A DNA stretch of 45,731 nucleotides, taken from contig CABYDK010000004.1 in assembly GCA_902517735.1 (NCBI GenBank), forward strand, positions 1 through 45,731, read 5' to 3'. The stretch is from an uncultured Pelagibacteraceae bacterium. Its GTDB lineage: Bacteria; Pseudomonadota; Alphaproteobacteria; Pelagibacterales; Pelagibacteraceae. Below, piece after piece: positions 1 through 45,731 of this stretch. A program made the translations under genes and the position numbers. Numbering within the stretch: position 1 is the stretch's first letter; every line of letters starts with the position of its first letter. Below the pieces are notes generated by a model that worked only from the letters and a program-made list of their open reading frames with translations, made no database searches and was not told the DNA's origin.

Positions 1-693
1 ATTCGCATCTTTTTCAAGAGTAAATTTCTTTTTTTTACCCTTAAAAATTTTAACAAAACTCTCAGTTTGTCTAACTGAAAGTTTTTTCTCTATAATTTTA
101 TTAGCGACAAAAGTTGCATTATCGAGACCGACTAAAATCTTAGCATGACCGGCCGTTAATTTTTGTTTTTCAATTAATTGTAATACATCATCTGGGAGTG
201 TTAAGAGTCTTAATGAATTCGCTATATAACTTCTACTTTTACCTATAAATTTAGAAACTTTTTCTTGATCATAAGAAAAATCATCTATTAAACGTTTATA
301 TCCTTGAGCTTCTTCAAGAGGATTTAAATCATGCCTCTGAACATTTTCGACTATTGCAAACTCTAGGGATTTAAGATCATCAGCATCAGTAACAACTACC
401 GGAATCTCGTGCAGTCCTGCTTTTTGTGCAGCCAACCATCTTCTTTCACCTGCTATAATTTCATATTTGGATTTTTCTAACTTAGATTCTCTTACTATTA
501 TTGGCTGAATTACTCCACGTTCCTTTATTGAATTAGCTAAATCGTTTAGATTTTCTTCATCAAAATTTTTTCTTGGTTGATATTTGTTTGGAATTATTTC
601 ACTTAAACTCAAGTTGTTTGTTTTATTTTCAACTTTAGTTTCACCTATCAAAGAAGATAAGCCTCGACCCAATCCCTTTTTAATTTTATCCAT
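1..693 (-). CDS. parB: Chromosome partitioning protein ParB (C-terminus truncated by window edge)
   Basis: Minus-strand frame ending in ATG at 691-693 reads MDKIKKGLGRGLSSLIGE..., a typical ParB N-terminus; it overlaps the parA stop codon. ParB motif AGERRWLAAQKAGL region visible around 420-460. Confidence 0.9.
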   Translation of the reverse strand, partial: MDKIKKGLGRGLSSLIGETKVENKTNNLSLSEIIPNKYQPRKNFDEENLNDLANSIKERGVIQPIIVRESKLEKSKYEIIAGERRWLAAQKAGLHEIPVVVTDADDLKSLEFAIVENVQRHDLNPLEEAQGYKRLIDDFSYDQEKVSKFIGKSRSYIANSLRLLTLPDDVLQLIEKQKLTAGHAKILVGLDNATFVANKIIEKKLSVRQTESFVKIFKGKKKKFTLEKDAN

Positions 694-1487
694 TAAGCAG
701 CACTTCCTATTTTGTTTTCTTGATCTATAAATTCATCAGTAAAGCTGTAATATGATTTACTTCCAGGGCAATTTTTATCATATATTAGAACAGGTATTCC
801 ATGTGATGGTGCTTCAGATAATCTAACGTTTCTAGGTATTACTGTTTGATAGACTTTATCCTTAAAATAGTTTCTAGCTTCTTGTTCAACCTGGGATGAA
901 AGTTTGTTTCTTCGATCATACATAGTTAAAAGTATGCCCTGAATTTCTAATTCAGGATTTAAATTGACTTTAATTCTCTCAATAGTCTTCATAAGCTGTG
1001 TAAGTCCCTCTAAAGCAAAAAATTCCGTTTGGAGTGGCACAAGCAATGAATTAGATGATACTAAGGCCATTACTGTTAATAAGCTTAAAGAGGGAGGACA
1101 GTCTATAAGTATATAATCATATAATCCTCTAGAATCGTTTAAATACGTGGCTAATTTGGTCTTTAGGATAAAAGCTCTATCACTATCACCAGCGGTCTCA
1201 ACTTCCAATCCAGACAGATCTACATTGGATGATATTAAATCAAGATTTTGAAACTCTGTTTTTTTAATTGTGTTTGAAATTGACATTGTGCCATTAAGAA
1301 TTCCATAAATTGTCTGATCGGATTGAGAGGTGTTGGATAATCCCAGTCCTGTAGTAGCATTCCCTTGAGGATCTAGATCAATAACTAAAATTTTTTTTCC
1401 AAGTTGGGATAACGCGGACGCTAGATTAATTACAGTTGTTGTTTTTCCAACCCCGCCCTTTTGATTTATAATTGAAATAATTTTCAT
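693..1487 (-). CDS. parA: Chromosome partitioning ATPase ParA/Soj
   Basis: KGGVGKTTT deviant Walker A, DLDPQGNATTGLG, DYILIDCPPSLSLLT. Confidence 0.95.
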   Translation of the reverse strand: MKIISIINQKGGVGKTTTVINLASALSQLGKKILVIDLDPQGNATTGLGLSNTSQSDQTIYGILNGTMSISNTIKKTEFQNLDLISSNVDLSGLEVETAGDSDRAFILKTKLATYLNDSRGLYDYILIDCPPSLSLLTVMALVSSNSLLVPLQTEFFALEGLTQLMKTIERIKVNLNPELEIQGILLTMYDRRNKLSSQVEQEARNYFKDKVYQTVIPRNVRLSEAPSHGIPVLIYDKNCPGSKSYYSFTDEFIDQENKIGSAA

Positions 1488-2131
1488 GAAACTTTTTTTT
1501 TAATTTTTTTAATATTTAATATAAATGAGTCGTCACTTGTTAAACTTTTTTTTTCTTCATAATCTAAATCCCACTCTTGAAGTGTTTCATTAAGAATTTT
1601 TCTTCCACTACTTCCCATAAAAAAAATAATATTTTTATATTTTTTAAAATTTTCATTAACCAAGTTTAAAATAACTGGCATTGGCTTAAACGCCCTAGAC
1701 ATAATTGTTCCTGTTTCAATATTTTTAAGTGAAAAAATATCTTTCTGAATTATTTCTGTATTTAAATTTAATTTTTTTGAAACTTCTCTCAGGAAAACAC
1801 ATTTGTGGTAACTTTTTTCATAAAGGTTTACTTTCATGTTATTTTTAATTTTTTTCATCACTATAGCCACTATTAATCCAGGCATTCCACCCCCTGTACC
1901 TAAATCTGAGGTTGTATTGCAATTTAAATCAACAAAATCAATAATTTGTGCAGAATCTATTATATGGCGCTCTCTTATTGCCCCTTTTTCATACATTTTT
2001 TTACTTATAATGTTAATTTTCTGATTTTTTTCCTGTATCATCGAAATTAAGCTTTCAAGCTCATTACAAGTTTCACGTGAAACATTTAAATTGGAAATTT
2101 TGAAATAAGAATTTAAAATTAAGTTATCCAT
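1484..2131 (-). CDS. rsmG: 16S rRNA (guanine-N7) methyltransferase RsmG/GidB
   Basis: NVSRETC..., RHIIDSAQ, SDLGTGGGMPGL; located between mnmG and parA as in other bacteria. Confidence 0.93.
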   Translation of the reverse strand: MDNLILNSYFKISNLNVSRETCNELESLISMIQEKNQKINIISKKMYEKGAIRERHIIDSAQIIDFVDLNCNTTSDLGTGGGMPGLIVAIVMKKIKNNMKVNLYEKSYHKCVFLREVSKKLNLNTEIIQKDIFSLKNIETGTIMSRAFKPMPVILNLVNENFKKYKNIIFFMGSSGRKILNETLQEWDLDYEEKKSLTSDDSFILNIKKIKKKVS

Positions 2132-4002
2132 TAAGCTATATGCTTAATAGACTTTCTTTTAACGTGTGACAACAAAATATATACGGCTGCAGGTGTTATT
2201 CCATCGATTCTTAAGGCCTGACCCATAGTTTTAGGCCTTATTTCTTTGAATTTGCCTTTTACTTCATTAGATAGCCCTGAAAATTGATCATAATCGATAT
2301 TATCTGGTATTGTTAAATTCTCATCTCGTTTAAAAGCTAAAATATCCGCCTTTTGCTTCTTTAAATATCCTCTGTAATGAGAGTTAATCTCAATCTGATC
2401 ATCAATTTCATTCCCATAATCAGCGACTTCAGGCCAAATATTCCTAATTTTTGTCATATTAACACTTTTTTGGGTAAGAATTTCCTCTGCTGATCTAAAA
2501 ATACCGTCTTTCGCTATTTTTATTCCAAATTTATCTGCCTTAGAGGGTGAAATGCTTAAATTTGACATTTGAAGAGATATTTTGCTTAATTTATTAAATT
2601 TATCCTCAAAGAGTTGTTTTCTATTTTCTGTTATTAAACCAATTTTTATTCCTTTATGGGTAAGCCTCAAGTCTGCATTATCTGACCTAAGACTTAGTCT
2701 ATATTCTGCTCGAGATGTAAACATTCTGTAAGGCTCAGCAACACCTTTGGTAACTAAATCATCTATCATAACGCCAATGTAAGCATCTGATCTATCTAAA
2801 ATAAAAGGTTCCATATTCTTTAAAGATAGAGCAGCATTAATACCCGCTATAAGGCCTTGAGCAGCTGCTTCCTCATAACCTGTTGTTCCATTAATTTGTC
2901 CAGCGAGATAAAGATTTTTTATTTTTTTTGTCTCCAGTGTTAAAAAGAGCTCTCTTGGGTCAATATAATCGTATTCTATAGCATATCCTGGTCTAATTAC
3001 TTTTACATTCTCTAAACCACTGATATTGTTGAGTATTTCTTGTTGCACAACCTCAGGTAGAGATGTAGATATGCCATTAGGGTAAATTGTATGATCATTT
3101 AGACCCTCAGGCTCTAAAAATATTTGATGTCTTGTCTTATCAGCGAATTTTACTATTTTGTCCTCAATAGAGGGACAATATCTAGGACCAACACCTTGTA
3201 TGCTTCCGGAATACATTGCACTTTTAGATAAATTCTTTTCGATTATTTTATGAACTCTATCGTTAGTATATGTCATAGAACAAGACACTTGTTTGTTTAA
3301 ATTTTTTTTGGTCAGAAAAGAAAAAAAATATGGATCTACATCGGCAAACTGTTTTTCCAAATTTTCAAAATTAATTGTTCTAGAATCTAATCTAGGAGGT
3401 GTCCCTGTTTTTAATCTTCCAATTTTAAAATTATACTTTTCTAACTGTTCACTTAAGCCTGTACTCGGTTTTTCATTAAAACGACCAGCAGGTGTTCTTT
3501 CATCACCAATATGTATCAAGCCGTTTAAAAATGTACCAGTTGTAAGTATTAACTTGTTACAACTTACTTTATTACCTTTTAATGTTAAAAATCCACTTAT
3601 CTCATTATTATTAAAAATAAACTTAATGACAGGATCAGAAAAAATACTTAAATTACAATAGTTTACAAGTTTTTTTTGCATAAATTTTCGATATAATGAT
3701 CTATCAGATTGAGTTCTTGGTCCTCGTACTGCTGGACCTCTACTTCTATTTAACAGTTTAAACTGTATTCCAGACTTATCGGCAACCTCACCCATAACCC
3801 CATCTAAAGCATCAATTTCTCTTACCAAATGGCCCTTACCTAAACCACCAATAGCAGGATTACATGACATTTCTCCTATGGTATTTTTATTATGGGTGAA
3901 TAGGGCTGTGTTAATTCCAAGTCGAGCTGATGCAGCTGCTGCCTCACATCCTGCATGACCCCCACCAATTACTACCACATCATATGATAAATCTTTTTTC
4001 AT
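2131..4002 (-). CDS. mnmG: tRNA uridine-5-carboxymethylaminomethyl modification enzyme MnmG/GidA
   Basis: [69 protein letters not shown]. Confidence 0.97.
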
Positions 4003-4118
4003 GATCTAAATTTATATTCGATTAGAATATTTACAAGATTTCAGTTTTTTTTCTTAAATAAGCTATATTTATCAACAAAAATCGAAAAAAAAGGCCTAAA
4101 AATACAGCAAAATTGCTT

Positions 4119-5450
4119 TTATTTCCCAATGCAAAAATCGTTGAAAATACTGCCTAATATCTCCTCTACATCAACTTTTCCGACAATCATACCCAAATGT
4201 CTAGTTGCTAACCTTAAATCTTCAGCTCCTTTATCAAAATCCTTTTTAGCATTTTTATCCAAAAAATTTTTTAAATGATCTACGCATTGTACTAAGTGTT
4301 GTCTATGTCTTTCTCGAGTGATTAAGATATCTTCTTCGGTTATAAATTTATCCTTTAAATAATTTTTTATTTTTGAAATCAACTCATCTATATTTAAGTT
4401 ATCTTTTAATGAAAGTAGAACGTGATTAAGTTTTAGAATTTTTGGATCTAGCTTACCTTTAAGAAGATCCGATTTATTAATAACTAAAATTGCATCATTT
4501 TTTAGTAAATCGTTCAAAAAACCGCTTAAATCAATGTTTTTAGCATCAACTACAACTAATTTTAGATCAGCATTTTCTGCTTTTTTTAAGGATAACTTTA
4601 TTCCTTTTTTCTCAATTTCATCTTCTGAATCTCTTATACCGGCAGTATCGGAAATAATAACAGGATACCCATCTATATTTAAATGCGTTTCAACAACATC
4701 TCTTGTTGTTCCAGCAATCTCAGAAACTATAGCAACTTCTCTGTTCGATAAATTATTTAATAGACTAGATTTACCTGCATTAGTTGGTCCTACGATTGCA
4801 ATTTTAAAACCTTCACGGATTATCTCTCCAACTTTTTGATCATTCAAAATTTTATTAATCTCATTTAATACATCTAAAGAATCTTGTTTTATTTTTTTCA
4901 AATTATCCTCTGGTAAATCTTCTTCAGGAAAATCTATTTTAGCTTCAACAAATGATAAAATTTTCAATAATTTTTCTCTTAAGTCACTAAATTTTTCTGA
5001 GGATTTTCCTCTCATAATTTTTACTGCTTGTATTCTTTGGATTTCGGTTTCAGCAGATATCAAGTCTGCTATACTCTCAGCTTTTAGCAAATTTATTTTT
5101 CCATTTTGAAATGCAAGCTTTGTAAATTCACCAGGTTCAGCTAATCTACAATTTTTAATTTTAGAAATTTCTTTTTGGACAGCCAAAACTACAGCCTTTC
5201 CTCCGTGTACATGGATTTCAGCCATATCCTCCCCTGTGTAGCTCTCAGGCCCTGGAAACCATATTATAATGCCTTCATCAATAAGCTCAGAAGTGTTGAT
5301 ATTGTTTACTTTTCTAAGGGTTGCAACTTTAGGCTTTGGTATTTCCTTTCCTGTAAGAGATTTAATAACAGTAGAAGCCTCTGATCCCGAAATTCTTATA
5401 ATTGCAACTCCAGATGTGCCTGGTCCAGAAGAGAGTGCATAAATAGTCAT
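4119..5450 (-). CDS. mnmE: tRNA modification GTPase MnmE/TrmE
   Basis: SSGPGTSGVAIIRISG, GPTNAGKSSLLN, DTAGIR, NKSD, C-terminal FCIGK. Confidence 0.96.
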   Translation of the reverse strand: MTIYALSSGPGTSGVAIIRISGSEASTVIKSLTGKEIPKPKVATLRKVNNINTSELIDEGIIIWFPGPESYTGEDMAEIHVHGGKAVVLAVQKEISKIKNCRLAEPGEFTKLAFQNGKINLLKAESIADLISAETEIQRIQAVKIMRGKSSEKFSDLREKLLKILSFVEAKIDFPEEDLPEDNLKKIKQDSLDVLNEINKILNDQKVGEIIREGFKIAIVGPTNAGKSSLLNNLSNREVAIVSEIAGTTRDVVETHLNIDGYPVIISDTAGIRDSEDEIEKKGIKLSLKKAENADLKLVVVDAKNIDLSGFLNDLLKNDAILVINKSDLLKGKLDPKILKLNHVLLSLKDNLNIDELISKIKNYLKDKFITEEDILITRERHRQHLVQCVDHLKNFLDKNAKKDFDKGAEDLRLATRHLGMIVGKVDVEEILGSIFNDFCIGK

Positions 5451-7399
5451 TTAATTTTTAACAATTTCAAATAAAGGGCTTCTAAATTTTTTGTAAATTT
5501 GAGACTATCAAATAAAGAAGATTTGACCAGCATATCTCTAAGCTTATCTTTTAATGTTTTTAATTTGATAGAATTCCTACCAAGTTCTATAGCTAATTCT
5601 TGATAGTTTTCTTTATCAAAAGTAATTAGTTCCTTCATATCCACACTAGTTAAAATACTTGAACCTACTCTTGAAGCAAATGAATTTCCAGCTAGTGTGA
5701 TTATTGGTACACCCATTCTAATCGAATCACTCGCGGTAGTATGTGCATTATAAGGATAAGTATCTAAAAATAAATCAGCAAGTGGTATACGTTTTAAATG
5801 TTCGTCATTTGTTAAATAAGGTGCAAATATAATTCTGTTAGGATTTACTCCTTTTTTTTCTGCTTCTACTTTTAAATTTTTTGATGCTATATCGTTTGTT
5901 TTTAAAATCCATAAAACACTATTATCAACATGATTAAGAATATTCATCCAAGCATTAAAAATATGAGGTGTAATTTTATAATTATTATTAAAACTACAAT
6001 AGACTACTGCATCTTCTGGAAGATCGAAGTCACTTCGTTTAAATTCTTTATTTGAAATTTCTCTTTGTCTCATATTAGCCTGATAACAATGAGGCATATG
6101 CAGGACTTTCTCAGAATAATGTTTAAAATTTTCTTTAGGAATTATTACCTCATCAGCAATTATATAATCCATATATTCTAACCCAGTTGTTCCAGGAAAC
6201 CCCAAATAATTTATTTGTGTTTGTGCAATACGATTTGTAAAAATTTCACTTCTTGCATTTGAAGTGAAGCCTGTTAAATCGATAGCAATATCTATTTCTA
6301 AATCTTTAACATAATTCAAAACTTCTTTATCTGAAATTTTACTAATATCTTTAAATTGAAAAAAATATTTTTTTACTTCATTTCTCCATTTGTCATTTTT
6401 ATCTGGACCAAAAGAAAACGCAAAAAAATCAAAGTTAGATCTATCATGGTTTTTAAAAACTTCCATCATGAGATGAAGAATTGGATGATTGTGAAAATCC
6501 CCTGAGAAATAAGCAATTTTTGGTTTTTTATGGAAATACTTAATTGGATTTTGAATTTCCGATGCTTTAAAGAATTTATCTTTTACAAATATTTCAGAAA
6601 CTAATTTAGAAGAAGATGGTCTATCAGCTATACTAAGATAGGGAAAAGGTTCGGTCGCTTTTAACCCCTCATTTATGGTTTTGTTGATTTGTTCAGATAA
6701 AGTATCAAAATCTTTCCAATCACATAAAAACATTTTTAAATGTAAAACTTTACCTAAAATATAGTCATAATTTGAATTTAACTGCATTACTCTCAAATAA
6801 TCCGATAAGGCTTTATCATAAAGTTTTAAATTCTTAAAAGCATTACCTCTGTTATTTATAGCCTCAATATAGTTTGACTTTATTCCAATTGCCTTATTAT
6901 AACTCTCTATAGCCTCCTTAAAAAATTTTATTTCTTTTAAAGCAACACCCTTGTTATTATGAGCAAAGTAATGATCTGGCTTTATCTTTATTGCCTTATC
7001 ATAACTCGCAATAGCATCATTGAATCGTCTCATTTCTTTAAGGGCTATTCCTCGATTATTATAAGCATCAGCATAATCAGGTTTTATCTCTATTGCCTTA
7101 TCATAACTCGCAATGGCTTCATTAAAAAGTTTTAGAGAATTAAAGCCATTGCCAAGATTTATATGAGCTGAAACATTGTCAGGTTTTAAGATTAAGGATT
7201 TTTTTAAGTATTCAATACCATTCGATGTTTTACCTAATTGAATATATGCTGTCCCTATTAAAAATAATAAATCGAAGTTATTATTAACTCTTTTAATTAA
7301 TTTGGAATAAAGGATAATTGCTTTCTGAAATTTTCCTTTATTGTGAAGTTCTAGGGCTTTATTAAATAAAATTTTTTGCTTGTGATTAAGCAAGTTCAT
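5447..7399 (-). CDS. TPR-repeat protein with SPINDLY/O-GlcNAc transferase-like (GT41-type) C-terminal domain
   Basis: Successive 34-aa TPR units (AIASYDKAIEIKPDYADAYNNRGIALKE...) then YFSGDFHNHPILHLMMEVF, IDIAIDLTGFTSNARSEIFTNRIAQTQINYLGFPGTTG, DTYPYNAHTTASDSIRMGVPIITLAGNSFASRVGSSIL. Confidence 0.88.
   Translation of the reverse strand: MNLLNHKQKILFNKALELHNKGKFQKAIILYSKLIKRVNNNFDLLFLIGTAYIQLGKTSNGIEYLKKSLILKPDNVSAHINLGNGFNSLKLFNEAIASYDKAIEIKPDYADAYNNRGIALKEMRRFNDAIASYDKAIKIKPDHYFAHNNKGVALKEIKFFKEAIESYNKAIGIKSNYIEAINNRGNAFKNLKLYDKALSDYLRVMQLNSNYDYILGKVLHLKMFLCDWKDFDTLSEQINKTINEGLKATEPFPYLSIADRPSSSKLVSEIFVKDKFFKASEIQNPIKYFHKKPKIAYFSGDFHNHPILHLMMEVFKNHDRSNFDFFAFSFGPDKNDKWRNEVKKYFFQFKDISKISDKEVLNYVKDLEIDIAIDLTGFTSNARSEIFTNRIAQTQINYLGFPGTTGLEYMDYIIADEVIIPKENFKHYSEKVLHMPHCYQANMRQREISNKEFKRSDFDLPEDAVVYCSFNNNYKITPHIFNAWMNILNHVDNSVLWILKTNDIASKNLKVEAEKKGVNPNRIIFAPYLTNDEHLKRIPLADLFLDTYPYNAHTTASDSIRMGVPIITLAGNSFASRVGSSILTSVDMKELITFDKENYQELAIELGRNSIKLKTLKDKLRDMLVKSSLFDSLKFTKNLEALYLKLLKIK
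6989..7114 (-). repeat. Near-identical 24-nt segment (tattgccttatcataactcgcaat) repeated with 102-bp spacing inside TPR coding sequence
   Basis: Copies at 6989-7012 and 7091-7114; 102 bp equals one 34-aa TPR unit. Confidence 0.85.
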
Positions 7400-7405
7400 T
7401 AATTT

Positions 7406-8674
7406 TTACGCTGGCTTATTCATGGAATTGAAGAACTCAGCATTATTTTTTGTAGCTTTTAATTTTGAACTAATAAACTCAATTGCATCCATTGTACCCA
7501 TAGGAGCAATAATTCTTCTTAAAACGTTCATTTTTTGTAAATCATTTTTATCAAACAATAATTCTTCTCTTCTGGTTCCTGATTTAGTGATATCCATAGC
7601 TGGATAAATTCTTTTATCAGCGATCTTCCTATCTAAAACAGTTTCACTATTACCAGTTCCCTTAAATTCTTCGAAAATTACCTCGTCCATTCTGCTTCCA
7701 GTATCAATTAATGCTGTTGAAATAATAGTAAGAGATCCACCTTCCTCTATATTTCTAGCCGCACCAAAAAATCTTTTAGGTCTTTGAAGTGCATTAGCGT
7801 CAACACCCCCTGTTAATACTTTTCCTGAACTAGGTATTACAGCATTATATGCTCTTCCAAGCCTTGTTATAGAGTCTAAAAGAATTACTACGTCTTTTTT
7901 ATGTTCTGTTAATCTTTTTGCTTTTTCAATCACCATTTCAGCAACGGCAACATGTCGTTGTGCAGGTTCATCAAAAGTTGAGCTAATTACTTCACCTTTT
8001 ACAGTTCTTTGCATGTCGGTAACTTCTTCTGGTCTTTCATCGATTAAAAGGACGATTAAATAACATTCGGGATAATTTTTTGCTATTGAGTTGGCTATAC
8101 TTTGCAAAATCATAGTTTTCCCCGCTTTAGGTGGTGAAATTATGATAGAACGTTGTCCCTTTCCTATTGGACTGACTAAATCTATTAATCTAGGAGTAAG
8201 ATCTGGTTTTTTCTCAACTTTTGTCGTCTCTACTTCCATCACTAATTGCTTGTCTGGATATAAAGGAGTTAAATTATCAAAAGCAATTTTATGTCTTGAT
8301 TTGTCTGGTTCTTCAAAATTTATTTTACTAACTTGAAGAAGAGCAAAATATCTTTCACCCTCTTTGGGTGCTCTGACAGGTCCCTCGACAGTATCGCCTG
8401 TTCTAAGACCAAATTTTCTAATTTGACTTGGGCTTACGTAAATATCATCTGGCCCTGGTAAATAATTTGATTCCATTGCTCTCAGAAACCCAAAACCATC
8501 TTGCAATAATTGTAAAACTCCCGCTCCTGTAATTTCTTCTTTTTCAGCAACTTTTTTTAGAATAGCAAAAAGAATTTCCTGTTTTCTTAAAGTACTGGCA
8601 TTTTCTATTCCAAGCTCTTCTGCTTGTGTAATAAGCTGTTCAGATGATTTGAGTTTTAGTTCTTGTATGTTCAT
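7406..8674 (-). CDS. rho: Transcription termination factor Rho
   Basis: [67 protein letters not shown]. Confidence 0.97.
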
Positions 8675-8739
8675 GATTTAAAAATTATTAAGGACTTAAT
8701 AATAAGATTAATATATATGCAATTCATAAATATTCAACC

Positions 8740-9174
8740 CTAGATAGGTTTAAATATCACAACAAAAATGATTAAAATAAGCAATAATGTGGGTATTTCA
8801 TTTATATATCTATAAAATTTATGTGAATGCTTGTTCGAGTCTAGTTTAAATTGGCTAAGAATTTTTCCAAGGTAAAGATGATAAAGCGTTAATAAAACTA
8901 CAAAAATCAATTTTAAAATCATCCATTTTTGTCCTAATTTATCAAATCCAATTTCATGAATTAGTATTAAGCCAAATATCCATGATAAAATCATTGCTGG
9001 AGTCATTATGTAAAAGAAAAGTTTTTTTTCCATCACTTTAAATACTTCTGAAATAGTTGGTTGAGCATTATTTTGGGAGTGATAAACAAAAATTCTTGGT
9101 AAATATAATAGTCCAGCCATCCAAGATATTACCGCTATTAGATGTAATGATTTAAAAAGCAAGTAAGTGTTCAT
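8740..9174 (-). CDS. hemJ: Protoporphyrinogen oxidase HemJ (UPF0093/CopD-like membrane protein)
   Basis: LFKSLHLIAVISWMAGLLYLPRIFVYH, several TM helices; adjacent to hemH/hemE. Confidence 0.88.
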   Translation of the reverse strand: MNTYLLFKSLHLIAVISWMAGLLYLPRIFVYHSQNNAQPTISEVFKVMEKKLFFYIMTPAMILSWIFGLILIHEIGFDKLGQKWMILKLIFVVLLTLYHLYLGKILSQFKLDSNKHSHKFYRYINEIPTLLLILIIFVVIFKPI

Positions 9175-9177
9175 TAA

Positions 9178-10176
9178 TTATATATTTTTTTGAATTAAGG
9201 ATTTTAATAACTTAATATGGTCGTCACTATCGTTTAGACATGGTACCATGTCAAAATTTTCACCGCCAGAATTTAAAAAGCTCTCTTTGCCTTGAATAAG
9301 TATTTCTTCCAGAGTTTCAACACAATCTGAAGAAAAACCAGGACATATGGCTAAAACATTTTTTTTTCCTTCAGCTGGTAAGTTTTCTAAAGCCTTATCA
9401 GTATAAGGTTGAAGCCATTTTTGTGGACCAAATCTAGACTGAAATGTAGTCTTGATTTCAATAGAGTTAAATTTTTCAGATATTAGTCTCGTGGTTTTAT
9501 GACAATAGCAATGATAGGGATCTCCTTTATCAAAATATTTTTGAGGAATTCCATGATAAGAAGCTAATATTAGATCTGGTTTCCAATTAATTTCTTTGAT
9601 CTTTTTGTTCAGGGAGTTAACTAATGCTTCTATATATAAAGGATCAGACTCATAATGAGGAATTATTTTAAGCGACGGTTGCCACCTCATTTTCATAAGT
9701 GTTCTATATACTTCGTCACAAACAGTGGCTGTAGTGGCAGCAGCATATTGAGGATATAGCGGAAGTATTACTAAATTTTCACAACCCATTTCGTGAAGAT
9801 TTTTTATTTTACTTCTAATGCTTGGATTTCCATATCTCATTGCATAATCTACTTCTAAATTTTCTTTAGATATTAAGATTGATAATTTTTCTGTTTGTTT
9901 TTTTGTATAATATAAAAGAGGAGAAATATTTTCTTCTTTCATCCATATTTCTTTATAAGCTTTTGCTGTTTTCGAGGGTCTTAAATTTAATATAAAAACA
10001 TTTAATATAATTTGCCATATTATAGGATTTACTTCTATTACTCTTCTATCAGATAAAAATTCTTTTAAATATTTTCTTATGTCTAACCAACTTGTTGAGT
10101 CTGGGGTTCCTAGATTTATTATTAAAACTCCAGTTTTTCCAAAATTTATAGGGGGATGTTCTAAATTTTTTTTCAT
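9178..10176 (-). CDS. hemH: Ferrochelatase
   Basis: GVLIINLGTPDS, YHGIPQKYFDKGDPYHCYCHKTT, FQSRFGPQKWLQPYTD, CPGFSSDCVETLEEI. Confidence 0.96.
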   Translation of the reverse strand: MKKNLEHPPINFGKTGVLIINLGTPDSTSWLDIRKYLKEFLSDRRVIEVNPIIWQIILNVFILNLRPSKTAKAYKEIWMKEENISPLLYYTKKQTEKLSILISKENLEVDYAMRYGNPSIRSKIKNLHEMGCENLVILPLYPQYAAATTATVCDEVYRTLMKMRWQPSLKIIPHYESDPLYIEALVNSLNKKIKEINWKPDLILASYHGIPQKYFDKGDPYHCYCHKTTRLISEKFNSIEIKTTFQSRFGPQKWLQPYTDKALENLPAEGKKNVLAICPGFSSDCVETLEEILIQGKESFLNSGGENFDMVPCLNDSDDHIKLLKSLIQKNI

Positions 10177-11177
10177 TAATAATCTTTTACAGTTTTAACT
10201 AGATGCTCCATCATTTCTGGGTTTGTTTCTGGCAATACTCCATGACCCAGATTAAAAATATATGGATGATCTTTAAATATATCTAAATATTTAGTTGCTT
10301 CTTTTTTTATATTTTCTTTGTCTGTAAGTAAAACTTTTGGATCCATTCCTCCCTGAATAGGTATGTTTATCTCTTTTTCTATTTTTACTGGATCAACTTT
10401 ATAATCGATACAAATTGCATCCGGTTTTATAAAATCACAATATTTTTTATAATCCTTAATATTCCTTGGAAAACATATAACAGGTGTATTCAAAGATTGA
10501 ACAAATTTTACTAAATTTAGTGTTGGGTTATATATATAATATGGCAAGTCCTTGTCTTCTAGTAATCCTGCCCAACTATCAAATATTTGAATTACATTTG
10601 CACCATTATCTATTTGATTTTTAATGTGAATTTTTAAAAATTTCTCAATAATTAATAAAACATTATTTATTAAATCCTTATTTTCAAAAAAATCTTTTTT
10701 TAATTGTTTTTTAGGAGATTGTTTATTTATCATGTAAACTAGTATGGTCCAAGGAGCACCCACAAATCCAATAATATTTTTATTTTTTAAAATATCATTA
10801 TTACTTACATTTTTTATAGCTTCATAAATTTGTTTAACTCTTTCAATAAAATTAATTTCTTTCACTTTAGATATTTTATTTAAATCAAGTTGACCTAAAA
10901 TAGGACCAAAATCTTTTTTGAATTCTACATTTTGCTCTAAACCATAAGGCAACATTAATATGTCTGAGAAAATAATTGCGGCATCAAAATCAAACCTTTT
11001 TAATGGTTGAAGAGTAATTTCTGCAGATAAGATTGGATTTAGACATAATTTTATAAAATTTGTATTTTTAGATCTAATTTCTCTAAATTCAGGTAAGTAT
11101 CTACCAGCTTGTCTCATTATCCATATAGGATTTATATTAGTATTTTTATTAATTATTACTTCATGTAGAGGAGTCAT
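10176..11177 (-). CDS. hemE: Uroporphyrinogen decarboxylase
   Basis: PIWIMRQAGRYLPEFREIR, FSDILMLPYGL, GFVGAPWTI, NLGHGVLPETNPE. Confidence 0.96.
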   Translation of the reverse strand: MTPLHEVIINKNTNINPIWIMRQAGRYLPEFREIRSKNTNFIKLCLNPILSAEITLQPLKRFDFDAAIIFSDILMLPYGLEQNVEFKKDFGPILGQLDLNKISKVKEINFIERVKQIYEAIKNVSNNDILKNKNIIGFVGAPWTILVYMINKQSPKKQLKKDFFENKDLINNVLLIIEKFLKIHIKNQIDNGANVIQIFDSWAGLLEDKDLPYYIYNPTLNLVKFVQSLNTPVICFPRNIKDYKKYCDFIKPDAICIDYKVDPVKIEKEINIPIQGGMDPKVLLTDKENIKKEATKYLDIFKDHPYIFNLGHGVLPETNPEMMEHLVKTVKDY

Positions 11178-11449
11178 ATTAAAATAATATATATTAATAT
11201 TGTATTAGTATTATGTAATGTGAATAACGATAATTATTTTTTTTTAACATTATATTGACAGTTTAATAACATTTAAAAATTAATAATATCGTTTAAAATG
11301 AAGCTTTTTAGTATTTTATTATATTTAATGTATTATTTTATTAACTAATTCATTAATGTTAATAAAATCCTTATTTTACAACAATAATTAAGCAATATTT
11401 AAATTGAGTAATTTTATTAAAATAATACAAATTTATTAACAATTTATGC
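11178..11449 (+). other. oriC: Candidate chromosomal replication origin (oriC)
   Basis: Very AT-rich 272-bp gap between divergent hemE (-) and ppsR (+); exact TTATNCACA-type DnaA box on the minus strand (tgtgaataa, 11219-11227) and one-mismatch TTATTAACA at 11433-11441. hemE-flanked oriC is established for Caulobacter, Rickettsia and Wolbachia. Strand is arbitrary. Confidence 0.65.
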
Positions 11450-12271
11450 ATGAGTAATACATATCAAATTTATTTGATCTCTGATTCTACAGGAGAAACT
11501 TTAGAGAGAATTTTTCTAGCTTTAAAAGCTCAATTTAAAAATATTAATTATAAAGTAAATGAATTTCCATTTACTCGAACAGAAAATCAAATCCTAAAAA
11601 TTCTAGAAGATGCAAAAAAAGATGTAAATTCAATAATACTATATACAATTGTTGATAATAGTTTGGCTGGATTCCTAGCAAACGAAAGTAAAAATAAAAG
11701 CCTCCCATGTTTTGATGTCCTTGGTAATCTTATTTTAAGTTTTTCAAAATTATTAAACCAAAAAGCCTCAAATGAACCAAGTGGTCAACATGTTTTAAAT
11801 GAAGAATATTATCAAAGAATTGAAGCGATACAATTTACAATGAATCATGATGATGGAAATTTAATTAATGAAGTAGACAAATCAGATATAATTCTTTTAG
11901 GAGTAAGTAGAACGAGCAAAACTCCAACCTCTATTTATTTAGCTAATAAAGGATATAAAACTTCAAATATTCCATTAATTAACGAAAATTCTATTCCAAA
12001 AATTTTAAAAGACAATCCTAAGATCAGTTGTGTTGTTGGATTAAACACAGAAGCACAAAGGTTAGTTGATTTGAGGAAAAATCGTATGAATTCTTTAAAA
12101 GAAACAGAAAACATAAAATATACAAATATTGAAAATATTCAGAAAGAAATAGAGGATGCTAAGAAAACTTTTAAAAAATATAGTTGGCCAACTATTGACG
12201 TAACAAGAAAATCTGTTGAAGAAACAGCAGCATCAATTATCAAAATTTATGAAATTTATAGTCAAAAATAA
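11450..12271 (+). CDS. ppsR: PEP synthase regulatory protein-like kinase/pyrophosphorylase (PpsR, DUF299)
   Basis: YLISDSTGETLERI, GVSRTSKTPTSIYLANKGYKTSNIPL, GLNTEAQRLVDLRKNRM. Confidence 0.92.
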   Translation: MSNTYQIYLISDSTGETLERIFLALKAQFKNINYKVNEFPFTRTENQILKILEDAKKDVNSIILYTIVDNSLAGFLANESKNKSLPCFDVLGNLILSFSKLLNQKASNEPSGQHVLNEEYYQRIEAIQFTMNHDDGNLINEVDKSDIILLGVSRTSKTPTSIYLANKGYKTSNIPLINENSIPKILKDNPKISCVVGLNTEAQRLVDLRKNRMNSLKETENIKYTNIENIQKEIEDAKKTFKKYSWPTIDVTRKSVEETAASIIKIYEIYSQK

Positions 12272-12855
12272 TGAGTAAAATTATTTTAGCATCTAAGAGC
12301 AAAGTCAGAAAAGATATCCTAGATTCAAATAATATAGACTGTGAAGTAATTCCGTCAAATGTAGATGAGGATAGTATTAAAATATCATTAATTAATGAAA
12401 ATGCTTCACCAGAAATTATATCTAAAAATCTAGCTGAACTAAAAGCAAATAAAATTAGCTCCAAATTTAGGGATCATTTAGTACTTGGAGCGGACAGTGT
12501 AATAGATCTGCAGGGAAATATTATATCAAAACCAGGTGATAGAAAAAAGGCTTTAAATATATTAAAAGAACTTAATAATAAATCTCATTATTTAATAAGC
12601 TCCGTATGTATATCAAAAAATGGTAAGATGATTTGGAATTATACTGATAAAGCAAAACTTACTATGAAAAATTTTTCTTTAAAAGAACTAGAAATTTATC
12701 TTTCAAAAATTAGCGATGAAACGTTATATGCTTATAATGTTTATCAAATAGAAGGAATTGGAAAAACTTTATTTTCCACTATTGAGGGAGACAAGGATAC
12801 CATAATGGGTTTGCCGATTAAAAAGATCAAAGAATACCTAATAAATTACAACTAA
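12271..12855 (+). CDS. maf: Maf-like nucleotide pyrophosphatase
   Basis: IILASKSKVRKDIL, LVLGADSVIDLQG, YNVYQIEGIG, IMGLPI. Confidence 0.9.
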   Translation: MSKIILASKSKVRKDILDSNNIDCEVIPSNVDEDSIKISLINENASPEIISKNLAELKANKISSKFRDHLVLGADSVIDLQGNIISKPGDRKKALNILKELNNKSHYLISSVCISKNGKMIWNYTDKAKLTMKNFSLKELEIYLSKISDETLYAYNVYQIEGIGKTLFSTIEGDKDTIMGLPIKKIKEYLINYN

Positions 12856-13653
12856 ATGAAAAAACATATAATAATTGGCAATCCTATAACTCATTCTTTA
12901 TCACCAAAAATTCATAATTACTGGTTTAAAGAAAATAATATTAATGCGAATTATGAAAAAATTTCACCAGAAAAAAATGAAATTGAAAATATTGTAAAAA
13001 AAATTAAACAAAAAGAAATTTATGGAATGAACGTTACAGTTCCCTATAAACAGACCGTCATACCATTTTTAGAATCTAAATCAAAATTAGTCGAAACAAC
13101 TAATTCTGTTAATACTATTTTTAATAAAGATGGAAAAATTCATGGAGAAAATACTGACGTACATGGATTCGAACAATCAATTGTTAATAATAAATTAAAT
13201 CTAAAAAATAAATCAGTTTTAATATTTGGTGCAGGAGGCACTGTACCTTCAATAATTTGTGGTTTAAAAAATTTGGAAATTGGAAAAATTTATCTTTCAA
13301 ATAGGACAACTGCAAATGCAGAAATTATCAAAAAAATTTTTGACTTTGTAGAAATTATAGATTGGGGTAAAGTTACAAATTGTGACTTATATATTAATTC
13401 TACTAGTGTAGGTTTAAAAAAAAACGATAATTTAAATGTAAATTTAAATTCATTATCTGGCAGTAAAATTTTTTATGATTTAATATATAATCCACCTAAA
13501 ACAAAATTTTTATCTGAAGCGGAAAAATTAGGTCACAAAATAATTAATGGAAAAGAAATGTTTGTTTATCAAGCGCAAAAATCATTTAGTTTGTGGCACA
13601 ATTTAACTCCTAAAGTTAATGAAAAACTAATGAACCATCTGCACAATGATTAG
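12856..13653 (+). CDS. aroE: Shikimate dehydrogenase
   Basis: IIGNPITHSLSPKIHNYWF, GMNVTVPYK, NTDVHGF, LIFGAGGTVPSI. Confidence 0.94.
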   Translation: MKKHIIIGNPITHSLSPKIHNYWFKENNINANYEKISPEKNEIENIVKKIKQKEIYGMNVTVPYKQTVIPFLESKSKLVETTNSVNTIFNKDGKIHGENTDVHGFEQSIVNNKLNLKNKSVLIFGAGGTVPSIICGLKNLEIGKIYLSNRTTANAEIIKKIFDFVEIIDWGKVTNCDLYINSTSVGLKKNDNLNVNLNSLSGSKIFYDLIYNPPKTKFLSEAEKLGHKIINGKEMFVYQAQKSFSLWHNLTPKVNEKLMNHLHND

Positions 13654-14218
13654 AATAGCACTATTAGGGGAAATAGGTTCTGGAAAAACATTTTTATCCA
13701 ATTTATTTGGGTATCCAGTTTTTAATGCAGATAAAGTAGTTTCTAAAATTTATTCTAAAAATAGAAGCGTCTTTTTTAAATTAAAAAAAAAATTACCCTT
13801 ATATTTTTCTAAATTTCCTATTAAAAAAGAAGAGTTAATAAATGCAATAATCAAAAAAAAAAAAAATATAAAAATAATTTCATCTGTAGTTCACCCTGAG
13901 GTAAGGAAAAATTTAAAGAATTTTACTAAAATTAATAAAAAAAAAAAAATAGTTATTTTAGATATCCCACTTTATTTGGAAAATAAACTGAGACAAAAAA
14001 AAGATATTATTATTTTTATCCAACCAAACAAAAATAAAGTTCTTCAAAAAATTAAGAAAAGAAAAAATTTTAATAAATTAGTTTTAAAAAGATTAAAATA
14101 TTTTCAGTTATCTACAAACTTCAAAAAAAAGAAAGCTCATTATATTATTAAAAATAATTTTGATAAAGAATCAGCTCGAAAAAAGGTCAAGGATGTATTA
14201 AAAAGAATTTTAATATGA
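13646..14218 (+). CDS. coaE: Dephospho-CoA kinase
   Basis: IALLGEIGSGKTFLSNLFGYPVFNADK P-loop; HPEVR; IVILDIPLYLE; canonical position between aroE and dnaQ. Very Lys/poly-A rich. Confidence 0.85.
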   Translation: MIRIALLGEIGSGKTFLSNLFGYPVFNADKVVSKIYSKNRSVFFKLKKKLPLYFSKFPIKKEELINAIIKKKKNIKIISSVVHPEVRKNLKNFTKINKKKKIVILDIPLYLENKLRQKKDIIIFIQPNKNKVLQKIKKRKNFNKLVLKRLKYFQLSTNFKKKKAHYIIKNNFDKESARKKVKDVLKRILI

Positions 14219-14877
14219 AAGAAATAGTCCTAGATACAGAAACTACAGGTATATCAGTTAAAGATGGTCACAGAATTGTAGAAATAGGTTGTATTGAACT
14301 TGATAATTTAATTCCAACTAATAAAAAATTTCATTGTTATTTAAATCCTGAAAAAAAAGTCTCAGAAAAGGCTTTTCAAGTTCATGGTTATTCAGATGAT
14401 TTTTTATCAAAACAAAAAAAATTTAACGAAATAGTAGAGGATTTTTTAAACTTTATAAAAGGAAAGAAATTAATAATACATAATGCTGAATTTGATCTTG
14501 CTCACTTAAATAATGAATTAAAACTAATAGGAAGAGACACAATAGATAATCAAATAATCGATACTCTTAATTTAGCTAGAGAAAAATTTCCAGGTTCTTC
14601 AATAAGCCTTGATGCGTTATGTAAAAAATATAGGATCGACAACTCCAAAAGAGTGCAACACACAGCTTTGGTTGATTGTGATTTACTAGCTAAGGTTTAT
14701 ATTAATTTAATTGATCAAAAAGAACCCACTTTAGATTTTCAAATGGAAAGTAAATTACAAAATTATGATAAAAAAAATATTTTATATTTTAAAAAAGTAA
14801 TTAAACCTTCTTTAGAAGAATTAAAAAAGCATAAGGAGTATTTAAAAAAAGATTTAAAAAAAAATTTCTTTAATTAA
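14215..14877 (+). CDS. dnaQ: DNA polymerase III epsilon subunit (3'-5' exonuclease)
   Basis: EIVLDTETTGISVKDGHRIVEIGCIEL, HNAEFDLAHLN, QHTALVDCDLLAKVY. Confidence 0.94.
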   Translation: MKEIVLDTETTGISVKDGHRIVEIGCIELDNLIPTNKKFHCYLNPEKKVSEKAFQVHGYSDDFLSKQKKFNEIVEDFLNFIKGKKLIIHNAEFDLAHLNNELKLIGRDTIDNQIIDTLNLAREKFPGSSISLDALCKKYRIDNSKRVQHTALVDCDLLAKVYINLIDQKEPTLDFQMESKLQNYDKKNILYFKKVIKPSLEELKKHKEYLKKDLKKNFFN

Positions 14878-15295
14878 ATCTTTCGTTATAAAGTTTGTTA
14901 AAATCAACTTTTTTTTCTAATTTTATCGCTGGATGTCCAGAATTATGAATTAAATTTAGAAATGAATTTTCTAAGTCAGGATAAATTTTAGTTGGCACAT
15001 CACATAAAATTATTTTTTGAAGATCTTCTTTCTCTTTTACATCATCGTTTATTTTAATAATAGTAGCATATACTATTTCATAATATGATTTTTTTTCGTT
15101 TGGTTCTTTATCTTCAAATTTTAAAGTAATATTTACCTCAATTAATTTATTTTTTAGAGCTTTAGAGGTTATATCTATATTAAGTTGATATTTAGAAATA
15201 TTTTCTTTAACAAATAAAAAAGTTTCTATATCGCGCGTTTCGCTTGACATATCTTTAATAAATTTTGCTAGTATCTTAAATTTTTCTATCATCAT
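14870..15295 (-). CDS. secB: Protein-export chaperone SecB
   Basis: FIKDMSSETRD..., LCDVPTKIYP near the C-terminus, size 141 aa, alphaproteobacterial position near dnaQ. Confidence 0.8.
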   Translation of the reverse strand: MMIEKFKILAKFIKDMSSETRDIETFLFVKENISKYQLNIDITSKALKNKLIEVNITLKFEDKEPNEKKSYYEIVYATIIKINDDVKEKEDLQKIILCDVPTKIYPDLENSFLNLIHNSGHPAIKLEKKVDFNKLYNERFN

Positions 15296-15701
15296 TATCT
15301 TCTATATCTTCATACTCACCATCTATAAAATTATTTTTTTTCGTTTGATGTTTTTTGATTTTATTTGATAAATTTCCTAATAAAAGTTTCCTAGTAATAG
15401 GAAATATTATTAAAAAACCCAAAAAGTCTGTAGCAAAACCAGGAATAATTAAGAGTATTGCTGCAAAAGCAATTGCAGCACCGGAAATGATTTCATAAGC
15501 AGGAACTTCGTTCTTAACTATTTGCATAAATCCTGACCTAATGGTGTTTAAACCCTCATATTTTGCATAATAAATCCCAATAATCGCAGTTACAAATATT
15601 AATAAAATAGTATTAAAAGCACCTATTTGTGAGCCAATTTTTATAAATAAGTAAATTTCTAAAATTGGAATTAAGATAATTGATAATAAAACTGAGTTCA
15701 T
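15276..15701 (-). CDS. fxsA: FxsA family membrane protein
   Basis: ILIPILEIYLFIKIGSQIGAFNTILLIFVTAIIGIYYAKYEGL, LLIIPGFATDFLGFLIIFP. Confidence 0.85.
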   Translation of the reverse strand: MNSVLLSIILIPILEIYLFIKIGSQIGAFNTILLIFVTAIIGIYYAKYEGLNTIRSGFMQIVKNEVPAYEIISGAAIAFAAILLIIPGFATDFLGFLIIFPITRKLLLGNLSNKIKKHQTKKNNFIDGEYEDIEDNDDRKI

Positions 15702-15758
15702 TTGTCTTTAATGTAATTGTTAGTTGAAATTAATCAACATAGTAATTACATTTAACAT

Positions 15759-16355
15759 ATGAATTATAGTTTTGAGTATATTGATATAATACTTCTTGCG
15801 ATGATTGCAGGATTTATCTTTTTAAGATTAAGAGGAATTTTAGGAAAAAGAACTGGATTTCAGGGAAAACCACCTTCTCAGTTTGAAAAAGTATTAAATA
15901 ATACTCAAGTAGAAAAAAAAGTTATCCAAAAAGAAAATTTTGATGATGAGGCACAGCAAGAATTTTTAAAAGGAGCAAAAATTGCTTATGAGACAATTAT
16001 TACTGACTTTAGTGATAATGACAATAAACTTACTTCAAGCAAGGCTCTACTGAGTAAAAAAATACATGATCAATTTGAAGAAGCGCTAAAAGAAAGAAGC
16101 AAAAGGGGGCATTATGCAGAAATAACATTTATAGGTGTTAATTCTGCAAAAATTAAAGAACATAAAAAAATTGATAATATTTTAAATGTTACAGTTGATT
16201 TTGTAAGCGAAATAATTACCTGTATTAAAGATAAAGACAAAAATGTTATTTCTGGGCATCCTGAAAAAATTAAAAAAATTTATGATACTTGGGTTTTTTC
16301 TAGAGATATAAGTTCAAATAATCCAAATTGGCAATTAGTGGATACCCTTACTTAA
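15759..16355 (+). CDS. Tim44-like domain protein (TimA-type)
   Basis: N-terminal TM, FLKGAKIAYETIITDF..., EITFIGVNSAKI, HPEKIKKIYDTWVFSRDISSNNPNWQLVDT. Confidence 0.88.
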   Translation: MNYSFEYIDIILLAMIAGFIFLRLRGILGKRTGFQGKPPSQFEKVLNNTQVEKKVIQKENFDDEAQQEFLKGAKIAYETIITDFSDNDNKLTSSKALLSKKIHDQFEEALKERSKRGHYAEITFIGVNSAKIKEHKKIDNILNVTVDFVSEIITCIKDKDKNVISGHPEKIKKIYDTWVFSRDISSNNPNWQLVDTLT

Positions 16356-16769
16356 TTGAACGATAAAATTTCAAATAAAGATAAACAAGCTTGGGAAACT
16401 TTTTTATCAAGCAAAGAAAAATTACCTAATAAAGATTTCAAACTAGGTAAAAAAGATTCACAAAATATTAATCAAATAGATTTACATGGTTTTTCTTTAC
16501 AAGAAGCAAATAATGCTATTAAAAAATTGATAGATCAGTCGTACGATATTGGCGTGAAAAAAATAATTGTTGTAACTGGTAAGGGTCTTCATTCAAATAC
16601 AGAAAAAGATCCATACATTTCAAAAGATTTAAGTATTTTGAAGTATTCTGTTCCAGAATTTATAAAGAATGATAATGAATTAAAGAACAAAATTACAATG
16701 ATAAAAGATGCCGAAATTGAAGATGGAGGTAGTGGAGCCTTTTATATTTTTTTGAAAAAAAAATTATAA
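16356..16769 (+). CDS. Smr/MutS2 C-terminal-domain protein
   Basis: [41 protein letters not shown]-terminal [14 protein letters not shown]. Start is TTG or nearby alternative. Confidence 0.88.
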
Positions 16770-18137
16770 TATAAATTTTGATAAATCAGTATCTTTTACT
16801 AAATTGTCTAAGTTTTTATTGATATAATCTTTATTAATAATTATTTTTTCACCAGCTCTGTCAGTTGCGGTAAAACTAATATCGTCTAAAATTTTTTCAA
16901 TTATTGTATGAAGTCTTCTAGCGCCAATGTTTTCAACCGTTGAATTTACCTCTGATGCAATTTTTGCGATTGTGTCTATGCCATCTTCTGAAAATTCAAG
17001 ATCTACATTTTCTGTTTTTAATAAAGCAACATATTGCTTGATTAAACTATAATCAGGTTCTTTTAATATTCTTTTAAAATCCTCACTAGTCAAAGCTTCT
17101 AATTCAACTCTTATAGGCAATCTCCCCTGAAGCTCTGGAAGTAAATCAGATGGTTTTGCAAGTTGAAAGGCTCCAGATGCTATAAATAAAATATGATCTG
17201 TTTTTATAGGACCATGTTTTGTATTTACCGTTGTACCTTCAATTAAAGGTAACAAATCTCTTTGTACACCTTCTCGAGATACATCGCCCCCAACTCTATC
17301 TGTTCTTCCTGAAATTTTATCTATTTCATCAAGGAATACTATTCCATTATTTTCGGTTGATAACTTAGCAGCCTTTACAATTTTATCGTTTTCTATCAGC
17401 TTATCAGACTCATCATTTATTAAAATTTCATGAGATTCTTTAACAGTCATTTTCTTTTTCTTTTCCTTGTTTCCCATTGATTTACCTAACATTTCTCCTA
17501 TGTTAATCATTCCTACGTTTGCACCTGGCATACCTGGAATTTCAAATGAGGTTCCACTAGAACCAACATCACTAACTGCAATTTCTATTTCATTATCGTC
17601 TAAGTCACCGCTTCTAAGTCTTTTTCGAAAGCTTTCTCTAGTTGCTAAACTTGCTTTTTTACCTACTAATGCGTCTAAAACTTTTTCCTCAGCTGCCTTT
17701 TGAGCTTTTGCGTGAACCTCTTTTCTTTTTTTAACTTTTTCCATTGAGATAGCAATTTCAATTAGGTCTCTTACTATTTGTTCTACATCTCTTCCTACGT
17801 AACCAACTTCAGTAAATCTTGTCGCTTCAACTTTTACGAATGGAGCTTCAGCAAGTTTGGAAAGTCTTCTGGATATTTCAGTTTTACCAACTCCAGTTGG
17901 ACCAATCATCAAAATATTCTTAGGTAAAACTTCATTCTTCATTTCACCTTTTAGAGCCTGTCTTCTCCATCTATTTCTTAAAGCAACAGCCACAGCTTTT
18001 TTTGCTTTATTTTGGCCTACAACAAACCTATCCAACTCAGAAACTATCTCTCTTGGAGATAATGAACTTACGATAGAGGATTTTTCTTTTTGATTTTTTT
18101 CTTTTGGATGTAAAGGAGTTACGTTTGAATTATCCAT
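16764..18137 (-). CDS. hslU: ATP-dependent protease ATPase subunit HslU
   Basis: [72 protein letters not shown]. Confidence 0.97.
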
Positions 18138-18652
18138 TATATTTTTTCAACCTTAACATTATTATTAGTAAATACACAAATGTCAGCAGCAATTTGAATT
18201 GCTTTTTTTGCTATTTCTTCAGCAGACATATTTCCTTCCATCAAAACCTTGCCTGCAGCTAAAGCATAATTTCCTCCTGAACCAATTCCAATAACATCAC
18301 CCTCAGGTTCTAAAACATCACCAGTTCCTGAAATGATATAGCTATTATTTTTATCTCCTACAGCCATCAAAGCTTCTAGTCTTCTTAAATATTTATCTGT
18401 TCGCCAATCTTTTGCTAATTCAACAGCAGCTCTAGATAAATTTCCTGCATGTTTTTCAAGTTTACCTTCTAGTCTCTCAAATAATGTCAGAGCGTCAGCT
18501 GTTGAACCGGCAAAGCCAGCAACCACATCTCTTTTATCAATTTTTCTAACTTTTGAAGCGGTGCTTTTGACAACAGTATTTCCCATACTTACTTGTCCAT
18601 CACCAGCAACTACTACTTCTTTGTTCTTTCTAACTAACACAATCGTTGTCAT
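18137..18652 (-). CDS. hslV: ATP-dependent protease peptidase subunit HslV
   Basis: [56 protein letters not shown]. Confidence 0.96.
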
Positions 18653-18741
18653 ACCTAATAAATGGTAACTATTTTTGATACTTCAAGTCTAGATACTAAT
18701 ATTGATATGAAAGGATTATGTATGTATACCTCTAAAAATAT

Positions 18742-19332
18742 ATGGCTAGAAAAGGAAAAGTATCTCGAAAAACTAAAGAAACCAGCATTAGTGTTGAAGT
18801 CAATATTGATGGTAAAGGTAAATACCAAATTGACACTGGCATAGGTTTCTTGGATCACATGCTTGAGCAATTATCAAAACACTCTTTGATGGACCTAAAA
18901 GTCAAAGCTAAAGGAGATACTCATATAGATCTTCATCACACAACAGAAGATACAGGCATTGCTATTGGGGAGGCCTTAAAAAAAGCAGCTAAAAAATTTA
19001 TAGGTATTAAAAGATATGCACATGCGATGATACCAATGGATGAAACATTATCTCGAGTTGCAGTAGATGTTTCGAATAGACCTTATCTGATATGGAAAGT
19101 AAAACTAAAGGTAGAGAAACTTGGAGAGATGGATACTGAATTATTTAAAGAGTGGTTCCAGGCCTTTTCACAATCAGCTGGTATTACTTTACATATTGAA
19201 AATATTTATGGTGACAATAGTCATCATATTATTGAATCTTGTTATAAGGGCTTAGCAAGATCTTTAAGAGCTGCACTAGAGATGGATCCTAGAAATAAAA
19301 ATAGTATTCCATCCACTAAAGGCTCATTATAA
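18742..19332 (+). CDS. hisB: Imidazoleglycerol-phosphate dehydratase
   Basis: [54 protein letters not shown]. Confidence 0.96.
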
Positions 19333-19337
19333 GCTTA

Positions 19338-19964
19338 ATGAACGTCACAATTGTTGATTATAATTCGGGCAATATAAGTTCGGTGATAAACTCTTTCAAG
19401 GAAGTTGCTGCAGATAAAGTAAACATAGAGGTAACTTCGGATTTAAATAAGATCAAATTAAGCGATAAAGTTGTTTTACCAGGACAGGGCTCATTCAAAA
19501 GTTGCGTAGATGCATTAAATAAAATTAATGGTCTTACAGATACTTTAAGTGAATTTGCAATAGATAATAAAAAACCACTTCTTGGAATTTGCGTTGGTTT
19601 ACAAATGTTTGCTGACATTGGCTATGAAGAAATTGAAACAAGAGGCTTAGGCTGGATTTCAGGCAAGGTTTCGAAAATTGATAATCAAAATGGAAAGTAT
19701 AAACTTCCTCATATAGGCTGGAACCAAATTAACATTATGAAGGATAGTAAAATTTTTAGAAATATAAAAAATAATTCTCACATGTATTTTGTACATAGCT
19801 ATGAATTTATTCCAGAAGATAAAAAAGTAATTTCTGCAACAACAAATTATTCATCAAACATTGTTTGTTCAGTTGAAAAAGAAAATATATTTGGAACCCA
19901 ATTCCACCCTGAAAAGAGTGATAAGATAGGATTAAAAATCATAGATAATTTTATAAATTTATAA
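19338..19964 (+). CDS. hisH: Imidazole glycerol phosphate synthase subunit HisH
   Basis: VTIVDYNSGNISSV, LPGQGSF, LLGICVGLQMFAD, GTQFHPEKS. Confidence 0.95.
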   Translation: MNVTIVDYNSGNISSVINSFKEVAADKVNIEVTSDLNKIKLSDKVVLPGQGSFKSCVDALNKINGLTDTLSEFAIDNKKPLLGICVGLQMFADIGYEEIETRGLGWISGKVSKIDNQNGKYKLPHIGWNQINIMKDSKIFRNIKNNSHMYFVHSYEFIPEDKKVISATTNYSSNIVCSVEKENIFGTQFHPEKSDKIGLKIIDNFINL

Positions 19965-20681
19965 ATGAAAATATTTCCAGCAATAGATATTAAAGATAAA
20001 AAATGTGTGAGATTAGTAAAGGGAGATTTTGAAAATAAAACTGAATATGAAATGTCTCCAGCTGAACAAGCTCAAAAATATAAAGAGCATGGTTTTAAAA
20101 ATTTACATATTGTTGATTTAGATGGAGCTTTAACTGGTAAAACTATTAATTTAGATATTATTCAAGATATAGTTAGAAAGTTTGACTTTAAAGTCGAGAT
20201 AGGTGGTGGCATTAGAAATTTTGATAGTATTCAAAAATATATCGATGCTGGGGTTGAGAAAGTAATTTTAGGAAGTGCTGCTATTAAAGATAAAAGTTTT
20301 TTAAAAAAAGCATGCGAAAAATTTTCAAATAAAATTGCTCTAGGCTTAGATGCTAAAAATGGGTACTTATCAGTTTCTGGATGGAAAGAAAGCTCTAATC
20401 AATTGACTTTAGATTATTTAAAAGAAGTTAACGACTATGGTGCTAGTAGATTAATTTATACTGATATTAATCGGGATGGCATGAAACAAAGCCCAAATTT
20501 TGATGAAACAATTAAAGTTGCCAAGATATCAAATTGTCCTGTGATTATATCTGGCGGAGTTTCATCTATAGATGATATAAAAAAAGCAAAGAATTTAAAA
20601 AATGTTGAAGGTATTATAGTCGGTAAAGCTATTTATGATGGTGATATTAAATTAGAAGAACTTGTGAAAGAAAATGCTTAA
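19965..20681 (+). CDS. hisA: Phosphoribosylformimino-5-aminoimidazole carboxamide ribotide isomerase
   Basis: [44 protein letters not shown]. Confidence 0.96.
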
Positions 20682-21429
20682 AAATAGAATTATCCCATGC
20701 TTAGACGTAAAAAATGGCCGTGTCGTTAAAGGTATTAACTTTGTTGATCTAAAGGATGCTGGAGATCCTGTAGAGCAAGCAAAAATTTACAGTGATGGTG
20801 GGGCAGATGAAATTTGTTTTCTCGATATAACAGCATCTAATGAAAATCGAGACATAATTTACGATGTTGTAGAGAAGACTTCAAAAAAATGTTTTGTTCC
20901 TTTAACTGTAGGTGGAGGAATAAGAAATGTGGAAGATATCAATAAATTACTTAATTGTGGAGCCGATAAAGTTTCAATAAATACAGCAGCTGTAGAAAAT
21001 CCAAAAGTTGTTATTGACAGTTCAAAAAAATTTGGATCGCAATGTATTGTAGTCGCAATTGATGCAAAGAAAAATGGAGATAAATGGGAAATATTTACTC
21101 ATGGAGGAAGGAATAATAGTGGTATTAATGCTTTAGAGTATGCGAAGAAAATGGAAGAAAATGGTGCAGGAGAGTTATTAGTAACATCTATGGATAGAGA
21201 TGGAACTCAAGTTGGTTACGATATTGATTTAATGTCTAAAATTTCATCTGAAGTAAATATTCCTGTAATTGCATCAGGAGGTGTGGGTAATTTAGATCAC
21301 TTAGTTGACGGAATTAAATTGGGAAAAGCTAGTGCGGTTCTTGCAGCTTCTATATTTCATTATGGAAAATATTCAGTTAAACAAGCCAAGGATTATTTGG
21401 ACTCAAAAGGAATACCTGTTAGAATTTAA
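20674..21429 (+). CDS. hisF: Imidazole glycerol phosphate synthase subunit HisF
   Basis: [61 protein letters not shown]. Confidence 0.97.
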
Positions 21430-21430
21430 T

Positions 21431-21703
21431 ATGTTAAATTCTTTAGAAAATTTGTTTAATCTTGCTAGAGAAAGAAAAAAAACTCCTGTAGACGGATCTT
21501 ATACAAACAAATTATTAAGTAATAAATCTTTAAGTAAAGAAAAAGTCTTAGAAGAAATTAGCGAACTTATTGAAGCAGTCGAAAAAAATTCAAATAAAAT
21601 TCATGAAGCAGCTGATGTTTTTTATCATTTAATAATGTATTTAGAGGCAAATGATATAAAAATTGAAGAGGTAATGAAAGAATTAGATAAAAGAAAAAAA
21701 TGA
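21431..21703 (+). CDS. hisE: Phosphoribosyl-ATP pyrophosphatase
   Basis: MLNSLENLFNLARERKKTPVDGSYTNKLLS...KVLEEISELIEA...HEAADVFYHLIMYLE; ATG at 21431 directly after the hisF stop. Confidence 0.92.
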   Translation: MLNSLENLFNLARERKKTPVDGSYTNKLLSNKSLSKEKVLEEISELIEAVEKNSNKIHEAADVFYHLIMYLEANDIKIEEVMKELDKRKK

Positions 21704-22065
21704 GTTATGATGATAATAATATTTTTGCTAAAATTTTAAGAGGAGAAATTCCTTGTAAAAAAATTTATGAAGATGATTTCGTTTTATCATTTCATGATAT
21801 AAATCCTCAAAAAAAAATTCATGCATTAGTTATACCAAAAGGAAGATTTATTGATTTAGACGATTTTAGTGCAAATGCATCATCAGAAGAAATGGTAGGG
21901 TTATTAAAGGGAATTAATACTGTTGCTAAAAAACTAAATATTTCTGCCGATACAGGTAAAGGATATAGGGCTTTAGCAAATATTAGCGAACACGGAGGCC
22001 AAGAAGTACCTCATTTACACTTTCATTTATTTGGAGGTGAAATAGTTGGTAAGATGGTTGAGTGA
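21700..22065 (+). CDS. hinT: HIT family hydrolase (HinT-like)
   Basis: NIFAKILRGEIPCKKIYEDDFVLSFHDINPQKKIHALVIPK, HGGQEVPHLHFHLFGG (HxHxH). Confidence 0.93.
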   Translation: MSYDDNNIFAKILRGEIPCKKIYEDDFVLSFHDINPQKKIHALVIPKGRFIDLDDFSANASSEEMVGLLKGINTVAKKLNISADTGKGYRALANISEHGGQEVPHLHFHLFGGEIVGKMVE

Positions 22066-22568
22066 AAGAGTATATTGAAAGAAATTATTTGGAAATAAAG
22101 TCTTTAGGTGCTTTAGTTGAAAGCTCGCCTCCTAACACAGAGAGTTTTTTTAAAATTACAAAGGTTAATGATTTTCAAATTAACAAATTTTTTTATAAAA
22201 ATATTGGCAAAAAACACAGATGGACAGATCGCCTTATTTGGTCAGATAAAGATTGGATTAACTATTCCTCTAACCCTAAAATAGAAACATACGTACTAGA
22301 GGTCAAAGAAGATCCCGCAGGTTACTTTGAATTAATTATTCACTCAGATCTTCAAGAAATTGAAATTGCATATTTTGGTTTATTAGAGAATTATCATAAA
22401 AAAAAATTAGGGGGCTATTTACTTTCAATTGCGATTAAAAAATCTTTAAAAAAAAGAGGTATTAAAAGAGTTTGGGTTCACACATGCACATTAGATCATG
22501 AGAATGCTTTAAAAAATTATTTAGCAAGAGGTATGACGATATATAAAAATGAAACAATTAAAATTTAG
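22062..22568 (+). CDS. GNAT family N-acetyltransferase
   Basis: IEIAYFGLLENYHKKKLGGYLLSIAIKKSLKKRGIKRVWVHTCTLDHENALKNYLARGM; overlaps hinT stop, GTG start. Confidence 0.85.
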   Translation: MKEYIERNYLEIKSLGALVESSPPNTESFFKITKVNDFQINKFFYKNIGKKHRWTDRLIWSDKDWINYSSNPKIETYVLEVKEDPAGYFELIIHSDLQEIEIAYFGLLENYHKKKLGGYLLSIAIKKSLKKRGIKRVWVHTCTLDHENALKNYLARGMTIYKNETIKI

Positions 22569-23116
22569 TTAAGCGGAGGAAGTTTAAAAATATTTTTTTT
22601 TAGTATTTGGTTTTTTTTTAAAGATGTAAGATAAGTTATGTTTAAGTTTTGATAAATATCTAGTGTTTGCCATCCAATTAGATCATAATTCTTTTTATTG
22701 AAAAAAATATTTATTTCATTTTTATCTTTAAGAATTGTGAAATTTATAAATTTTTCATCAATTATTCTTTCTTGCAATTTTTTAATTTCATTTATCAAAA
22801 AATTTTTATCAAGAATATAATTAAATGGTGTTCCTTTTATCCCGTATCGATAATAAATTCCGTTGTCATTTTTAATTACTATCGATTTTCCATTAGAAAC
22901 CAAAATTTTATTATTTTTAATATTATACTTACAAAAAATTTTTTTTGGGTATTCAATAACACAATTACCTCTTTCGGTTTTACCATTAATATTTTGTTCA
23001 AAATTAAAAGTTAAATTGTTTGTATTTTTTAGATTATTTATAATATTTTCTTTAATTGAACTTAATGCAACATTGTTAATATTGATTACAATAAAAAATA
23101 ATATAATTCTTTTCAT
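22565..23116 (-). CDS. Outer-membrane lipoprotein carrier protein LolA-like
   Basis: Signal peptide; LTFNFEQNINGKTERGNCVIEYPKKIFCKYN; downstream of ftsK as in many alphaproteobacteria. Confidence 0.75.
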   Translation of the reverse strand: MKRIILFFIVININNVALSSIKENIINNLKNTNNLTFNFEQNINGKTERGNCVIEYPKKIFCKYNIKNNKILVSNGKSIVIKNDNGIYYRYGIKGTPFNYILDKNFLINEIKKLQERIIDEKFINFTILKDKNEINIFFNKKNYDLIGWQTLDIYQNLNITYLTSLKKNQILKKNIFKLPPLN

Positions 23117-25206
23117 TAAAGAACATCTCTTTTACCAACATGATTTGCTTTACTCACAACGCCTTCATTTTCCATCATATCTATAATTCTAGCTGCTCTA
23201 TTATAACCAATTTGTAATTTTCTTTGTAGAAAGGATGTAGATGCTTTACCTTCAGATTTTATTATTTCTAAGGCAGTTTGATATAGTTCATCTTTATCTC
23301 CACTGTTTTTAGATCCTTCTCCAATTTCTTTTTCGTCAGCAAAATTTAATATTTCATCAACATAGTCTGGTTCTGCTTGAGATCTTAAAAAATTATTGAT
23401 TTTTTCAATTTCGTTGTCCGATACAAAAGGCGCATGTATTCTCAAAACCTTATTTGCAGATGACATAAATAGCATATCTCCTTTACCAAGAAGTTGTTCA
23501 GCTCCTTGTTCGCCTAATATTGTTCTACTGTCTATTTTTGAGCTTACCTGAAATGAAATCCTTGTAGGAAAATTAGCTTTAATTGTGCCCGTAATAACAT
23601 CAACACTTGGTCTTTGGGTAGCCATTATTATATGAATTCCCGCTGCCCTAGCCATTTGGGATAATTTTTGAATATAATTTTCAATTTCTTTACCAGCCAC
23701 AAGCATTAAATCTGACATTTCATCAACTACTACAACTATATAAGGCATTGGTAATTTGTGTTTTGAGTTATAACCATCAATGTTTCGAACACCTTCTTTT
23801 GTCATCAATCTATATCTACTCTCCATTTCTTTGACTACCCAACCAAGAACTGATGCAGCTTTTTTAGCCTCGGTAATTACCGGACATAATAAATGTGGAA
23901 TACCTTCGTAAGTAGAGAGTTCTAACATTTTAGGGTCTATTAAAATAAATTTACATTTTTCAGGGCTGTGTCTGAAAAGAAGAGACAAAATAATTGTATT
24001 AATACAAACTGATTTCCCTGACCCCGTAGTTCCAGCTATCAACAAGTGAGGCATTGAGGATAAATCACCTACCACAGGCGAACCAGAAATATTTTTTCCT
24101 AATGCAATAGGTAATTTAAAATCTTTTTTTCTAAAATCATTATTTTCTAAAATCTCACTTAAATAAACATTTTCTCTAGATGAGTTTGGTAATTCGATAC
24201 CAACTGTATTACTTCCAGGAATAGTAGCAATTCTAGCAGACTCAGAACTTGTATTTCTTGCTATATCATCAGATAGATTAATAATTTTTGATACTTTTAC
24301 GCCAGCAGCTGGTTCAAATTCATTTAATGTAACTACTGGTCCATGGCTTATTTTTTTTATATTTCCACTTACACCAAAATCTAATAATATTTTCTCAAGA
24401 AATTCAGGATCACTGATTTCTTCCTTATTAGAATTTTCTTTTTCTTTTTTAGTTGGTATTTTTAATAATTCTAAAGTTGGAAGTTGAAATTTAATCTTTT
24501 CATTTTCTTTAATTTTGTCAGCTTTAATAAAAGGAAGGTCTTCTTGAATCAAATTCTTTATTTCATCTTGAGGAATATATTCACTTATAATTTCTTTTTT
24601 ATCTGTATAAGACTTGTTATTATTTATATTGATATAATTTATAATTTTTTTTAAAAAAATCCAAAATTTTTTAGGACTAAAATTGATGCTAATTAAAAAT
24701 AAACATATAATTAGACTTATTGAAAAATAGAATGAAATTGTAGTTTGTAAATTAATTAAATTACCAAGGAAAGTTTGATTAAGATACTGACCTACAAAAC
24801 CTCCATTCCCGTTAATATACAAAGTAAAATTATTTTGATAAAAATAATCAAAAAATATAGTTCCAACGAGAGAATAAAGAATTGCATAAAATACATTTTC
24901 AATCATTAAGAATAAATCTTTAGTTCTAAAAATATTAATTCCAGTAAAAATAAAAGTTAAAGGTATTAGATAAGAAGAAATACCAATCGATTGAAAAAAA
25001 AGATCTGAAACAAAACTTCCTTGGAAACCCAATATATTATGTATTTCAGTATTTTCTGGAAATATAAAATTAGGATCATTTGGAGAATATGAGATTAGTG
25101 CCACTAGTAGCAGAAGACCAATTATTGTTACACATGCTCCTATGATTTCAATCACTCGATTAATTGAAAATTGTAGTGCTGAATTAGCTATTTTTTTAAT
25201 ATTCAT
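23116..25206 (-). CDS. ftsK: DNA translocase FtsK/SpoIIIE
   Basis: N-terminal TM helices, PHLLIAGTTGSGKSVCINTIILSLLF, MATQRPSVDVITGTIKANFPTRISFQVSSKIDSRTILGEQGAEQLLGKGDMLF, C-terminal winged-helix gamma domain. Confidence 0.97.
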   Translation of the reverse strand: MNIKKIANSALQFSINRVIEIIGACVTIIGLLLLVALISYSPNDPNFIFPENTEIHNILGFQGSFVSDLFFQSIGISSYLIPLTFIFTGINIFRTKDLFLMIENVFYAILYSLVGTIFFDYFYQNNFTLYINGNGGFVGQYLNQTFLGNLINLQTTISFYFSISLIICLFLISINFSPKKFWIFLKKIINYININNNKSYTDKKEIISEYIPQDEIKNLIQEDLPFIKADKIKENEKIKFQLPTLELLKIPTKKEKENSNKEEISDPEFLEKILLDFGVSGNIKKISHGPVVTLNEFEPAAGVKVSKIINLSDDIARNTSSESARIATIPGSNTVGIELPNSSRENVYLSEILENNDFRKKDFKLPIALGKNISGSPVVGDLSSMPHLLIAGTTGSGKSVCINTIILSLLFRHSPEKCKFILIDPKMLELSTYEGIPHLLCPVITEAKKAASVLGWVVKEMESRYRLMTKEGVRNIDGYNSKHKLPMPYIVVVVDEMSDLMLVAGKEIENYIQKLSQMARAAGIHIIMATQRPSVDVITGTIKANFPTRISFQVSSKIDSRTILGEQGAEQLLGKGDMLFMSSANKVLRIHAPFVSDNEIEKINNFLRSQAEPDYVDEILNFADEKEIGEGSKNSGDKDELYQTALEIIKSEGKASTSFLQRKLQIGYNRAARIIDMMENEGVVSKANHVGKRDVL

Positions 25207-25267
25207 TTTAATGAATCAAATTTAACACTTTGTATCATCTAATTTTTGTTGTTAAAATTAATTTGTT

Positions 25268-26350
25268 ATGAAAGTTTGTATAATTGGTGATGGACTTGTA
25301 AGTCTAACATTAGCTAAAGTGTTAATTCAAAAAGAATTATCAGTTGATATCTTATCAAATAAAAAAAATACCAAATATGATAATTCAAGAACGTTAAGTA
25401 TTTCAAAATCTAACGTTGATTTTTTTAACAATGAAATAATAGATATTCAAAATATTATATGGGAAATAAATAAAATTAAAATTTTTACAGAAAAGAATAT
25501 CAATAAAGAAATATTAAAATTTAATAATCATAATAAACAAATTTTTTCAATTATTAAGAATTATCAATTACAAAAATTATTAATCAGAAGCTTGAAAAAT
25601 AATAAATTTATAAAATTTAAAACTAATTCGGGCAATTTTGATATTTTAAAAAAGAAATATTGTTTAATAATCGATTGTGATCCAAATCATCAAATTACAA
25701 GAAAATTTTTTTATAACAAGGTAGAGAAAAATTATAATAGTTATGCATATACTACAGTTATTTATCATAAAAAAATCATTGATAATAAAACCGCATTTCA
25801 GAATTTTACTAATAATGGTCCAATTGCTTTTTTACCAATTTCTGAAACCAAAACATCAGTGGTTTATTCTTTTAAAACTAAAAATACTAATCATAATTTT
25901 GATCTAAATAATTTGATTAAAAAATATAATCCTATTTATTCAATAAAAAAAATTAATAGTTATAGTTATTTTGAATTAAAGTCTTCTAATGTAAGAAAAT
26001 ATTATAATGAGAATATTTTAGCATTTGGAGATTTACTTCATAAAATACACCCATTAGCTGGACAAGGATTTAATATGTCGTTAAGGGATATTAAATTATT
26101 ATCAAATTTAATTGATAATAAAATTAATTTAGGTCTTAATTTAGATTCTTCATTATGCCAGGAATTCCAAAAAGTTTCACAGGATAAGAATTATTTATTT
26201 TTAACTAGCATTGATTGGATTTATGAATTTTTTAATTTTGAGAGAAGAATTAACTCAGATATATTAAGTAAATCTATTAATGTAATAGGCAATAATAAAA
26301 TTGTTAATTCTCTTTTTAAAAAATTTGCAGATTATGGTATTAGAATTTAG
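25268..26350 (+). CDS. UbiH/Coq6-family FAD-dependent monooxygenase
   Basis: N-terminal VCIIGDGLVSLTLAKVL dinucleotide fold; ILAFGDLLHKIHPLAGQGFNMSLRDIKLLSNLI. Confidence 0.83.
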   Translation: MKVCIIGDGLVSLTLAKVLIQKELSVDILSNKKNTKYDNSRTLSISKSNVDFFNNEIIDIQNIIWEINKIKIFTEKNINKEILKFNNHNKQIFSIIKNYQLQKLLIRSLKNNKFIKFKTNSGNFDILKKKYCLIIDCDPNHQITRKFFYNKVEKNYNSYAYTTVIYHKKIIDNKTAFQNFTNNGPIAFLPISETKTSVVYSFKTKNTNHNFDLNNLIKKYNPIYSIKKINSYSYFELKSSNVRKYYNENILAFGDLLHKIHPLAGQGFNMSLRDIKLLSNLIDNKINLGLNLDSSLCQEFQKVSQDKNYLFLTSIDWIYEFFNFERRINSDILSKSINVIGNNKIVNSLFKKFADYGIRI

Positions 26351-26352
26351 AA

Positions 26353-27000
26353 TTATTGTAGAGTAGTGTTGTGATACTCATCAAAAATATATGTAGATAA
26401 GATTTCTGCTATTTTATTTTTTCTTAAATCTAAACTTACTGCTTCTAATAGAATTTGTTTTTCTTCTAAACTAAATGGAGAAGCCATTGCTAAAGCGTTA
26501 ATAGTTTCATCTAAACTTTGTTTTTCGAGAGCTTTCCAATTTATTATAAAACCTCTTTTTTCAAACAATGATTTTAAGTCTTTAAAAATTAATTCTAAAT
26601 CTGAGAATTTTAAATTTTCTTTTTTTTCGACAAGATCATTTAAATAAGTACTGCAATCTATCTCGCATTTTCTATAAAGTTTGTCGGTTTTAACTTCTTT
26701 TAAAATTTTAAATCTTATAATTCCTTTCAAATCAATTAAATATCTTTTGTCGTCTGTTTCTCTAAAACTAGTTATTTTACCTAAACACCCAGTTTCATAA
26801 AGTTCTGGTGAAATTTCACCTGGATCTTTTGAGTTTTTTGGCTGTATCATTCCAATATATTTATTAGTCTTCATACAGTCATTGATCATGTCAATATAAC
26901 GAGGTTCAAAAATATTAAGAGGCACCGTAGTTTTTGGGAATATAATAAAGTTACTTAATGGAAATACAGGAATAATATTTGGTAATTCGTCATTTTTCAT
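26353..27000 (-). CDS. LON substrate-binding (Lon N-terminal) domain protein
   Basis: PVFPLSNFIIFPKTTVPLNIFEPRYIDMINDC, GCLGKITSFRETDDKRYLIDLKGIIRFKI. Confidence 0.87.
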   Translation of the reverse strand: MKNDELPNIIPVFPLSNFIIFPKTTVPLNIFEPRYIDMINDCMKTNKYIGMIQPKNSKDPGEISPELYETGCLGKITSFRETDDKRYLIDLKGIIRFKILKEVKTDKLYRKCEIDCSTYLNDLVEKKENLKFSDLELIFKDLKSLFEKRGFIINWKALEKQSLDETINALAMASPFSLEEKQILLEAVSLDLRKNKIAEILSTYIFDEYHNTTLQ

Positions 27001-27067
27001 AAAAAAAATATATCATATTTAATATTGCTTGAATTAAAAAAAATCACTAACTATAGTGTTTTTAGAC

Positions 27068-27142
27068 GCGGGTATAGCTCAGTGGTAGAGCGTCTCGTTG
27101 CCAACGAGAAGGTCGAGGGTTCGACCCCCTTTGCCCGCTCCA
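27068..27142 (+). tRNA. tRNA-Gly (anticodon GCC), CCA encoded
   Basis: gcgggta...tgcccgc acceptor stem, agctcagtggtagagc D-arm, TCTCG-TTGCCAA-CGAGA anticodon arm, GAGGG-TTCGACC-CCCTT T-arm, tCCA end. Confidence 0.97.
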
Positions 27143-27150
27143 ACCTCAAA

Positions 27151-27975
27151 ATGAAAAAAATAATTTATGATCTTGGCTCTAACAATGGAGATAACATTCG
27201 CTATTATCTGATGAAATCAGATCTTGTTATAGCAGTTGAAGCAAATCCAAAACTTTGTAATCAAATAACAAATAAATTTAATAAAGAAATTTCAGAAGGA
27301 AGATTAGTTGTTGAAAATTTTATAATTACAACAGATGAAAATAATGTCGATAAAGATTTTTATATTCATAAGAATGCAGATGTTTTAAGTCAGTTTCCAA
27401 AACCTAAAATAGAATTTATGAATCATTTTATAAAAACTAGACTTCCATCTAAAAATATTATTGAAATAATAAATAAATATGGGAATCCATATTATATAAA
27501 AATAGATATAGAAAATTATGATTATGAAATACTTTCTGAAATTTTTAAAAATAATATCTTTCCAAAATATTTTTCTGTGGAGTGTTATAATGAAAAAATT
27601 TTTAAAAAAATAATTAATAATGAAAAATATAATTCATTTAAATTAGTTTGTGGATCAAATGTGCATTTAAAATATAGAAATAGAATATTTTCTTCAACAA
27701 ATAATGAAAATGAATATTCTTTTCCTGCACATTCTGCTGGCCCTTTTGGAAATGATATAGATGGTAAGTGGTTAAAAAAAAAAAACTTTAAATTTTTATA
27801 TTCTTTAAGAAATACAACTTGGATAGATATACATTGTTCAAGAGAAGACAAGTCATCAAAATACTATTTGCCGTTAGATTTAGTTTTTTTTTTCAAACTG
27901 AAATTTTTTAAAAAATTTTTTGTATTATTTTTACTAATAATAGTTATTATAATGTTTTTTCAGATTAATTTATGA
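27151..27975 (+). CDS. FkbM-family methyltransferase-like protein with C-terminal TM helix
   Basis: IYDLGSNNGDNIRYYL...VIAVEANPKLCNQI (SAM motif), YYIKIDIENYDYEIL; hydrophobic tail FFVLFLLIIVIIMFFQINL. Start placed at ATG 27151, after the tRNA. Confidence 0.75.
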   Translation: MKKIIYDLGSNNGDNIRYYLMKSDLVIAVEANPKLCNQITNKFNKEISEGRLVVENFIITTDENNVDKDFYIHKNADVLSQFPKPKIEFMNHFIKTRLPSKNIIEIINKYGNPYYIKIDIENYDYEILSEIFKNNIFPKYFSVECYNEKIFKKIINNEKYNSFKLVCGSNVHLKYRNRIFSSTNNENEYSFPAHSAGPFGNDIDGKWLKKKNFKFLYSLRNTTWIDIHCSREDKSSKYYLPLDLVFFFKLKFFKKFFVLFLLIIVIIMFFQINL

Positions 27976-28316
27976 ATGAACTCGTTAAAAAAAAATGTGT
28001 CCCGTGTGAAGGAGGTTTACCCGCTTTAGATATAAGTGAAATTCACAAATATCAAAAAAAAGTTGATGGATGGGACGTTAAACCTAATGATAAAAAGAAT
28101 TATTATTTAGAAAAAAGTTTTAAATTTAAAAATTTTAAAGAAAGTCAAGATTTTGTAAATAATGTTGGAAACGTTTCAGAAACAGAGGGACACCATCCTG
28201 ACATTACTTTTGGATGGGGTTATGTAAAAATTAATATTTCTACGCACGCTGTTGAGGGTTTATCTGAAAATGATTTTATTTTAGCAGCTAAAATTGATGA
28301 AATTCTTAATGTCTAA
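27972..28316 (+). CDS. 4a-hydroxytetrahydrobiopterin dehydratase (pterin-4a-carbinolamine dehydratase)
   Basis: CVPCEGGLPALDISEI, VSETEGHHPDITFGWGYVKINISTHAVEGLSENDFILAAKID. Confidence 0.93.
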   Translation: MNELVKKKCVPCEGGLPALDISEIHKYQKKVDGWDVKPNDKKNYYLEKSFKFKNFKESQDFVNNVGNVSETEGHHPDITFGWGYVKINISTHAVEGLSENDFILAAKIDEILNV

Positions 28317-29841
28317 AGTGTCTTGTCTTTGAAAACACTAAAACGGTATTTGTATCATTTGCAAATTTTATAATTTCTTTATCTCTTATTGATCCAGCAG
28401 GTTGAACTACAGCTTTAATTCCAGATTGTACCAGTTTTTCAATTCCATCAACAAAGGGAAAAAAAGCATCAGATGCAGCAACAATATTTGAAGATGAAAT
28501 TTTAAACTTATTCATTTTATCAATTGCTAATTTACAGCTATCCAATCTATTAGGTTGACCAGAACCTATTCCATAGGTCGATTTATTAGACGCTAAAACT
28601 ATTGCATTAGATTTTACGTACCTACAAACATTAAAAGCAAAAATTAAATCGTCCAATTGAGACTTAGAGGGTTTTTTTTTAGATACTACTTTGAAATCAT
28701 TTTTTGTAAATCGCTTCTTATCTTCTGATTGTATCAAAATATTTTCACTAGCAGAATTAAACTTTAATTTTTCTGAGAGTGCAAATTCAGAAGAATCGAT
28801 GAGTCTTAGGTTTTTTTTCTTTTTTAAAATTTTTATGGCATCAAAGTCGAAATTATTTGCAATAATTATTTCAAGAAATAATTTATTTAGTTCTAAGGCT
28901 ATTTTTTTGTTTATTTTAAAATTACAAGAAACTATTCCACCAAAAGCGCTAGTTGGATCACAAGCAAGAGCAGCTTTAAAAGATTTCATACTATTTTTTA
29001 AAGCTGAAACACCACATGGATTTGTATGTTTAACGATTACAACTCCAGTGTTTTTTGGTAAAGATTCAGAAATAGTTAATGCGGCAAATATATCGTTATA
29101 ATTATTATAGCTTAATTGTTTTCCATGAAATTGTTTTATATTTAAAAATTCACTTTGTGAATAAATTGCACTATCTTGATGGGGATTTTCACCATATCTC
29201 AATTTTTCAATTAAGTTTCCATAGATAATTTTTTTTTGTGGAAAATAATTTTTATTTTTTTTGTTAAAATAATTAGAAATAAGTGCATCATAGTAAGCTG
29301 TTTCCATAAAAGCTTCTTGAGACATTTTTTCTCTAAAATTTAGAGATGTTGAGCCTTTAAATTTAATAATCTCATCTATAAGTTTGTTATATTGTGAACT
29401 TGAAGTTATTACGACTACGTCATCGTAATTTTTAGCTGCAGCCCTTGCCATAGCAGGTCCTCCAATATCTATATTTTCAATTATGTTTTGATGGTTTACT
29501 TTACTTTTAAAAACTTTTTCAAAAGGATAAAAATTTACAACCACAAGATCAATGTTTTCAAAATTATTTTTGATTAAATCTTTATAGTGAGATTTATTAT
29601 TTCTTTTATTCAAAATTCCTGCATGAATTTTGGGATGTAAAGTTTTGACTCTTCCACCTAAAATTTCTGGTGATCCTGTAAACTTAGAAACCTCGGTACA
29701 CTTAAATTTAAGTTTTTTAATCTCTTTAAATGTTCCACCAGAACTTATTATTTCAATTTTATTTTTTTTTAAAATTTTTAGTAGAGGTTTTAAATTTTTT
29801 TTATCAGATACTGAAATTAGAGCTTTTTTAATTTTTTTCAT
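28306..29841 (-). CDS. purH: Bifunctional AICAR formyltransferase/IMP cyclohydrolase
   Basis: ALISVSDKKNLKPLLKIL, SSGGTFKEIK, GGRVKTLHPKIHAGIL, LRYGENPHQDSAIY, GSGQPNRLDS. Confidence 0.96.
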   Translation of the reverse strand: MKKIKKALISVSDKKNLKPLLKILKKNKIEIISSGGTFKEIKKLKFKCTEVSKFTGSPEILGGRVKTLHPKIHAGILNKRNNKSHYKDLIKNNFENIDLVVVNFYPFEKVFKSKVNHQNIIENIDIGGPAMARAAAKNYDDVVVITSSSQYNKLIDEIIKFKGSTSLNFREKMSQEAFMETAYYDALISNYFNKKNKNYFPQKKIIYGNLIEKLRYGENPHQDSAIYSQSEFLNIKQFHGKQLSYNNYNDIFAALTISESLPKNTGVVIVKHTNPCGVSALKNSMKSFKAALACDPTSAFGGIVSCNFKINKKIALELNKLFLEIIIANNFDFDAIKILKKKKNLRLIDSSEFALSEKLKFNSASENILIQSEDKKRFTKNDFKVVSKKKPSKSQLDDLIFAFNVCRYVKSNAIVLASNKSTYGIGSGQPNRLDSCKLAIDKMNKFKISSSNIVAASDAFFPFVDGIEKLVQSGIKAVVQPAGSIRDKEIIKFANDTNTVLVFSKTRHFRH

Positions 29842-31469
29842 TTAATTTTATTTAATTGCCATACAACATTTTCATCTTGGTTGTTAGTAATTCCAGAAAT
29901 AAAAATATTTTGGTTTTGAGTATAAGAATTTTTATTACCGAAATATAACCCATTATCAATATCTATATCAAATTTATTACATGTAAATTTCCAACCTTCA
30001 TCATGTAATTCTATAAGTATTGCTTTGTTATCTTGCGTTTTCATTAATTTAACATTTGGTTCTAAATGAAATCGAATATCAAATTTTATATTCAAATTGA
30101 TTTTTTTATTTAGAATTTTATCAGTACCAATAAATTTAAACTCGTCAGGGTAAAATTCAATTTCTCTTTCATGAATTGCATTAAATTTTTTATAATATCC
30201 ATCATGAGATGCATTTATTTTCCAATAACCTTTTTTAAAAATAATATCTTTCTTTAAAATTTTTAAGCCGCGATTTATTAAATAATTTTTTTTGTTTTTT
30301 TTGTAATAGCATGAAGAGTTATCATCAATAATTAAAGTACTATGTGTTGCAGTTGATTTTGAAAGTTCAATTAATTTATTGTTTTTGTTTTCATAATATC
30401 CACAATTACTAATCAATTTTTTTCCATTTACATTTATTTCAAACGAAAGTGCTCCAGATTGATATTCAGAGGAAAATTTTGTAGAAGGTGATGAGCCCAC
30501 ATCCATTATCAAAGAGAATTTTTTATTATATAAAATCGCGTAGCCACCAAATTCTTTATTTTCATTTTTAAAGTTATAACCAAATCTTTTTAAGTATTGA
30601 TCAAACTCAGAATTATTAGATATATTGTTTCCATTCATTAAAATATCTGATTTGATATTTTGCCATACAAAAGCATACCCTTGGCCTAAATAATAGATTG
30701 TTTCGTTAACTTCTTCGGGGATTTCTATTTGAGCTTCTTTGAACCATTCTCTAACCAATATATAGTATTTTAGATAGAATATTAACTGTTTAATATTTCT
30801 TGATTTAGGAAAACCATTATTATCAAAAGATAATTTTGATATCTTTTTAAGTAAGCTTAAACCAAACGTAAGATAATTTTTTTTATCTTTATAACATAGA
30901 CCAACTAAAATAATAGCTGCACAACCAATTATTTTATCGTCTATTGATTTTGAATTCTTAATTTCATTAATTAAGTGATTTGTCTGTTTCTGAATCATTT
31001 CGTTAAATTTATTGAGATCTTCTTTGTTACTTCCTTCAATTGTTAGATTATGATTTGAAAGCCATGCTATTATTCTTTTGGAAGTTAAATCAAATTCCCA
31101 GCTCTCTGAATTATATTTAAAGTTTTTTTTAATCCAATCAGATATAATTTTTTGTGTATTTTTTTTTGAAGATTTTAAATCCAAACTAAAAAACCAATAA
31201 AAATTGTTTAACTTTTTAAAGTTTTTTATATCTAAATTTTCCTTTTCCCATAAATTTTCTGTAACAATATCGTTTACATTTATTTTTTTTGTTTGATATT
31301 TTATTAATGATGAAAGTAAATGAGGGCTTGGTTTATAAACTAAATTTTGATTATTAATTTTTGATATTTTTTTGTCATACAAATTAGAATTTAAATAAAT
31401 GTTTCTAATTTGTTCAGTAATATTTTTTAAGGGAAGGGTAATGAAATTCAAGAAATTTCTTAAAATCAT
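29838..31469 (-). CDS. Heparinase II/III-family protein
   Basis: DFAL...NNFYWFFSLDLKSSKKN, IAWLSNH, VWQNIKSDILMNGNNI, DVGSSPSTKFSSEYQSGALSFEINVNGKKLISNCGYY; next to purH as in other alphaproteobacteria. Confidence 0.78.
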   Translation of the reverse strand: MILRNFLNFITLPLKNITEQIRNIYLNSNLYDKKISKINNQNLVYKPSPHLLSSLIKYQTKKINVNDIVTENLWEKENLDIKNFKKLNNFYWFFSLDLKSSKKNTQKIISDWIKKNFKYNSESWEFDLTSKRIIAWLSNHNLTIEGSNKEDLNKFNEMIQKQTNHLINEIKNSKSIDDKIIGCAAIILVGLCYKDKKNYLTFGLSLLKKISKLSFDNNGFPKSRNIKQLIFYLKYYILVREWFKEAQIEIPEEVNETIYYLGQGYAFVWQNIKSDILMNGNNISNNSEFDQYLKRFGYNFKNENKEFGGYAILYNKKFSLIMDVGSSPSTKFSSEYQSGALSFEINVNGKKLISNCGYYENKNNKLIELSKSTATHSTLIIDDNSSCYYKKNKKNYLINRGLKILKKDIIFKKGYWKINASHDGYYKKFNAIHEREIEFYPDEFKFIGTDKILNKKINLNIKFDIRFHLEPNVKLMKTQDNKAILIELHDEGWKFTCNKFDIDIDNGLYFGNKNSYTQNQNIFISGITNNQDENVVWQLNKIK

Positions 31470-31476
31470 TTAATCA

Positions 31477-32133
31477 TCAAGATTTTAGTAAATCGATATT
31501 TTTTTTAACATCTCCGTTATTGCTTTTGAATATTGTTGTCCCAGATACTAGAATATTAGCACCTGCTTCAATTGCAATTTTTGAATTTTCGAAATTAATT
31601 CCACCATCTATTTCAATATCAAAATCTATGTTTTGTTTTTTTTGTATTTTTTTTAATTCTTTTATTTTATCTATAACTTCTGGCATAAATTTTTGACCAC
31701 CGAAACCAGGATTTACGCTCATAATTAATACTAAATCAATTTTATCCAAATAATCTCTAATAACATCAACTTTAGTCTTAGGATTTAATGAAATTCCAAC
31801 TTTTTTTTTAAACTCTTTAATTTTAAGAATAGAAGAATTTAAATCCTCTGTTGCCTCAGGATGAATAGTGATTATATCAGCACCTGCATTTGCGTAATTT
31901 TCAATATATTTATGTACAGGAGAGATCATTAAATGCACATCAAAAATCATAGAAGTATTTTTTTTTAGTTCCTTAATTACTGGCGGTCCAATAGTTAAAT
32001 TTGGTACAAAGTGACCATCCATTACATCTACATGTATCATATCGGCGCCACCTTCCTCTAACCTTTTAATTTCATTACCTAGCTGGTTGAAATCAGCGGA
32101 TAAAATTGATGGTGAAATTTGTATTTTTTTCAT
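31477..32133 (-). CDS. rpe: Ribulose-phosphate 3-epimerase
   Basis: ISPSILSADFNQLGNEIKRLEEGGADMIHVDVMDGHFVPNLTIGPPVI, LIMSVNPGFGGQKF, EIDGGINFEN. Confidence 0.97.
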   Translation of the reverse strand: MKKIQISPSILSADFNQLGNEIKRLEEGGADMIHVDVMDGHFVPNLTIGPPVIKELKKNTSMIFDVHLMISPVHKYIENYANAGADIITIHPEATEDLNSSILKIKEFKKKVGISLNPKTKVDVIRDYLDKIDLVLIMSVNPGFGGQKFMPEVIDKIKELKKIQKKQNIDFDIEIDGGINFENSKIAIEAGANILVSGTTIFKSNNGDVKKNIDLLKS

Positions 32134-32161
32134 TGATAACTAGCAATACTAGTATCAATTT

Positions 32162-32518
32162 TTAAAATTTAATTGAATTAAAAAATTGATAAATTTGTCT
32201 CGATATTTCACTTTCCAGAGGAAAAGATAACATACCCATCACTGAATATCCCAAAACCCAGGGCATTAAATAAAATCTTATCATAAAGAAAAACCAAGCA
32301 ACGTATAAAGGGACTATAGGGGCGATTATAAATGAGGGTGTTATAGGCTTAAATATTCCAATAATTGGATTTGTAAATTTTACGAAAACTCTCATAAAAA
32401 AAAATTGAGAGTCTTCTCTTTGAAAAATATTCATTGCTACTCTCCCAATTAAAGTCCACATGATTACTCCAAGAATATAGTCAATTATGTATATTAAAGG
32501 ATGAAAGTTAGCTGACAT
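32162..32518 (-). CDS. Small membrane protein, YggT-like
   Basis: 118 aa, hydrophobic; DYILGVIMWTLIGRVAMNIF...RVFVKFTNPIIGIFKPITPSFIIAPIVPLYVAWFFFMIRFYL resembles YggT topology. Confidence 0.5.
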   Translation of the reverse strand: MSANFHPLIYIIDYILGVIMWTLIGRVAMNIFQREDSQFFFMRVFVKFTNPIIGIFKPITPSFIIAPIVPLYVAWFFFMIRFYLMPWVLGYSVMGMLSFPLESEISRQIYQFFNSIKF

Positions 32519-32551
32519 TTTAAATTTATATTGGAAAAATTTTGAAATTAA

Positions 32552-32575
32552 AAGGGGCGAAATTAATCGCCCCTT
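32552..32575 (-). terminator. Rho-independent-type terminator downstream of the symporter gene
   Basis: aaggggcga-aattaa-tcgcccctt: 9-bp perfect GC-rich stem, 6-nt loop, followed on the minus strand by TTAATTTC/U-rich sequence. Confidence 0.75.
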
Positions 32576-32587
32576 AGAAAGATTTTT

Positions 32588-34399
32588 TTATTGTTTGCCG
32601 ATGATAGATCTACCTGATGGTACTCTAACTTCGTCAACCATTTTTTGCGTAGCAGCATTTGGTTCTGAAGTTATTAAACTTACAACAACCATAGATACTA
32701 AACTAACTGCTGAACCGAAGATACCAAACGTTAATTGTGTAATACCTAAGAATCCACTTCCGCCAGTTCGTACCCAAACTAGATACCAAGCACCAGAAAT
32801 AAGTCCTAAAGCCATACCAGCTATAGCACCTTGTCTGTTAGCTCTTTTCCACCATACACCAAGTACAAGTGGGAAGAACAATCCTGACATCGCAAAGTCA
32901 AAAGCCCAGATTACTGAACCTAAGATACCTTGGATCTCCATTGCCGCAATAGTTGCTCCAGCAAAACCAATTACTACAAGTAATACCCTTGCAACAACTA
33001 GCCTTTTTGCAGTTTCTGCTTTTGGATCAATGATTTTATAATAAACATCATGTGAGATCGCATTAGCAATTGCTAGAATCAAACCATCAGCTGTTGACAT
33101 GGCAGCAGCCATACCTCCAGCAGCAACTAGACCTGAGATTACGTATGGTAATCCAGCTATTTCTGGAGTTGCTAACACAACGGCTTTACCACCCATGAAA
33201 AACTCATTCAACTCAAGAGTTCCATTTCCGTTAAAGTCGCTTACAAACATTAAGTTTGCTTGGTTCCAGTTTTGATACCAATCTATTGACTGAACTTCTG
33301 CAATTGATTTACCGATAATACCTGTTGGTAAAGATGGATCAATCAATGACAGTTTAGATAGAGTTGCTAACATTGGAGCAGAAGAATAAAGTAGGAATAT
33401 AAAGAATAAAGACCAACCTACTGATTTTCTAGCCGCTTTTACACTTGGAGTAGTGAAATATCTCATCATTACGTGAGGCAATGAGGCTGTTCCCATCATC
33501 ATTGCTAGCGCTAATGAAATAAATGCCCAAGGCGATGCGTTTACCGCTGAGTGAGCTTTAGTTATTCCAGCTAATCCTTTAGGTACATTGGCAAGATCTC
33601 CAGCTGAGTTTTTCACAAAACCAAACTGTTGTTCTAATTCACCAATTCTAGCTACTTCATCAGCCAACATAAAGTGTGGGAAGAAACCCGCACCCATTTT
33701 GTTACTGATCCAGAATACTGGTAATAAGTAAGCTATGATTAGTACTATATATTGTGCAACCTGTGTCCAAGTTACTCCTCTCATACCACCCAACATTGAA
33801 CATAATAAAATACTTATTAATCCAACATATACAGCGTATTGAAATGGAATATCAAGTGCTACAGATGCAATTGTACCTGTGGCGTTAATTTGAGCAGTCA
33901 CATAGGTAAATGAAGCAACAGTTAATACTACTACTGCAAGAAACCTAGTTAAATTACCACCGTATCTTGTACCAATAAAATCTGGGACTGTGTAACAGCC
34001 AAATTTTCTTAGGTATGGTGCTAATAAAGATGCAACTAATACATATCCACCAGTCCAACCAACAAGTAGTGCCATATAACCGTAACCTTTAAAGTAAATA
34101 CCACCTGCCATTGCAACGAATGAAGCACCAGACATCCAGTCTGCTGCAGTCGCCATTCCGTTGAATACTGTTGGTACTTGTCTTCCAGCTACGTAATATG
34201 CATCTGCTTGAGCTGTTCGTGATAGATAACCAATTATAGCATAGATGGCTACTGTGAAGGCAACGAAACAAATACCAATTGTTTTCGCTGTCATACCCAT
34301 CTGCTCGGCAATTGACATAATGATTATGAAACCTAAAAATCCACCTGTATAGATTCCATAAACTTTAGGTAAATTGTCTATAAAATTACCTTTTATCAT
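32588..34399 (-). CDS. Sodium:solute symporter (acetate/cation-type, the subfamily paired with DUF4212)
   Basis: Multiple TM helices; YYVAGRQVPTVFNGMATAADWMSGASFVAMAGGIYFKGYG; AAGGMAAAMSTADGLILAIANAISHDVY. Confidence 0.9.
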   Translation of the reverse strand: MIKGNFIDNLPKVYGIYTGGFLGFIIIMSIAEQMGMTAKTIGICFVAFTVAIYAIIGYLSRTAQADAYYVAGRQVPTVFNGMATAADWMSGASFVAMAGGIYFKGYGYMALLVGWTGGYVLVASLLAPYLRKFGCYTVPDFIGTRYGGNLTRFLAVVVLTVASFTYVTAQINATGTIASVALDIPFQYAVYVGLISILLCSMLGGMRGVTWTQVAQYIVLIIAYLLPVFWISNKMGAGFFPHFMLADEVARIGELEQQFGFVKNSAGDLANVPKGLAGITKAHSAVNASPWAFISLALAMMMGTASLPHVMMRYFTTPSVKAARKSVGWSLFFIFLLYSSAPMLATLSKLSLIDPSLPTGIIGKSIAEVQSIDWYQNWNQANLMFVSDFNGNGTLELNEFFMGGKAVVLATPEIAGLPYVISGLVAAGGMAAAMSTADGLILAIANAISHDVYYKIIDPKAETAKRLVVARVLLVVIGFAGATIAAMEIQGILGSVIWAFDFAMSGLFFPLVLGVWWKRANRQGAIAGMALGLISGAWYLVWVRTGGSGFLGITQLTFGIFGSAVSLVSMVVVSLITSEPNAATQKMVDEVRVPSGRSIIGKQ

Positions 34400-34659
34400 T
34401 AGTCATCCCCTCTTTCTGAAAAGCCAAACTCTTCATCAATTTTTTCTTGTCTATTCGCGAACCAGAAAATCAGGATTACGAAAATTCCAAGAGAACCTTG
34501 ACACGTGAACCAATAAGTTAACGGATAACCAAATGGTCCCGTAACTTCGTTCATTTCAGCCCCAAATAGGAAGATGCCAATTGAGAATACAAACCAAATT
34601 GCTAAAGTCATTAATAGCAAGCCTCTGGTTTTTTCCCAGTGTTGTTCTTGTTTTGACAT
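34399..34659 (-). CDS. DUF4212-family small membrane subunit
   Basis: HWEKTRGLLLMTLAIWFVFSIGIFLFGAEMNEVTGPFGYPLTYWFTCQGSLGIFVILIFWFA; directly upstream of the SSS gene. Confidence 0.87.
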   Translation of the reverse strand: MSKQEQHWEKTRGLLLMTLAIWFVFSIGIFLFGAEMNEVTGPFGYPLTYWFTCQGSLGIFVILIFWFANRQEKIDEEFGFSERGDD

Positions 34660-34758
34660 TTATACCTCTCTCTTTTTAGTTATAACTGGCCAAAACCATA
34701 CCCATAATAAAAGAGATTTAAAGTGTTAAAATTGTTCATATTGGTAGGATTTTTAAGG

Positions 34759-34764
34759 TATAAT
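34759..34764 (+). promoter_or_regulatory. Possible -10 box for the 34784 ORF
   Basis: Exact TATAAT 20 nt before the ATG; no convincing -35 at 16-18 bp spacing in AT-rich context. Confidence 0.3.
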
Positions 34765-34783
34765 ATCAAATATAAGCATTTTT

Positions 34784-35407
34784 ATGGGAAAATATAAACT
34801 TAGCTGGAAAGACCTGTCTTGGAATGATTTTAAGATTTACTTATTTGCACTTTTTAAGGCTTTTATACCAAAGAAAAGATTAAGGAACTTGGATGATATT
34901 GAGGATTTTATACAGTCAAAATCTGCCTGGGTAAGTCAAGTAACTCTTTATGGTTATTTGAAAACAAGAATAGGAACTAGATATGTGCTTCATTTTGAAA
35001 ATGATGAATTTATGAAATCTGTAAATTTAGCAAAGTGGAATATTTATGCAGAAGCTCTTCAAGATCTTACATTTTATATATTTTCTTATTTAAAAGTGAA
35101 TTTTGATTACCAAAATATTGATAAAGCAAAAGAAATTTTTGAAAAAATTTTAGATGATGAAACTACTAACAATATGCCATTGAATATAATTAAGGATGCA
35201 AAAAATAATTTTAATCAAAGACTTCATGATATTGATTGGGATAATTATTGTAATGATCTTCCATTTAACCCTAGTGCCTTGTCTTTATACAAATGGGCAC
35301 CTATCGCAGAAGAATTAAAAAAGCTGGATAGAAAAATTGTTTTAAATTCAGTAATACTCAAATGGGATGTAATTAAAAAAGAATTTAAAGAAAGAATTCA
35401 GTTTTAA
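34784..35407 (+). CDS. Conserved hypothetical protein of unknown function
   Basis: 207-aa ORF, no motif recognised; TATAAT at 34759-34764 just upstream; convergent with acs. Confidence 0.75.
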
Positions 35408-37506
35408 ATATTCTTTCTATTATCGACTAAACTTTGAACAACGCTCGGGTCAGCCAAGGTAGTTGTATCACCCAACTGATCTTGTTCATTAGCAGCAATT
35501 TTTCTTAAAATCCTTCTCATAATTTTTCCAGACCTAGTCTTTGGTAAGCCTGGGGTAAAATGTATTAAGTCGGGTCGGTATATGGGGCCTAATGTTCTAG
35601 CTACATGATTTTTCAGTTCTCGTTCAAGATCTCCATCTTCTTTTTCACTTAAATTCAAAGTTACATATACATATAATCCATTTCCTTTAATATCATGTGG
35701 AAAACCTACCACTGCAGCCTCAGCTACTTTAGGATGAGCTACAAATGCACTTTCGATTTCTGCAGTACCTAGGTTGTGTCCTGACACTATGATTACATCA
35801 TCAACTCTGCCAGTGATCCAATAATATCCATCTTTGTCTCTTCTACATCCATCACCTGTAAAATATTTACCTTCAAATTGTGAAAAATATGTATCAATGA
35901 ATCTTTGATGATCTCCATAAACTGTTCTCATTTGTCCAGGCCAAGATTGAGAAATACAAAGTCTTCCTTCTCCAGCCCCTTTTATTTCTTTTCCATCTTT
36001 ATCTAATATAGCAGGCTTAATTCCATAAAAAGGCTTAGTAGCTGAACCAGGTTTTAAAGTTATAGCTCCAGTTTGGGGTGCAATCATTATTCCACCCGTC
36101 TCAGTTTGCCACCAAGTATCTACTATTGGACATTTAGAATTTCCTACAGTTCTATAATACCACATCCAAGCCTCAGGGTTTATTGGTTCTCCTACAGTTC
36201 CTAATAGTTTTAATGATTTTCTTGAAGTTTTATTCACCGGACCATCACCTTCACGCATCAAAGCTCTTATAGCAGTTGGGGCAGTGTAAAAAGTGTTGAC
36301 TTTATATTTATCAACAATTTGCCACCATCTAGAGGTATCAGGATAATTAGGGATACCCTCAAACATTATAGTTGTAGCACCATTAGCCAAAGGTCCATAA
36401 ATTATATAACTGTGTCCTGTAACCCAACCAATATCAGCAGTGCACCAATAAATATCCTTAGGTTTATAATTAAAAATATATTGATGTGTCATTGATGCAT
36501 AAACCATATAACCACCAGTGGTATGTAAAACACCTTTAGGTTTTCCAGTTGATCCAGAGGTGTAAAGAATAAATAATGGATCTTCAGCATTCATTTCTTC
36601 TGGATCACAATACGAAGGTACATCTTTAATTAAATCATGATACCAAACATCTCTACTTTCATTCCAACTAATTTCATTTCCAGTTCTTTTAACAACAATA
36701 CATTTTTTTACATTCGGGCAAGCTAATAATGCTTCATCTGTTGTTGCTTTCAGAGGAATGGTCTTTCCACCTCTAACTCCTTCATCAGCAGTAATTATAT
36801 ATTCAGACTCGCAATCATTAACTCTGCCTGATATCGAGTCTGCAGAAAATCCTCCAAAAATAATTGAGTGAACCGCGCCAATTCTTGCGCAAGCTAACAT
36901 TAAAATTGCAAGCTCAGGAATCATTGTTAAGTAAATTGTTACTCGATCCCCTTTTTGAATTCCTAATTTTTTTAACCCATTTGCTGCTTTGGATACTTTT
37001 TGGTGTAGATGTTTATATGAAATCTTTTGATTATCTTTTGGATCATCTCCAACCCAAATTATTGCTGTTTTATCTTTTTTATCTTTTAAGTGTCTATCTA
37101 TACAGTTTACTGATGCATTTAAAGTGCCATCATGAAACCATTTAATTCTAACTTCTTTAGAACTGTATTTAACATCTTTAATTTTTTTATAAGGTTTTAT
37201 CCAACTAATTCTTTTTCCCTGTTTTTTCCAAAAACCATCATTATTTTTTATTGAGTCATTATAATTTTTTTGATATTGAGATTTATTTGCTAGACTAGCT
37301 TTAATCCATTCAGGTCTAGTTTTGATAACTAATTCAGTCGGATCAGTTATTTTGTCAGTCTTCTTTTTAATTTTTTTTCTTTTATTTAATTTTTTCTTGA
37401 ACGCTCTTTTTTTAGAAGAGTTTTTTTTATTTCTTCTTTTCTTCTTAAATACTTTCTTTTTAGAAGATCTTTTTTTAATTTTCTTCTTCTTTTTTTTTTT
37501 AGGCAT
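35404..37506 (-). CDS. acs: Acetyl-CoA synthetase with extra Lys/Arg-rich N-terminal extension
   Basis: [100 protein letters not shown]; first ~52 aa are [25 protein letters not shown]... Confidence 0.96.
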
Positions 37507-37523
37507 AATTTTAAAATTTATAG

Positions 37524-37937
37524 TTAAATCTTACTCATCTTATTTAAAATTTTCCAGCTTTTAGAGTCTATTGGCATTACTGATAACCTACTTTGCCTGA
37601 TTAAAGATAAATGGCATAATTCCTTGTTTTTTTTAATTTTATCTAGATCAACTGGTTTATCTAGTTTTTTTAAAAATTTAACGTTTACAGCAACAAATCG
37701 ACCAGTTTTATCTGTTTTATCTAAAAAAGCTTCTTTGATTACCTCCACAATACCAACAATTTTTTTTCCTATATTAGAATGATAAAAGAAACATAAATCT
37801 CCTTTTCTCATTAATCTTAAATTGTTAGCAGCCTGATAATTTCTGACGCCATCCCAAGATGCACCTTTAGAACCCGCATCTTTCTGTTGGTCAATTGACC
37901 AAACATCCGGTTCTGATTTGAGTAACCAGTACTTCAT
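37524..37937 (-). CDS. EVE-domain protein
   Basis: [17 protein letters not shown]..., [39 protein letters not shown]. Confidence 0.93.
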
Positions 37938-38009
37938 CTAATTGTTTCTCCAATTTTTACTTACTTTATAGAACATTGAGTTTTCACTTTGCACCATTTT
38001 TTTAAAACA

Positions 38010-38033
38010 CGTACCCCACAATGTACCCCACAT
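38010..38033. repeat. Two tandem 12-bp units: CGTACCCCACAA TGTACCCCACAT
   Basis: Read directly; GTACCCCACA occurs twice with 12-bp period immediately downstream of the HNH gene. Confidence 0.8.
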
Positions 38034-38045
38034 TTATTTTACAAA

Positions 38046-39218
38046 TTATCGATTACCTTTTGCTCGATTGTGAGTCACACATAACATTTCACAGTTCCTA
38101 GCAGTAGTTGGTCCACCTTTAATCCATGCTGATACATGATCTGCTTCCATTTGATTAAATGCCCATATCTTACTTTTATTTGCTTTATGTCCAATAGCAC
38201 AGTATGGACAATTTGATTTATTTTTAGTTTTTGCTGTTTTTGTCTGTGAAGCGTAAGCTGATCTTTTGGTTGCAGTTTCAAACAAACGAACGTTAAGTAA
38301 TTTATAATCCTTTAAACCACCTAAAATAAATTCAAATATACCTTTTTTATCTACAACGTATGGATCTGAGTAGAGTTTATTTTTTCTTTCCGATACTTTT
38401 TTTGTAATGTATGATTTGCTTCTGTATTTTTCATATAGCCGACCCCATTCTAATCCACACATTTCACTTTCTACGTCTTCAAATATACTAGAAATCCAAT
38501 TAATCACTTTATTAAAATATTTTTTTAACTCAGTAATATTTTTATCATATCGATGATTGGACATATAATAATCAATATATCCTTTGCTTACCCAATCTAA
38601 TGCACGTTCTAAAAATGCTTGCCGTTCAACCACACCTTTTACATATGCGCTCCACATTTGAACTTTCGCATTTTTACTATTGCTAAACTCCTCCTTAGCA
38701 AGAGTTACAAATGGTCCAGAATAAAAAGCATTAAGTTTTTCTTGTTCAGTTAGTGGTACACCAACAATATTTATTGTTTTAAACCATTCTTTTATTTCTG
38801 ATTCTGAACCTTCGACTACGTAAATTGTTAATTTTGTATTCAAAATCCTATTTTTTTTGTCCTGTGCCATACCTTCGAATAATTGCATGTTGCCACTATC
38901 TTTATCCTTGATAGCAAATTTTTGAGTAATAAATCGTCCAAGACTAGTGATCCGTTGTTGTCCATCCAGAACTTCTAATTTGTCTTTTGATACTTTATTA
39001 AAATATATCAGCCCTATAGGATATTCATTGAGAACCGATTCGATTACTGCCATTTCTTTTTTGCCATCTCCTAAAGCATAAATATAATTACGTTGGTATT
39101 CTGGTTGAATAGTTAATTTACCTCCTAGACCAAATAATCCTTTTCCTTCAAATTCGTTATATTCAAATCCATCACAAATTTCTTTAACCGTGATATTTAT
39201 TTTTAAATTAGCTTTCAT
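38046..39218 (-). CDS. DUF262 (GmrS-like) plus C-terminal HNH endonuclease protein; putative restriction nuclease
   Basis: QPEYQRNYIY..., LEVLDGQQRITSL (DGQQR motif), C-terminal CPYC...EADHVSAWIKGGPTTARNCEMLCVTHNRAKGNR (HNH). Confidence 0.88.
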   Translation of the reverse strand: MKANLKINITVKEICDGFEYNEFEGKGLFGLGGKLTIQPEYQRNYIYALGDGKKEMAVIESVLNEYPIGLIYFNKVSKDKLEVLDGQQRITSLGRFITQKFAIKDKDSGNMQLFEGMAQDKKNRILNTKLTIYVVEGSESEIKEWFKTINIVGVPLTEQEKLNAFYSGPFVTLAKEEFSNSKNAKVQMWSAYVKGVVERQAFLERALDWVSKGYIDYYMSNHRYDKNITELKKYFNKVINWISSIFEDVESEMCGLEWGRLYEKYRSKSYITKKVSERKNKLYSDPYVVDKKGIFEFILGGLKDYKLLNVRLFETATKRSAYASQTKTAKTKNKSNCPYCAIGHKANKSKIWAFNQMEADHVSAWIKGGPTTARNCEMLCVTHNRAKGNR

Positions 39219-39219
39219 A

Positions 39220-40371
39220 TTATTTTGTCTTTTTTAATCTTATTAGAATTCGAGCGTATTGTGGTTTACCATTTATATATGTACATTTTGATGCACTTTT
39301 TACATTGTTCATCAAATGCTCACGCTCTCCTGTTACATTAGAGTTTCCTAATATTTCAAATTGTTTGGGATTATATTTATCTAGAAATGTAACTGGTACA
39401 CCCATTATTCCTTTATAATCACTTGGAATTGCGTCAGTAAATGGAACTTCTATTGCATTGTAGTTATCATACTTATCGTATTTTTTTTTGCCTCTAATTT
39501 CTTTATGCTTACTAAATTTTAAATTTTCAGCCATTGTCATAAGAGTTAATGGTTGATGACGACGACCATGATCAAGATTAGTAAGCCACAAACAATTATT
39601 AGTGGCAACAATTCTATTTCCGTCTTCATCTATTCGAGCTTCTGTACCGTGTAATTCATAAGTTTTAGGTACAATAAAACCGGAAATCCATCTTCCCATT
39701 CCGTTACCAATCCATGCTTCATTTTTTCTTATCCTTTGAAATATATCTCTATAAGTAAGACAATTAATATTTCCTATAATCAAAAATTTTTTTTTGTAAT
39801 TAAAAATTTGATTTACATAGTCACGAAATAAACTAAAAGGTGGATTTGTTACAATAATATCTGCTTGTTTAAACAAATCTAAACATTCTTCACTTCTAAA
39901 GTCACCGTCACCATTTAATGGAGTCCACTCATTATTTTTATTTGCTTTTAATTGTAGAGCAACATCTTTCAAATTGAACTCCCCATCACCATCTATATCA
40001 CCTACCTCATTGATAATAAATTTGTTTGCGGTAACTTTTTTTCTACCTTTTGCTTGTGGTAGTATTTTGTTATTACTAAACAATTCTAATTGTGTATTTG
40101 CAACAAATGAAGGTTTAAAACTAGTTGTTAATAGTTTTTTTAAACCAAGTCTTTTAAAATTTAAAACAAAATAACGAAAAAAATTGCTTTCAAAAGGATC
40201 GTCACAATTACAATAAATTATTTTTTTTCGGAAAGTATTAGGATTATAATCTAGATATTTTTCAATTTCCTTTTGAATGTCTACGTATTGTGTATAAAAT
40301 TCATCTTTTTTTGATCGTCTAGCATTCTTAAGATTTTTAATTGCATGTTGTCTGGAATTTTTTTTGGTCAT
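39220..40371 (-). CDS. EcoRI-family adenine-specific DNA methyltransferase
   Basis: RRSKKDEFYTQYVDIQKEIEKYL, IYCNCDDPFESNFFRYF, LNGDGDFRSEECLDLFKQADIIVTNPPFSLFRDYV (NPPF catalytic motif), GNINCLTYRDIF. Confidence 0.9.
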   Translation of the reverse strand: MTKKNSRQHAIKNLKNARRSKKDEFYTQYVDIQKEIEKYLDYNPNTFRKKIIYCNCDDPFESNFFRYFVLNFKRLGLKKLLTTSFKPSFVANTQLELFSNNKILPQAKGRKKVTANKFIINEVGDIDGDGEFNLKDVALQLKANKNNEWTPLNGDGDFRSEECLDLFKQADIIVTNPPFSLFRDYVNQIFNYKKKFLIIGNINCLTYRDIFQRIRKNEAWIGNGMGRWISGFIVPKTYELHGTEARIDEDGNRIVATNNCLWLTNLDHGRRHQPLTLMTMAENLKFSKHKEIRGKKKYDKYDNYNAIEVPFTDAIPSDYKGIMGVPVTFLDKYNPKQFEILGNSNVTGEREHLMNNVKSASKCTYINGKPQYARILIRLKKTK

Positions 40372-40443
40372 TACTAATTTAAATTTATCACAAATAAATA
40401 TTTTACACTATATATCATAGAGTTAGTGATTTTAGTTTGTCTG

Positions 40444-40779
40444 TTATAAATCTTCGTTGTGCCAGGTAAATAAATCCTCTTCAAAAGGTATATTTCTAAA
40501 ATTTAATAATGCTTTGTATTTATCAAGCCTCTCCTCTTTTTTTGCTTCCTTTAAAAAACTTAATATTTGATCGTATGTAAGTCCTCTTAATTTATCCTTT
40601 TTTACATCAATATATTCTTCATATTCCATCCCACATATTGCTTTACCTTTGTGAGGAACAATGTGCTCTGCATATGTAATACTCTCATGTGTTTCTTTTA
40701 AGATATCAAAATAGCAGGCAATCTGATTTTCAGACTTGAAAAGATAATCTCTTCTATAATCGAATAGTTCTTGTTGCAT
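40444..40779 (-). CDS. Small uncharacterised protein, co-directional with the MTase/HNH pair
   Basis: 111-aa ORF starting MQQELFDYRRDYLFKSENQIACYFDILKETHES..., no known motif recognised. Confidence 0.6.
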   Translation of the reverse strand: MQQELFDYRRDYLFKSENQIACYFDILKETHESITYAEHIVPHKGKAICGMEYEEYIDVKKDKLRGLTYDQILSFLKEAKKEERLDKYKALLNFRNIPFEEDLFTWHNEDL

Positions 40780-40858
40780 ATCTTGGAGTTATTTAAAATT
40801 CTGAAACAAACTTTAACAATTATTAATATAATAATTAATAGTGGCAAAAGTTTGAAAT

Positions 40859-40882
40859 CGTACTATGCCACGTACTATACAT
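40859..40882. repeat. Two tandem 12-bp units: CGTACTATGCCA CGTACTATACAT
   Basis: CGTACTAT occurs twice with 12-bp period, upstream of the small ORF. Confidence 0.7.
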
Positions 40883-41003
40883 TTACATATTATAATTAGC
40901 TTTAATCAAAATTTTTAATTGTAAAAGTAAGGCAAAGGTTAGTGAGAGTCGGTAGAGTCTTATAGATGTATCACAAGTGTTGGTTTAAGTAACCAATATT
41001 GTA

Positions 41004-42077
41004 TTACAGTATTACTCCAGCTCCTTTTAAAAATAAAGCATTCTCATCAAGAGGCCATCTTGGTTTTGCTGGATAATCTAAATTATTAAATTTTTTTATT
41101 TTAAATTTTTCTAAACCTACCATTGCAATCATTGCTGCATTATCTCCACATAAATTTATTGGCGGGAATATATGTTTATAATTATTTTCATTACAAATTT
41201 TAATAAGCATTGATCTAATTCTTTTATTGGCTGCAACACCTCCAGCGACAACAAATATTTTATTTTTTAGCCTATTGACACTTTCAAATTCATTGAACGC
41301 AACTTGAGTCTTTTTTTCAAGAATATCTTCGATTGTTTTTTGAAAAGAAGCAGCAATATCATATCTATCTTGTTGGTTTTTAATATTTTTACTTATTTTC
41401 AATATTGCAGTCTTTAATCCTGCAAAAGACAGATTACATCCCCCTTTATTAAAAATAGGTTTTGGTAACTTAAATTTTTTTGGGTCACCCTTCTCAGCCA
41501 AGATTTCTATTTGTGGACCACCAGGAAACTTTATTCCTAATAGTTTTGCCGTTTTATCAAAAGCTTCTCCTAACGCATCATCAATTGTAGTCCCTAATCT
41601 TCTATATGACCCTAGACCACGAACAGACAAATATTGAGAATGCCCTCCCGAAATTAATAACAACAAGTATGGATAATCTAATTTAGAGTTTAGCTTTGGA
41701 CTCAATGCATGGCCTTCTAAATGGTTTACCGATATAAATGGAATGTTCATTGCAGCCGCAAATGATTTTCCAAAACTTAAACCAACAGACAAACAAACAA
41801 CTAATCCTGGCCCAGCTGTAGATGCGACTGCATTAATTTCATTAATTTTGATTCCACTATCATTTATTGCTTTTTTAACAATCCAATCAATTTTTTCTAT
41901 ATGAGACCTCGCAGCCAGTTCAGGTACTACACCTCCAAATTTTTTGTGGATTTCATCCTGGCTAGATATTATGTTAGATAAAACTATTGGAATTCCTTGC
42001 TCATTTTCTGTAATTATTGATGCTGCTGTCTCATCACAACTTGATTCTATTCCAAGAATTATAGGTTTTTTGCTCAT
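41004..42077 (-). CDS. tsaD: tRNA N6-threonylcarbamoyladenosine synthase subunit TsaD
   Basis: ILGIESSCDETAASI, PELAARSHIEKI, NHLEGHALSP, VAGGVAANKRIR. Confidence 0.97.
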   Translation of the reverse strand: MSKKPIILGIESSCDETAASIITENEQGIPIVLSNIISSQDEIHKKFGGVVPELAARSHIEKIDWIVKKAINDSGIKINEINAVASTAGPGLVVCLSVGLSFGKSFAAAMNIPFISVNHLEGHALSPKLNSKLDYPYLLLLISGGHSQYLSVRGLGSYRRLGTTIDDALGEAFDKTAKLLGIKFPGGPQIEILAEKGDPKKFKLPKPIFNKGGCNLSFAGLKTAILKISKNIKNQQDRYDIAASFQKTIEDILEKKTQVAFNEFESVNRLKNKIFVVAGGVAANKRIRSMLIKICNENNYKHIFPPINLCGDNAAMIAMVGLEKFKIKKFNNLDYPAKPRWPLDENALFLKGAGVIL

Positions 42078-42116
42078 TCAAATAGTTTCTATTAATAGTA
42101 CAATCTCTTTACAAGC

Positions 42117-43037
42117 ATGAAAAAAGAAAAAATTATAATCGGTTCGAGAGGTAGTAAATTGGCTTTAATTTACGCTGAAAATGTAAAAAATAAAATTATT
42201 AAAAACTCTGAATTAAAAGAAGATGAATTAGAAATTAAAGCGATTGTTACTACGGGTGATCAAGTGCAAAATAAAAGACTATCTGAAATGGGTGGTAAAG
42301 GATTATTTTCAAAAAATATTGAGAAAGAGTTAATTGATGAAAATATAGATATCGCTGTTCACGCCCTTAAAGATATGCCAGTTGTAGAGACCAAAGGATT
42401 ATTAACTAATTTTTTTTTAAAACGTAATGATCCTAGTGAAATTCTAATAAGTAGAGATAATTATAAACTTAAAGATTTAAAATCAAAATCAATAATTGGT
42501 ACATCATCTTTTAGAAGAGAGTTTCAAATTAAGAAAATAAGAAATGATGTTTTCTGTAAATTGATCAGAGGAAATGTAGATACAAGGCTAAAAAAATTAA
42601 AAGATGGTTTATATGATGCAATAATTCTTTCATCAGCAGGAATTAAATCTTTGAAACTAGAAAAAGAAATTACTCAAGTTTTTTTAACTCAAGAAATAAT
42701 CCCAAGTGCTGGTCAAGGAGTGATTTCTATGCAATGCAGAAGTGATGATAAAGAAATTATTAACTTATTAAAAAAAGTAAATGATCTTAACACTTTTAAA
42801 TGTGCAATAGCAGAAAGAGATGTTTTAAAAATATTAGAGGGTGACTGTGAAACAGCTATAGGAGTCCATGCTGAATTGAAAGATAATCGAATAACTCTTG
42901 AGGCTGAACTGTTTTCTTTAGATGGATCTCAAAGATTTTACGAGAAAAGAATAAAAGACATGAAACATTTTGATAAGATAGGTATAGAAATTGGTAATAT
43001 TTTAAAAGAGAAATCTAAAGGAAGTTATAAAAAGTAA
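42117..43037 (+). CDS. hemC: Porphobilinogen deaminase (hydroxymethylbilane synthase)
   Basis: IIGSRGSKLALIYAENV, KGLFSKNIEKELID, AVHALKDMP, GTSSFRRE, LRGNVDTRL-like RGNVDTRLKKL, EGDCETAIGVHA. Confidence 0.96.
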   Translation: MKKEKIIIGSRGSKLALIYAENVKNKIIKNSELKEDELEIKAIVTTGDQVQNKRLSEMGGKGLFSKNIEKELIDENIDIAVHALKDMPVVETKGLLTNFFLKRNDPSEILISRDNYKLKDLKSKSIIGTSSFRREFQIKKIRNDVFCKLIRGNVDTRLKKLKDGLYDAIILSSAGIKSLKLEKEITQVFLTQEIIPSAGQGVISMQCRSDDKEIINLLKKVNDLNTFKCAIAERDVLKILEGDCETAIGVHAELKDNRITLEAELFSLDGSQRFYEKRIKDMKHFDKIGIEIGNILKEKSKGSYKK

Positions 43038-43736
43038 ATGCACATATTATTAACTAGACCGCTGGAAGATAGTTTTGACTTAATTATCCGATTTAAAGAT
43101 CTGGGACATACAGTATCTCATTTACCTTTGTTGTCTGTAGAAATGGTTCCATATGAGAGAAATCTTACTCAAAATTGTGAAGCAATTATTTTTACAAGTG
43201 CAAATGCAATAAAGTTTTTAGATTTAAAAAATATTAATAAAAATATAAAATGTTTTTGTGTTGGTTTAGCAACTGAAAAAAAAGCCAAAAATGTAGGATT
43301 TCAAAACATTATATCAGCTGAAGGTAGTGTAAGAAATTTAAAAGAGTTAATATTACAAAATTTTAAATCAAGTGATGGAAATTTAATTTATGTAAGCGGG
43401 GAAATTATTTCTTCAGATCTAGATAAACAATTAATAAAGGAGGGGTATTCTATTAAGAGATTAATTAATTATAAAACTAATCATAATAAAAATTTTGAAA
43501 AGATTTTTGTAGAAAATTTAAAGCAAAACATGCCAGAAATTGTTTATATTTATTCTCAAAATAGTGCGCTTAGTCTTCTTAATTTTATCAAAAATGAAAG
43601 GACAGAAAGCTTATGGATGAATACTAATTTAATGTGTATAGGCGAAAAAACCTCATCAATATTGAATGAAATTAAGTGGAAAAAAATATTTCTTTTTAAT
43701 CCTGGAGAAGAAGAGTTTTTGTTATATAAAATTTAA
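43038..43736 (+). CDS. hemD: Uroporphyrinogen-III synthase
   Basis: HILLTRPLEDSFDLIIRFKDLGHTVSHLPLLSVE, IIFTSANAIKFL; immediately after hemC. Confidence 0.88.
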   Translation: MHILLTRPLEDSFDLIIRFKDLGHTVSHLPLLSVEMVPYERNLTQNCEAIIFTSANAIKFLDLKNINKNIKCFCVGLATEKKAKNVGFQNIISAEGSVRNLKELILQNFKSSDGNLIYVSGEIISSDLDKQLIKEGYSIKRLINYKTNHNKNFEKIFVENLKQNMPEIVYIYSQNSALSLLNFIKNERTESLWMNTNLMCIGEKTSSILNEIKWKKIFLFNPGEEEFLLYKI

Positions 43737-43738
43737 GT

Positions 43739-44824
43739 ATGGATTTAATAAATAACTTTTCAGAAATATTCTTATCGGTTTGGAATAAAGGAATCCTGGG
43801 AGTAGATATATTTCAAATTTTAATTGGTATTGGAATTTTTTTAATTTTTTTAATTTTTAGAGGATTAATAAGCAAGTTAGTTATTAAGAAATTAGAAATT
43901 ATTTCAAAAAGAACTACCAATAAATTAGATGACACTTTTGTTCAATCATTAGTAGGTCCAGCAAGATTTTTGCCTATTGTTTTGGGTTTTTTTATTGCTA
44001 GTTATTACATGACCTTTTCAATTGAAGGGCGAGAGGTAATTGACACAATAAATAGAACTTTAATAACTATTTTAATTTTTTGGGTTATTCATCAAATTAT
44101 AGAACCAATATCATATATTTTAAGTGGATTAGATAAATTATTAACGAGAGAGCTTATAGGTTGGATAATTAAATCACTTAAAATTCTAATTTTTATTTTA
44201 GGATTAGCAGCAGTTCTTGAATTGTGGGGGATTAAGATAGGACCAATTATTGCTGGACTAGGTTTGTTTGGTGTTGCTGTTGCATTAGGAGCACAAGATT
44301 TATTTAAAAATCTGATTTCGGGAATTTTAGTTTTAGTTGAAAAAAGATTTAAAATTGGAGATTGGATTTCCGTTGACGGTATTATTGAGGGTATAGTTGA
44401 AAAGATTGGGTTTAGATCAACAACGATAAGAAAATTTGATAAATCTCTTGCAATAATTCCAAATTTTCAATTTGCTGAGAATGCAGTTACAAATGTAAGT
44501 GAGACTTCTAATTGGTTAATAAGTTGGATTATCACTCTTCAGTATGACACTACAGTTGAACAATTAAAAAAAATAAGAGATGAAATTGAAAATCATATAA
44601 ACGAAGGTGATGATTATAACTCGTCTATTGGAGTAGCAGTTAGAGTAGATAAATTTTCAGATAGTTCCATAGATATGTACGTAAGATGTTTTACAAACTC
44701 AGGTAGCTGGAATAATTGGCTTGATGTTAAAGAAAGATTAGCTATTGCAATTAAACAAATTGTTGAAAAAAATGGCGCCTCTTTTGCATTCCCTAGCCAA
44801 TCTATTTATGTTGAAAAAAAATGA
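43739..44824 (+). CDS. MscS-family small-conductance mechanosensitive channel
   Basis: GPIIAGLGLFGVAVALGAQDLFKNLISGILVLVEKRFKIGDWISVDGIIEGIVEKIGFRSTTIRKFDKSLAIIPNFQFAENAVTN. Confidence 0.92.
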   Translation: MDLINNFSEIFLSVWNKGILGVDIFQILIGIGIFLIFLIFRGLISKLVIKKLEIISKRTTNKLDDTFVQSLVGPARFLPIVLGFFIASYYMTFSIEGREVIDTINRTLITILIFWVIHQIIEPISYILSGLDKLLTRELIGWIIKSLKILIFILGLAAVLELWGIKIGPIIAGLGLFGVAVALGAQDLFKNLISGILVLVEKRFKIGDWISVDGIIEGIVEKIGFRSTTIRKFDKSLAIIPNFQFAENAVTNVSETSNWLISWIITLQYDTTVEQLKKIRDEIENHINEGDDYNSSIGVAVRVDKFSDSSIDMYVRCFTNSGSWNNWLDVKERLAIAIKQIVEKNGASFAFPSQSIYVEKK

Positions 44825-45111
44825 TTGCTATTTTTTATTTAGCTTTACAGATACTAAAACTTTATTCTTACGTGGTAATTGCCAATGTTATTATTAGTTG
44901 GTTAGTTGCTTTTAATGTTTTAAATACACAAAATAGATTTGTTTATTCAATTTTAGAGCTAACATATAGACTAACTGATCCTTTTTTAAGTCGTATAAGA
45001 CAGTTTCTACCTAATTTAGGATCCTTAGATATATCTCCGATTATTTTACTTTTATTAATTTGGTTTATTGAAATCTGTATGAAAATCTATATTGCTCCAT
45101 TAATATTTTAA
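44821..45111 (+). CDS. YggT-family membrane protein
   Basis: 96 aa; YSYVVIANVIISWLVAFNVLNTQNRFVYSILELTYRLTDPFLSRIRQFLPNLGSLDISPIILLLLIWF. Confidence 0.9.
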   Translation: MIAIFYLALQILKLYSYVVIANVIISWLVAFNVLNTQNRFVYSILELTYRLTDPFLSRIRQFLPNLGSLDISPIILLLLIWFIEICMKIYIAPLIF

Positions 45112-45116
45112 GATTT

Positions 45117-45731
45117 ATGATTTTAATTGATGGAAAAAAAGCAGCAGCTGAATTACGTGAAGAACTAAAACATGAGGTGTCCTCATTAAAGAAAAAATTT
45201 AATAAAGTCCCTGGCTTAACTGTAATTTTGATTGGTGACCTTACTCCAAGTCAAATATATGTGAGAAATAAGGAAAAATCCGCAAATGAGGTTGGACTCA
45301 AATCAGAAGTTATAAGATATCCGGATACAATTGAGCAAAAAGTTGTATTGGATAAAATTAAAGAACTTAACAAAGATGATAGCGTTTCGGGCATTTTAGT
45401 TCAACTACCGTTACCTAAACATATTGATAAACAAAAAGTAATTCAAACAATTGATCCATCAAAGGATGTTGATGGTTTTCATCCCATAAATGTTGGCAAC
45501 TTATCATCAGGTTATGACAGCTCTATTCCATGCACTCCACTTGGTTGTTATCTATTAATAAAAAAAATTGAACCAAACTTAAATGGAAAAAAAGCTGTAG
45601 TAGTTGGTCGATCAAATTTAAATGGAAAACCAATGACTCAATTACTTTTAAAAGAAAATTGTACTGTAACAATTACTCATTCTAAAACTAAAGATTTAAA
45701 ATCTGAGTGCTTGAAGGCAGATATTATTGTG
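45117..45731 (+). CDS. folD: Bifunctional methylenetetrahydrofolate dehydrogenase/cyclohydrolase FolD (C-terminus truncated by window edge)
   Basis: ATG at 45117 reads MILIDGKKAAAELREELKHEV...; VDGFHPINVGNL, IPCTPLGCY, AVVVGRSNLNGKPMTQLLL. Confidence 0.95.
   Translation, partial: MILIDGKKAAAELREELKHEVSSLKKKFNKVPGLTVILIGDLTPSQIYVRNKEKSANEVGLKSEVIRYPDTIEQKVVLDKIKELNKDDSVSGILVQLPLPKHIDKQKVIQTIDPSKDVDGFHPINVGNLSSGYDSSIPCTPLGCYLLIKKIEPNLNGKKAVVVGRSNLNGKPMTQLLLKENCTVTITHSKTKDLKSECLKADIIV

Follow-up and report, generated by a model that had tools for sequence, protein, structure and literature searches.

An EcoRI-family methyltransferase, a DUF262-HNH nuclease and the companion gene P111 in a SAR11 island: comparative evidence suggests a non-classical restriction-modification mechanism

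Three adjacent genes in a 45,731-nucleotide contig of an uncultured Pelagibacteraceae bacterium (CABYDK010000004.1; this whole stretch is referred to as the window) raise the question of which component of a restriction-modification (R-M) system decides where the DNA is cut. The original prediction had described a DUF262-HNH nuclease, an EcoRI-family DNA adenine methyltransferase (MTase) and an orphan 111-residue ORF, all on the minus strand, and had proposed that they form a novel hybrid of Type II and Type IV restriction. The three ORFs were confirmed as an intact operon with ATG starts. The MTase stop and the nuclease start, anticipated to lie 1-2 nt apart, are separated by exactly one base (TAA at 39,222-39,220, ATG at 39,218), and the first gene, named here P111, ends 72 nt before the MTase gene. 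The source assembly (684 kb) is 58% complete and its relatives have streamlined genomes of 1.0-1.5 Mb. The features of the locus are the following.

37,914 to 37,931, minus strand: right repeat, within the intact EVE gene
37,938 to 41,003, no strand: 3,066-bp island from tsaD to the EVE gene, two genes that abut in several relatives
38,046 to 39,218, minus strand: DUF262-HNH nuclease, 390 aa (Pfam, PADLOC, AF2 model)
38,049 to 38,210, minus strand: HNH domain (CPYC...ADH...N...C..HN), nuclease residues 337-390 (Pfam PF01844)
38,952 to 38,966, minus strand: DGQQR motif, nuclease residues 85-89
39,220 to 40,371, minus strand: EcoRI-family DNA adenine MTase, 383 aa
39,256 to 39,363, minus strand: T2, second exchanged segment, MTase residues 337-372 (family alignment, comparison of pairs)
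39,580 to 39,723, minus strand: T1, hypervariable exchanged recognition-like segment, MTase residues 217-264 (family alignment, comparison of pairs)
39,835 to 39,846, minus strand: NPPF catalytic motif, MTase residues 176-179, conserved in the family alignment
40,444 to 40,779, minus strand: P111, Pelagibacter-specific R-M companion, 111 aa, probable regulator
40,789 to 40,819, minus strand: inverted repeat TTGTTAAAGTT...AATTTTAAATAA, between promoter and P111 start, recurring in most P111 leaders with weak covariation
40,819 to 40,847, minus strand: promoter-like element TTGCCA-17-AATAAT (consensus match) in the conserved P111 leader
40,981 to 40,998, minus strand: left repeat, a relic of the EVE-gene start on the tsaD side (15/18 matching; 4/2000 shuffles equally good)

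The family assignments of the two enzymes were borne out. The MTase matches the Pfam family EcoRI_methylase (PF13651, 5e-127) and the PADLOC model MTase_II (PDLC03297, 9.1e-110), both over the full length, and it is 43% identical over its whole length to authentic M.EcoRI, the reference being taken from a plasmid which also carries R.EcoRI. Its partner combines GmrSD_N/DUF262 (2e-19) and HNH (2.7e-6) domains in one protein and is covered over its full length by the PADLOC model REase_II (PDLC03418, 7.3e-74), and no solved structure was matched by sequence with either protein. The existence of these two PADLOC models, by which both genes are filed as 'Type II', makes the pair a known kind of gene pair, and it is carried by hundreds of genomes of bacteria and phages. 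Consequently, of the proposed novel hybrid, the linkage of an MTase with a DUF262-HNH restriction module stands, while its novelty as a module and a cutting of modified DNA are not supported; by gene content the pair is an ordinary-looking, already catalogued R-M system. No study of the DUF262-HNH and EcoRI-MTase combination was found by a text search of open papers.

Conservation of the three genes as neighbours, which the original prediction had named among its tests, holds for the enzymes and not for P111. Among the homologous nuclease loci with room for an upstream MTase, an EcoRI-family MTase gene immediately precedes that of the nuclease, in the same orientation, in 154 of 155 (78/78 bacterial and 76/77 viral), the single exception being a viral locus (L233) with only 425 bp of upstream sequence, in which no MTase was detected. 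The same pair is found in three further genomes of the genus, where P111 is not beside it, on plasmids of Enterococcus, Moraxella, Apilactobacillus, Rhodococcus, Gordonia and others, in the Flavobacterium phage vB_FspS_laban6-1 (L006) and in the IMG/VR loci L190-L269. Its presence in phages means that phages may use it when competing with one another. Used as a single-sequence query against viral contigs, P0001 gave no match and an alignment query was needed for detection. In two loci an ORF of 283 aa, resembling a phage antirepressor by the look of its start, stands between MTase and nuclease (L223:2469-3320 and L224:4127-4978), and strict adjacency is therefore sometimes broken with the pair being kept.

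The nuclease itself has its motifs intact. The DGQQR motif is kept in all 145 homologues, as are the HNH residues C337, C340, H361, N375 and C380, with D360 and N384 kept in 144 and H383 in 117 of them. In GmrSD proteins the DGQQR motif has been tied to nucleotide hydrolysis (PMC4619093, PMC8565348). The AlphaFold (AF2) model (pLDDT 88.6) found its nearest solved folds in BrxU (the best), nucleotide-bound ParB, sulfiredoxin (Srx) and an HNH nickase; the likeness to GmrSD/ParB is modest, with a best E-value of 4e-3 and a low whole-chain TM. These comparisons support, at the level of a model, a nucleotide-binding fold of ParB/Srx type (DUF262) followed by an intact C-terminal HNH domain, in agreement with the original prediction.

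The evidence on where the specificity lies was obtained from an alignment of 148 family MTases for variability and from 145 MTase-nuclease systems for the comparison of pairs. Two stretches of the MTase are variable, T1 (about residues 217-264, of which 222-262 are hypervariable) and T2 (337-372), and both are swapped as blocks between closely related systems. In L138 and L139, which come from two independent assemblies, the nucleases are one residue apart and the MTase bodies 97% identical, with T1 at 30% and T2 exchanged; L223 and L224 display the same pattern, again with nucleases one residue apart and an exchanged T2, and over the two couples the MTase bodies are 95-97% and T1 30-36% identical. 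Across the 145 systems T1 identity is independent of nuclease identity in the range of 50-97%, and among the 530 nuclease pairs more than 75% identical, 446 have MTase residues 222-262 less than 40% identical. As many as 33 T1 types are spread over four nuclease clusters, the type of the window being found with both nuclease subfamilies. The nucleases of the 145 pairs contain no hypervariable recognition segment, and none of their sequence windows shows more covariation with T1 than permuted data do (best partial r 0.107, against permuted maxima with a mean of 0.084 and a largest value of 0.144). True EcoRI systems, taken as control, behave differently: where their R.EcoRI proteins are 61-65% identical, T1 and T2 reach 62-79% identity, more than the MTase body does. 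The variability, the block exchange and this control lead us to infer that T1 and T2 are the recognition segments.

Classical Type II systems expect nuclease and MTase specificity to change together, and no such joint change was seen in these sequence comparisons, which bear on it indirectly. In a classical Type II system, a new MTase target with an unchanged nuclease would expose the host chromosome to cleavage. The simplest reading is a nuclease with no target of its own; the comparisons suggest that it takes its target from the MTase or from the methylation state resulting from MTase action. The nucleases of some swapped systems could also be inactive, though their motif residues are intact. 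The apparent absence of sequence specificity in the nuclease was not foreseen by the original prediction, and the system appears to be neither classical Type II nor Type IV of the GmrSD kind.

As for the target in the window, its T1 is 67% identical to that of M.EcoRI, which is inside the range among true EcoRI MTases, against a family median of 24% identity to the window over residues 222-262, and its T2 is only 33-38% identical to M.EcoRI. The site is predicted to be equal or related to GAATTC; exact GAATTC specificity was not retained, being supported by T1, which resembles that of M.EcoRI, but not by T2.

We consider it fairly probable, judging from the sequences, that the locus encodes an MTase-directed R-M system whose nuclease does not read the target itself and of which P111 is a probable regulator. 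On host DNA the MTase would place its methyl group on an adenine of the target, as its family implies, and a presumed NTP-binding domain of ParB/Srx type would gate the C-terminal HNH of the nuclease, probably in an NTP-dependent manner. The MTase would direct the nuclease in one of two ways: the nuclease docks on an MTase molecule sitting at a site that lacks methylation, or it senses the state of methylation produced by the MTase. The recognition segment of the MTase would then set protection and attack together, and its exchange would change both at once in a manner safe for the host, while P111 would act at its own conserved leader to regulate the R-M genes. There is about an even chance that such pairs form a kind of R-M system in their own right, and a widespread one, where the EcoRI-type MTase supplies the specificity and the ParB/Srx-HNH nuclease is NTP-gated and has none of its own; in SAR11 it would be one of several R-M cargoes carried behind a constant P111 in small cassettes, some of them bounded by direct repeats.

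Other readings were weighed against the same observations. A classical Type II system, where the nuclease, like EcoRI, recognises the site of the MTase unaided and cleaves its unmethylated form, would account for two adjacent genes, for the homology with M.EcoRI and for the PADLOC/REBASE-type naming, but nucleases one residue apart adjoin MTases with unrelated recognition segments, no nuclease segment co-varies with T1 and the true EcoRI control shows the opposite behaviour. Variable T1 and T2, a nuclease uncoupled from them and the contrary control together do not fit independent recognition, and we regard this explanation as quite unlikely. The decoupling of nuclease and T1 would also be explained by a modification-gated nuclease, whose DUF262 domain senses adenine methylation and not sequence, the MTase giving a self mark of which the exact site is unimportant. 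Among DUF262 proteins, SspE senses phosphorothioate. More generally, the domain has been linked to modification sensing in GmrSD, BrxU and SspE (PMC4619093, PMC8565348, PMC12707154). Such an enzyme would, however, have to locate DNA lacking the mark without any help from its sequence, and the strict synteny of MTase and nuclease with their frequent overlap suggests, without proving it, a complex; we take this reading to be unlikely. A Type IV enzyme that attacks phage DNA bearing modifications, with an unrelated task for the neighbouring MTase, is in keeping with the DUF262 domain and with BrxU as best fold match, but near-obligate pairing with one MTase family (154/155) is not seen in GmrSD systems and the nuclease domain found by Pfam is the PF01844 HNH, with no DUF1524; we regard this explanation as highly improbable. 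Taken together, the comparative evidence suggests a non-classical mechanism with the MTase directing the nuclease.

P111 had been described as an orphan, and this does not hold. It belongs to a family with members in 59 of the 399 genomes of the genus, whereas the 288 other genomes sampled across the class have none. It has no Pfam or NCBIfam match, no relatives were found on plasmids or phages, and its model (beta4-alpha2-beta) has no match in PDB or BFVD and no recognisable DNA-binding fold. Of 60 other loci, 40 have a gene for restriction or defence no farther than 3.5 kb from P111; this cargo is of several kinds that are not related to each other (m5C Type II, Type I HsdMSR, GHKL with Z1, N6 Type II), and related P111 proteins tend towards the same cargo class. 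In the 48 P111-bearing genomes, 19 of 33 m5C MTase genes are within 5 kb of P111 (0.35 expected). Among the 32 loci with R-M genes 3' of P111, one of them the window, 22 have a next gene that is co-directional and no more than 130 nt away; among loci without such genes the figure is 0 of 27 (Fisher 8e-9). Unrelated sites share the conserved promoter-like leader, which in most loci has an inverted repeat close ahead of the P111 start codon. The role of regulator offered earlier is therefore likely, on account of the linkage with varied R-M genes: P111, which opens the operon, probably controls the R-M genes by acting at its own conserved leader, and it is a previously undescribed companion gene in SAR11 R-M cassettes. 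An RNA hairpin in the leader is not claimed, RNAalifold predicting nothing and covariation being at the edge of the control; an Rfam search gave no match.

In 17 loci (L021, L022, L067, L084 and 13 others), which have different cargo, a divergent conserved ORF of 57 aa (MKLKIQSLKNYFKSKKDRGLKPIFFEKIGDSNTSREQ...) with an inverted-repeat leader of its own (AGTCCT...AGGACT) lies about 150 nt upstream of P111; it is absent from the window. In L022, L039, L067 and L069, P111 or a distant relative stands beside genes for a GHKL ATPase and a Z1-domain protein in an unusual defence-like cluster. L039 also encodes an 860-aa protein matching the profiles of RNA polymerase alpha CTD and Sigma70 region 4, with a relative in L067.

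The island lies between two core genes, tsaD and the EVE-domain gene, and in several relatives the tsaD stop overlaps the EVE-gene start. Three genomes (the window, L087 and L088) keep a relic of the EVE-gene start on the tsaD side, and their islands are thus bounded by a direct repeat, of 26 columns in L087, 24 in L088 and weaker in the window. At this same site L087 and L088 hold P111 with a different R-M system of m5C type, and other relatives hold different cargo (TPR genes, a sugar cluster). Bounding direct repeats, which differ from site to site, were also found for the P111 cassettes of L103 and L030 (68-69 nt, with a terminator-like hairpin inside), L021 and L025 (about 31 nt), L031, L032 and L073; that of L066 was discarded, since it arose from slicing at the end of a contig. 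The P111 cassettes examined contain no recognisable recombinase gene. A horizontally acquired, small mobile restriction cassette, with a two-component R-M system and a leader regulator, is the best explanation of the island. The EVE gene was rejected as part of the module, being present in 31 of 31 relatives, and tRNA-linked integration was rejected as there is no tRNA at the island. Elsewhere in the window (35,404-37,506), a gene similar to AMP-forming acetyl-CoA synthetase has a lysine-rich N-terminal extension of about 50 residues, which is present in relatives with variable sequence.

What is new here is the opposition, over 145 pairs, of a variable and exchanged MTase segment of 33 types to a nuclease with no co-varying segment. 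If the nuclease is MTase-directed, restriction specificity would change in one recombination step, as in Type I and BREX, with two small genes and no motor, and hundreds of loci filed as 'Type II' would work differently. P111, for its part, offers a way to study how R-M systems are acquired and controlled in SAR11, whose genomes are very small.

With regard to known systems, P111 resembles the controller (C) proteins of Type II systems in preceding R-M genes co-directionally behind an inverted-repeat leader; despite this pattern it was not filed as a C protein, because it lacks an HTH domain, and unlike C proteins it also precedes Type I systems. The module shares separate adjacent R and M genes with classical Type II, and a homologous MTase and an EcoRI-like T1 with EcoRI R-M, from which it differs by its unrelated nuclease (DUF262-HNH), its M-R instead of R-M gene order, its T2 and a nuclease not tied to MTase specificity. 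With the Type IV systems of the GmrSD family (GmrSD, BrxU; PMC4619093, PMC8565348) it has in common an N-terminal DUF262 domain of ParB/Srx fold with DGQQR and a C-terminal nuclease of His-Me finger type. It departs from them by a PF01844 HNH with a CxxC site rather than DUF1524 and by its constant MTase partner. Unlike Type I, BcgI-like and BREX PglX systems, it consists of only two genes with an EcoRI-family MTase and has no HsdS, helicase or translocase motor, neither HsdS nor HsdR motor subunits being found in the island by Pfam or among its ORFs. In those systems the methylation side sets the restriction specificity, and the present module is like them in having an exchangeable recognition segment outside the nuclease.
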